Shown here: positions 1 to 64,000 of the stretch, in pieces
Position numbering within the stretch: the stretch's first letter is position 1
Layout of the letters: each line of letters starts with the position of its first letter
Source: Chondrosia reniformis
Taxonomy: Eukaryota > Porifera > Demospongiae > Chondrillida > Chondrillidae
NCBI GenBank assembly: GCA_947172415.1
Contig: OX359194.1
Location: 3,162,001 to 3,226,000 of the forward strand
Length of the DNA: 64,000 nt
Direction: 5' to 3'
Program-made: the position numbers and the translations under genes
Notes under the pieces: model-generated
What the model was told of the DNA's origin: nothing
The model's input: only the letters and a program-made list of their open reading frames with translations
Database searches by the model: none

Positions 1-285
1 TCGACCTTCTCTTCTACAGAACTGTCCTCATCACGTGCAGTGCACTGTCCTGATGACCTGCTACTGGTTGCTCACATCACTGCCTTTGTCACTGATGTCC
101 ATGTCAACTTCAGACTCCTCATCCCTATCTTTCACATTCACCATTTCTTCAGATGTACTCTCCTCAAACTGTGACAATCTTGTACAGATAAGCAATCTTG
201 CGCAGCACCCAGGTGAATCATTATGTACATATCTACCTGTGTGCTGAACAAGATTGCTTACCTGCTGGAGCTCCCAGGCTGAAAG
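1..285 (-). other. possible acidic coding fragment at the left edge
   Basis: Read on the minus strand, this stretch has an open frame with a Cys-rich start and an acidic, Ser-rich tail (residues such as EESTSEEM and DEESEVDMDISD) ending in a stop near position 70. A similar open stretch lies further upstream on the same strand (about 245-440). No domain is recognised, and the frame runs out before a clear start. It could be the end of a gene or of a transposon-encoded protein. The call rests only on composition and an open frame. Confidence 0.2.
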
Positions 286-839
286 AATTGCAGTAGGCCC
301 ATATTGCCAGGCACTTGTTTGGGAGCTGGTACTTTTGGCCTAGTGCTTGATTTGGCTAGCTTCAAAATGTTCAATCTTCCTCTGGCTGAGTTCCATACAA
401 CCGTAGACAAAGCAAAAATCTCCCATTTTCAGTCTATAATACTGCAAAGCCCGTGCACAACTAGAGTGACCATCTTTGTTGTGCAATCAACACAAGTTGC
501 ATAATAAAACAATGCTGCCGGTCAGGAGTGAAGTAAGAACTGATCTTAGGCCTATGTATATTCATATTAGAAAATGTTAAGCTAAAACATGGTATATACT
601 CCCATGTTAATTCCTACTGCATGCCATTTAGTACTACTATTATTGTGTAAACTCATGCAGTCAGCTGTACAAATATTTCAGGGTCTGGGCCAGAGGGGGG
701 CACTGGACCCCCCCCCTCCCTCCTATACATATAAACTCCATTATCAGAAATATAAGAACAGCTTACCGGGTATATATATTAAGTAAGGCAGATTCAATGT
801 TAAATTGTAATGTTCATTATAGTGTCAATATGCATATAC

Positions 840-1215
840 TACATGGTTACGCAGCAGCACTGCTGGTCCCACTCTTACTGTGATCTATATGCTACGAGCT
901 CGATTGGATCTCCTGCTAGACCTATACAAGATTGTAAATGGTCTCAACTGTAAAGCAGAGCCTTCAGGCACCATCCCAAGTCTCTCACTATGTACCTCAT
1001 TCTCATATAAATGCTTTGAGGTACTGTTATTTTGTCAATGCACCATTTATTTGGAATCAGTTAGCACTCTATGAAATTCTATCTCCTACCCTCAGTTCAT
1101 TCAAACTACACATTGTTCACAACCACTTATTATTCATGAATCCATTATGTCATTTATCTTGTGTAACCCTTTCTCTTTTTGGGATAAAATTAATTCAATT
1201 CAATTCAAAAAATAC
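840..1215 (+). mobile_element. 5'-truncated LINE, end of the reverse-transcriptase ORF
   Basis: The plus strand encodes, across two frames, the usual last part of a non-LTR retrotransposon ORF2: an LDLYKIVNGL motif, then a FVNAPFIWNQL segment (the common F-x-WN-x-LP motif), then SFKLHI. It ends in a short tail built of AATTC-type units near 1187-1209. That order and the simple-repeat tail are typical of LINE 3' ends. At least one frame change separates the motifs, so the copy is dead. The clade was not determined. Confidence 0.75.
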
Positions 1216-1454
1216 TGCAAGGACCATAACTACTCGATATAATATTGGACTAGTCTGAAGCCATACATTGTACTAATGTATAAAAAAGCCTAATACTCCA
1301 TTAGCCATATATATTAATTGCTTAGTTCTCTCAAAAACAACAAGTGTTCCTGATATGTATATATACGTATATAATAACATACTTCACTTATTATAAATAT
1401 ATAAGTGCAGTATGTTATTGAATGCGGGGGGTTTGTTATTAGAGTATTGTCCCC

Positions 1455-1985
1455 TAGCTTTCACTTTCAATTTAACACTTCAATGTTCTCCCAATTACAA
1501 ACAAGGAAATCTGTTTAACTTCGAGCTCCCTAGGTAATAGGTAGGCCATGGGTAAAGGACTATTAGTGTAGGTATATATGAGTGAGTAGTTCTGATGCCA
1601 AGTATGCCGTGATGGCTTTGTACATTGTGTTGAGGCACGCAATAGGTCGGTAGCTGGCTGCACCTTTTGGGTCACCTTTTTAGGTATAAGTAGAGTGTGA
1701 GCCCTTGTAAGCCAGTCTGGTACTGCAACTCTCCACTCACCACCCTCTCTAGTACATCCACCAAGGCAGATTGTGCAGAGGGAAGTGCTTTCCACCAGAA
1801 ATCATTAAGATATATAACAACTAGCCTACAAGGCCATTGTTATTTGGTAGCCATGCACATTTTGGATTATCTTAGCCTTTTCACAAATTAGCTAGCTTTC
1901 ACTTTCAATTTGACACTTCAACAATAAAGTTTATAAATTAGTGTGCTCCCGATTAAAAACAAGGAAATCTGCTTAACTTCTATTT
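1455..1985 (-). mobile_element. LINE reverse-transcriptase fragment between direct repeats
   Basis: On the minus strand (about 1540-1800) the reading PDWLTRAHTLLIPKK is followed, after a frame change, by YRPIACLNTMYKAIT. This is the start of a LINE reverse-transcriptase domain (LIPK followed by YRPI-LN). The fragment is flanked by two direct copies of a roughly 70-90 bp segment (1455-1522 and 1893-1985) that share the runs agctttcactttcaattt and caaggaaatctg. The flanks may mark a local duplication. No intact ORF remains. Confidence 0.65.
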
Positions 1986-1999
1986 TCAATATGGAAATG

Positions 2000-2400
2000 T
2001 CCTTATCCGATTTCTGTCGGATCCAATAACAACTTCATTCCCTATATGGCTCACAAAGAATGATAATTACATGTAGCTATACACAATAGCATGGGTATTT
2101 AAGGAGTTAGGGTGATTGGCATAAGACTTTAAAGTCGAATTAACAGTAGAGGAGCATGTCATAAGTGCATACATTATATATAAAGTTTGATAAATGTATC
2201 TCAAGATTATGGGAGTTCTAGTGTGCAAAAGTTGTATTCAGATAAAAACCCGATTAAGAACGGCAAGAATAAAATTAGTAACACTATAAGCAATCCAGCT
2301 TAATACTAAATTTTAGATATTTGCAGTATTGCTCAGCTAGTGTCGCGTTCCTGTGTATATGAGAAAGACGGTTTCAAGACAGGTACGCGAGCGACTCTTT
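2000..2400. other. non-coding stretch, nothing recognised
   Basis: AT-rich sequence with no open frame resembling a protein and no clear repeat. A GC-richer patch with several CpGs near 2339-2400 could be regulatory, but nothing in it identifies a promoter. Confidence 0.3.
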
Positions 2401-2869
2401 AATTGGACTTTTATCAATTATTTAGCCTTATCCTGGGCAGCTTTATCGGTTTTTCTTTTTGGGCCTCAAAATGATACTTGCGTAGCAACTTAGCTAAATC
2501 TCGATTCATGTCGAAAGTATTGCAAGGTATCAATTTGCTATAACGATACATGAACTTGTAAATGAACCTTATCAAGCTAAATAAAACATGTAAATTGGTT
2601 TTCAAGCTTACCAAATTTTGTTGCAACTGTAAAGAAAACAAGAAAGTGCCAGATCATTGCCAATAACATATTTTGAGATCTATAAACGTTTATATCGTTA
2701 TATGCACCTTATATATATGCTGATGACGTCATTTAATAAGAAAATTGCAGCAATAACGTATACTGCGTACTGCCAGCCGTTCAAATCTGCTATATACCAT
2801 AAACTTAATTATCCCTCTGTCTTTCCCAATCCGAAATAATGATTTTAAAAATTAAACTTCTTATAGCAT

Positions 2870-3075
2870 ACCTAGGATTCACATGCAGAAAATCAAGAAG
2901 AAAACAAAGATTCCAAGGACCATTGATGAAGAGTGAAATTCCCAGAAACAGCTGTCTGCATGGCCCAGTAGAGAAGAAGAAAAGTAAAAGGAAAACATCC
3001 TGTATGCTCCATCTAGGTTAAGCTCTCTATAGGACTTATACTCTAAAATAGATGTTAGAAAAATGGTGTTTTGAT
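2870..3075 (-). repeat. dispersed SINE-like repeat (family A), copy 1
   Basis: This is a diverged copy of a repeat found many times in the window. Shared blocks, read here in reverse orientation, are the segment around gaaattcccagaaacagctg, a loose AGAAGAA-rich middle, and the end matching the unit that elsewhere reads tagttcccta-taggc and ggcatagca. It has no coding capacity. The best-preserved copies are at 28656-28885 and 51003-51218. Confidence 0.6.
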
Positions 3076-3249
3076 CATTACCTACAAAAATGCATAACAT
3101 GATGTTTTTATAATTATTAAGTAATCTACAAATTCATTGTATAATTCACTAATGCATACATTGTATGATACAAAGACGTAAAGGAACGATTTTATATATA
3201 ATAGCATACCTACATATATGATATTATGTAATATAAGGAAAAGAGGGGT

Positions 3250-4500
3250 AATAGAACAGATAAACTTATTAACTCAATGTTTGATTGTTTTATGACATAT
3301 ACAACCATGATGGATTGTATATATAAATTCAATAGGCAATACCCATCAGAGGTTTTATATTCTAAGGACTGTCAGGAGACTGTTTAAAATGTTATTGACA
3401 ACTTCTTTTCAATTTTGGCTCTCTCAAACTATATATATATATGACAGGACACTAACAGTGTATACAGGCCACTCTAGGGTGTAGATGCTATGGGGGAGCT
3501 TTTATGGCCGTGACTATTATTAATTTCAAAAATCTCCCAATTTCAAATGTCCATAACTGATCCCTTATACAAATTAAGGTGTTGTAGTGTATGTCCTTAA
3601 TTAATTTAGGCTTTCTTTTTCTTATCTGCTATATTAATATTCTATATAGGTGATATGAATTGGTTATCTTCAGTATGCATTAACAATATTAATAGGTCTA
3701 TTTGAAATACGTACATATGATTTTACAATTTCCTACAAGACATATTAGAGAGTACGGGAGTACTTCCTATTAAGTAGGGATTGCGGAAAAAACTTGGCCA
3801 CCCTATCCAATGTATTATCAATTATGCCTTTGTTTCGAGTTTTCGCCAAGAAAAGTTTTAATTTAACAAGAAATAAGGGGCAATACAAGTTAAACAAAAA
3901 CATTCAAAAATGAAGTTAAAAGTAGGGATGGCACTAAAACAGTAATTGGCACATCTAGAAAAAGTAATGAAACAAAACAGTGATCATATGCTAAGGCTAA
4001 CATTGCAGAAGTGGTATACTGAAACTTAACTATACACATCACCTCTTTGTTTGGGCACATAGATCCCTACTACTAGTATATCCATGATGAAGGTCACTAT
4101 TAGTGTCTTATTTATGGATGACATATGACTGACATGCATGCTAATTCAAATAGGTATACATGTATACGCTAAATCCTTTGTAGCTGCCAATTTGATCACA
4201 CCATAGTACTGTAACTTTATGATATTAGTCAGATTCCAGCCAGTGAAATGGGTGACCATGGAAGAAATAGCGGAAACATTCAATTATATAGCAGGCCCAT
4301 TGATTGTTTGTGTGTGTGCGTATTATTATGCTAAAAAATCATGATCACATATTTGAATTTAACTGCATACATAATATTGCCACTACAATCTATGTATATA
4401 GAGTTGATTCATTACATGAAGCACAAGTTAAAACAGAGACCTATCTATATAGATTTCACACATAACATTGCTAATTAATATAAATGAATCATGTAGTTAT
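3250..4500. repeat. segmental duplication, left unit (pairs with about 8140-9730)
   Basis: Several blocks recur in the same order near 8140-9730: the block at 3090-3200 (also 8140-8225), the ctaaggactgtcaggagact block (3362 and 9118), the aaggtgttgtagtgtatg block (3581 and 9332), and the tcattacatgaa-cacaagttaaaacagagac block (4409 and 9662). The order shows a duplication of one larger segment later broken by insertions and deletions. It lies 3' of the decayed gene copy at 4742-6240, as its partner lies 3' of the copy at 9730-11654. Confidence 0.7.
3745..4080. repeat. partial member of a foldback/MITE family (family F1)
   Basis: It begins with a gagtacgggagtact motif and contains the run tagggatggcacta plus aaaaagtaatgaaacaaaacag. 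The same combination occurs in the foldback elements at 8281-9055 and 55262-56285, and partly at 16680-16790 and 27035-27175. No protein is encoded. This copy lacks the mirrored right arm. Confidence 0.5.
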
Positions 4501-4741
4501 TATGCTTTTTAAAGTTTCTCTAATTAAGTTTTGATCACACTATATATATTTTACAAATCTTTGCACATTAATATACTGTATAATATTATAGATATTTATA
4601 CATTAAAATATGTAAGTCAAGTACATTTTACTTTTAAGGTTTCTTTATTATTGTTTTATTTGTAATTGGTTTATCTCGTAAATATTAAATGGCTGTTGCA
4701 TTTTCTCTTGTAAGTGCATGGCATCTCCATTTCAACCACAT

Positions 4742-6240
4742 TCATTCTGAATCATTAACTTGATTGCACTGCAGACAATAGCTGTCTGCAGTGCAATCTT
4801 CACCAAGTATCTTATGAAGAAGGTACATTGCTTTAAAATAATCAGTCAAGTTACCTGTTACAAAATTTTCTTGCTCTGATTTTTGATTAAAAAGGATAGT
4901 TTTAGCCTTTAGTAAGCAACTATTAGCTTCTTGAAAATTGGATTCATTTGATAGCAAATTAAGTTAAAAACTGCATGCTGAACATCAGCCTGTGGAAATA
5001 GATCTTTCATCCAGTTAGGCAACTGTGCTATACCATCAGCTACCCTCTCATGCAATTTAGCAATTGTTCTGAGCTTTTCTTCAGAAATTGGATGACTAAG
5101 TAGTCGCTGCTGCCTTCTAGCATAGTATGAAGCTGCCTGCACAGGTGCAAAGTCACCACTAATCATACCACTATACCTCATAGCTTCTTCAATATGCATT
5201 TCAGCCTTTTTGGTATTTTTTCCTGAAATAACACCTTTCTAATTTGTATTGAATTCTGCATAATAAAATGAACAAATTTTGACATTTGCTGCTTTTACCT
5301 AATTTAAGTGCATGCTCCAAAATGGTGAGTGCTTCTGTTTTCTGTGTGGGTACTAGCATTTGCAAGGCAGTCGCCCTAAGATCCAAATGGAGATTGCTAT
5401 CTTTGATACTTTTTGCTAAGCTCATGGCTTCATCACCAGAATGCAATCTGACATGTTTCAATCTAAAAAGCATTAAATCATGGTTATCAGACTTTAAGGC
5501 ACCACATGGGGTGATCTTAGGCACGGAAGAGGGTATGCTGACTATTGTATTTTTAATAGCAGCAAGCCTCATTCTATATATTACTTCATATTTCCTTAGG
5601 ATGCATTCAGCTTCCATTATGATTACATCTGCTCCTATCCCCTTTCTAGTTCACTTTCTGTTAGTACTTCTGGTGTTAAATTACATTTGTAATTTTAGGT
5701 GGACATGGTGAGTCTTTCTCTCCTTCCTCTCTAGATTCATCATTTTCCTCTTCTAATTCAATATTTCCTTTGGCTTCTTTGCATACAAGGCTCACCTCAT
5801 ATTCAGTATCTTCCTCACATTCAAGGCTCACGTCACATTCAGCGTTAGCTCATTTTTAGCATCTTCCTTGCATTCAAGGCTCACCTCACACTCGGCGTTT
5901 GCCTCATTTTCAGCACCTTCCTCACATTCAAGGCTAACCTCAGCGTCAGTGCCACATCTTTTGCTGTAATTTGCATCTTCTTTGCATTCAACGCTCACTT
6001 CAGCTGAAACATTGCCACATCCAACGCTCTCATTTTGGTAAGATCCTTTTTTACATTCAATGCTTACATCATTACATTCATTGTTGCCCTTTGCATCTGC
6101 TTTATATTTAGTACACCACACAGCATCTTCTTCCAATTCTTTAATAGTTTCACTTGCAGCTAGTACTTTGCACTGATTATAATCTTTCTTCGACTCTGTT
6201 TCTTTTTCAATGTATGCATGTTTTAGCAGATTGCAGTGTT
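4742..6240 (-). pseudogene. decayed gene with Cys/Glu-rich repeats and TPR-like helices (copy alpha)
   Basis: On the minus strand, 6240-5700 encodes a Lys/Glu-rich lead followed by about six units of the type VSLECKEDA-N. Next, 5617-5301 and 5255-4963 join through a GT-AG intron (phase 1) into a helical segment (MEAECILRKYEVIYRMRL to KMQHAVFNL-like). It has Ala/Leu-spaced helices resembling TPR repeats. A last segment, 4957-4742, ends the frame with a Cys-rich tail. Single-base frame changes are visible in the repeat array (near 5850) and between the last two helical segments (near 4950), with no splice sites to explain them, so this copy is probably dead or misassembled. Copies beta (9.7-11.7 kb) and gamma (18.0-18.9 kb) are related. 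The family was not recognised. Confidence 0.5.
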
Positions 6241-6249
6241 AAAAATTTA

Positions 6250-6930
6250 AAAATCTAAAAGTCAATTGCAACATATCTAAGTTTTCTCTTGAATTCACAA
6301 GGATCATCCAGGTCTCCTAAATCTCCTGGCAGTCTATTCCAGTCCTGGCTTGCCCTGAAGGTAAATGATTTTCGATACAGTTCAGTTTTTACTTTAGGGA
6401 GAATCAGGTTGTGCTTGCCACGTGTTCTAACGTTACCAATCTGAGCATTTGTCTTTACAAGTTGACTGATGCTAGTGGGAGCTCAGCCCATAACACATCT
6501 GTGCACTAGTGCCATCCTCATCAATTGCCTCCTCCTCTCTAGTGTCTTCCATCCCAAAACCTGCCGTGGTCCCTCACTAGGAATTTTGGGTGGCTTAGAT
6601 AGAAGTATACGCATACCATAATTCTGATATTTTCTCTAACTCCTGGCACAGCTTCTTTGAGCACTATAACCATACAACCGAACAGAAATCTAGATGTGGC
6701 AAGACAATGGCATTATAAATATTCTTCTTGATGGTAGTGGGTAGCACATGTTGGAGTCGTCTCAAACTTGCCAAACCAGCACAAGCCTTTCTTTTCACCA
6801 TTTCACTTGCTCCTTCCATTCTAGCTTATCATCTAACATGACCCTAAGAAATTTTACCACCCTGCTCCTCCCCAGTCTCTTCCCATCAATCTCCACTTGC
6901 ACCTCCATAGTCTCCCGCTCCCTCCTTATA
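6250..6930 (-). mobile_element. LINE remnant, reverse-transcriptase C-terminal half
   Basis: Read on the minus strand, the sequence gives in order: VKFLRVMLDDKLEWKEQV, a degenerate stretch matching RRLQ-x-LP and PHLDFCS-x-VW, LEKIQNYGMRILLSKPP-like residues, WKTLERRRQLMRMALVHRC, VRTRGKHNLILPKVKT, and SFTFRASQDWNRLPGDL. This is the classic end of a Jockey/CR1-like ORF2. Several stops and frame changes break it. It lies just 5' of the decayed gene copy alpha and probably inserted there. Confidence 0.85.
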
Positions 6931-7190
6931 GGTATATACTATACTTACAATGCATGTACGTATGTACGTATGTGGACCATCCCTATCTTCAGCTATCATG
7001 TAAGGTGCACCCAACCACAGGATGTGTATGGTTAAGTCATTATTTCAATATGCCACTTCTGCATATATATTGAAATAATGACTTCGACCGAGTGTCTAGA
7101 GACGCAGTTTTTTTGATTCTTCTTCTTTCTGCCAGACGTTTCGACCCTAGGGGTCTTCTTCAGTGACTGATGTGTTGGTCTTCAAGGTGT

Positions 7191-7385
7191 CTTTTCTAAT
7201 ACTATGTAACGTAAAGCTTGCGCAAAAAAAACATTTTCCACGAGACATGGCCTTGAAATTGAAGACAATCAAGCACGGAATTGGTTAACGGGACATCTAA
7301 ATTCCGTGCTTGATTGTCGTCAATTTCAAGGCCATGTCTCGTAGAAAAATTTTTGCGCAAGCTTTACGTTACATAGTATTAGAAA
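7191..7385. mobile_element. foldback element with arms of about 85-90 bp
   Basis: The left arm (7191-7281) and right arm (7299-7385) are near-perfect reverse complements. They share taatactatgtaacgtaaag, a gcgcaa run, gagacatggccttgaaatt and aatcaagcacggaatt around a short loop containing ggttaacgggacatct. The transcript would form a long hairpin. It has no ORF. A single-arm relative, including the loop, is at 45033-45126. Confidence 0.85.
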
Positions 7386-7699
7386 AGGTGGTTTTAAATC
7401 CTTTTCGTTCATTCACTGTTCAGCGCTAAAGGAAGAAAAAGCTAATTTAACCAATAAGCTAGAAAACGAAACCCAGCCGACTAGTCATTAAAAAGAGAAA
7501 TACCGTAAATCAATTCGTGCGTATTCGTGCGAGGCGTCTCAGCGCGCACAAATTACATCACACGGAATTTCTCTTACGTACGAAATAATTACTATATTAA
7601 ACGCTCGAGTATGTGCACGTGTAGCTTTACAGCGCTAAGTGTGAAAGGTAGGAGAGGTTTCTCCCCGATTCCTATCTCCTCAGGGGTCGGTACCACCTT

Positions 7700-7860
7700 C
7701 GCCTTCGTAAAATACCGCAGCAAGCTCATGGCCAAACTCTACTGCAGAGGCCAACAAACGTGTGGCAGAGGTACTCGAACGGCAGCAGCTACGTCAATCC
7801 AATCGTAAGCGTACGGTTACAGCGCACTCGGAGGAATCTTGCGTGTGATTGTCAGTGTTA
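7700..7860 (+). mobile_element. possible transposon-derived coding fragment
   Basis: The plus strand encodes AEANKRVAEVLERQQLRQ followed by NRKR and a Ser/Glu-rich end. This helical, charged segment looks like the N-terminal part of proteins carried by repeated elements, but I cannot name the family from the sequence alone. It is short and bounded by stops. Confidence 0.3.
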
Positions 7861-8039
7861 TAAATACCCAATTACGTGATCACCCAATACTGATAATGCA
7901 AATTCGCATGAATTAAATCACATTACTTTTTCTAGGAATCATCTTTAAACTAAAACTGCATGAATATGAATTTCTTGATTTACGGTACTACAGGAAGCTT
8001 GTTGCGCAATCATGTCACAACATTATGCAACATATTAAT

Positions 8040-8135
8040 ACGTACTTGTGGTAGCAGTCAGTAGCGGTGGTAGTAGCATGTAGTAGTGGTAGTACCAGTA
8101 GTAGCATGTGATAGTGGCAGTAGCGGTAGTTATTC
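8040..8135. repeat. imperfect GTA/TAG trinucleotide repeat
   Basis: The run is rich in gtagtagcagtag-type units (gtagtagcatgtagtagtgg and variants). It is a simple low-complexity tract with no coding meaning. Confidence 0.7.
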
Positions 8136-8280
8136 ATGTGCGCATAACATGATGTTTTTATAATCATTAATTTTAAATTTAATCTACAAAGTTATTGTAT
8201 AATTCACTAATGCATACATTGTATCAATGTTTGATTGTTTTAGGATACATACAATCATGGTGGATTGCATATATATATGG

Positions 8281-9055
8281 TTACTATCAGGGAGTACGGT
8301 AGTACTCCCTATGTAGGGATGACACGGTTTTTTTCGTTTTCCCCATACATTGGTACAGGAGCGAAATCCTGAAATAGGCCGAAAATCGACAAAACAAGGC
8401 TATGTATAGCTAAATATACAATATACATACTCTAAATAGACCTTAAAAGCAAGCGAATATGTCCCGCTGGCGAAATAATAAACCTTAAAAATTACCATTT
8501 TCGTCTTCATATTCTACCTCTTCTTCTTCTTCGTCAGCCATAACTAAAAAACTATATACGCTTTTGGACTAATTGTTAAACGAAACTACTGCAAATTTTC
8601 CGAGCTGTATTCTTTTGTAGAAGCGAGAGCGATAACGCTATTATTGAGCATGACGGTTTTCATGACCCTAGAGTCAAGGCCTCAATAAAGTCGCCATTTT
8701 AATGACGTCATATTCAGTCGAAGATTGCGAAACCAAAATGGTTTTATTTACATATTGTATACGAATCTAATTCCTAGCCCATGCTCCATAAAAAGTACAG
8801 AAACTAGAAATATTAAAAATTTTCTGCAAAAATAGTGAAGATGTAGGGATGGCATAAAAAGTAGAGAAACAAGAAAGTGATGTTACACAGTGCAGCATTA
8901 GCTATACATGAATCCTACAAGCAAGGGTGTTGTATGATTCATGCACAGCTAATGCTTCACTGTGTAACATCCCTTTCTTGTTTCTCTACTTTTTATGGCA
9001 TCCCTACATCTTCACTATTTTTGTAGAAAATTTTTAATATTTCTAGTTACAGTAG
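8281..9055. mobile_element. foldback/MITE of family F1 with arms of about 120 bp
   Basis: The element opens with gggagtacggtagtactccc. It contains two mirrored arms, 8806-8931 and 8936-9055, sharing gatgtagggatggcataaaa, agtagagaaacaagaaa and the tgttacacagtg-gcattagc blocks. The arms are separated by only a few bases, giving a long perfect-looking hairpin. There is no transposase ORF. Its outer left part matches the starts of the copies at 3745 and 55262. Confidence 0.8.
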
Positions 9056-10010
9056 AACTGTTGTGGTTGTGGTTGTGTATATAAATTCAATATGCCATGC
9101 CGATCAGGTTTCATATTCTAAGGACTGTCAGGAGACTGTTTAAAATGTCATTGATAACTTCTTTTCAGTTTTGGTTCTCTCAAACTATATATGACAGGAC
9201 ACCAACAGTGCCTCTCTAGGGTGTAGATGCCATTGGGGCCTTGGGAGCTGTGACTATTATTAATTAAAAATCTGCCATTTTTCACATGGAAAAAATTCCA
9301 TAACTGATCTCATGCAAATTAAGGTGTTGTAGTGTATGCTGTTAATTAATTAGGTTTTTCTTTTTCTTATCTGCTATATTATAGGTGATATGAATTGGTT
9401 ATCTTCAGTGTGTGCATTAACAGTATTAATAGGTTGAATCACCAGTCTGGCTTTCAAAAATCACTGAACTTTAGACAATGGGCTTGAAACAACTCATGGC
9501 AATATTATATAGAGGAAAGCCCTCTTTTCATGTCAACTTAACCATGTAGCCATCAAAATATATCAGTTGCCTTCTTTTCAAAATTGGTGCCATGGTATTC
9601 AGAGAACAAGCACCATGCAGCTAAGAAGCCTCTACAATCTATATATATATATAGAGGTGATTCATTACATGAACCACAAGTTAAAACAGAGACTTATACT
9701 TATATATAGGCTTCACATCTCACATTGAACACACCTCATTTTCACTATCTTCCCTACATTCAACGCTAACCTCCCTTTCACCATCTTCCTCACATTAATT
9801 CAATGCTCACCTCAGCATCATTGCTATATCTTTTTCAATGATTGGCATTCTTCCTTGCATTTAATGCTCACCTCTCCACACCCAATGCTCAACTCTTGGT
9901 AAGATTCATTTTTACATTCAATGCTTACTTTAATATCATTACACTCATTGTTATCCTTCACGTCTTCTTTATATTCATTACTCAGCACAGCATGATCCTC
10001 CCTTTCAATG

Positions 10011-10185
10011 GTAATTAGGGAGGTTCTACTGGCTAGTTGCTCTACATTCCAAATAGTAAACATTAAGTAAAGAATTTGTCCTCAGCACATATAGTTATAT
10101 GATATGGAAAATTGGCCATTAGTTAATCAAAATGTTTACTATTTGGAATGTAGAGCAACTAGCCAGTAGAACCCCCCTAATTACC
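10011..10185. repeat. inverted repeat with arms of about 53 bp
   Basis: 10011-10063 and 10131-10185 are reverse complements containing gttctactggctagttgctc and ctacattccaaatagtaaac. The loop of about 67 bp contains the ggccattagttaatcaaa block. Single arms of the same unit recur near 15410-15460 and 16145-16210. Confidence 0.8.
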
Positions 10186-10439
10186 ATTGGGATAGTAGGA
10201 AATCAGGCCTTTTGTTGCATGGGTTTCATATTAAGTTATTACGCTATCCAAAGTAACCAAAAAGGACAAGAATTCACATTATTTTAGATTGTGAATATAT
10301 ATGTACATATGTCCAATATATAAGTGCATAATTTCACCTATAAACCTTATCTATGTGTTACTTTTAAAATGTTCAAGATATTTGATTTGGATCATGAAAT
10401 TCTGATTTAGGATTTTTACTTAAAACAAGCATTTGAACC

Positions 10440-11900
10440 CTCCTATACCAATACAGAAAGTACCTTACCCAATGGTTTATTGTATATATCAGTTTGAGGC
10501 ACATGCCTTCGTATCAAATCCTGCAATATATTAAAAGTAATTCCTATCTGAATGTAATTGTACGTAATAACAAACACTTGTGTATATAGATAAATAACCA
10601 TGGCAAAGGATGTTATATATTTGGTGTATGGGTTATATAATTTTACTAACTAAAGTTTGTCTTTATGGACCTATTTGGGCACACTTCAAATCAAGTATTT
10701 TATTTATAGACTGGGGAGGACTTTAGCTGTTGGCTAGCCGTTGGTTGGAAAAAATTCATCAAAGAACCACAGATAGCTGTTTCGCCCTCATTTGGGCGTA
10801 ATATATTATTCCAGTGAATATCATCATAGCCTTTGCACGGCTCTGCGCAATTAACTTCCCCTTTTCTTTGTGAGTGCTCATGCAGTCTTGCACTTAGACT
10901 GCAGCCTCCATCTTTGCTTATTATGACTAATAAGTGAAGACAGTCATCCAACTCAATATCATTGAAGTGTGACACACTGATGAGCCCAAATGAGGGCGAA
11001 ACAGCTGTCTGTGGTTCTTGATGATTTTTTCAATCTTGGATGACTGGGAGGCGATCACTGCATGGCTACCATTTTTAACTTAGTAGGACTTGAGTCCCCC
11101 AGCCAAGATTAGACTTCGGCCACTTGGCTGGTCTGGCGTAATATATTCCAGTGAATATTTTTGCATATCATCATAGCCTTTGCACGGCTAAGGGCAATTA
11201 ACTCCCCCTTTTCATACCTGTATATATGCATAAGTTAATCTGAAATGAATTTCTATTTTAATTAATAGAGTGCAAATTTAAAATTTAAGCAAAGAGTACG
11301 TACTTTATATGACTAATAGTAGACATATATGTACATTTATACCTTCAAGTATTTTGCTCCAGAATTAATTGCCTATGGGGATGTTTAAGCACCAAGCATC
11401 CTTATGTCTTGTTAAGAAGTACTGTATATAAACTTATAATCATATAAGCATGCAGGTGAACATCAGAGGTGATTATTTATCATCACTTCTATAGGAGACT
11501 TGACGTTTACCCACTGGAGTTCCAAGTCTAAATGTTTCTTGCTGAAATCAGTACCACTTTTATAATATAAATTAGGATTATTATGTTCCACAAACAAGTA
11601 ATATTATTATGCAGCTCTTTTTCTTAATGCTCTTTTGTCAACCTTTTTCCAGTTATATCTACCATGAAGACAATTTTAAGGCAATTTGAATCATTCGAAA
11701 ACAAGGATACCAAACTAACGAGAAGCTACAAAGAATTAACACTAGTGCTCTCTTATTATCTTAGTATGCATACCTTTAAAATTGTCAGACTGCAGGCACT
11801 TTTATGCTATCTAGTGCCAGTTTGCACCAGCTATGTGTATTTAATAAAACCTATTTCTGGAAAGATCTTTTAACAGCACCCCAGATATCGTGGGGGCCTA
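10440..11900. repeat. segmental duplication, pairs with 18040-19060
   Basis: Long stretches match 18040-19060 in the same order: the cagaaagtaccttaccca start, gaggcacatgccttcgt, aattgcctatggggatgttt, tttcttgctgaaatcagt, and the end cagatatcgtgggggccta against cagagatcgtgggggacta. The pair differs mainly by the family B insertion at 10700-11200. Both copies carry minus-strand exon remnants of the same unknown gene. Confidence 0.85.
10700..11200. repeat. dispersed repeat family B, two facing copies
   Basis: The blocks aatgagggcgaaacagctgt, tggttcttgatga, ggatgactgggaggcgatca and tagtaggactt-gtcc recur at 27455-27700. Parts appear at 21545-21600 and 26210-26300. Here two copies face each other, since the cctcatttgggcg block at 10788 is mirrored at 10984. 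The gap relative to the 18-kb copy of the duplication suggests this was an insertion into copy beta. Confidence 0.65.
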
Positions 11901-12220
11901 TTCACTCCTACAACGTATAAAACTACACTCTTTAATATAAGATCATGTGTAGGCTACATGTTTGTATATATGGACAAGGCATGGCGGTATTATGATAAAG
12001 GAGTGATTGTAATGATTGTAGACGATTTATCTCACTTTTAGAAAAAAAATGAACTCTTAATTTATAGCTTCGAGCACTGTAGCCGCTCCTAGCGGAAATT
12101 GGTCAAGGCAGAGTTCACATCTTACCCAATACTTAGGGGGCTCAACCCCCCTCCCCGCCCCCCTCACCTCTCATGTTTGGTATAGGGCTTCAGCCCCCTA
12201 CCCCGTTACATTGCATGCGA

Positions 12221-12255
12221 GGCTATATAAAGCTACGTTTTCCTGTTAGTCGCCA
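12221..12255 (+). promoter_or_regulatory. TATA box and likely start of the 12.3-kb gene
   Basis: A gctatataaagc motif at about 12222-12233 lies about 85 bp upstream of the chosen start codon at 12315. A pyrimidine-rich initiator-like stretch (tcctgttagtcgcc) follows some 20-30 bp after it. The position fits a core promoter with a 5' leader of about 60 bases. This is inferred from the motif and spacing only. Confidence 0.5.
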
Positions 12256-12314
12256 CTCTCACGGAGTGTGCTTTACGAACTTATACTTTTTGGCAATTAT
12301 CGTGGAGAACAGGA

Positions 12315-12992
12315 ATGGGCCTGCTGTATCACAGATTTATGACACCAACTTGGCTTGGAGATAATGCCGAATTTAACAGAAACTTGGCAAAGGAAGTTGC
12401 TGACACGCACATTACCATCCCCAAGGATACTAGCAAATATGAAAGCATCTTCAAAGTACCCCTCCTGCCGGGTGGAGTTATGAAAAAGGAGGACATTACG
12501 GTTAGGATGCTTATTGGCGTGGCGTTGCCCGATTCAGGTAGCAAGAGGGATTCGATGTCTTTTATGATTTCAGATGGCAATCGGGCCATTGGCTTTCAGC
12601 TTCGTGATCCTCCTCAATATTATCAAGAGGGTCCTTATATCGGCATCGAAGGCGAACCTGGAAGGACGCTGACAGACGTAAGCCTGAAATCCCCGCCTGA
12701 AGGGACCAAATATTGGTATTACTATAGCAGCCGAAAAAATCCCGACCAATTCGAGATGGTCTTCAAACCCCGAGAATACTGGGGGTCTGCATTCTGCTGC
12801 GTTGATCAGGGCCACAAATATTGCACCTTTTACGACAGAGATTTGGATATAAGTAAAGGCTTATCACTGGAAACTTATCGTGAAGACCCGAACGACACCT
12901 ACGTCCTGAACTACATTGAAGTCTGGATCTATGAGGATTCTCCAAAAGAGGTAGATGCTGACAAGCTCAAGAAAGCTCTGAGGAAAGTTTGA
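12315..12992 (+). CDS. intronless gene, 225 residues, unknown beta-rich protein
   Basis: One uninterrupted frame of 225 codons encodes a probably soluble protein with no signal peptide or membrane segment. Alternating hydrophobic/polar stretches (KYWYYYSSRKNPDQFEMVF, YVLNYIEVWIYED) and many Gly, Pro and Tyr suggest a beta-sandwich. A Cys-Cys pair sits in the segment FCCVDQGHKYC. The C-terminus is basic and helical (ADKLKKALRKV). The start at 12315 has a G at -3 and +4 and follows a TATA box by about 85 bp. The coding region is visibly GC-richer than its neighbours and has no intron, unlike the other intact genes here. It sits between two decayed gene copies. I do not recognise the family. A recent arrival (retrocopy or transfer) or a lineage-specific gene are both possible. 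Confidence 0.75.
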   Translation: MGLLYHRFMTPTWLGDNAEFNRNLAKEVADTHITIPKDTSKYESIFKVPLLPGGVMKKEDITVRMLIGVALPDSGSKRDSMSFMISDGNRAIGFQLRDPPQYYQEGPYIGIEGEPGRTLTDVSLKSPPEGTKYWYYYSSRKNPDQFEMVFKPREYWGSAFCCVDQGHKYCTFYDRDLDISKGLSLETYREDPNDTYVLNYIEVWIYEDSPKEVDADKLKKALRKV

Positions 12993-12999
12993 AACTTTG

Positions 13000-13440
13000 C
13001 CAACGGTCCCGGATATACTCCTTTAGTGACTTTAAGAGACTACATAGCTAGATAATTACATAGTCTATACCTCAAACTGAGTCAGTATTATGTACTTTGG
13101 TAGTGATATATAATAGAGTAAAGTATATCCTATGTATTAGAATTTGGAGACATCAGAATTTGGACACCTATAGCTAGATCTCGGAAATTACTTAGGCCAC
13201 CAACTCAGAATGTATATAGCTCTCATATAGGCTGATTAATTTGCACGTTGAAAACTAAAATATTTAATTATACAGTTTCATTTCGGTTTTGAAGGATCCT
13301 ACAAAATATTGATGTAAAAACAATGTGCTTTCTGTAATATAGATTATATTTACATCAACACTACTGTCTTGTATATATACGGGGAATATTTACGTCAAAG
13401 TTGAAATTTCACACCATTTTCAATGTGGTATGAAACAGAT
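13000..13440. other. AT-rich intergenic stretch
   Basis: This is sequence downstream of the intronless gene. No canonical AATAAA signal stands out close to its stop, and no open frame or repeat was recognised. Confidence 0.3.
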
Positions 13441-14100
13441 ATATCAGAACTGACAGTCTAAAAAATTGTCGGCCAACTGTCCTTCCTATTGCGAGCTGGC
13501 TGTGACTTTCTCCCCTCATCCATCAACCTCAGGAGGTGGAGAATCACTGCCGAGAATAAATGCACCCTGTGTAACTCTCCCAACCCTACCACAAACCACA
13601 TCCCCAGTTGTTGCCCTTCAGCCCTAGAACAAGGGAGATATACACCTGATATACATGGAGGCATGACTCAATGCTCATTGTTACAGGTATCAAATTGCAA
13701 AGCAACCCTTTGTACCACCAAATCTCCGCAGCCATATATGGTATACCTGCGGATGGAGAGCCTCTGACAGCCCACCCTCAACCATCCCGTTGTGGCTCCC
13801 ACCCTTTTAAGACCTGACCTAGTGATCATGAGCCAGTCAGTCAGATAATGAAACTAACCATTCAACAAATATCTCTAAAAGGCCTCCAAAAAGCCAAGCA
13901 CAGAAAATTGTGGAAATACGACAACATCCTAGAAGACATGCAAGCCTTCCACACTGACTTCAAAATCTTCTGCCACACTGGGGGGCATGGCACCCTGGGT
14001 CGGTTGCTATATACAGTTTCAAACTCTCAAAATCAATTCAATACAATTAATCATGCAGCTCTTCTCCTCATGCAGTATAGAGGTCGCTGTTACGTATAAT
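13440..14100 (+). mobile_element. non-LTR retroelement C-terminal domain, broken
   Basis: The plus strand encodes FLLRAGCDFLPSSINLRRW, then a C-x2-C...H-x-C cluster (CTLCNSPNPTTNHIPSCC), then LEQGRYTPDIHGG, matching the cysteine cluster and QGRY-W-H-D motif found after some reverse-transcriptase domains. After frame changes come RPDLVI and a segment resembling ELT-P-EN-x-KAR-RK-KY at 13848-14000. At least two frame changes break it. Assignment to a LINE rather than another RT class rests on this general pattern. Confidence 0.7.
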
Positions 14101-14800
14101 AATAAAAATACTTAAATTATATCAGTTACTATAGGAATATCGACTGTTCTGCAAAATAATTTATAGACAAAAATTATTAGTATCTTCTCTCCATCTCTGA
14201 AGTCCTTGGGTGTCCGCTTGGTTGTTTACCACACACCCCTTCCTCAAACACTCTTATTATATCACCAACCTCTCCTGTGGTATTTCCTCAATCTTCTTCC
14301 TCAATCTTCTTCCTCCACTCCTTGCTATCTGCCACTTCTAGAAAGGCTTCAACCCCCAGCCTTCTTCTAATGTTTTCATTTGCTACTCTGTCCATTCTAG
14401 TCACACCTTCTACTCTCCTAAGGTATACCTCAGCTCCATTGCTTGGATCTTACTTCTGTGCCTTTTCTGTAGGGTCCACGTCTCACTCCCATACAGTATA
14501 GAGTTGGTACAACCATGGCATTGATAACTCTTAGCTTCTAACTCTCAAGTTTGCCAAATGAAAGTCAAATGTTTCCTAAGGTGAGTCAAGAATTTCGTCC
14601 TCAGCTCATAAAGTTATGTTTTCGAAAAATGGCCATTAGCTAATCAAATCAAGCTATTTATAGAAGCTTTTTTTCAGGAGTTGTTGCTGCACTTTGAGAG
14701 GTATGCAAAGGTCAAGTCTATGCTATGCAGGATTGCATGATACAGTCATGCAAGTACGTATACATATATGCCTTCTTCCCTATCTCTTCTAGCTCTCTAA
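14100..14800. repeat. segmental duplication, pairs with 19100-19780
   Basis: The two segments run side by side over about 650-700 bp with few differences. They share the start taataataaaaatacttaa, the LINE remnant, the aaggtgagtcaagaattt block and the end cagtcatgcaagtacgta. The high similarity points to a recent local duplication. Confidence 0.85.
14190..14540 (-). mobile_element. LINE remnant (YGSETW...MELRYLRRVEGVTR type), copy 1
   Basis: On the minus strand the sequence gives TLQKRHRSKIQAMELRY, RRVEGVTRMDRVANENIRRR and LGVEAFLEVADSKEWRKKIE. This is the widely conserved end of LINE ORF2 (W-L-K-D, E-R-LRRV-GVTR-D, N-IR). The upstream tyrosine/glycine motif (GSETW) is present in another frame. 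It is interrupted by stops. A near-identical duplicate lies at 19180-19520. Confidence 0.8.
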
Positions 14801-14929
14801 AGGGCTATTCAAGCTGGAGGGAATCAGCAACAAACAGGTAAGTGCATGTAACCTGTAGGTGATTGAACAAGTCAATGGTGTACATCTTAAGAGATAGCAC
14901 TGTCCAACTCATCACCACCTGCCTCTCCT

Positions 14930-15065
14930 GTTGGGACTCAGCAGACGTCCACTCCTAGCTTTTAGGGGCTCAGCAGATGTCCACTTCTGTTAACGCTCAG
15001 CAGATGTCCACTCCTGTTGGGGCTCAGCAGATGTCCACTCATGTTGGGACGTCCACTTCTGCAAG
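14930..15065. repeat. minisatellite, unit about 27 bp, 4-5 copies
   Basis: Units of the form ggctcagcagatgtccact plus cctgttgg are repeated four to five times with small differences. There is no coding sense. Confidence 0.8.
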
Positions 15066-15139
15066 CCATCTGATGCCAGAAGTATTTGGTTTAATCAGAA
15101 TTTCACAATCTTAATCAGAACCTATTTTAACCCAATTTG

Positions 15140-16335
15140 GTTACTGTATACAGTTTTGTTACTGTATACAGTTTCAAACTCTCAAGTTTACCAAATCTTA
15201 GTCAAATCTTTCCTAAGGTGAGTCAAGAATTCCGTCCTCAGCTCATAAAGTTTTGGAAAATGGCCATTAGTTAATCAAATCAAGCTCTTATCTATTTGGA
15301 ACTATAGAGGAGCTGCAGCTGGCTAGTGCATGTGGAACTGCCAAAGTTCATTGATGTGGAATGAAGGGAGGTACAAACTGTATATTTAGTAACCTATCAA
15401 ACCTATCAAAATATTTACTATTTGGAATGTAGATCTAGAGCAACTAGCCAGTAGAACCCCCTCATGTTCAATGATACAGAATGGTTCACTGGATAAAGTC
15501 AAAGGCCAAAGTTTCAAGATGCTTAAACGGCTAACAAAACCAAATGAAGACCCTAATTATCATTGGGATAGTAAAATCAGGCCTTTCAGTTTATAAGCCT
15601 TACAAGTAGCACTTGAAACCTTTGATTTTACCCTGTATATATAGGCCTGTGTATTAATTGTTCTGATCATTATTAGTTAAATACCTAATTGTACCAGTGT
15701 AGAGTGGGCATTAGGACTCCCCATGTTCAGTGATGTGGAATTAATAGAGGTGCAAACCAAAGTAAAGAATTTGATTTGAAGAAATTCTAAAATAACCGTG
15801 ACTTGAAATGCATGTACGTAATTACAGTGAAATTTTAGGAGAATTGGGCTTAATCAGAATTTCACAATCTTACTCAGAACCTATTATTTTAACCCATGTT
15901 GGTTACTGTGTACAGTTTCAAACTCTCAAGTTTGCCAAATCTTAGTCAAATCTTTCCTAAGGTGAGTCAAGAATTCCGTCCTAAGTACTTAAAGTTTTAG
16001 AAAATGGCCATTAGTTAATCAAATCAAGCTCTTATCTATTTGGAACTATAGAGGAGCTGCAGCTGCCTAGTAGAACTCCCACATGTTCAGTGATGTGGAA
16101 TGAAGGCAGGTACAAACTGTACATGTAGTAACCTATTCAAACCTATCAAAATGTTTACTATTTGGAATGTAGATCTAGAGCAACTAACCAGTATACGTAG
16201 AACCCCCTAATGTTCAACGATACAGAATGGTTCACTGGGTAAAATCAAAGGCCAAAGATGCTTAAGCGACTTACAAAACCAAATGAAGATCCTATACCAT
16301 TGGGATAGTGGGAAATCGGGCCTTTGAGTTTATAA
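15140..16335. repeat. two direct copies of a block of about 480 bp
   Basis: 15140-15610 and 15870-16335 share the cagtttcaaactctcaagtt start, aaggtgagtcaagaattccg, ctcttatctatttggaact, gaggagctgcagct, atgtttactatttggaatgt and ggttcactgg-taaa blocks in order. Parts also occur at 10080-10185, 14540-14650 and 19550-19660. It is non-coding. Confidence 0.75.
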
Positions 16336-17700
16336 GCATTTGGGGGACACTTGAGCGTCCTCAATCGTTAAGATTATGAATAGATTACTTTTTTGAATGA
16401 ATCTAGAGAGGATAGATGGTGTAGATTATGCATATAAATATTGGAGAAATAAAAGGTTATAAGTTCATTTCTTAGTAATATGCCTTGCCAGGAGATAAGA
16501 AGTTTCTTCTATAATATCCAAGCCAGCCATATACTTGATATCCGTATGGTATAGCTATATATATCATGCAGAAACGTAAACAACTCCCTATATTTTGAGG
16601 CATATGCTGACTTTTTTAAAATATGTAAAAGTTTATAATTACGCTACCATATAATAATGTTTTATCGTTTTGCTTCCAAGCACATCTGGAAAAAGTAATA
16701 ATACTAGACAGGGATGTGATAAGGCTAACCATACAAAAGTGGTACTAAAATTTAACAATACACATCACTTCCATGCATGTTTAGGTGCATCGAGTTAATA
16801 TATACGGATTATGCTCGCATAGCCCAGACCGCCTGGAGATTGCAATTGATGCAGACTGCATGATGAAAGACCATTTGTCAATGACTATAATTGGACAAAC
16901 TGCTTATAGATAAGTGTGGCTCGTGGCCCCTGCATATTTGGCAGTGTGCTCAGTACATATATATACTCTCTGATAGTGTGTATGAAAGCTGCTTAATTCC
17001 AATCCTCCTAAGATCTTAGCAGCTAAAATGACTAGTAGAAATATTCAGTCCACAGGGGAATGTGGAGTGCCCTAGTGGAATCCTTTATGATGTATGTACG
17101 TATATCAATTCAGTTCCATGCAGGTGACTTAACCCAGTGGAATGTTCCTCTAAGGGTATTAGGTTGCATATATACATATACAGCTCAAATTAAGTTTGTC
17201 TAACTGCATGGGAAATTTACATAATAGTTTGAAATATGTTTATATGCACACCCAATCCTCCTGGGATCTACATATTATTCAGTAGATTGCATGACCATTG
17301 GAAAGTTCCAGTGTATACAGGGAAATGTGATGAACAGAAACTTTGCGACCTTAGCTTCATCCTCAGGTATATAGATATGGTTGTTAACTGAAACCCCTAT
17401 AGCTTAAAGATACTGTCTCTTTGTGGTATCATGTGGTTTATAATTAGTTTAAAATCTGTAAGCTATTCCTCTATGCATAAATGCTTTACGATCTCAGTTA
17501 TTGAATGTCAAATTTGCTGGTAGCAGGAGTATGCCTACACTATACAGTGCAGTGATTAAAACTTGTGAAGTGTTTAACTTATTTCTAGGGTGATTTTTGT
17601 TTATCTACTGGCATATAGTTGAAATTGCATGCATTGTTTAATATATATATTATATATATAGTGACTGTATAATATTAAAATGGGGACATTGTACATGACA
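16335..17700. other. gene-free stretch with one partial F1-family repeat
   Basis: No convincing open frame is present. 16680-16790 carries the aaaaagtaata...gataaggctaacca blocks of foldback family F1. The rest is AT-rich unique-looking sequence. Confidence 0.4.
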
Positions 17701-17705
17701 TAAGT

Positions 17706-17993
17706 GGTCTTAAAGGGGTCTCAGCTAATATCCACAGCAGATTTGATTTACCTTATGAGAGAGCTAAGAATACCGACGGTTGGTTGCATGCATTCGCAGG
17801 GTTAGAGACCATTTTGTAACTTGCACACAAGGGACATCATATGACACAGGCCTTGGCCTTTTATGTCCTTGTTTACAAGTTACAAAATGGTCTCTAACCC
17901 TGCGAATGCATGCAACCAACTGTCGGTATTCTTAGCTCCCTCACAAGGCAAATCCAATCTGCTGTGGTTATTAGCTGAGACCCCTTTAAGACT
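17706..17993. mobile_element. foldback element family F2, copy 1
   Basis: The left arm (17706-17838) and right arm (17860-17993) mirror each other almost completely. They share ggtcttaaaggggtctcagc, ggttgcatgcattcgcaggg and ggttagagaccattttgtaa. The loop includes ggccttggccttttat. No ORF of its own. A second, more diverged member is at 56617-56912, inside an intron of the CH-SH2-SAM gene. Confidence 0.85.
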
Positions 17994-18039
17994 GGAACCT
18001 TTGTTGATATATGGCATGCAGATGCATCATCTTCAGTAT

Positions 18040-18843
18040 CACAATACAGAAAGTACCTTACCCAATTGTATTATGGAAAAAAAAAATTGTATTATATCAG
18101 ATTGAGGCACATGCCTTCGTGTCAAATCCTGTAATATACTAAAAGCATTTCCTATTTGAATGTAATTGTATGTACATAATAACAAATTTGTGTAGATCAG
18201 TAACCATGGCAAAGGATGTTTTATATTTGATGTATGGGATACTAATGAGTACTAAAGTTTGTCTTTATGGACCTATTTGAGCACACTTCAAATTTAGTCA
18301 AATCAAGTATTTTATTTATAGACTGGAGATGGCTTTAGCCTTTGGCTACTATTCTTTGCACCCAGTAAACTGCACTTCAATGAAATATATACCTGTATAT
18401 CTGAAATGAATTTTTATTTTATTTAATGTTTTCTTAGAGTGCAAGTAAGAATATATACGTACTTTATAAGACTAATGGTAGACATATATACTCGTATATA
18501 CCTTCAAACATTTTGCTCCAGAATTAATTGCCTATGGGGATGTTTAAACACCAAGCATCCTTGTGTCTTGTTAAGAAGTATATAAAGTTATAATCAGAAG
18601 GTAAGGTATAAGGTATAGGTATAGGTATAACATCGGAGGTATTATTAAACTTCATTATCATCACTTCTAGGAGACTCTCCGTTTACCCACTATATATAGT
18701 TCCAAGTCTAAATGTTTCTTGCTGAAATCAGTTCCTGTGTTAGGCTTGCCACCTTTATAAAACAAATTAGGATCATCATGTTCCACAAAGAAGTAATATG
18801 CAGCTCTTCTTCTTGATGCTCTTTTGCCAACCTTTTTAAAGTT
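18040..18843 (-). pseudogene. gene copy gamma, at least one clean exon
   Basis: On the minus strand, 18843-18691 is an open exon bounded by an AG acceptor and a GTGGGT donor. It encodes NFKKVGKRASRRRAAYYFF, VEHDDPNLFYKGGKPNTG and TDFSKKHLDLEL. The matching exon in copy beta has stops. The next exon, around 18125-18070, begins DLTRRHVPQSDI but is disrupted by an A/T run. No TPR-like or Cys/Glu-repeat part is visible here. Copy gamma therefore preserves the best sequence of this exon, although the gene as a whole looks incomplete. Confidence 0.45.
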
Positions 18844-19179
18844 CTATACTATCATGAATTTCAATCATTCGAAAACAAACTAACTGTAACGAGCAGCTAC
18901 AAAGAATTAACACTAGTGTTCTCTCATTATCTTAGTATGCATACCTTTAAATTGTCAGACTGCATGCACTTTTATGCTATCTAGTGCCAGTTTGCACCGA
19001 CTATGTGTAACCTATTTTTTGCAAAGATCTTTTTACAGCGTCCCAGAGATCGTGGGGGACTATTGGGGGCAGATTACTCTTATAAGAGCATGCCTTTTCG
19101 ATATACGTATAATAATAAAAATACTTAAATTATATCAGTTACTATAGGAATATCGACTGTTCTGCAAAATAATTTATAG

Positions 19180-19520
19180 ACAAAAATTATTAGTATCTTC
19201 TCTCCATCTCTGAAGTCCTTGGGTGTCCGCTTGGTCGTTTACCACACACCCCTTCCTCAAACACTCTTATTATTCCTCTCCTGCGGTATTTCCTCAATCT
19301 TCTTCCTCAATCTTCTTCCTCTACTCCTTGCTATCTGCCACTTCTAGAAAGGCTTCAACCCCCAGCCTTCTTCTAATGTTTTCATTTGCTACTCTGTCCA
19401 TTCTAGTCACACCTTCTACACTCCTAAGGTATACCTCAGCTCCATTGCCTGGATCTTACATCTGAGCCTTCTCTGCAGGGTCCACGTCTCACTCCCATAC
19501 AGTATAGAATTGGTACAACC
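19180..19520 (-). mobile_element. LINE remnant, duplicate of 14190-14540
   Basis: It has the same reading as the 14.2-kb copy (AMELRY, RRVEGVTRMDRVANENIRRR, WRKKI) with minor differences and small deletions. It was duplicated with its flanks rather than inserted independently, because the surrounding sequence matches as well. Confidence 0.8.
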
Positions 19521-19879
19521 ATGGCATTGATAACTCTTAGCTTCTAACTCTCAAATTTGCCAAATGATAGTCAAATGTTTCCTAAGGTGAGTCAAGAATT
19601 TCGTCCTCAGCTCATAAAGTTATGTTTTCGAAAAATGGCCATTAGCTAATCAAATCAAGCTATTTATAGAAGGAGTTGTTGCTGCACTTCGAGAGGTATG
19701 CAAAGGCTATACATAGTCAAGTCTATGCTATGCAGGATTGCATGATACAGTTATGCAAGTACGTATACATATATGCCTAGTAACCTCACCAGAGAAAGGG
19801 GAAGCAAATCAAGCTGTACCTTCTTGGCCAAAAACGTACCCCTTGTACTACCAAAAACGCACCCCAAATTATTAGTGGC

Positions 19880-20000
19880 AGGTCACTGATGAAGGTATTT
19901 CCAGAAAACAGCTGTATGGCTCACTACTAGGGGAGCAAATTAGAGAGAAGACTCTTGTATCCTCATCCCAAGCTCTCAAAGCGAATTACTTCCCTTTAGT
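19880..20000 (-). repeat. dispersed SINE-like repeat (family A), partial
   Basis: It shares gtcactgatgaagg, agaaaacagctgt and atcctcatcccaagctctc with the other family A copies. Confidence 0.55.
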
Positions 20001-20500
20001 AGGCTTTACTGAAGAATCAATAATGTAGGAAAATATCTTCAGCATTATTAGACGCTTTTGATTCATCACCGAGCTGTAGATCACTTGAAGACGTTTCCAT
20101 ATGGTCAAACGCACTATTTCAACTACCTCTACATCGAAGTAGAGGAGATAAGACTAGAGTCTACATTTGGGCCTTTTAAGGGGAGTTATAATTAGCAGTC
20201 TTGCCTACGCGCTCTCATAAAGATTAAAATCTCGTTATTATCTCGCTTAATCTCTTATAACTCCAAAAAAAGTTTGGCCTATTATGCCTAGTATAGGTCA
20301 TTCGTCCATTGTTGGTCACGCCCACTTTAAACACGTATATTACACGCGGGAATATGGCTGTCTTTACAAAGTTTTTCAAAATCCTGCGAATGGTAAGTTT
20401 ACGCCATTGAGGAACATACAAAGTCCAAATTATCTAAATGTACTTATACTCACATATTTATGGTCTTCTCTGAAAGGTTTGGTACGCTTAAATTCTGAAA

Positions 20501-22241
20501 ATGGACATGTCACATTTGAAAGAAACGAAGTCACTTGACAAGTTATCCCGCGAAGAGTTTTTTCAACGTCTTTACGCATTTCATGAGCAGCAAGGGTAAG
20601 ATTCTAGTTAATATACATATATTACACACACGTAGGGAAGTACAAAGCATTTAATAGTATTTCGAAGGCGAAGTTTAAAAGTTCGAAATGATAGGAGAGC
20701 GTTCGTTTTTCTTACCGAATTTTGATTTGCGGGACCGATAAATGTCTTATAAAAAGGCGGATCTTTCAATTGCCACGCCTTCTGTGATTAATTTTACCAA
20801 ATTTGATCGTTATGAGAGCATAAAAGAGGATTTTTACTTTTTACAATTTTTTGATGTTGATAAAGTAGTTTCAACGATATTTTTGTCCTACAACAGCTGC
20901 TTAAGTGAATCTCTTTCTTATAACATGAACAAATTATTATATCCCTCTCAATTTTAAGTGAAGCTCCTATAGCCTGTCTTTTTATTTTCAAAAAAACTAC
21001 ATACCAGTTAATGTATTATGGGATAGACATAAACAATGAAGGATCTCATCTTGTATTCTACATGTTTTGACACAGTTACTGTCCTGACCTAAGATGTGTT
21101 TTCCTGTGTAATAACTTTAGGCACATTAATTGCTATAGTTTCTCTTTGAGAGGATTGAGTGGCTTTGTAATTAGGATATATTTCAGGTATTATGTATACG
21201 TATGTACACACTATGTTATAATTATGTGTTATTTGAGCCTCATTGTGATGAGAACCTTAGAAATTATGGCCCAGTGGAACAGAAGAAGATACTCCAGAAT
21301 CCATATCTTCATCCTAAGCTCTCTCCAGGTTTATGTACGTACATATTATAGATTTTTAATTTACGTAATATGTGTATCAGTACAATTGTGTAACAGTAAA
21401 AGTAGTTCAGGAGTACACACTTTTCCCATAAAGTGTATGCCTTCATTTATTAATCCACCACAAGTGAAACACTTGTGGTTTCATAATAAGTGAAGGTGGA
21501 GGTTACAGTCTAAGCGTTCACAATGATGTACGTAAGTTGCACTTTTCCTGTGCAATAGCTTACCATCACAGCCTTTGCACAGGCCAAGTGCAATCACCTC
21601 TGGTACATGTAAACTGTAAACTGATTATTTGTTGTAGTTATTTTAAGAGGGAGAGCATGGGAGAGGCATTGCTGTGGCAGTTGTAGCTCAGTGGCAGAGC
21701 AACTGGTGGTCATAACCAGCTGTCCTGGGTTCAATAACCAGCTGTCCTGGGTTCGATAACCAGCTGTCCTGGGTTCGATTCCCAGCAATTGCTTCTTTCG
21801 TGTTTTTCCCTCTTTATGATGTTTCATTGATTATTACTTGTGGTTTGATTATCACATCGATTATTCATGTGATGTATGTGTCATATTCTGATTTGCAGAA
21901 CTCCTGTGAGGAAGCAGCCAGTGGTGTGTGGTAAGCCAGTGGACCTGTATGAGCTATATCAGTATGTCAAAGAAAATGGAGGATATAGAAAGGTAAACCT
22001 GTGTGTTAAGAATGAGTTGAGTACCTAATATTCAATCTGAGGAGGTATTAAGTGTTAATACGTACGTAGGTATATTAACAACTTGATGATTATTTGAATG
22101 ATTATTCAGTCATGAAGGAAGGACAGGAAATGTTTGGTTCTAAAAACCAAAAGTCATTTTCTCCTTTTTCACTTTTTATTATTCATATTACATACGTACT
22201 TATATGTACCGTACATGTATTTACTTATTTACATTTGCACA

Positions 22242-22274
<33 letters not shown>

Positions 22275-25200
22275 GGGGGTATTTAGAAAGCTTATACTTA
22301 AATGTATTCAGTGATTGAACAGCTCTGTCTTTATTACATCTCTTTCTTACCTCATTTTGTGCAGTTTTCAATTCCAAACTCCTGCCTATTCTTTGATACA
22401 CACTTCATGGTATATTTATATACACATGTAGATCACAGAATCTCGCAAGTGGACCAACACTGCTCGAGTGCTGTATTCTGAGCTTCCGTACAACCACACA
22501 TTAAGAGCTGGCTACATGTTGAGAAACTATTACCTGAAGTGAGTCAGCCACCTATTGTCTCTGTATTTACAGCAGGCTCAGACATTGACAGAGTAAGGGA
22601 AATATCCCAATTACTGTAACTGGTCATCCCTTTTAACAGTTGTATAATAGGTTATCAGGAATACGTTCCATCCGCGACAACTTTATATACGTACATATAC
22701 ATTTCCCATTCTGTAGATATCTGAAGGCCCTAGATGAAGGGACATCTGATCTGAGCAAGACCATGTTGCTTCAATCTACTCCTTTTAACACACCTCTTGC
22801 CCTACGAACCACACCCATTAACAAAGCCATATCTCTGCCATTTACCAACCTTCGTAGCACACCTCAGGCCACGCCCTCTGCTACTTCGTTTGTCAGTAAG
22901 CCAGCTCAACCCCAGGCTGGGGCTGTTACTATGACAACCAAGCCTCAGGAACTGCTGGGCTTGTGCCAGGATGGTGGATCTAGTTCCCCTGGATTGAAAC
23001 TGGACAAGATAATGAGGTCGCTGGAGAGTGGATTTCCAAATGAAGTAGACCTGGTAATGAACATACTTCTAATGATATCAGACAACGGAGATATAGCTAT
23101 TGAACAGGTATCCTTGCTATTTCATTTGTATATGCTCACTCAACATACGTACGTATGTACGTACTTCAACAACTTGACAGATGTCACAGGGTTTCATTCA
23201 GGGAGGTGGGGGGCGAGGTGGGGCATTCCCCACCCCCTTGGATTTTGGTTGCCACTTAACTATTTTATCAAGGTATGACACCACCCCTGTGAAAATTTTA
23301 AAAGTCAATTTCCCCCCCTCACAAAAATTTCTGGACGAAACCCTGGATGACTACTTAGAGGAACTCTACCATGTAATGTATGAAAAATCTAGGATACCAC
23401 TTTCCTACATGCTATGCCTATTCTGTAAAAGGGAACTAAACCTGAAGAGAGCTTTGTATGAAGATACAGGAGTCTTTTCTTCCTTCTTTTCCCTTCTTTC
23501 ATCTTCTTTCATCTTCTTCTCCACTGGGTCAGACAGCCATATGTATTTGAAGTAGAGTTTTTGGTTCATATGTACATACATGTACGTATATATATTATGC
23601 TCATATGACATACGTACGTACTTACATACATATGTACAGTACATCTTCGTACAGACGTATGTACATACATGCATATACATAGGTACGTACATATGTCTAT
23701 GTTTGTCTGTTTTTTCTTGTATAGATATATAATTTTACTTTGCCTCGTATTGATGTCAACCATATAATGTCTTAATGAAAATTGTGCCTTTTTGTGTATA
23801 CCGTAAAGGTACAATTGTATGCGTGTGAAAATTTATGCGAATTTGTAAAATTTGGCCTCTGAACAAATTTATGTGCTTTTTATTTATGCGTGTTTGTCTA
23901 TCAAGAGATTAAGCAGCATCTTTTATTACTGACTGACTACCGCTACATTTCCATTCTCGGAAGCGTATCTCCCTATGGCAGCTCGCTGTTCAGCGGTAAA
24001 CACCGTGTAAGCCTTATGCTTTCTCGGCTGCGTCTGTGTTGTACATCGTGTAGAATGGCTGCATTAGCTGACTGTGTCACGACATCTCCGAGCTGTGTTT
24101 CTCTGGCTGTTGGCAAAGAATTCTCAGGTTGGAAGTAACGAAACAAAGCCATCATTCACTGCACTAACATATGTACGTGTAAAAATCAGCCGCAAATATG
24201 ATTACGTGCTTTTATGCCGTACTAATATAATGCGAATAGAAATTTATGCGCCCAGGAATTGACTCGCATAATTCGCATAAATAAAACTCTCGCATACAAT
24301 TGTCGCTTTACGGTATGTACGGAAATGAGACAGCATGTTATAACCATGTACGTACGTATATATTTACGTATGTACATTTGTATCTTATTACTGTACATGT
24401 GTATATAAAGCTATAACATCATACTTAGCCTCATTCGATGTCTACCAAGTCTTTAGTGTCTATGATATAACAGTTATTACCAATGATGAAACCTACCATG
24501 TGTCAAACTGTGTCCTAACTTCCTGTAGCATCCCCACCTGCTCCCTGTGATGATGGCTAATGTAGGAGTACTTCCTGCTAAGGGAGCAATGAATGACCTA
24601 TACAGGAAGTGGTCTCAATGTACAAATTTATCATTTTCCAGTTTTTGGGCCGAAATGGTCCCAGAGGAAGTTTGTAAGAGACTGCTTCCTCACTTTGCTG
24701 AGGATTGTCAGCATTCAAATTCACTTTTCAACTCAAAGTTTAAATTAGGCAGCGAAGTGAATGAAGAATCGTATAGAATATCCCAGGTATGTATGTACAT
24801 ACATATGTACAGTGTCACCCACTTAATATACGTTTGTACCACCGGATAATAGGCCAAACCATTTACTATGCCACAATTTTCTGGCACAAATTCATCAGTA
24901 TGGGGAAAGTATACATGTATTTTGACTGTTGACTGTTATTCCAGAGAGACTCCAGGTGCTTGTTTTTAAGCAAAGACAGCTAGCAAGCGCAGAACAGGCT
25001 TGACTGTAGTCCAAAAGAGAGATGAAGAAGTACTAGTACTGCACTTTTATGATGACACTGGTTTACAAATATGTTATGTCTTTTTACTAACTTTTTTTCT
25101 GCTATGATATTCAATGATGTTACTGTGTACTGTGAAATTAGGTCGGAATTAGATTATTCGACCAAAACAATTTTCCAAACAAATTGTGGCCTATTAAGTG

Positions 25201-28200
25201 GGTAGCACTGTATATTGATTGTATACTGTGTATGTGGAAATGTGATCTATTAGATATTATGTACCATGTACATTTTACCATACATACGTATGTACATATT
25301 TCAATAACATATGACTGCTACTTTCTGTGATTTTTACTGAAAATACTGTAAGTACATATGTATGTGTATGTTCTACACATATAAGGCACGTCATGTAAAG
25401 GCCACTGTGACATCGTCATACTCTTTGCATACATATCTCATGTAATGTGGTATGTTTGCAGGTGTTGACCATTTTAGATAATCTGTGCACTCAGCATGAG
25501 CTGGTCTCATATCTAACAAGCTGCGACCAAGTGCTAACATTTCTGGTACTCTGTGCCTCATCCACCAGTCCAGAACTGAGTACTCATGCGATGGACATAA
25601 TAGGCAATATTGCTTATGAGGTATGTACGTACATAAGTGGTGTTATAAGCATATGCATGCATATACATGCATATACATACGTACGTACATGCTTAGATTA
25701 TAGGTATAATACAGACAAATGTAGCAAATATTTCCAAAGCAAGTACGTACATATGTATGTTCATTGTATACAGTAGAAACAGTAATATTACATATGAATA
25801 TGTATTCATCATTTCCCTAATCTGTAATAAATTAAAAAGCCTACGGTATAAGCACCTAAACCTGGTGAGAGCTTTGGATGTGGATACAGGAGTGCATGAT
25901 GCATGATATGTATGTTTATGTTCGTATGTGTCTGTGTGTGGTACTATGGCTATGTACATCTATAACTTCAGAATGTTAGTTTATGATGAGCGTTTAGTTC
26001 AAATACGTCGTATTAAAACATTTACGTACATACGTACGTACTTGTTTCAATTTCAATGATTACCTTGGGAAATATGTCTGGTTTAGCATGTACGTACGTA
26101 TGTATGTATCTCATCATTTGACTGTGGATTTTACCTCACCCACATATGTCTCCTGAGGAGCACAATGAGCAAAACGGTGAAACCAAAGTTCACTTGATGG
26201 GAACCAGAGTCTCTCCTTAGCCACTCAAACAGATAGTTGGTCCCATAGACAGCTGTTTAGTCCTCATTAGGACTCATCAGTATGGCATACGATGAAACTT
26301 TGAGTGGCTAACTGCTGATAAGTACGTACTCCAAAAGCTAGAAAGCTTGTGGTTTCCTTATCATTAGATTATGGATACAGACAAAGTGGCTGATTACTAA
26401 AGATAAAAATAGAGAAATTATAGATTTGTAGCTAATATTAAAGCTACGTATGTCTCAATTTGTCATGCATACTTATGTACGTATGTACATACAATTTAGG
26501 TATGTATATGTACGAGCAAGTATTTTCCTTGTATTCTTTATGAATTGCTTGTGTACGTACGTATATGATTTGCATGTAACATGCAATTTGCTTTAGATTG
26601 AGCTTAACCTTCAAGAATCTTATGAAGTCAGTGTACAGTTGATTAATTTGATCAAGAGAGCTATACTGTCATGTGACCGTCATATGATTCTGAGAGGAAT
26701 GGAGATTCTAGCTGGTCTGGCAGTAACAGATTTGAATGTAGACTTTGTCTTTGATCTACCAGAGGACGTGTTTCAAAGGATTTTGAACATGTTACTACTA
26801 AGTGACCTTCAGGTATGTAAAAAATGTACATATTTATGTAAGTATGCATGTACGTACATACGTACATATGTACGTATGTATGTAACATTTACTGGTCAGT
26901 GCTCTGTCTTCTAAAGAATTATATGTTCATGAATATTGCATTAATGTGCAGTTCATTTAAATTATTCTTAGTTCCATAATAGATGACATACACGAGTAAA
27001 ATAAAAATGGTGGTATATAGAAGTTGGATAGTAGCACTAGTATACTGGAAAAAGTAACGAAACAGATTTGTGACTATTTTAAAAGACTAACTGCAGAATT
27101 GGCATATTTAAATTTAAGTGACTTAGCTGTACACATCCCTTCTGTGTCTGAGCACATACGTAATAACCGAAGTAAGGATGGAAATATTAGCAATGTTAAC
27201 ATATGTATGTGCATACGTACGTACATGCACATATGTACGTACCAATGTGCTAACACTGATACGTATGTACGTACGTATGTGCATATACGTATGTATGCCG
27301 ATATAAAGATTTTCACTATCAGTTTTATGTTCTCTTAGCTTCTGCTTGGAGGATTGGATTGCTTAATCAGTCTATCTTCCTCTGAAGAGTTGTGTCCGAT
27401 GCTTATGAGGCAGCATGGAACAATTAGTAAGTATTTGAATTTAGAACCACTTGTGGTGGATTAATAAGCTGAAGGCAGTCATCCAAACTCACCATCAGAA
27501 GTATACAGCACTATTGAGCCTTAAGGAGTGCAAGACAGCTGTCTGTAGTTCTTTTGAGGAATTTTTCAACTTGGGATGATTGGAAGGCAATCACTGGTTG
27601 CCATTTTTAGTAGGACTTTGGTCCTCCATCCAAAATGAGACCTTGTACCATTGGCTGGTTTGGCTTAATATACGTATATACTACAGTGATTGTCCAAATA
27701 CATACTTGGGTTCCTTGGGATCTCCATAAAAACCCTGCAGTAGCATCTGTACTTCCCTTATCAGTCCTTATATTTATCCATCACCCTTTTCTCATTTTCC
27801 CTAGACACACTGCTGTCTCTAATGTCTTATGATTCCTCTTCTCTGAAATCTTACCTTTTGGAGCATCTGTTATATTACGAACAGAAATGTGATAGCTTAT
27901 CGCCAAAAGAGCAACCACAACTGTTTAACCCATTAAAAGCAGCTGCTAATCCTCAGAAGACTCCTGTTACAACTCAAGGAAAAACTGTTGGTTTTTTATC
28001 CTCTACAAGCAATACTGTGTTACCAAGTATGTCCACAACAACAACTACTACCAGTTCATCTTCAGTCAATATGAGTGGAATAAATGTAACAGTATTAGCA
28101 AAGACTTGGTGGGTAAAAACTTGTCTGCATATTACTTCTATATACCCACCCACCCATACTTCCATTCATCCATCCATCTATCACCCATCCATTCATCTAC

Positions 28201-31200
28201 GTATATGTCATCCATCCAGTCATCTACGTATCTGTTATCCATCCATTCATCTATATATCTGTCATCTATCCATCCATCCATCCATCCATCCATCCATCCA
28301 TCCATCCATCCATCCATCCATCCATCCATCATCCATACATCTATTGATCTATGTTTAGATTCATAGCTATGTTTTGCATACATGGGTATCATGTAATTGT
28401 GTCCAACGCTTTGTGGTTTAGGCTGAGGGCCTGCTATGAAGAGGTTCTGGGTGCAAAGTCCTCCTGGTCAGAGCTGTATCTCCTCTACAGTGGCTACTGT
28501 TCATTGATTGGAAATGGTACATGTCAGAATACTGCAGGATTCCTTGCCACATTGAGGTCAGATAGATATCAAGTGAACATACATACATACGTACCTACAT
28601 ACATATATATGTGCTGTGCATCTGCACCATGTAGTTATGTAAGTACATGAAAAATCTAATACACCATTTTCCTACATGCTGTGCCTATTCTGTAAAAAGC
28701 CTATAGGGAACTAAACCTGGAAAGAGGTTTGGATGAAGATACGGGAGTCTATTCTTTCTTCTTTTCCTCTCTTTCATCTCTTCTCCAGTGGGTCAGACCG
28801 CTGTTTCTGGGAATTCCACCCTTCATCAGTGACCCTGGGAGTCTTTTGTCTTTTTCTTTATCTTGATCTTCTTTGAATCCTTGGTTCTCTATGCTAAATC
28901 TAAGGGGCTTATATACACAATTTACATAAGGTGTTAACTAAACTAAGACACATGATGAAATTAATTTTATGGAAGGAATTAAGTCAAATTGAATTTTATG
29001 AATTAAATTATTTAGTAATCTGGCTTATACAAACAAAACAGACTCAACACAACTATTACAAGTAGGACACATTGCATAAGTCTACCCTTAGGTCTTATAG
29101 TAGTAACATTTCTTTGGAGGTGGGGTAACACAGTATGGATGCACACATTTTAACTCCAAATTAATTGCAAACAAATTCAAGTAAAATAATCTAGAAGCTC
29201 AAATACAGTATTCTTCTAATTTCGAGGTAATTATTTAATCACTATGTGTAGATTGTTTAAAGTGAAAACTAAATGTCATACATGTATACTTATGTACTTG
29301 AATACTTGTTGAGAGTCCAAATGAAGTATCTGTACATACATGTACATATTGTATACAGTCTTGCAACAATGTATAATAATACTTACGTACATACGTACAT
29401 GATTTACATGGGAGGGCTGGTCTCCGGAATCTTAATTTTTGTTATTTATGTACATGGATATGTACGTACATGTGTATGGATGTATACACACTGTATGTAT
29501 GTATTTGTAATGGAAATAAAGCGGACTACTGTATTTCCTCGATTAAACGCTGGGGCATTTTTTCATGCTGCTTCGAGTTGCGGTGCTATTCAGGGGTGGT
29601 GTTTATTAATCTTAGATAATCAATTTCTCAGCAGCAGATGTTGAGTGTGCATCGTGAATGATATGACCGTGGGCACAAGGTCTCGAGGCAGTCTTTGTCC
29701 AACTGTTGTTTGATGGCATAGGGAAAATCTGTGGCGGTCAATTAAAGTGTGGCGTTTATTCAAAGGTAGCATTTATTTTCGTCATTTCTTCCTAGCTGCG
29801 GCGTCTATTTGAGGGCGGTGTTTAATTGAGGAAATATGGTATATAAATATATAACAAATTAATACTGTCATATAGGTACATACATAATATAGGCTAATGT
29901 TTGTCATGGTTTATCTGTAGCTATTTTGTTTGAAAGTGGAAAGTGTGAAAAATATGTGCAATCCCTGTGTATTGTACATACGTATGTACGTATGTACGTA
30001 TAAGGGGCTTGTACGTATATAAGGAAAAATGTGAATTGGTGTCTTTATGTTACTGTTTTACAGGTCTACCTTTCCCAAAGCCAACCTCAAGAAACTGACA
30101 CTTGGAAAAGAATCTGTGTAAGTAAAATAACAATGCATTACTGCTAGTGTACATGTACAAACACGTAGCAATTGGATGTTAACCATTGTATGGCAAATAA
30201 CATGCCTTGACAGTTATCATTTACTGAACGTATGTTCAGTGTACATTGTACCTATTCCCATTTAGTATGTACCGTATGTACGTGCGTATATGATCAGTAG
30301 TACACCTTTTAATTTATCATATGTGTACATACAGTGTGTACATTTTTTATTGTATGCACCTAAGCTGCAGTTTGTGTCTATCCTAGTACTGATATTACCC
30401 TACAACTACCACCCTGCCCCATCCATTGCATTAGCCTCCGCCCACCCACTCATATTGCAGTAGCTCTTTGTAAGTTAAAATTTCTTATGTACAGTACATA
30501 TTCCCTCCTCCACTTGTACGTATGTAGATTAATAGTTGAAGGAATCAAGAAAAGAGATCCAAAGGTGACACCAGTGTTAGTCATCAGTGAAGAGGCTGCC
30601 AAAGTGGCCAAATCACAGCCCAAAGTGGTATCCCAGCCATTAGCTCCTTCTGTGCCTTTTATATTACGCAAGCCGTCACTCAGCAAGGCACAGTTCTCCT
30701 TAACTAGTCCTACTGTTTCCATCACTCAGGTTGCCAAAGCTGATACATCTACTACTTCAGTATCGTCCTCACTCTCTCACAATGGTGCTCCTGTAGCCCC
30801 AGTCAACCATATGAGAGTTCCTCATAGCACCGCATTTTCTACCAGCATAGCTAGTGTATCGTCTACATCTGCAGAAATCCCTTGCGCTGTGACTGTAAAG
30901 CCTAACGTTATCATCACACAGTGCGTGGGCAGCACATCTAAGCCTCTTTCCCCAGCAATAGTGTCTACTGCAAAGGGTAGACCCTCTTCTCCCATAGTTT
31001 ATCTGACTGTCATCTCTTCTTCATCTTCTGTCATTTCTGCGCACACAAATGCCCAATCAACCTTGGTTGCCTCCACAACAGCACCCTCTGTTTCTTCTTC
31101 AACTGTTAGCAATCCTTCCTCAATGCCCAACCACAATGACCAAGAAATGCAGTCTGCCTTAACCAGAGATCCGTTGAACAATAACAATTTTGTACCAACC

Positions 31201-34200
31201 ACAATTAGGTCACAAAATCAGTCTACTTTGAATCCTGGATCTCTGAGAAGGGACGGTATTACAGTAACTCAGGGAGCTACCCAGAGACTGACTGTAGGGA
31301 GAAATACAACATCGTCAGGATTACTCATCAGCGAGTGTTTTACCAAGCCTGCTGTCCCTCCAAGCAGTGACCGCAATTCAGTTAGCATAGATGGAGAGGC
31401 TGCTCTACCTCACTCAGTCAGTCAAGGACCTGAGCTCTTTGGGACTAGCCAAGTGACAGAAATGCAAAGAGAATGTGATTTCAGGAAAAATATTGCTACA
31501 TCACACTTGGAGAAAATAGAAAAAATGGATGACCGAGGTCTGCAGGTTGGAGACTGGGATGCTCCCAAAAAAGAGAGCTCTAAAGCTGACAGTAATAAAA
31601 GTTTGGTTTCACAAACAAATCCTTCAATTGCTCCAGATTTTCACTTGAATGGCAATGCTATGCCAGAGGAAAAGGCCTCCGCCTTAAAACAGAATGGAAC
31701 TAAAATTCTTCTCAACCATGAGAAAAAGTCAAATTTTAATAAATTTGATTTCACTACAGACAATATGACAATGTCTGCTAAGTCACAAGTTCAAAGGCCT
31801 GAAATCAAAAATGATGATGAATCAGAATCTACAGATAATATGGAAGTGGACATAGTAAATGTATCGACACAGCAAGAATCTATGGATATTTCCATGGCAA
31901 CAGCAGAAAATGCTATAACTCCAGAAAATATGAAATCATTTCTAACATCACCTAATGGAAAGGAATGGTTATCCAAGAATCCAAAAAAGAAGGTATTACA
32001 TACGTACATATACACTCTCTCACTATTTTTTCATACCAATGGACAAAAGAGATTTTTAGATGATAGCCTTTTGACAAGGTTCATTTGACTTCATTTGAAC
32101 AGCCAAAGTGTATTTGCAAAGAATTAAAATCAGACTCCACTTATAAACTCTTACGTATGTACAGTAAAGGACTTACATACAGTTTGTTCACACATACATG
32201 TATGCACCACCGATATTTCTGATATGGAGAATGTGTATGTGCTTACGTTTAATATGTACTGTATAGGTTTATATACACACTTGTGTAGGAAATTTGTGTC
32301 CTGTTTGAGTATGTATGTATGTATGTATGCATACTCCTTGCAGCCATTTAAGTGTTAAATTGAGATTCAGGGCAGCTTTCCTGTTAATCATCACCACATC
32401 CCCTGTTTTGTATGTCTGGTAGTCAGTACCCTTAAAATTGTCCAAATAAGGAAGAATTTATATACCCTAATATTTAGTTACAGAAGCCATAGCAGAAACA
32501 AACCAACCTAATAATGTATTCATCCCTAAGTTCCATTCGGATGAAAGTATCAATATTCTTGAAAGTATCAATATTCTTTGCATGCAATGACACATTGCAT
32601 AGAAACTTTTTTGTAGAAATGTGACTGGGCCATCATTATAAAGATGTAACATTATTCTGTTTTGAAAGTATGCAAGTAGTCCAAGTTATGTAGATCATAT
32701 ACTTTAATCAGAATCACCTTAGAGAATGCAGGGACACTATTATAATAATTTGTATATATGTCAAGGTGTGTCGGTGGGAAGGTTGCTACACTGTTCATGA
32801 TGGACTAGCTGATTTGGAGTGTCACTTAAGGAACACACACCTGACAGAAGGAAAAGTAAATGAAAGTCTGTGTAGGTGGGATACCTGTTCCAGTACCCTG
32901 TCCAGAAAGAGATTGTCATTGCTCATACATGTCAAAGTTAGTGGCATAATCTATTCTATTATATGTATAATGTAAATATGGGTATTATCATGTAGTGAAC
33001 CTGCAATAGGGCTGGGTTTAAGTTCAAATTCCTTACTTGGATAAAGTTGTAAAGATTCTTCATTGGCTTAGGTCCGGATAGCCACAAGTTTACTAACATT
33101 ATATTCTCTCCAAATAAATGAATAAGAACTTGACTCTACGTATTTATGTAATATTGTACATAATCTTTGATCTGCACCACTTTAAAATGCCAGCAATGTT
33201 AGTTACTTACGTACGTATCTACATTGTTTAAAGGCACGCAGCAGCTTGCTGCTTTCAATCAGTTCCAAACATATACATATCTACATATTTTTTACATACG
33301 TATGTACACATGCATGTATTGTTAATACTGGAGACTACTGGGACACGTGTCCCCAACTGAAGTAGGGCCCCAACTGGAGTAGTGCCTCAGTTAGGAGTAT
33401 GACCCAGCTGGAGTAGGGCCCAGCTGGAGTAGGGCCCTGGCTGGAGTAGGGCCCCAGCTGGAGTAGGGCCCCAGCTGGAGTAAGGCCCCAGCTGAAGTAG
33501 GGCCCTAGCTAGGTGTAGGTTTAGGAGAGTAGACCACTACATGAGAATAAAATCTCAACTACATTTACCATGCGAGAAAGCAAGAATTTCACTGTAGGTA
33601 GGCATAGTTGCCAAGAAATATGTCTAGCCACAAATGCATAGAGATAGAATACTATCCTGGACATATTTCACAGGGAAGCAGTAGAGCCTGTACATTTATT
33701 AGTTTATGATTCCTGAGTGACCTACGTATCTACGTACTCTATTCTTTTGTTGGAATTTGAGAGAAAACTATTTTGCATTTTTTGGCTAATAGAACTGAAG
33801 CACGTACTTTTTGATAATACTGTAACTTAAATCATCAGTGTTAACCAATTAAGATATTTTAACATCAACATTAAGGTATATTTTTAAGTTAAAATGGAAA
33901 CATTTTTAGTTGTGGCTGATGTGATGAAAAAAGCTTTTTTTTCTTAAGACGGAGACTATGACTGTAGTTTCTAGAAAAAGACTCTACAGTACTATTACTT
34001 AATAATCCTTGTCTTGACCTGCTCAATGTGTATATGGCAGTGTAATTGTTACTTTCCCTGTTCATAAAATGGAATATAGGCCATGTACGTACGTCGCTGC
34101 ACATATTGAAATTAGATTTTATTGAATATGCACTATACAATTTTGAATGACTTTTAATTGCTATTCCTTCTTCAATTAAGTAAGATGAACATTTGTGTAA

Positions 34201-35908
34201 TGTTTTATTTAAAACACTAGTACATTACATTATTCAGGAAACGCACTTTCCCTTCCTTGTATGGTGACACCATCTGCTTTAGAGTGTCAGTTTCAACTTT
34301 GACTTTGACCTTAACCACAGTTGATGAAGAACCACCATCGAAATTCCCAAAATTATATCTTTTATATTATTGCCATATACGCATATATTGCAGTACAGCA
34401 AAGTGCATACTAACAGATATACATATTCACCTTAAATAATATCTGTGTGAGCTATCATTTTCATAGAAATGGTAACAGGTTCAACGCTGAAAATCTGTCA
34501 ATCCAACTTTGATAGCACATCAATTATTATGTTTAAGTCTCTTCAGAGGTGCTAATTACCTTTGTATATGTTGTGTGTGTGGGAGACTAAACTGGCTATT
34601 GTGGGAAGAAGCTGTTTATAATTTGGAAATATCCACTAGTGGAGGAGTACCCTCTTAGTAAAGATGTTATTAAAAATATGGTATCTGTAGATTCTGTGTT
34701 TTCTACTGTATTACCACAGATATTTGCTTCTGTAATATGCATGCGTATGCCTGTATGATACTCAGTTTTTACATGCTGAAATTACTTAAATGATATCTTA
34801 TTTTTCTTTTTAGACATGTCACTGTATAGATGAACCTCTGACCAAGGCAGAGGACAGTAGAATAAACTTGCATGGAATTATAAAGAAGATTAGAGAAAAA
34901 GTTCCTTTTGAAGTAAGTTTGAGTAGTTGTGTAAACTCTCACATATTACAGTAGTGGCATACAGACAATGTTCATCTCTTTACAAGATAGCTTTATAGAG
35001 TTACCTACGTACACGTGTACATATTCCTATATAAAGGTTGTACAATTATTTGGATAACCTTCCCTATTGATGGTAGGATTTTACTTCGGCCATTTGGCTC
35101 CTTACAGTAGTTTTTGTTCATTATAGTCTCATTTGTGCACCTTTTCTTGCAGGATGAGAAAGAGGACACATTAACTAAAGCCATACGACTATCTTCAGCC
35201 ATGGTGTTGAGAAATTTGGCTAAAAACTCCCAAGAGGCTAGAAGGTGAAACATTGGTCAAAGCAATGCACTAATATGTACATATTTGCCTATAGATGTTT
35301 CTGAATGGTATTTGTATGTTGTAAATATTCTAATAATGAATATATATTTTATTTCGATAGTGTTACTATCAGATACATGCAAACCTTACCTTATCTGGTT
35401 CTACAGTGTGAATTGATTGCTTCTTACCTTTAGGGCAGATCCAAGGAGCTTAATTTGATATTCTCATTCCATTTTTTACTGTATTTGCATGGTTTCTTTT
35501 GAATCCACTTGTGACCCAAAGTATTAGCCATCGGATATTACATAGGCTGTACACATTTTTAAGCTCAACTTGTGAAACATGAGACAGCTGAAGATTATTT
35601 TAAACCCACAGTCCTAACATGTGACTGTCATGTGATTATTATTCAAGCATATATACACTGAGATAGATCAGATATGTAAGAAATTCCATAACTGTAGACT
35701 TTTTAGGGTGTGTTATGTGTAAATGCTCTGAGCATGGATTAAGATATAGTCCTTTGTGCATTAATGGTTTATTTAGTGTATCTGTTGATCTTTCAATAGT
35801 GCCATCATCACTCATGAATCAAGGCTTGCAGAAATGGCTATGAACGATCAAGCGTCATCTGTAGTTCTGTCAGAGTGCCTGTATTATTTGCACCCGAAGA
35901 TGGATTGA
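20501..35908 (+). CDS. ARID2: ARID2 (BAF200) homologue, PBAF chromatin-remodelling subunit, 16 exons
   Basis: Exons: 20501-20595, 21899-21992, 22432-22538, 22717-23107, 24529-24786, 25462-25620, 26597-26812, 27339-27426, 27805-28108, 28422-28556, 30064-30117, 30528-31992, 32766-32936, 34814-34912, 35153-35244, 35800-35908. All introns are GT-AG with consistent phases, giving 1,278 residues (human about 1,835). Residues 20-115 are an ARID DNA-binding domain ([13 protein letters not shown] to LRNYYLKYL). A helical repeat region follows ([36 protein letters not shown]). An RFX-type winged helix spans about 568-645 ([22 protein letters not shown]). After a Ser/Thr-rich linker in one 1,465-bp exon come two C2H2-like fingers (CRWEGC-H-H, CRWDTC) and a C-terminal block ending [13 protein letters not shown]...SECLYYL. 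In animals ARID2 is a nuclear PBAF-specific SWI/SNF subunit. The start has A at -3. Every domain is present, so it is probably functional. Confidence 0.95.
21677..21793 (+). repeat. tRNA-like sequence with a triplicated T-arm segment
   Basis: A 7-bp acceptor pairing (gcagttg with caattgc), a good D-arm (gctcagtggcagagc, an A box), and a T-arm B box (gggttcgattccc) make a tRNA-like fold. The loop holding tcata recalls a CAT (Met-type) anticodon but is not a regular seven-base loop. The segment ataaccagctgtcctgggtt is repeated three times in tandem, so the molecule cannot fold as a normal tRNA. A T-rich run follows at 21796-21813. It is probably a tRNA pseudogene or a tRNA-derived SINE head, within ARID2 intron 1. 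Confidence 0.6.
22235..22272. repeat. (ACAT)n microsatellite
   Basis: About nine tandem catacatacat-type tetranucleotide units in ARID2 intron 2. Confidence 0.9.
23385..23545 (+). repeat. dispersed SINE-like repeat (family A) in ARID2 intron 4
   Basis: It carries the family start cctacatgctatgcctattc, then gggaactaaacctg, agatacaggagtctttt, a TC-rich middle and the ctccactgggtcagacagc end. Confidence 0.7.
23570..23700. repeat. TACG/TACA-rich microsatellite tract
   Basis: Short runs of gtacatacatgtacgta-type units, typical of this locus and frequent in the ARID2 introns. Confidence 0.7.
23799..24315. mobile_element. MITE with terminal inverted repeats of about 25 bp (517 bp)
   Basis: It starts taccgtaaaggtacaatt-gtatgcg and ends with the reverse complement, cgcatacaattgtcgcttta-cggta. 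A second, internal mirrored theme (ttatgcgaatt and aattcgcataa) lies inside each end. The interior has a short open frame of 82 codons without a recognisable domain, so it is non-autonomous. It lies in ARID2 intron 4. Confidence 0.85.
24808..25212. mobile_element. MITE with CAGTG-type terminal repeats (405 bp)
   Basis: Ends: tacagtgtcacccacttaat and its mirrored partner attaagtgggtagcactgta. The CAGTG start and TA-containing ends resemble pogo/Tc1-like non-autonomous elements. It starts 22 bp after the splice donor of ARID2 exon 5. Confidence 0.8.
27035..27175. repeat. partial foldback-family F1 copy in ARID2 intron 7
   Basis: It shares ctggaaaaagtaacgaaaca, the aaatttaagtgacttagc block and cacatcccttctgtgt with the 55.9-56.3 kb foldback. 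Only one arm is present. Confidence 0.55.
27455..27700. repeat. dispersed repeat family B in ARID2 intron 8
   Basis: Blocks shared with 10700-11200: gacagctgtctgtagttctt, ttgggatgattggaaggcaa, tcactgg, tagtaggactttggtcc and ggctggtttggcttaatata. Confidence 0.65.
28145..28335. repeat. (ATCC)n microsatellite in ARID2 intron 9
   Basis: Imperfect units from 28145 lead into a pure run of about 17 catc units at 28264-28330. The long frames through it on both strands are products of the repeat. It starts about 40 bp after the exon 9 donor. Confidence 0.95.
28656..28885 (+). repeat. dispersed SINE-like repeat (family A), best-preserved copy
   Basis: It runs from ccattttcctacatgctgtg through cctatagggaactaaacctg, agatacgggagtct, a TTC-rich middle, gggtcagaccgctgtttctg, ggaattccacccttcatcag and tgaccctgggagtctttt to a Ctt-rich end. 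It has no tRNA-like boxes that I can see and no coding capacity. Confidence 0.75.
29527..29841. mobile_element. MITE of about 315 bp in ARID2 intron 10
   Basis: Terminal repeats: tactgtatttcctcgattaa at the left and ttaattgaggaaatatggta at the right. Internally gcggtgttta and gcgtttatt motifs repeat in both orientations. There is no ORF. Confidence 0.8.
33355..33530. repeat. GC-rich minisatellite, 17-bp unit, 8-9 copies
   Basis: Units of ctggagtagggccccag with single-base variants, in ARID2 intron 13. The unit is much GC-richer than the surrounding intron. Confidence 0.9.
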
Positions 35909-36064
35909 AAGATTATTTTATTATAACCTGTATATATAATGAAACAATCAAGGATCAGTTAACTGAATTTTTATGAAATTGCTCTATTTAATGTACATTT
36001 TAATAATTTATTCCATTTCATGAAAACTTTACATGTGTTAGATTATTCTATATACTCCGATAAA

Positions 36065-36490
36065 TGGAATGGTTGTGGTTTATATATCCGCCCCCTCTGT
36101 GACATCATCCGGATATTGCTTGTATACTAAGGTGCATCTACCCGGGAGAGTTTTCAATTTACCCGTCCACATTCCAGAAGGCTTCTAGAGACTTGAAGAG
36201 ATTGGATCAAATAATTGTAGTTGCCAAAGACGAGTTGTTTAATTTGAATTCATTGGTTGTTCAGTACGCGTTAGTACACTTGTCCCTTGCTTCGAACTCT
36301 ACCTACCTTTACCGTCATCTTGTCCCTAGTGGAATTGTTCCCTAATTTTGGTGAGTTGACGCGTTCAGTTTTCTGAAGGTTTTCACCGCGTGTTGTTATT
36401 GAGACTTGTTAGCCTTTTAGCCTTTATAATGTGTGGTGAGCCTGTCTTATCTCTGTGATCCGTTTAACGCCTAGTCATACACATGCCCAC
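36065..36490 (+). promoter_or_regulatory. possible promoter and 5' leader region
   Basis: A tttatatatcc TATA-like motif near 36079 is followed by GC-richer sequence with several CpGs and CT-rich stretches, unlike the surrounding DNA. A good donor-like ggtgagtt lies at 36350. This might be the promoter and a non-coding first exon of the TBC gene that starts at 42781, which would need an intron of about 6.4 kb. Only composition and motifs support it. Confidence 0.3.
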
Positions 36491-37184
36491 GTGCGCCATA
36501 TTAAGATACGTAGGTAAGACATGCTATGCGATGAATTGGTCCGAGTTATTTCGAGATATACTAGTGTCCCATTTGATCCGTTTGTGTGTGTTTTCTGGAT
36601 GCTAAACGATGGTCTGCACAGTGACGTTAAATGGTTCCATCATCCGACCATTCAATAGAAGATTTTCGTTATTTTATTTGTACACACCCATAATGGTATT
36701 TGTCATATTTCAATTTACAATAGTCTAACCATTGAATGAGCAGGTAATAAAATGTTTACCGGAGATTTAATTTTTCTGCACATATGCGTGAAAGTGTATA
36801 ATGGTTTTCATTTTATTTAGATAGATTATCTGTACGTACGTAGTATAGATAATCTATGTTTGTACCCAAACCAGCTAGTTCCTCTAATTTCCTATACAAG
36901 ATTGGCAGTGGGAGTAGCTTTTCCTAATCTATGTAATGGTTGTTGAAGTAAATTGGACTGCTATCAAATCCTTGGAACTTCTCATGTGTAGCTTGTAGTG
37001 GTATATAGGATGGAGGGCCTTGTTAACAAATGTATAACATATGTACTTATTTACCTGTTCTCATTCAGGAAGATGTAAGCATTTGTTTTTAGTGACTAGT
37101 GGGCAGTAATGTAGGTGTTGCAAGTTAACTGGGATTAAAAGTCTCTAATGATGTTTTTAGGTTATGGATTTTACTTAACATGAA

Positions 37185-37255
37185 AAGAAGTCTCTCCAGG
37201 TTTAGTTCCCCTATCGAGTTTTTTTACAGAATAGGCATAGCAGGAAAATGGTAGT
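37185..37255 (-). repeat. dispersed SINE-like repeat (family A), partial
   Basis: It shares tctctccaggtttagttccc, ctatcgag and aataggcatagcaggaaaat with other copies. It directly borders the 26-bp minisatellite. Confidence 0.6.
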
Positions 37256-37257
37256 GT

Positions 37258-37905
37258 AGTTCATCTAGTCCACTAGTGCAGTCTGTTCATCTAGTCCACT
37301 AGTGCAGTCTGTTCATCTAGTCCACTAGTGCAGTCTGTTCATCTAGTCCACTAGTGCAGTCTGTTCATCTAGTCCACTAGTGCAGTCTGTTCATCTAGTC
37401 CACTAGTGCAGTCTGTTCATCTAGTCCACTAGTGCAGTCTGTTCATCTAGTCCACTAGTGCAGTCTGTTCATCTAGTCCACTAGTGCAGTCTGTTCATCT
37501 AGTCCACTAGTGCAGTCTGTTCATCTAGTCCACTAGTGCAGTCTGTTCATCTAGTCCACTAGTGCAGTCTGTTCATCTAGTCCACTAGTGCAGTCTGTTC
37601 ATCTAGTCCACTAGTGCAGTCTGTTCATCTAGTCCACTAGTGCAGTCTGTTCATCTAGTCCACTAGTGCAGTCTGTTCATCTAGTCCACTAGTGCAGTCT
37701 GTTCATCTAGTCCACTAGTGCAGTCTGTTCATCTAGTCCACTAGTGCAGTCTGTTCATCTAGTCCACTAGTGCAGTCTGTTCATCTAGTCGACTAGTGCA
37801 GTCTGTTCATCTAGTCCACTAGTGCAGTCTGTTCATCTAGTCCACTAGTACAGTCTGTTCATCTAGTCCACTAGTGCAGTCTGTTCATCTAGTCGACTAG
37901 TCAAG
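37258..37905. repeat. 26-bp minisatellite, about 25 nearly identical copies
   Basis: The unit gttcatctagtccactag followed by tgcagtct is repeated head to tail with a period of 26 bp. Almost all units are identical. Two units carry ctagtcgactag, which makes the core a perfect palindrome, and one has a G-to-A change. It is not a CRISPR array because there are no spacers. It lies between ARID2 and the TBC gene. Confidence 0.97.
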
Positions 37906-37909
37906 TCAG

Positions 37910-39190
37910 TCTCACTTAAAGACAATCTTCATGTACTTTATCTACATTAGGAAGTGTTGTCTCCTTGGTAGCATGTAGCTCTCAGCCCACCAAATATGTA
38001 TGTTCCTTGCTCCACTCTGAGGATACTGCTAGTTAAGCATAGTCAAAATATGCAATGAGTTATACATGCGTGAGGCGAGCATAGAAAATATGCAATCCAT
38101 TTTACTCCAAGAAACCCTTTTCAATATATGAGACCTGTTCTCTACCGGAATGATAAATTTAAGATTGTTCTATCTGTGCATAATGGGCAGCTAAACTTAC
38201 CGTACTGTTATATGGGTTTAATGCATTACTGAACCTTCTTAGGTACGGAGTACATTGTACACCTCACATACAGTTGTCTGCTGGAATAATCCAAACCACC
38301 TTATTCCAAAAGTTTTGTTTATCAAAGAGGCTAAGTAAACAAGGAAAATAGACTAAACACAGTTTTCTTGGACTAATAACTTAGGGCTAACCTATAGAAC
38401 TTTGGTAAGAATGCAGTTAGGATTCCTTTCTTCCTTTATCCACTGGGAATGTCACCCTTCATCAGTGACCCTGGGAATCTTTGTCTTTTTCTTGATCTTT
38501 TGTGAGTCCTTTTGAGTATTCTGTTAAGATTTCAGCTGTGTTGTATCCCCAGTAGGTCGATGCCACATATCTATTATACCAAAGTGGATACATACGTAGA
38601 TACATGTGTGTACATTAGTCCAACAATTGGACAAGCAACTCTCACTTTCTCTAACATTACTGGACGTAATATGTATATTTTGTTGTTTAGCCATCAAGAC
38701 AGTAGTTTAATGTTTCAATGCCATTCTTTCTGCCTTTTTATTTTTGATTCTAGATCATAATATCATACTCTGCATACCATTTGCCAGAACACTACACTGT
38801 GTGACTACTAAACTTAACATTCCAAAGACCTATCTGATTTTAGAGTAAGGAATTCTTCCGTCTTCAGAGTCTTCCCATTTGATGGATTATCTTTCAGTTT
38901 TTTGATGATCTAGAGACTCTCAAAAGACAAGAGATCCACCAAAAAGACATGTGTATATCTGGTTATCAAGCATTTTAATCTTTAAAGTAGTAGCGTCAAC
39001 TCTACCTATTCTTCTCACACAAATCAATGATTGTTATTTACATTGTGCCTAAGTACCAATAACATTGTTGTATGGCTTATAACCAGAACAATATAACATA
39101 GATTCTGAATAGATAGCACCTCTAGGATGCAAGGTACGTGTCACTTCTTAGGAATCACTATGATCAGCTAAGTAGGTTTCCCATGGAGAG
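37910..39190. other. gene-free stretch with a family A repeat
   Basis: No convincing coding frame. 38415-38515 carries a plus-orientation family A fragment (cacccttcatcagtgaccct, gggaatctttgtctttttct). Confidence 0.45.
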
Positions 39191-39334
39191 ACAACTTGTT
39201 TTCTCATCTACAGCTTTCTACATTTAATTTCCTTGTAAGTTATAAAAGTCAATTAATGATTGGTCATACGTGTAGGAAAATAGATTACTCACATGTAGGC
39301 ATATGTAGGATTTGTTTTAGGAGTAAGGGAGGGG

Positions 39335-39420
39335 GGCATTTACCTCCCCCTGAATATATTCCCCCTCCCCCTGAATATATTTCCCCTCCCCCTGAATATT
39401 TTCCCCCTCCCCCTTGATGA
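39335..39420. repeat. 18-bp tandem repeat, 4 copies
   Basis: Units of cctccccctgaatatatt repeated about four times. This is a CCCCCT-rich low-complexity tract. Confidence 0.9.
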
Positions 39421-40559
39421 AAAAAGTAGAATTGTCAATAAACATTAAAATATTTTTACTATAGCGTATGTATTTACCTTCACCTTGTAATGTGATGGAA
39501 AAGAAAGCCTGCGTGGTTAAGTATGTATGTATGTAAGTTTATATAGTATACACTGTACCTACTTAATATGGCACTTCTTATTGGAACAAAGCTACACTAC
39601 TACAAAACATTTGCATACTTCAAATTTTACAGTTTTGTTCTCATTCCCACGTACCTACTATTTTAGGTTACAATCACCATCACCTTGTAGCCAAACAGCT
39701 GGTTGTGCTGAAGAGCAATAAAATGTTCCATGTCTTTATAACCTGAAAGCTGCTATTCTTTGTTGTAATTCATAACTCAGCAATATGGTTTAAAGAAGAT
39801 TTAGTCCATTTCTGCTCCATGCCTTCATATACATACATATAATGTAACTTGATGACAACCTAAAGAAGAATACCAGTGTATCTTCATTTTGTCGGTGATA
39901 TAATATTCTTCCAAATCCATTATTTCACAGGACATAATTAGACATAGATGGACAATTTTCACCATATTAAAGTGACAGTCAAAATCTGTGGCTTGCTCAG
40001 TTGTTTGTATCCATAATTGGTTGTGAAGACAATGAAAGTACACTAATGTGATCACCTGTGGGACCTTCATGATTTGTCTTGCTTGCATTACATGGATGAC
40101 CAAATTATTAAAGTTTAAGCATATACATAAAGATATAAGTTAGAAGGGCGAATATTTGAACACAGATGATGATACAGCCAAACACACCTAGTAGGCTATG
40201 TATGTACATACGTATGTAGATTAAGAGATATTTCTGTATACAGTTCCACTGTATGCATGGCAAAGCACTTTCATCCACCTGAGTAGTTAATATGAGGTGT
40301 CTGCAGTAAAGTAGCTAGTGTGGCTATCCCATTGCATTTCAGTTGGTTTGACTCCCATTCTGATTTTGTTTTAGTTGGTGTTTTCATTATTGTGAAGAAC
40401 AGTTTGTTTCCTTTTAAAGGCATTTTATGTACATACAATGTATCTACACACACATTATATGTACCTACTTATTGCAACTTTGCATTTGCTTGACCTTGTT
40501 TGAATCCTTGGCAAGCATGTGTTAGTAATACTACTGCTGGTATATAAAATACCATTTGC

Positions 40560-40740
40560 TTACCTTAAAAGACAAAGATTCCCAGGGTCACTTATGAAGG
40601 GTACAATTCCCAGAAACAGCTGTCCGGCCCAGTGGACCCAGAAGATTCCTGTATCCTCATCCCAAGCTCTCTCCAGGTTTCCCTATCGGCTTTTTAATGT
40701 ATTACAGAGTAGGCATAGCATTTAGGAAAATGATTTATTA
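40560..40740 (-). repeat. dispersed SINE-like repeat (family A)
   Basis: It shares agacaaagattcccagggtc, cacttatgaaggg, aattcccagaaacagctgtc, cctcatcccaagctctctcc and gtaggcatagca with the other copies. Confidence 0.75.
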
Positions 40741-41436
40741 GATTATTCCTGCATAAAAATTAATGTATTTTATTACTGTTTTGAAGAGGTGCTATGAAAT
40801 ATAACGATATGGCCATTACTCAATTGTGAACAAATTTTAATGTATCACTTTCAATTTTACTGTTTTGCTATCCTTGCCTAGTCACTGAAGCTTGATATTA
40901 ACGTTCTACTCAGAAATCACTCCAAACAATTTAGTATTGCTTTGCCTGTCTGATGACTTTATCAGTTCAAAGCTACAATGAAAACGTTTTTCTGTTCTTA
41001 AACTGTTTCAGAAACTATCTTAACTAGTAGAGTATGTATGTCAACACAATCAAAAGATCATAAAAGTGATAGTTTATGTTTTATTAGACTGTACTAGTAA
41101 AATAATCTGTAATTTTGTTTGATTTAGCAGGATTAATCAGTAATAGAGAAAATATTACAATTATAACTTACAGTGAAATCACATCAATTCGACTACGGCT
41201 TAACTGAAACATCCCAACAAAGAGTTTTGCTTGGGATGAAGTAGTTTGGACAACCAAGGATATACTGAACCAATATTGGTCTTCCTAGTCTTTGTTATTG
41301 ATGCTGTCATGTATGCACATTCATCTAAGGTCTTAATTATACCTATTATGTTTGATTCCCTGCATACAGCAATTGTTTGAAATAATATATTGTATACATA
41401 TATGGCTTCTGAAGTACTTTCAATTTATTTTCATAC

Positions 41437-42110
41437 TAGCATAGAAGCCCTCCTCTCCACTATGATAAAACGATTAAAAAAATGGTGTCTCTCCCGTACA
41501 TAAATTTGAGACTGGACGCTCTTCTCTTCAGCGGCGATTTTTCATAAATGAAATACTCCAGGTCACTTCCCAAGTGATACTCCATAATCCGTGAGAGTTA
41601 GACTGCATTTCGTCCAGAAACAACAGAGTAATGCGGTAATAAACAAAAAAACGCACAAACTCTACTGAATTATATATATAGATAGTAAAGATACGTAATT
41701 TTGAGGAGACTGGTCTATTTGTAGATGATAGGTGATTCCTTAGGAGTGGCCTTGGTAGATTCCATTGAGATACATGTTTATGATTAGAGTTTCTCACTTG
41801 GATATGTGTATGAAAAGGTGTTGCAAAGAAGTGGTCTCCTTGTGGGATAGGTAGGTAACTTGTGGGATAGGTAGGTAACTTGTGGGATAGGTAGGTAACT
41901 TGTGGGATAGGTAGGTAACTTGTGGGACATGTGGGATAGGTAGGTAACTTGTGGGACATGTGGGATAGGTAGGTAACTTGTGGGATAGGTAGGTAACTTT
42001 TGAGACTCTGGTCTGTTAATCTGTAGATGTAGAAGCCTCTCTTGAGTAGTCTGTAAGAACAGGCCTTATTGAATAGGGTCAGACTAAATGGTTTGCCTCC
42101 TGTTGCCATG
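41437..42110. mobile_element. MITE-like end plus 20-bp tandem repeat
   Basis: 41437-41480 (tagcatagaagccc ... tgataaaacgatt) is mirrored by the short element at 47203-47258, which suggests an element end. 41840-42000 is a tandem array of tgtgggataggtaggtaact (about seven units plus two interrupted ones). A 193-codon minus-strand frame crosses the array, but its middle is only the translated repeat (YLPIPQVTYLSHK), so I do not call it a gene. Confidence 0.55.
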
Positions 42111-42780
42111 AGTACACTTTGAAATCAAATGGAGGCCATGTACACCAGGTGTGATTATTGTGGCCACTCCTTGGCTCCGCCTATTCATGTCACTTGAAGA
42201 GTGCAATAAGCTAATGGAAGGAACTGAACTCCACATATTGGGAACTAAGTAGAGTGCTATATTCTCCCCTTTGGAGGCACTCAAAAGTGATAGTTGTGAT
42301 TTTGTCTAACTTGTAACTCGTCAGCTTCGATTATAATGGAAATTTGAGTGGCCTAACTGTTTGTAAGTAGTCTCACAAGCTGAGAAAGCTTGCATTTCCA
42401 TCAGTAAGGTTCTTCCGATTGCTGAAAATTGGGAATTTTAAGATCTAGAGCTGACCTTAAAGTTTTGAAAATGAAAGCTAATGACTTTGGCATGTGATTA
42501 AATATATATTTGGCCCATAACTGGTATTTGTGACTTACACTTTAATATCTACTTATTTATCCCTGTACACATCTACTTCAGCAGTTTGATTACTTGACCC
42601 CTTAGTCTTTGATAATGCAACCAGTAATTTGCTTAATGGAGTTAATCCTATTACAATGTACGTAGGTATGTACATTACTTTTTTATGTTTGTAGCACTAA
42701 ACTGTAACACAGAGATCGAATCTCCAATTGAGCTTATCAGGAGAAAAGAGACCACTTAAATGTCTAACAATTAGGAAGGT

Positions 42781-45700
42781 ATGGCCTCAAAATTTGATGA
42801 ATTCTACTCACAGATAACAGATCTGTCCCAGGGAGACTCAACTAACCCTGAAGAGAGAAAGATAATTATCAAAAAGTATGACAAAGGCCGTGATGAAGGA
42901 GCAGATATCCCAGCGTGGGAAGATCCTGACCTCTCCATTTACAAGTGTACAGATAGATATGGATTTATGCAGTTAGTAAAATAACATACTTACCTATGTA
43001 TATATTTATGTAAGCATAGTTAGATTATATTATCAATAATGTTGGAAGTATAGTAGAGCAAACCCAAATGCTCAAAGCCTTGTTTTGGCTGGAAGCCAAA
43101 ACTATTAAGATGTCAACCAGTCAGCTAATTTATTGTGCAATGTCTACGTATATACGTACATTGGCATACATATGTGTACGTATAGATGAACAGTTAGGCC
43201 CTTCCAGTTCCATTCTTTCAGGCAGAATCAATGACTGTATTTTGAAATGCATTACAAATTCCCCAAGGATTGTAGCAATCTGATGGGGAGGATGAATTGT
43301 ATGAGGAGGTGGAGGATACCTGGAGACAACATAGTCAGTCTACTACGTGGTATTGCCTTCAATTTTCCTACACAACAGCAGAGTTCAAAGTTTGAATATG
43401 TATAGCTCTATGCAGCCAAACATCCGGAATGTACCATGTGATACTACCGCCTTTTTGTACTGTGAAGCTGGGAATACATAATGAGACATGAGTACAGTAA
43501 TGTATGTATATATGAGTAGGTAAATGAAACACAAGTTAGAGAGTTAAATATAAGGTTTTGTGCCCATGGTCTTGAAAGATCTTGTACTCCTCCATTTGGG
43601 AAGAGTCTATAAGATGTACTGTAAAGGAGAAGATAGGGAGGGTTATAATATAATAAATGGGCAGGGGACTGACTATGTTGTCTCCAGGTATCCTCCACCT
43701 CCTCATACAATTCATCCTTCCCATGAGATTGCTACAATCCTTGGGGAATCTGTAATTGTACTTCAGAGGCTCCGGATACCTTCCAACAAAATACGTAGTC
43801 AGTTTACTACATCATCATCCTTTGGTCAGGGGTGCTAAGGTGTCACACACCAAACCAATAACTATGTTGGTGAGCTTCAAACATTACCATGTCATTGGCC
43901 GGTGGTAGAAGTGGCAAAAGGTGGATTCTGCACTCCAGTTAGTATATCTGCTGTCGAGACGGTTACAGCTCCTCTGGTTGAGTGGGCAGAGAAAACAGAG
44001 GTATCCACTCCTGATGCTGACATCACTTTCCTGAGAATTATTTACCTTGTGACTTGCTTCTTATTGACGGTCTGACGGTGCCGACTGTTGACTGTTTCTC
44101 CAGAATCTTGCAGGAGTTAGTAGTCCTATTCATGGGCGAGGGATCACCCTTCTCTCTGAGCCTGCCTCTTGTGGCAGTCGGCCCATCAGTCTTACCGGAG
44201 GACCCACCGCTGATGGCTGTCTATCCCTGCTCGGTAAGGTCTCCCTCAAAGTTTGCAGAATCATGTGTCCTCTCCAACTCAATGGTCTACGAGCTGTTTT
44301 CGCCGCCAACTGCAGCCAACCATTTGAGGACTAGTTTCTGTGAGTCTTCAGTGTACAGAATGTCCCTTAGGAGCCGTTCTGTTGTCATTTCCACTAAAAG
44401 CCTTAGATGCGTCAAAAAATTCACTCAACTCTGCTGAGCAGGACAAGAAAGGCGGTAGTATCACATGGTACACTCCGGATGTTTGGCTACGTAGAGCTAT
44501 ACATATTCAAACTTTGAACTCTGCTGTTGTGTAGGAAAATTGAAGGCAATACCACGTAGTAGACTGACTATGTTGTTGGAGGGTATCCGGAGCTTCCAAA
44601 GTACAATTCATTCTGTTCTTGTATAGCTATACATGATAGACAGTTTAAAAATACGTATATGCCTAGTTTCCACTTTTTAAGTGATGATATAAATTTTATG
44701 TATATGCATGTATTAGAAATCTTTTCAAGTAGCATCTAACTAGTTCTTTTGTCATATCTCCTTATTCTACTCGTGCATTTGATTTACTACATACATGTAC
44801 GTATTCTCTAGTTATTTTCAGTTAGCAGTTTTTACTATGCTATAAAGAAACATTTTGGGGCCCCTCTATATTGTTTTCAGAAATTGTGGTAACGTATGGC
44901 TTCCTGTTGTATATATATTTATATCTGTCACCAAAATGGCGGCGGACGCTTGGCTGGCTTTCTTAAAATTAGCTTTCTCTTCCTTAGCATCGAACATTGA
45001 ACCAACCAAAAGGATTTAGAAACTACCTTACTAATACTATGTAACATAAAGCATTTTTTATGAGATATAGCCTTGAAATGGATGGCAATAAAAGGACAAC
45101 CAGAATTGGTTAACTGGACATCTAAGAGCCAGCAAGTAGTTTGAGTTTGCGGGCACCAGGCACCCCACGAATTTTTAACCTCAAAATACTTGTTTTGGTA
45201 TAAATATAATATTTGCTTGTATGCTGAATACTTCTAAATGTTTTCCACCTATATTGTTCGTTTGTAGTACCAAGCCTATCAACACTGCTCTTCCCTCTAA
45301 GCTGGTAGAACTGGAGAGAGAAAGAGCCCAAAAGTGGGGGAAAATGTTAGCTGATTGGGAGAGATTCCAAGGCTCTGACAAAGTATGTAATTAGCTGAAG
45401 TGCTGACACTAATTTACATTCATATATGTATGTACATATGTGCGTACGTACATACATAGCAGTCACTATTGCACTCATGTACGTATTTGGGGTGTGTCAA
45501 ACAACAAGGGTAATACATATACATGGTCAAATTTTCTACCTCAAGCATTGTAATTTGACATTACCAAAGTATGTACATATATATACCTTGTTAGAATTTA
45601 TGGGACTGTAAAGTGTACATACACGTATATACATATCTTATGCGTATTTACATTGTTTGATTGAACTTGCATGAAATTTTAAAATATGTTGTCCAAACAT

Positions 45701-48700
45701 ACATATTTGATATAGTGTCCCTAGTATACCTAAAGCATCCAATTCAGTTGACATACGTATGTACAGTTCTTGGATATACATGTGCGTACATAGCTATCAA
45801 TATACATGTGCGTACATGGTAGACCAGAGAATAGCCATTACAAGTAACCTGATTGAGAGTTTTCTAACAGTGTGCCTTAAATTCTAGGGTCTTTTCAGCT
45901 ATAAAAATGATGGCTTAGATGGCTTAGACCCTGTACCTATTCTAATAATTAAGAGCAAAATGGAGCAGGGATGATAGCTAGTGCATACCTAGGAAGGTTG
46001 TTCTGTGTGGCTGTTCCAGCGCATTACTTTAATAATAATGGCCGTATGGTTTATTACAAGCCATTGTCTAATCACACCATTTTGAAAAATTGTGTTTCTG
46101 TAGCTATACAGTAGAATTTACAAAGGTATACCAGACAGCGTTAGAGGTGAAGTGTGGAGACGTTTTCTTCACATTGATGAAATTAAGCAGCCAATGGTTT
46201 ATGACAACATTAAGGCAGTAGCTAGGAGTGGCTCACCGTCTGTGAAGCAGATTGATAAAGATGTTCTTAGAACATTTAGAAATCACATAATGTTCTACGA
46301 CAGATATGGAATAAAGTAAGTAATATGATTGTGAGGTATATCTTAATATAGTATGAACTACAGTCACATGAATATTGCAGAGAAGTTCACCAAAGGTGAG
46401 TTTCTCTGCACCAGAGCTTCCCACAACAGTGTGTCTGACATTATTACTTTCAAGGAAAGTGAATCTAATGTCGTTTCCTATAATAACCGTGATAATCCTG
46501 TAAACATCCGAAAAAGATGGCTGTCTTTACCAACAATGGATGGAATCCTTGTGGCATTCTTCTCGGGTCAAGTGAATCATCATCCATCTCTTCCCTTATG
46601 TCACTCACATGCAGTGCTCTGTAATGTTATGTGTTTTGGATTGATTGCACGCAAGCTGCAGGGGGAGTTTGCAAACAGAGAATTACAATGAATCACGTGT
46701 ATATAGGTTACTTATAGTTTGTGTATACCAAAATGATATTGTAATCATATCATTATAGGCAACAGCAGCTGTTTCATGTGCTTGCAGCTTACTCCGTGTA
46801 CAATCCAGTGAGTTATCTGTGAGCCTACTAAGTTTTGACTGTATGAGGTAGGGCTTAGGGTTGTTGTTCCTTTCTCTTAACTGATCTCTGTTATCATGCT
46901 CTTAATAATGACAGGTTTTAGGTTATTGTCAAGGGATGAGTAGTCTGGTTGCTGTTTTGCTGATGTATCTGAATGAGGAGGATGCCTTCTGGGGCTTGGT
47001 AACCATGACCAGCAACAAGAAATATGCCATGCATGGTGAGAAACCATTCTTCATGCAAGTGGTTGAATGCCCAACACTTTCTGTACTAAAGTGACAGCAA
47101 CAGTTGATTGTTATCACTTAGAGAATTATTTAAATATACAGTAAAGTACAGACACATACATACATGAATGTAGAAATTAGAAGTTAATATCATGTTTTTT
47201 TATTATCGTTTTATCGTAGCGGAGAAGCCCGCGGAAGGAAGGCTTCTATGCTAGTACATACATATACCTGCATACATACCTATGATATGTAACTGTACTG
47301 TGGTATGCATGCAAAGGTAGACTATAGTTGTTTGCTTAGTAAGACGTATACACATGTGTGATGTAATTTCTTCTTCAATGATGCAGGCTTCTTTATACCA
47401 GGATTTCCTAAACTGAAGCTATGGTTTGAACATCATGACAGGATTCTAAAAAAACTCCTTCCCAAGTTGTACAAGCACTTTGAAAAGCGAAACATTGAGC
47501 CCAGCCACTACTGCACTGCATGGTTCTTTAAGCTTTTCATAGACACGGTAAGCTTAGCACCTTCCTGCTGTACCACTATCATGCTACTCTAAATAGCTTT
47601 ACTTGTTACCTTATTAGCATATTCTGAAATATTGTTTTTGGTACATTTGATACTTTTGGTATATTTGGTACGTTGGATTACCTTTAGATCCCATTTCAAG
47701 CTGCTCTGAGAGTATGGGATGGATTTCTGTTGGAAGGTCAAAGTGTCATTGTGGCCACAGCAGCGACCTTGTTAAAAGTTAACAGAAGTTAGTTGTGTTC
47801 CACATGTGAAATACTTCAACACAATAATGCCTAGTTAACCAGAGAACCTGACTTACCTTTTATTTCTGAGTAAGATGGCTGTTTCATAGAGTTCTAACTC
47901 TAGCTTACAGTTGACTCAATTCTCAATGTAATACGTACAGTATGTCTCTCACAATAATGATGTCTTTAGTAACTTTGTGGCCAAAATGATGCATAAGTAA
48001 CCCAGAACACTATTTCCTACATAATAAATCTATTCTATTGTAAAAAGGCCTGTACAGAACTAAACCTAGTGAGAATTTTGTGTGAAGATACAAGAGTCTT
48101 TTATTTCTCTGCTGCACTGGAGGTATACTTAGGTATTATTTATTCCTTTCTTTTATAAATACGTAATTGGTACTTTTGTATTGGAGACTCTTTTCCTTTT
48201 TTATAGAACCTTTGATGAATCTAGATGAAGATGATTGCAGAATTTACATCCAAGAGTTAGGTCAAAGGCATATTGAGGAAGAGAGCTTCATAAAAGAGCT
48301 TCATGATGTAATGCATGACCTTAGTAAAGCTAATCTAGCAATACCTCAATCTGAAACTGTAAGTCATTCAATTATTCTTGTAATTAGGATCCCTTGAGCT
48401 TGTTCATTTTGGAATCTGTAAAACACTATTACAGTGCTTTTTGGGTCACTTATGCAGACCGAACATTGCAATTGGTAACAGTTAGTAACTTGTGACTACA
48501 ATTTGAACAAAGTTTCCTACTAGAATGACGTCACCATGCAACGATAACCTTTTTACCAATTACCGATTGCAACGTCCAGTCTGGACAACCGACCTGAAAA
48601 GTACTGTATAACCTAGAAGGAGGTTTCTGTTTATTGCCTCTTCAATGTGTACAATAATTAGATGTTTCAGTAGAGGTTTCTCTGTTTTATATTTTTAGGA

Positions 48701-48944
48701 CAGAAACTTGCAGGATATTGCTGAACTAAATGAACAAGCTTTAGATAATGCTAGACATTATTTTGACAGACATCCTATTGCTTTGAAACATGAGACAACA
48801 AAAAATGGTCAGCAGCCGCAAGACTATAGTCTCCCCAATGGCTTAAGATCTAATGGTAGGGACCTCCCCTCTCCTTTTATGAAGGACAATAAACATCCAT
48901 TTTTAAAGGAACGTACAGCATCAGAGGATGGTACTCTAGTTTAG
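42781..48944 (+). CDS. USP6NL: USP6NL/RN-tre-like TBC-domain Rab GTPase-activating protein, 9 exons
   Basis: Exons: 42781-42971, 45268-45382, 46104-46315, 46759-46807, 46915-47035, 47387-47547, 47688-47787, 48207-48358, 48699-48944. All introns are GT-AG and the phases agree, giving 448 residues. The N-terminus ([29 protein letters not shown]) and the TBC domain (about 100-320) closely follow human USP6NL/RN-tre. The arginine finger lies in IDKDVLRTF (Arg158) and the glutamine finger in YCQGMS (Gln195). Other conserved blocks are [32 protein letters not shown] and [17 protein letters not shown]. The family turns off endosomal Rabs such as Rab5 by speeding GTP hydrolysis. The C-terminal tail is only about 90 residues, far shorter than in the 828-residue human protein, so SH3-binding sites known there are probably missing. 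It could equally be orthologous to the common ancestor of USP6NL and TBC1D3. Confidence 0.93.
43262..44600. repeat. rearranged inverted-repeat cluster in intron 1 of the TBC gene
   Basis: 43310-43455 is mirrored at 44445-44600 (shared core gtcagtctactacgtggtat, gcagagttcaaagtttgaat, catgtgatactaccgcc). 43262-43335 is mirrored at 43683-43750 (aaggattgtagcaatct, gaattgtatgaggaggtgga). The enclosed 43860-44440 is GC-richer, with a 127-codon plus-strand frame of no known family. The nested arms suggest a foldback transposon that has inverted and inserted into itself. Confidence 0.75.
45033..45126. repeat. single arm related to the 7.2-kb foldback
   Basis: It shares taatactatgtaacataaag, gagatatagccttgaaat and aattggttaactggacatct with one arm and the loop of 7191-7385. 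Confidence 0.7.
47203..47258. repeat. short MITE-like remnant in the TBC gene
   Basis: It reads ttttatcgtagcggagaagc ... aaggcttctatgctag. The mirrored form is at 41437-41480. The ends may be the terminal repeats of an internally deleted element (intron 5). Confidence 0.5.
48000..48115 (+). repeat. dispersed SINE-like repeat (family A), partial
   Basis: It shares gaactaaacctagtgagaat and gaagatacaagagtctttt. It lies in intron 7 of the TBC gene. Confidence 0.55.
48431..48607. mobile_element. short MITE (177 bp), CAGTG-type ends
   Basis: acagtgctttttgggtc at the left and gacctgaaaagtactgt at the right are inverted repeats. Inner blocks (gcaattggtaac / accaattaccgattgc) are also mirrored. It lies in intron 8 of the TBC gene. 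Confidence 0.75.
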
Positions 48945-49672
48945 TACTAGAACTAATTGAAACTATTTTATGTTATATATAACAATGCTATAATGTCATT
49001 ATACGTACAGTAATTGTAAAGATTCTATTTGATCCTGTGATTTGTATCACACATATGACTGCTGCACTCTATGCAATGTTATTTTATTTTGAAATTTACC
49101 ATTTGTATTGAACACTTCATGGTTGTGCATTATTTTGAGAAATTACATATTATTTGAGTCCACTAATGTTAATGAATTCAGCAGAAGCCCAGCATTGGAG
49201 GCACATAAAATGCTAAATTGTATTGCAAAAAGGATATTGAACCCTGAGAGAAGTGATTAACAACTGCATCATTCCAAACTCTTAAATACCTATTGCATGT
49301 GTGTAGATTAACCTTTGTTACTTTGATCATAGGCTGCATTCTCAAAGACCACCACTTTACAGCCTTGCAAATTTGGTGTGTCATAGGTAGTAGTTATACC
49401 AAACTCAAGTGTGATGCACAAGTGATATCCAGGGGAGACTTGAATCAATTGTAAAGGTGATGATAAATAAACATGAGTAGGCCTACTGGTGATAAAACAT
49501 TTATCACTAGTTCAAGTGTGAAATATAAGGTTTGTAACACCCCAGATATCACCCGGTTGCCCTGGTAACGTGATATATATATATAATAGTACAGAGACAT
49601 ATTCATTTCATTACTTTTATATAATGTATAATATTCATGAAAGATTATATATATATACGTATATATGTAATA
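48945..49672. other. intergenic gap between convergent genes
   Basis: The TBC gene ends at 48944 on the plus strand and the CH-SH2-SAM gene ends at 49673 on the minus strand, so this gap of about 730 bp holds both 3' untranslated regions. No repeat family or further gene is seen. atgataaataaacatgag near 49460 is a possible polyadenylation region for the plus-strand gene. Confidence 0.4.
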
Positions 49673-52600
49673 TTATAATTGTTCATTAACGTTGTACATT
49701 TCTTGAAGTCCTCTGATTCTCTTTAGTATTCGCTGTCTATAACCCAAGGGAATAATTCCAAGCTCCTCCTTTAGAGTTGTGTCATCCAGTGACAAAAGAC
49801 ATTCACCATCAATCTCATTCTGGTCAAATGTTCCTTTGAAATTTTCCAAGTTATTTTCCATTAGCCATTGTAGTACATCATCTTTAGACCAACTAGATAT
49901 GTTAGTCGGATTTAGGGTGCCCATTTTTGGGAGGACATTACACATAGCTACATATTTACAAGATGAACAGATAAGTATAATAATTATGCGATTTGCAATG
50001 TCTGTTAATAAAGGCAAACCACACATGTACTAACAGCAGGTTGCATTAATATTGTTACAAGAACTACATTATTAGACATCATATAAATATTATGGTCATA
50101 ATATAGCTGTCATTTTATGGTCATATACTCAACTCATGTCACAATTTTTCTATTTAAATGGCTTGTAATCCCCTCTTCCTCATTATGCTGATGAAAACCT
50201 CCGGATTGAAACATTCAATTTGTTTTTTTTTAAATACAATTGTTGCTGCGTCTCAATAAATTAGGATACTTATTATGAATGCAACAAAAACCCCTTATCA
50301 CTTCATGCATTTACATATATATATATATATCTTACCCAATGGACTGTGAATGATACGCTGATCACCTTCCGTTTGTTTTCCATTTAACGATTCGGGACTG
50401 GTTCTGCTCTCCTTCCTTTCAATTGAAGAGTCATGGTTCACTGGTTGATCAACAGATTTTGACTTTGATGAATGTGAAAGAACAACACTTGGAACAGATA
50501 TGGACTGTGACTGCTGCTGAACCTTGTTACTATTGGATGAACCTTTTTTGTCCTTCTTTACAGTACTATAGAGCTGCATATCATCTCTTAGTTCTTCTTT
50601 TGGTATGTTAATGACTCTCACAAAGCTACCAATTTTTTCTGTAACAAATTCTGCAAAGAGCTGTTGTAGTGAAGCAAATTAAAATTGTAGACATTATATT
50701 AATACTTGTATTGATAATATAAGCTTGGTGATTATATATTTTTAACATGAGCTATGTTTTCCTAATACGATTGTCCACTAACCATAACACACTCTTTCAA
50801 ATTGTTATACAAGTGCGGTCTAGGGGGAACGGTGTACTTCCCATCTTGCCAATGAACCTTCCAGTGAATCACATCTTCTATAATCTTGAAGGTTATAGCA
50901 AAGGTATTTGGTTGACTACCAGTCCTGACTAGAAATGATCCCACCCTACATGTATTAACAGAGAGGGTGTATCATTAACTATCCAAAACATCATACGTAC
51001 ATGGATCAAGGAAGATCAAGGAAAAGACAAAGATTCCCAGGCTAGGGTCACTGATGAAGGGTGGAATTCCCAGAAACAGTTGTCTGATCCAGTGGAGCAG
51101 AAGAAGAAAAAGACACCTATATCCTCATCCCAAGCTACTGTATATCCAGGTTTAGTTCCCTATAGGCATTTTAATTTATAATAAATTTAGTAGGCATAGC
51201 AGGTAGGAAACTGGTGTAATAGATTTGTGGCTATAAAGAAGAGATTAAAAAGCATATTTAAGAGTTTTATATGCAGTTATACATTGGACTGCATTTTACT
51301 TAAAAACAATATAGGGACACCTGTGCCAAAAAATATTCATATGCTAAATAATACAGTAGAATTTCAAAATGCATGTACTGTAATATTGTATAACCAAAAC
51401 TCATATACGTATATACATGCATAACTCCATCGAGCTTCACATAAACGTATATACGTATATATAACTTGAGCTCGTTCCTATTGATATTGAAAAGGAAATA
51501 AAGTTTGTTTGGCAATTATTAACGATTTGTTTGTAGTTTTAAATACAATCGGGTTGATAAATGATCCTAGCTGATTCTGATATTTACAGTGAACAATTAA
51601 TAATAAAATAAGGATTCCTTCTTTAACTAATTCAACCTTATCCTTTGGATGGAACGTCATTCAACTTGTTGAGTGTCTAAAATGTAGTTTTTGGATATCT
51701 TTTGGTTGAATGTTTTGACCCTTAGGGTATTCATCATCGACTGGCAGTTATCTTTTTACAGACATGTCATTTCAATTTTGTGGTCCTTTTTATATAGAAG
51801 CTCAGTAAACTGAAAGATGTTCCATAAGATAAATAAATAATAATTACCAAATCTCAACTACATACAGTGCAATCAGCTTCATCTGCCACAATTGGTTCAG
51901 GCAATTTTATGGCGGATTAATGAGTTGGCCGATTATACAATATGAAGTCCAGTTTATCACATTCGTTTCTTAAGTACAATAAAAATGTAATTTACCATAA
52001 ATAAGACTTTTGTCTTTGAAAATGTGTAAAATGTATATAATACTATATACATGCATAAAAGTGTAGATTTTACTATACATATAACTATGTACAAAAATAG
52101 ATAAATTAGTCCTTGAACATTTTGACCCCATAACGATACGACTGAAGTGTTATGAAAGCAACTGAAGAAGTGTTAAAAGGGCCGATGGCAGATAAAGTGG
52201 TACGTAAACAATATATTATGTGGAATTGATGTCAAAAAACTATGGCGGATGGCGGATTTTACGGGTTATTGGCGGATCTATATAGTTTTGTGAATTCGTG
52301 CAGGAGAAGGTTGGCGGATTGTGCGGTTTGGCGGATAAAGCGATGGTGGATTAGGCAGAGTGCACTGTATATATAACCACATACATTAGTCTTTATAACA
52401 TGATTATGTACTTATATACATGAAATGACTTACTTTCCATATTGTGACATCAGTTTTTCAGCTTCAATTCTGGAAACATTCAGAATCATTGATTCAGTCC
52501 ACAAAAAATATTCTAAGCTCTATAAAGAGTATATACATACCCTCCAATTTAATTGATTTATAAATAAACCTCAATGTAGCAATCAATATGTACATATATA

Positions 52601-55600
52601 AAATGATTTGCTCAAATATTATTGTAGAGGACAACTAAACTAACTTGTCTTCGTAAGCCTTGTTTTGATGTTTTTCTGTATCTGATCTTCTTTCTGTGGA
52701 CAAGATTAATTCCTTCTACTATTTCATTATATGTCAAATCACCTGACTGATTCAATTTCTTTAAATCCTGAACAAAATGAAAATAAAAACTTAAGTGATT
52801 AATTTTCAGTTATAGATTCATCTTGCAGTACTTACTTGCTCTTACAGTATGTACATATACATATATGTATACTATGTATGATTGCACAGTATACATATAT
52901 ATATATATTTACCATGTTAGCCTTCCAGTCTTTCATTGAAAGCTGTGGTACATTAGCTAAATGAACACTGCTAGAAGAGATTGTTTTCAGATGTTCAAGA
53001 AGATGCTATAAACATGCAAGACACAGATTTTTAAGATGTAATGTTATATAATATATGCAATCATTCATGATATAAGCTGTATGTTTATATATACGTACGT
53101 ACCTGAATTAAATGAGTTAGTGCACCAAATGGTGCACTATTCAATCCCAAGCAGTATTTTCCATCGAGTATGTCTACCTTCCAGTTTTTTATTCCCATTT
53201 GATTTCTAGGGAATTCCAGCCATTCATATAAGTATACGTATATATGTACGTATACGAAGTATATAGATCAATTCTGTATGTATACACTTAATTACGTACA
53301 TGCGTACACATAATTATACAATACAGTAGAATCTTCCTTTTTATTTATAGGTGTCTTACTTGCTATATATACATACTTACATAATTATTTAAAATGCACA
53401 AGCAATGTCCATAGATATAGAGCAGACAGCGCTTCAGTATTTACAAATATGTATATAAATCTTTTAAGCCCAAAATCGTGAACCTGTGAAATGTGTTATT
53501 TGCTCCAGAACATTCAGGGGGAAAAGCAACAAAAAAGAGGCATAAATGTTTGGAAGAGACTGAAACCTATATCTGAACAGCATGGTGCAGTTCAATGCCC
53601 TAAATGTGAGAAGTGGTTTAAAAGTAAAGGCGGCAGTATACAGATGTATATAGATCCCATCACGACTCAACAATACATGACTGTGAAACGGCAGTTTCAC
53701 AACAGGACAGGACAGGATATATACATAGGCACATATATGCTTGATGTGCAAGCATATGTACATATATGCACACAAAAATATATGTACATACCTATAAGAA
53801 ATTACTATAAACTGTCCAGCTTTGCTTGCGACTTCTCTTAAAAGGAGTGACCCTGGAACCATTTTCTCCAATATCTGCTGGCAGTCTTCATTAGACAGAC
53901 CTTGATAAACAACCTATGTTCACACAGAAATATAATGGTTATATTGTGTTGTTATTAGAAAAAAGTATACACTGTAATTTTATAATGATTGACTTGGTTG
54001 GCTAACACATTAATTTTTTCGTGCAAACTACTAATTTTGAATTCTTCAACCCAAGTAGCAATTCAATTTCACATAACAGTGCAAATACATTCTGACAGCT
54101 ATACTGCCATGTTATCAGATCTAGAGCTGTCAAAACATGTTGGTATACTTTTGGGATTTTATATATAAAGAATTGAAGAGCTATTTGGGTAGGAGAAATT
54201 GAGAAATTTGCATGCAAGAAACATTTAACATTAGACAAATTGTACACTTACAAATGTGTTTGGGGGCTGTAATCTGTTTTTCTTTATATCCTTCAAGGCA
54301 TGCAAATAGTCTAATGCAAGCTCCTCGTTCTGATGGACATAAGGCAATTCAGCACTAGGATCTCTAAGAGCAGTGAGGAGGGCCTTTTCATCTTCATTAC
54401 TCACTGTCACGTTAATTACAAAGAGTGCACCCTCCTCTACAAATTGTAAAGGGTACAAATGCATACAGCATATTCCATATCTGTAATGAACTATATGTAT
54501 GGACTAAGACTATTAGGAAGTATTTAGATTGCTTGCAATGTATATATTATGTAACTCTCCCTATTAAAAAGTACATAAACGTATATGGCTAACTTCTTGA
54601 TTCCACTGTTTTAACTTCTAGTTGGTATATTTTAGCTGACACACCAGAATATTCACATGGTACAGTGGAAATTGAACCATCCTGAAAAGAAGGCTTTGAG
54701 AGAGAAATATATATATATAAATAACCAAAGTTATGCTAAAATATAATGTCTTCTTATTATTACAAAATTATATATTAAGTAAAAGTTCGGGAAACAAGAA
54801 AAGTGAGAGTAATTTAGACATGGACAATCAATTCCTGCATGCATATAAGTGCATGGTGCCATGGGTAAAACATAACCTGGCAATGACATCGAATATATAC
54901 TACACAATAAAAAGATACCTACAAAGAGCTTACTGAAGATGATTCATATATTCTTTCATAATTAGTATCATTGGTGATGGCTATACAATTTCCCTGTGAT
55001 ATTTCAATTAAGCCAGCATCGACGTATTCAATCTGCAATTATAAACAAGAGTTTTCAGATCTACGTGTATAGCTATACCTCTCTCCTGCCCGCACTCTAA
55101 ACAAGCTAAATACTTATAGCCATATATGGATAAGTAGACTTCTGTTGTGCTCCTTAATTATATTTATTGTTAAAATTAATTCTAATGAATGGAACAGCCA
55201 TATTTCACAGTTTAGTATATAGGGTGCATATACGTAGCTCAACTGTCTGATATGTACCTTGACTATCAGAGAATACGGGAGTACTCTAGGCATGGCCGAA
55301 AAATGGCCGCCCTATCTAATGTATTATCAAGCAACACCTCATAAATCACCAACAAAGCGTTAAAAAGCAGTTAACCAGGAATAGGCCCTATTTCCGAAAT
55401 TCATTTATCTTTTTTCAAATGGACTAGCGCTAATATGCGAACTTATGCGGACACCACAGGATCAAATTACAGGTTTTAGATGGAATGAAACCTATTTGAA
55501 ACTTCTTGAACGGCCAGGTTTCAAAGGGTGGACAAGTATGCACTAGGAGATTAATTTCACAAGTTTCAAGTTTTTCCGAGATCGTTTTCCAAGTTTATCA

Positions 55601-58600
55601 TGCTTTCATGTCTTTTGAAACCTGGCAGTTCCCAAGAGTTTCAAATAGTTTTCATTCCATATGAAACCTGTAATTTGATCCTGTGCACGTAAAAGTTATA
55701 TTTCATCATAAATATTTCTAAACTAGGAAAAAGACAGCTTTAAGTCCGAATGCGCCCTACAAAAAGCATGTTAATTGTGAAAAGCGAAAATTGTAGTCTT
55801 CTTGGTCGCCATTTTTATATCAGAGATCATGGTTTTCGGTACATTTCTCTTGTTTGAGACGTTATTTCGTGATTTTCGCCAAGTAATTTTAACAAGAAAA
55901 TAGGGAATACAAGTATAAAAAACATGATGATAGCAGTAAGAATGGCACCAGTGACTAGTACATCTGCAAAAAGTAACGAAACAAGACAGTGATTATATGA
56001 TAAGACTAATCATATAGAAGTTACATATATACTGAAATTTAAGTAACCTAACCATACACTTCTGTGTTTGAGCGCACCATTCCTACTTCAGCTTGGTGCA
56101 CTCAAATACAAAAGTGTATGGTTAAGTTAATACTTAAATTTCAGTATAATACAACTTCTGTATGATTAGCTATAGCCTTATCATATAATCGCTGTCTTGT
56201 TTTGTTACTTTTTGCAAATGTACTAGTGAACACTGCCATTCCTACTTGTAACATCATTTTGTAAATGTTTTTTATTTACTTATACTTAATGTGCTACATG
56301 TATGCATATGCTTATACCTCCTCTTCAACCAGTTCCTCTAAATATTCAATCATTTGAAATTCAAAAGATTCCTCTATTTCAAATTTCATACTAATCCCTG
56401 TGTATATACATATTGAAAGTTTCTAATTATATATATTGAAAAGTATACACATTTAGTTTTGTACAAGTATAATTACAATCAAGTATTACACAGTGCAAGT
56501 TACAAATTCAAGTGACTCCTAAGATAATCACAATCCAGCCAGTATAATAAATATATATATATACATATCATATAAGGTAGAACACATAGCCTACCAATAG
56601 ATGAAAGTTCCAGTGTGAAAGGGGTCTCAGCTAATAACCACAGTGGATTTGCCTTGAGAGGGAGCTATATAGGAATACCGATGGTCGGTTGCATGCATTC
56701 ACATAAATCAACTGGGTTAGAGATGATTTGGTAACTTGCACAAGAGGAACATCGTATTTATGACATATATAAAGGCCTTGGCCTTTTATATATGTCCTTG
56801 TGTGCAAGTTACCAAATGGCCTCTAACCAAGTTGACTATGTGAATACATGTAACCATCCCGTCGGTATTCCTAGCTCCCTTTCAAGGCCAATCAAATCTG
56901 CTGTGGTGAGATATATATTTTGTGGTGCTGCCACTTTAAAGTGCCTGGCTTGACTGCACAGTTTAATATAGCTGATTGTGGTTATACATGTATATGTGAC
57001 TCACCTGAGCTTAGAAGATCTAGATCTGATTCTGGTATTTCTGGAACAGCTGTAGAAGAGAGCCCTCTCATTTTCAGGAAATAGCTCAATGCTAGAATAC
57101 TAAACACTAGTTGAATTTTGTTGTTGGGATCTTTGGGATGGAATGCCTAATATTAATTGGAAGAGTATAATTCATATAGCATAGAATTATGGAGAAAGTG
57201 AAAAGGAAACAAAGAACATGGAAGGAGAAGTTGGAGAAGATGGAAGATGACAGACTAGTAAAGAAGGTGTACACTGAGGAAATTGTAGGGAAAAGGCCAA
57301 GAGGAAGACCGAGAAAGAAATGGATAGACAATTTCTAGCTATAGTATAAAGTCAATTGTAGTATTAATAATTGTATATATATAGCAGCAACCTCCTGCAT
57401 AGGAGATAAGCTATGGTGCAGATTGATTGATTGATTGATTGCATAGAATTATAATCATTCCATGCACTAGTTGTTACTGGTATCACTATTCAAAAATATG
57501 CAGGCAAAACAAAACAATAAGATTTTTCTGCATAATATCACTCCTAGATTATAATTCTGTGATTATGGAAACATTCAATTGTATGTACATGTCTACAGAT
57601 AACAATGAATAGACAAAATTCTCTCAGTCTATATATATTCTTTTATATATGTAGTCAATGTCAATAGGGTCACACTTGTTTTAACACTTACAGATTATAT
57701 ATATAGACTGAGTATTGTTTAATTTGGTCAGTAAAATGTATACACATAATATTGAAACTTTATATGTAGGTTAACCAAGTTGACTGTAGTTAATGGTAGG
57801 TATTCAGAGTGACATGCATGCTTGGTCAGCTAATGGTAATTACCAATTCGCACAGAAGTACAGAGATTAGAGAACTTAAAGCGGATATCACCTGCATTAG
57901 CGTGTTCTACGACCAAATTTGCACAACAGTACTAGCCTGTCAAGTCTCCTATTTCTATTCTTTTTTTGCTTTGGTATTTCGTTTTTGATTCTTTTTCTTT
58001 TCCTATTAGGTAGGTTCTCCGTCCTCCCTAAGAGGGCGTGAAAGGGCGCATGGGCTGTACCCCCAGATTTAAGCTGAACTCAGGGACATGTTAATGTCTA
58101 AGGATATATATATGCATCCCCAGACAGAAAGTTAATTAGTGGGGCTCGAACCACTGGGAGGTACTCAGCCAACACGTATAACCCTTACATTCCAAGAAGT
58201 TATATAATATGTATGTGTACAGATGTAGTATATACAGTGTGTGTGGGTTATATGTTAAATGCAGATCTAGAATGCCGTATCTATTAAATATAATATACCC
58301 ACCTGTGGTAGTCCAATTTTCCCTAAAAAGGAAATGTAACATATCACATTTTCAGTGTGCCTGTCATCTTTTCCATCTTTCTAACAGGAGTTAAGGAAGA
58401 TTATGCAAATTCAATTAATACGTACATGTAGTATGTGAAGGACTCACAAATATCAAGAAGAAGACAAAAATCCCATAGACATAGAGTAGAATTTAATTGT
58501 AATCACACACTCTCACATTCCTTCCATTGGAGGTGGAATGGTGTCATATTGTATATAACACATTACGTGATTACAGCTCTCTTTACTCAGTAACAAAAAT

Positions 58601-59039
58601 AACTGCATATTATATATATACTAAACTTTTACTTTCAATATATGTAATATGTAAATATGTATACGTATCCTAGATTTGAAATATTTTACATACTTTCATA
58701 TGTACACTTATATTAATGCTACTATACAGGTATAATAATAAAACCATTATCTCATGTATAAAATACCTTGTAGTTAGCTTCATGTCTGTCATAAATATGC
58801 TTCCACTTCGGATATTCTGCCATGTACTTTTCTCCTAATTGGCAGAGGATAACTCCATTTTCCAAATGAGATTCAAAATCAGCCAAAATTGGCATCTCAA
58901 TTCCCAATATGCTTGACACCCATCTATAGTCAAATATGTATGTATATATTTATATATTTTTTATAAATATGATGACTATGTAAAAATCTGTCATTTACAG
59001 CATACGTATATATATGGCAAGCACAGTTTGTACTTATAC

Positions 59040-59072
<33 letters not shown>

Positions 59073-59544
59073 TGTATGTATAAGGCCGAGTGTATTACGT
59101 ACATATAATATTATTATCACATATGTATAATACTCTACATTTGAAAGGAAATTCTTAGCTTTAAAATATATATTACCAATAAAGTTTCCTTTACCAGTTA
59201 TGTATGTATGACATACTGTATACCTATTTATCTAATCTATATATTCGTAAATGCATCAATTAATCATTGGCAAGAGAATATTATATATGGTTCCCATTCA
59301 GTAACCCTGTATATACTGTAGTTGCTCTTCAGTACTGTTACACTAGGTTGTCCCTGTATATATGGACAGTTGCAATTTTATATTTGTATACCAGTATCCA
59401 CAATTTATATTAAAGTAATGAAACCTGTGCTATTTAATATAATAGCTCTTTTCAAGGCTAGTATATAGTGTAGGCTCACCTTCTTGATCTTTCTACTTGT
59501 AAGAAGTACTTTCTAGTGTTTGAACTTATCTGCCAAGCTGACAT
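49673..59544 (-). CDS. CH - IQGAP-like repeat - SH2 - SH2 - SAM multidomain protein
   Basis: Exons in transcript order: 59544-59480, 58923-58767, 58380-58303, (one short exon not located, length 1 modulo 3), 57106-57005, 56397-56318, 55032-54934, 54681-54594, 54436-54252, 53913-53792, 53205-53103, 53005-52913, 52767-52645, 52519-52434, 50945-50783, 50660-50336, 49947-49673. All have GT-AG borders and agreeing phases, about 715 residues plus the gap. The N-terminus is an IQGAP-type CH domain (RSRRWVSSILGIEMP, HLENGVILCQLGE, KHIYDRHEANYK, RHTENVICYISFLGKIGLPQ, VFSILALSYFL). Next comes one IQGAP-like repeat (DEKALLTALRDPSAELPYV). SH2-1 has GLSNEDCQQIL, SLLLRE and NWKVDILDGKYCLGL. SH2-2 has SRIEAEKLM, GSFLVRTG and HWKVHWQDGKY. 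Both keep the phosphate-binding Arg. The end is a SAM domain (WSKDDVLQWLMENN...LGIIPLGYRQRILK). By inference it is an actin- or cortex-linked phosphotyrosine adaptor. An in-frame stop precedes the chosen ATG. Confidence 0.8.
51003..51218 (-). repeat. dispersed SINE-like repeat (family A), near complete
   Basis: It runs from aagacaaagattcccaggct through ggtggaattcccagaaacag, atcctcatcccaagct, ggtttagttccctataggca to taggcatagcaggtaggaaa. It lies in an intron of the CH-SH2-SAM gene. Confidence 0.75.
51863..52369. mobile_element. MITE (about 507 bp) in the CH-SH2-SAM gene
   Basis: The left end tacagtgcaatcagcttcat-ctgccac is mirrored by gtggattaggcagagtgcac-tgta at the right. The interior repeats tggcggat motifs, which is reminiscent of a pogo/Tigger-derived non-autonomous element. 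No transposase frame was seen. Confidence 0.7.
53485..53665 (+). mobile_element. retroelement fragment with a CxxC motif
   Basis: The plus strand encodes GINVWKRLKP, then VQCPKCEKWFKSKGGSIQMY. The C-x2-C-x3-WFKSKGG pattern resembles the zinc-finger part often found in LINE-encoded proteins next to the reverse transcriptase. It lies antisense in an intron of the CH-SH2-SAM gene. It is short and the assignment is tentative. Confidence 0.4.
55262..56285. mobile_element. foldback family F1, large copy with a nested element
   Basis: It opens with gagaatacgggagtactc. The main arms, 55905-56085 and 56092-56285, mirror each other over about 185 bp (gcaaaaagtaacgaaacaag, tatactgaaatttaagta, accatacacttctgtgtttg). 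It lies in an intron of the CH-SH2-SAM gene. The left part contains a second foldback at 55450-55690, described separately. Confidence 0.8.
55450..55690. mobile_element. foldback element nested inside the F1 copy
   Basis: It starts caggatcaaattacaggttt, atggaatgaaacctatttga and ends with the reverse complement (gtttcaaatagttttcattc, catatgaaacctgtaatttg). The arms are about 50 bp, with a second mirrored block (ccaggtttcaaa / tttgaaacctgg) inside. It interrupts the left half of the larger element, so it is probably the younger insertion. Confidence 0.75.
56617..56912. mobile_element. foldback element family F2, copy 2
   Basis: It shares aggggtctcagctaata, ggttgcatgcattcaca, aaggccttggccttttata and tcggtattcctagctccctt with 17706-17993 and forms arms of about 130 bp. 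The outer right end is lost or diverged. It lies in an intron of the CH-SH2-SAM gene. Confidence 0.8.
57191..57440 (+). mobile_element. 5'-truncated LINE insertion with target-site duplication
   Basis: A 250-bp piece encodes the last residues of a LINE ORF2 (KVKRKQRTWKEKLEKME, DDRLVKKVYTEEIVGKRP, RGRPRKKWIDNF, stop). It ends in a (GATT)n tail at 57410-57440. It is flanked by 12-bp direct repeats gcatagaattat at 57179-57190 and 57441-57452, a target-site duplication. The open frame of the remnant suggests a fairly recent event. It lies in an intron of the CH-SH2-SAM gene, near the missing CH exon. Confidence 0.9.
59040..59082. repeat. (GTAT)n microsatellite
   Basis: About ten tandem tatg units. 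Confidence 0.9.
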
Positions 59545-60665
59545 TTGCTAATCATGCATTAATGTAAACAAGAAACTCTACAGTCAAACTTGCCTCTTCT
59601 TCTTAATACTTAAAACGTTGGTTAACAGGTGACCTTTGAGTGTTAAGTCATACATTTTTGAAGCCTTACTATACACAAACCCTATATAGCCCACTCTTGC
59701 ATTCCTATCCAACCACAAATGTCCTGGCAGATCTAAATCTAGACATCAGTCTGTATGACATAAAAATGGTGCTATATATGTATTGAAGATCAAAAACATG
59801 TATATAATATATATAGCAATGAGTCATAGCTGAAGTGTGAAATCCCCAGAAATGGTTAACTGTCCCAGAGAAGATTTCTGTACCCAAAGCTCTCACTGGG
59901 TTCAGTGCTCTTATGCAATCTTACGTATATGTATTTTGCAGTATATACGTATATACGTATATATAGGTAACAATACTACACACTGGGGCAAGAAATTTGT
60001 GTGATATTACAATACAAACCAAAAATATTCTATGAGGTAATCAGATTTTGCTTTCGTAAAACTATAAACCCTTCAAACTATTGAATAACTGCTATATCTA
60101 TTAGTGTATACGTATGTACATTAGAGATGTTATTGAGCGGCAGAAACAGTAATTCTCACAATTAAACATTTCAACCTATAGGGTCTTATTAATCAGCAAA
60201 GGGTATAGTTGCTGCTCCATAACTTCTCTAATCATCAAGATCGCAACAGATACTACTCCCTATCATTTCATGTACGTACATCATCAGTTTAAAGGTATGT
60301 AATAAAAATTGATTGAATCAGATTTCAGAAGGTGGAAAAAGTATACTGCATTGTCTATGCAAGTGAAAGAAATCAATTGCATTAATAGTAAAATCAACTA
60401 TGGAATTTCTTGTACGTATATTATGCATTATGCAAGAGTGTTTTCTAATTACATTTAAAATAACATGGCACCATATAAACGTACGTATATAGCACGATTT
60501 TTATACAACATATCATTTACATTCTACGTACGTATATGACATACTATACAAATTAGTGGTTACTCTAACGAAAAATATCTGTGCAAAATATGAAGAAGTT
60601 TAATAATTAAAAATAACATGTTTAGTTACAGTAAAGTAACTTTCAGTTATGCTCCCTGCTAGAGA
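59545..60665. other. gene-free stretch between two minus-strand genes
   Basis: It contains a weak family A fragment at 59825-59915 (gaaatccccagaaatggtt, caaagctctcactgggttc) and AT-rich sequence with TACG-type microsatellites. The 5' end and promoter of the CH-SH2-SAM gene should lie here, but I see no clear TATA or CpG-rich patch. Confidence 0.4.
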
Positions 60666-60667
60666 TA

Positions 60668-62627
60668 TTAGTTGAGTAACAGAGATATTGAAATAGATTC
60701 TCCTTCATTCAATTTCACTAAATGTGTTGTTTCATTGTTATTGCCTTTGCTTGCTGTGACAGAATAAGTGCCCGGTGCTACTGTCACCTTGACATGTTCC
60801 TTTTTAAAAGAAGAAACCTATATACGTACATAGAAAAACAGTAAAACATAGAAAAAGTGAAGTAGTAGAGAGATACTCAAGATACAAGCATAACAATCAC
60901 ATCATTATGCTTGTTTCTTGAGCTTCAAAAAGTTCTGATGCTTGTGGGATTTATCTCACCCGCTCATAACCAATTATGAAGTGCTCTACAAAACCTTGGC
61001 AAATATGTCTATGTAGTCCCATTCAATACCCAAATGTTGTTGATTGAAAATATGGTACCTTTGAAAGTTGTCTCAATGAGCAAGTAATCTTTTGAAGGAA
61101 GTATAACTGTAAGAAAATCCATTAATCAAAACGTTTTAGTCTCACATTGCTTACCCTAATGTGGTACAATTTTTTGAATCTGTGCACTACCTGTGCACTC
61201 AGAGCATAATAACTGATAATGATGTGAAGCCCCTGTTGCATTTGCACAGAGGGTCAATATGAGTGTAAGTAAACCATAAAAAAAAGAATTATCTGAGAAA
61301 AAAGCCGATTCTGGGTAAATTTAGAGTCATACGATATTTATGGTTTTAAGATTATTTTTGATCTCCTGTCTTTTCACTTGTGTAATGATAAGTCATAACA
61401 TGTTTCTATCCTTTAATGTACTAATGAAGAAATGGCAGGTCACTGTAACTTTAAACACTATTATGGTACACTAGGAATTTTATGATTTGCAACTGCTCTC
61501 CAGTGCTATTCAATATATTAAGTGATTTTAACCTGCACTACTGAATTTAAAGTCTCTACTAATGTATGCATGTACACTTGCTGGATTCTGAATGAAAGTT
61601 GATTTGAAATTTTCTGTGTGATACCGCCTACAGTGTATATCATCAGGAGCTTCCTCAAGACCGCACATAGATTTACCATGATGATACCTCTGTAAGCAAA
61701 AAGGAATGCAACATACATACGTACGTACGTATGATCAATGGGAATACATATACAGAAATGTAGTTAGCAATCTTAATATTTTACTATAAAATAATGATTT
61801 AAATAAACTACAAATGACAGACAAAAGTTAACATAGTATGCGTACTGTGCATATATGTACATACATGTACGTACATTGCAACTATATTACCTTCATAAGA
61901 TAATAATGTATAACATGGTAAGCTACGTACTACGTAATTTTGGTGTGCATAATGAATTTTGAGTATTGTATGAATTATTATTGTAATGGATAAATCACTG
62001 TAAATGTTACACCACACAAATCAACTCTTCTACTTCTTTAGGGATTAAAGTCTTCTTAGAAGTGGCAAACAGTTATCCGAAATGAATAAGAATCTTTAAA
62101 AAGCACAGAAAACTGTTTACTCTCCTTGTGGGACAAAGTGTTGTACATTTTGGTAGTGAGTTTGAAGACAGCCTTCAATTTACTAATGTGAAACATTTTT
62201 GCATTAGTGCATTTGCAGTCTTAATAGGATTGAGCCCACATAATGAAGGCCTTGTATAAGTAGTGTACTCATGGTATATGACTGCTTGCAGTAATGTGTA
62301 CATTATGGCAATGAGTACAGTTTGATTACCTCACATTGTCTTGTGGATATACTCATAAACTGAGCAATATTTTCAAAAGCATCATTTAAGGTAATTGGCT
62401 GTACTTGGTTCTAAATGGAATGTCAAATGTAGAATGAACAGTACATATGTATTGTCATTATTATTAGACTACACATGCATACAAAAATAAATGCATATAA
62501 AATGCCTACCAGTATAGGGTTATCTACATTAAAATCAACTCCCATGTTAATTTTTCTAAGGACTATTTGAGAGTCATAAGCTACGTACGTAGTTCCGGCC
62601 TCAAACTTATAATTAATTTGAAACATA
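60668..62627 (-). CDS. six-exon gene of unknown function, about 191 residues
   Basis: Exons in transcript order: 62627-62520, 62410-62330, 61689-61533, 61106-61059, 60985-60960 (26 bp), 60817-60668. All borders are GT-AG and every phase fits, ending in a TAA stop. The product reads MFQINYKFEAGTTYVAYDSQ, NQVQPITLNDAFENIAQFM, YHHGKSMCGLEEAPDDIHC, NPASVHAYISRDFKFSSAV, ILPSKDYLLIETTF, then KVTVAPGTYSVTASKG and a hydrophilic end. There is no signal peptide or membrane segment. The last 60 residues look like a beta-sandwich. I do not recognise the family. The first listed exon may not be the true start, because the ATG follows directly after a possible splice acceptor, so upstream exons are possible. 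It is transcribed in the same direction as the CH-SH2-SAM gene. Confidence 0.6.
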
Positions 62628-62929
62628 CTATGTACATATGTATATGAGTACACTTTGCTTTGCAGTTATAGTAGTGGCCCAGTGATGGTGTGTTGGTGGC
62701 AGTGGGCATACGTAGGTTACATTCACAGCTGCTACTAATTAATTTCAATGATCAGCAATTTAATAAGAGACTTAAAATACGTAGCTGGTATATGCACGTA
62801 TGCATGTGTGATTATCACTTGAATCAGAGACTTCTAGCTGCTACCAAAGATACATACGTATTTACTTTATCAATTTTTATTAATATAATATACATTATGA
62901 TTACTTAAAGCTGAATATTGTAAATGATA

Positions 62930-63431
62930 TACAGTAAAACCTCTATTAACGGACACTCCCAATAGTGGACAGTCTCCGTATAACGGACAGCATGCAATGT
63001 ACCAACTTATTTTTATATACGATTAGTACATTAGCAACTCCTGAAAAGCGGACAACCTCTGAATTCTGGATAACGGACACTCTGCCCGATCCCAAGGACT
63101 TTTTGTAATACAAAAAAACTCTTTTAACGGACAAAGAGGGCCTTATCTAGCTACGGTTGCAGTCAGAAAACTGCACAATTTCCGTATACGTAACGAGGGA
63201 CGCCTTTCACTAAGTATTGATGGAGCTGTTAACGAAGTAAAAGCGTCCTATCGACTAATCTTGAATGTACTAACGAAGTAATGTACGTACGGCTGAACTC
63301 GTTTCAGATAGCATTGTACGTATGCAGATATAGAGCTTTTATTATGAAAACCTCTCAGTAAAGGGCAACCTTATGAATAGTGGACAAGTCCCTTTGCATC
63401 AACTTGTCTGTTATTGAGAGGTTTCACTGTA
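62930..63431. mobile_element. pogo/Tc1-like MITE (502 bp)
   Basis: Ends: tacagtaaaacctctattaa-cggaca and the mirrored tgtctgttattgagaggttt-cactgta, flanked by TA. Internal copies of taacggacagc and agtggacaa motifs follow the same theme. These ends are typical of pogo/Tigger-type non-autonomous elements. There is no transposase. Confidence 0.85.
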
Positions 63432-63666
63432 TAGGTTCAGTTATTTTGAGATTAAGTTCATATGAAGTCAACAAGATAGTTAGCATAAATAGTCAAAATG
63501 GAAGGAAATGATAAGATGCACAAATATTTTTCATATTGACAGCCTTATTAGTGGAAATACATCAAAGAGGTAAATTTCTACTGCATATACAGAGATCAAA
63601 GCCTGATCAATATGTTGGTTAAATTTTGTACTACATATACGTTATTGACATGTATTTGGATAAATA

Positions 63667-64000
63667 TTACAAACTACCACATAGAACATATTCTCCCACA
63701 TATACACGTAAAATAGAAATTATATTGCTATGACTACACCAACAAGATGACTGTTCATCCACGATTTTGATTGTAGCGAATGGTACTACAGGTTTAGAAC
63801 TACTAAAACATTCGATATATTGAAGGTTGGAATCCAGTCTGAGCTCAGATCTAGCAATAAATGTGCATACCGAAACTGATTTGAGAGGTTGTTGAGGTTT
63901 AGGCCACTTAATACTTCTTACTCGGGCCCTCTTGAATGCGTCTTTGCCTATTCTACCACTACGGCACAGAGCACAAGTCATCCAGTCGTCTCCCTGGAGG
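63667..64000 (-). CDS. coding segment open at the right edge, unknown protein (partial)
   Basis: The minus strand is open from the window edge to a stop at 63667. It reads QGDDWMTCALCRSGRIGK, RARVRSIKWPKPQQPLKS, VSVCTFIARSELRLDSNLQ, ECFSSSKPVVPFATIKIVDE and CWCSHSNIISI. Cys-rich and basic segments alternate and no domain is recognised. Codon-like regularity suggests a real terminal exon, but the gene would start outside the window. An internal donor-like gtaaga after FKRAR leaves open that only part of this frame is translated. It does not join the 62.6-kb gene in phase with any donor I tried. Confidence 0.4.
   Translation of the reverse strand, partial: LQGDDWMTCALCRSGRIGKDAFKRARVRSIKWPKPQQPLKSVSVCTFIARSELRLDSNLQYIECFSSSKPVVPFATIKIVDEQSSCWCSHSNIISILRVYVGEYVLCGSL

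What the first reader, a model, noticed from the sequence alone, without database searches (positions are those of the whole stretch)
49673..59544. A CH - IQGAP repeat - SH2 - SH2 - SAM protein: apparently undescribed domain arrangement
The minus-strand exon chain starts with a clear IQGAP-type calponin-homology domain and an IQGAP-like repeat. Instead of WW, IQ and RasGAP parts it continues into two SH2 domains, both keeping the phosphotyrosine-binding Arg (SLLLRE, GSFLVR), and a C-terminal SAM domain. Intron phases agree across 17 exon borders, including the switch from IQGAP-like to SH2 sequence between 54252 and 53913. To my knowledge, known IQGAPs have no SH2 or SAM. This would be a tyrosine-kinase-responsive cortical scaffold that arose by shuffling near the base of animals.
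Basis: partly seen in the sequence, partly recalled or inferred. Interest (0 to 1): 0.88.

Follow-up and report, generated by a model that had tools for sequence, protein, structure and literature searches.

The report
IQGAP-type CH fused to SH2-SH2-SAM
An animal-like gene appears to join the actin-binding front end of an IQGAP protein to two phosphotyrosine-reading SH2 domains and a SAM domain, a combination not met in the searches made; a transcript is still needed to prove it is one gene.

Summary
On the minus strand 16 exons (ATG 59544 to TAA 49673) with 15 GT-AG introns and consistent phases encode 710 aa. The CH domain is of IQGAP type: IQGAP1 at E 1.4e-19, calponin-2 at 0.052. Exon 8 looks like one IQGAP repeat (17.2 bits; best of 2000 shuffles 8.5; model from recalled human IQGAP1). 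Both SH2 domains pass Pfam's cut-off and keep the phosphate-binding Arg; SAM is strong. No WW, IQ or RasGAP part was found.

The weak point is the exon 8 to 9 join: no homology spans it and there is no RNA. Phases fit, no AATAAA/ATTAAA lies between 54252 and 53346, and exon 9 lacks an upstream in-frame start; three tiny alternative first coding exons in the intron score poorly. I put one gene at 0.8. The likely role, inferred, is an adaptor linking phosphotyrosine sites to cortical actin with SAM-driven clustering. Ten paper searches showed no description, but no eukaryotic proteome could be searched, so conservation and novelty stay open.

The parts
59480..59544 (-). exon 1, start codon and first residues of the CH domain
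   Evidence: ATG with in-frame TAG two codons upstream; joins exon 2 in phase; CH match starts at residue 12
58767..58923 (-). exon 2, CH domain
   Evidence: IQGAP1 CH match, residues 12-155 of the query, E 1.4e-19
58303..58380 (-). exon 3, CH domain
57005..57146 (-). exon 4, end of CH domain
56318..56397 (-). exon 5, linker
   Evidence: splice sites and phase only; its donor is weak, 1.3 bits with itself left out of the matrix
54934..55032 (-). exon 6, linker with tyrosines in NYERIYE context
   Evidence: splice sites and phase only; donor weak, 2.1 bits left out; tyrosines listed
54645..54681 (-). exon 7, short linker exon, uncertain
   Evidence: splice sites and phase; skipping it can also keep the frame
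54252..54436 (-). exon 8, one IQGAP-like repeat (match 54428-54279)
   Evidence: 17.2 bits (exon ORF) against recalled IQGAP1 repeats, best of 2000 shuffles 8.5; no Pfam match above cut-off, no PDB hit
53914..54251 (-). intron 8, the critical join between IQGAP-like and SH2 parts
   Evidence: no AATAAA or ATTAAA; three weak candidate first coding exons of 6, 3 and 2 codons
53792..53913 (-). exon 9, first half of SH2a with the phosphate-binding Arg307
   Evidence: Pfam SH2 25.4 bits with exon 10; Arg placed
53103..53205 (-). exon 10, second half of SH2a
   Evidence: acceptor weak (-0.2 bits)
52913..53005 (-). exon 11, end of SH2a and inter-SH2 region
52645..52767 (-). exon 12, inter-SH2 region
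   Evidence: splice sites and phase only
52434..52519 (-). exon 13, start of SH2b
   Evidence: Pfam SH2 38.6 bits with exon 14
50783..50945 (-). exon 14, core of SH2b with Arg464
50336..50660 (-). exon 15, stretch after SH2b and a Ser/Gln/Lys-rich linker
   Evidence: splice sites and phase; acceptor weak (-0.4 bits)
49673..49947 (-). exon 16, SAM domain (49894-49706) and stop codon
   Evidence: SAM_1 57.2 bits; AATAAA at 49088 is the next poly(A) hexamer after the ATTAAA at 51175 in intron 13

Best explanation
One intact gene encodes a cytoplasmic adaptor of about 710 residues. It keeps the CH domain and one repeat of an IQGAP-type protein and has two SH2 domains and a SAM domain where an IQGAP has WW, IQ and RasGAP parts. 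The likely mechanism: the SH2 pair docks on tyrosine-phosphorylated receptors or adhesion proteins, the CH domain ties them to cortical F-actin, and the SAM domain (and perhaps the repeat) clusters the complexes. Domain content and order are shown; that it is one transcript is well supported but not shown; partners, actin binding and clustering are inferred from what these domain families do elsewhere (recalled knowledge).
For: Open 710-codon frame over 16 exons. IQGAP-type CH, IQGAP-like repeat, two SH2 with the key Arg, SAM. Splicing raises domain scores over raw frames: CH 14.4 to 27.0 bits, SH2b 18.9 to 38.6 (the scanned lengths differ, which shifts bits somewhat). At the join: donor and acceptor are both phase 0; read-through of exon 8 stops after 6 codons; exon 9 is preceded by an in-frame TAG and its first Met lies inside SH2a; no AATAAA/ATTAAA between 54252 and 53346; intron 8 holds only three stop-free, in-phase ATG-to-GT stretches, best donor 3.2 bits against 4.5-10.9 for the 15 used donors in the same matrix.
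Against: No RNA evidence. No homology spans the join. The donor matrix was built from the used donors; with each left out in turn, two used donors (introns 5 and 6) score 1.3 and 2.1, below the 3.2 of the best alternative, so that alternative (a 6-codon exon, 54090-54073) is weak but not excluded. The exon 9 acceptor is moderate (20% of AG sites in the gene score as high); those of exons 10 and 15 are weak (more than half score as high). Phase agreement at one join has a one in three chance. Non-coding first exons of a separate gene cannot be excluded. An AATATA variant occurs in intron 8. SH2a has Asn where SHP2 and SH2b have the His of the phosphate pocket (the role of that His is recalled), so its binding may be weaker.
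Confidence: 0.6

Rival explanations
1. Two neighbouring same-strand genes: a short IQGAP-derived CH protein (exons 1-8) and a separate SH2-SH2-SAM adaptor (exons 9-16) that only look joined.
For: No homology or transcript spans the join; an AATATA variant and eight ATGs lie in intron 8; one six-codon candidate first exon has a donor of 3.2 bits; poly(A) hexamers further on, AATAAA at 53345 in intron 9 and at 53193 inside exon 10, could end the first gene.
Against: No AATAAA/ATTAAA from 54252 to 53346; exon 9 is preceded by an in-frame stop and its first Met lies inside SH2a; the candidate first coding exons are tiny; phases agree.
Confidence: 0.15
2. The SAM exon is a separate small gene, and the main gene is CH-repeat-SH2-SH2.
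For: Exon 16 has an in-frame ATG near its start and the open frame extends upstream to 50029.
Against: Exon 15 has an in-phase donor, and no AATAAA/ATTAAA lies between 51175 and 49088.
Confidence: 0.05
3. The arrangement is real but ordinary: a widespread, unremarked family in sponges or other early animals, perhaps already present in databases as an uncharacterised protein. This does not exclude the best explanation; it concerns novelty.
For: No eukaryotic proteome could be searched here; a survey of SH2 proteins in 21 species (recalled, Liu et al. 2011) is not held.
Against: No listing or passage seen from the ten paper searches describes such a protein.
Confidence: 0.4

Closest known systems
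IQGAP1 and yeast Rng2 (IQGAP family)
   Same: CH domain of the same type (IQGAP1 E 1.4e-19; entry named rng2 3.5e-11) followed by one IQGAP-like repeat
   Different: One repeat found, against six taken from recalled human IQGAP1; no WW, IQ, RasGAP or RasGAP_C found; has SH2, SH2, SAM
SHP2, RASA1 and PLC-gamma (proteins with two SH2 domains)
   Same: Two SH2 domains in one chain; these are among the best but weak PDB matches of the SH2 region
   Different: No catalytic domain found; the 94-residue inter-SH2 stretch matches no Pfam family
SLP-76/BLNK and SHIP2 (SAM plus SH2; recalled)
   Same: SAM and SH2 in one signalling protein
   Different: One SH2 only, no CH; comparison from memory
Vav (CH plus SH2; recalled)
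   Same: A CH and an SH2 domain in one protein that links tyrosine signalling to actin
   Different: Vav has DH, PH, C1 and SH3 domains and no SAM (recalled); the CH here matches IQGAP1; Vav was not compared directly

Membership tests
IQGAP | N-terminal CH domain of IQGAP type | tested here: met
   IQGAP1 E 1.4e-19; best match outside the IQGAP/Rng2 group is calponin-2 at 0.052
IQGAP | several IQGAP repeats | tested here: inconclusive
   one repeat in exon 8; no second among 653 window ORFs of 40 aa or more (next ORF 4.0 bits); model built from recalled sequence
IQGAP | WW domain and IQ motifs | tested here: not met
   none in the spliced protein or the three raw minus frames of the gene; no IQ pattern in the protein. 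Short motifs split by introns could be missed in raw frames
IQGAP | RasGAP and RasGAP_C domains | tested here: not met
   none in the three minus frames of the gene or in six frames of 4.5 kb upstream and 5 kb downstream; the same kind of scan did find the neighbour's TBC domain
SH2 adaptor | SH2 domain with the phosphate-binding Arg | tested here: met
   two SH2 above cut-off, Arg307 and Arg464
SH2 adaptor | binds phosphotyrosine | not testable with these tools
   needs a binding assay
SAM-domain protein | SAM domain | tested here: met
   SAM_1 57.2 bits, cut-off 23; best PDB match liprin-beta-1, E 1.6e-9

The most novel reading that the evidence does not exclude
A conserved early-animal adaptor family arose when the CH and first repeat of an IQGAP were joined by exon shuffling (phase-0 intron next to the SH2 start) to an SH2-SH2-SAM module, giving a one-protein bridge from tyrosine-kinase signalling to cortical actin that most animals later lost.
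Probability: 0.3. Interest if true: 0.68.

Novelty: new variant of a known kind. Interest (0 to 1): 0.5.

Why it matters
If it is one gene, an IQGAP front end has been reused without the RasGAP machinery and placed under tyrosine-phosphorylation control. That would be a concrete, testable example of how early animals wired kinase signalling to the actin cortex by combining existing domains. All parts are known kinds, and choanoflagellate tyrosine kinases are known for domain combinations not seen in multicellular organisms (PMC3082566, start of abstract), so the surprise lies in this particular combination.

Tried and rejected
Own genome: not held. Relatives: none confirmed in viral contigs with SH2b alone (4 stretches matched a pattern, 0 confirmed) or the whole protein (no pattern match), nor in genome contigs with the whole protein (5 matched, 0 confirmed). 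These collections are viral and prokaryote and the patterns find close relatives only, so this is no evidence of absence. Paralogues in the window: of 1545 ORFs of 25 aa or more, the only match at E up to 1 outside the gene's own exons was one at E 0.62. Structure prediction of the SAM exon without an alignment was poor (pLDDT 54.1), so it was not used and no fold search was made. The linker 133-218 shows no similarity to recalled IQGAP1 (1556 of 2000 shuffles score as high), nor do SH2a (499 of 2000) and the inter-SH2 part (923 of 2000), which serve as negative controls; the CH gives 0 of 2000. Per recalled IQGAP1 repeat, shuffles of 1000 reaching the score of exon 8: 1, 3, 1, 448, 0, 0; the fourth does not match. 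Pseudogene: rejected, as no stop or frameshift lies in the 710 codons. Papers: ten searches; 0 papers; 5, 6, 5, 6 and 6 papers. I read only term passages of PMC4265756, PMC8380372, PMC9145010 and PMC8305917; the others I saw as listings with the start of each abstract.

Full report
Observation. I rebuilt the gene from the sequence. On the minus strand 16 exons run from an ATG at 59544 to a TAA at 49673. All 15 introns are GT-AG, phases agree throughout, and the frame gives 710 residues. Exon G+C is 0.371 and intron G+C 0.321.

Front half. Against PDB sequences the first 281 residues match 9 distinct sequences at E up to 1: three IQGAP1 constructs (best 1.4e-19), two entries called Ras GTPase-activating-like protein (1.9e-11, and 3.5e-11 for the one named rng2; that both are fission-yeast Rng2 is recalled), calponin-2 (0.052), and three weaker ones at 0.23-0.55, one of which, Growth arrest-specific protein 2, is also a CH protein (recalled). 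Pfam CH scores 27.0 bits, just over its cut-off of 26. Exon 8 has no Pfam match above cut-off (one at E 0.15 to an unrelated repeat) and no PDB match. I take it as one IQGAP-like repeat, with moderate confidence. The linker between CH and repeat (residues 133-218) shows no similarity.

Back half. SH2a scores 25.4 and SH2b 38.6 bits (cut-off 21). Both keep the Arg of the phosphate pocket, at residues 307 and 464. In an alignment with SHP2 stretches, SH2b keeps the His that SHP2 has in the fourth strand region and SH2a has Asn there (the structural label is recalled). Neither SH2 points to one known family among solved structures: the best matches for the pair region are SHP2 and RASA1 at E 7e-6 to 2e-5 (60 of 149 matches shown) and for SH2a SHP2 at 4e-4 (60 of 78 shown). 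SAM_1 scores 57.2 bits; the best of 57 PDB matches is liprin-beta-1.

One gene or two. Homology supports the splice joins inside CH (exons 1-4), SH2a (9-10) and SH2b (13-14): the CH and SH2b scores rise on splicing, and SH2a was not seen in raw frames at all. No homology spans the 8-9 join. For one gene: donor and acceptor are both phase 0; read-through of exon 8 stops after 6 codons; an in-frame TAG directly precedes exon 9, so SH2a needs upstream coding sequence; intron 8 is 338 bp and has no AATAAA or ATTAAA. It holds three stop-free, in-phase ATG-to-GT stretches, of 6, 3 and 2 codons, whose donors score 3.2, 1.4 and -2.2 against 4.5-10.9 for the 15 used donors in the same matrix. Against: with each used donor left out of its own matrix, the donors of introns 5 and 6 score only 1.3 and 2.1, so 3.2 is not disqualifying; the exon 9 acceptor is moderate, those of exons 10 and 15 weak; an AATATA variant lies in intron 8. 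Poly(A) hexamers in the gene: six in the introns before exon 6 (59438 to 55168), then AATAAA at 53345 (intron 9) and 53193 (inside exon 10), ATTAAA at 52553 (intron 12) and 51175 (intron 13); the first after the stop codon is AATAAA at 49088. I put one gene at about 0.8.

Missing IQGAP parts. No WW, IQ, RasGAP or RasGAP_C was found in the spliced protein, in the three minus frames of the gene, or in six frames on either side; no IQ pattern occurs in the protein. So the protein may work partly like the N-terminus of an IQGAP but lacks the family's RasGAP and IQ features, and I do not file it as an IQGAP. In the passages I read, IQGAP proteins of three unicellular holozoans have WW and IQ domains, and IQGAP analogues occur in all metazoans those authors studied except Drosophila (PMC4265756, passages). 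A canonical IQGAP is therefore expected elsewhere in this genome; that could not be tested.

Mechanism. The best reading is an adaptor that links phosphotyrosine sites to cortical actin and clusters through SAM. The linker tyrosines in the NYERIYE stretch (residues 199 and 203) could be docking sites for SH2 domains, its own or others'; that is speculation from the motif's look. SH2a begins a few residues after the phase-0 intron, as exon shuffling would leave it.

Novelty. All domains are known kinds. No listing or passage seen describes the combination, but the library lacks most subscription journals and no animal proteome could be searched.

Noticed in passing
window 46134-47556, + strand: Exons of a RabGAP-TBC domain gene (74.2 and 33.7 bits in two raw frames), convergent with the gene studied; coordinates span the best stretches only.
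   Followed up: partly
window 53482-53838, + strand: Open frame antisense to intron 9 and the end of exon 9, with a BED-zinc-finger-like stretch below Pfam's cut-off (16.6 against 20.6 bits), possibly a transposon remnant.
   Followed up: partly
window 37259-37901: Nearly perfect minisatellite, 26-bp unit, 24.7 copies, 99% matches.
   Followed up: no
window 30364-32085, + strand: 574-codon Ser/Thr-rich open frame with no Pfam match above cut-off.
   Followed up: no
window 55455-55685 and 56708-56835: Two inverted repeats with 49- and 41-nt arms inside introns 5 and 4, possibly miniature transposons.
   Followed up: no
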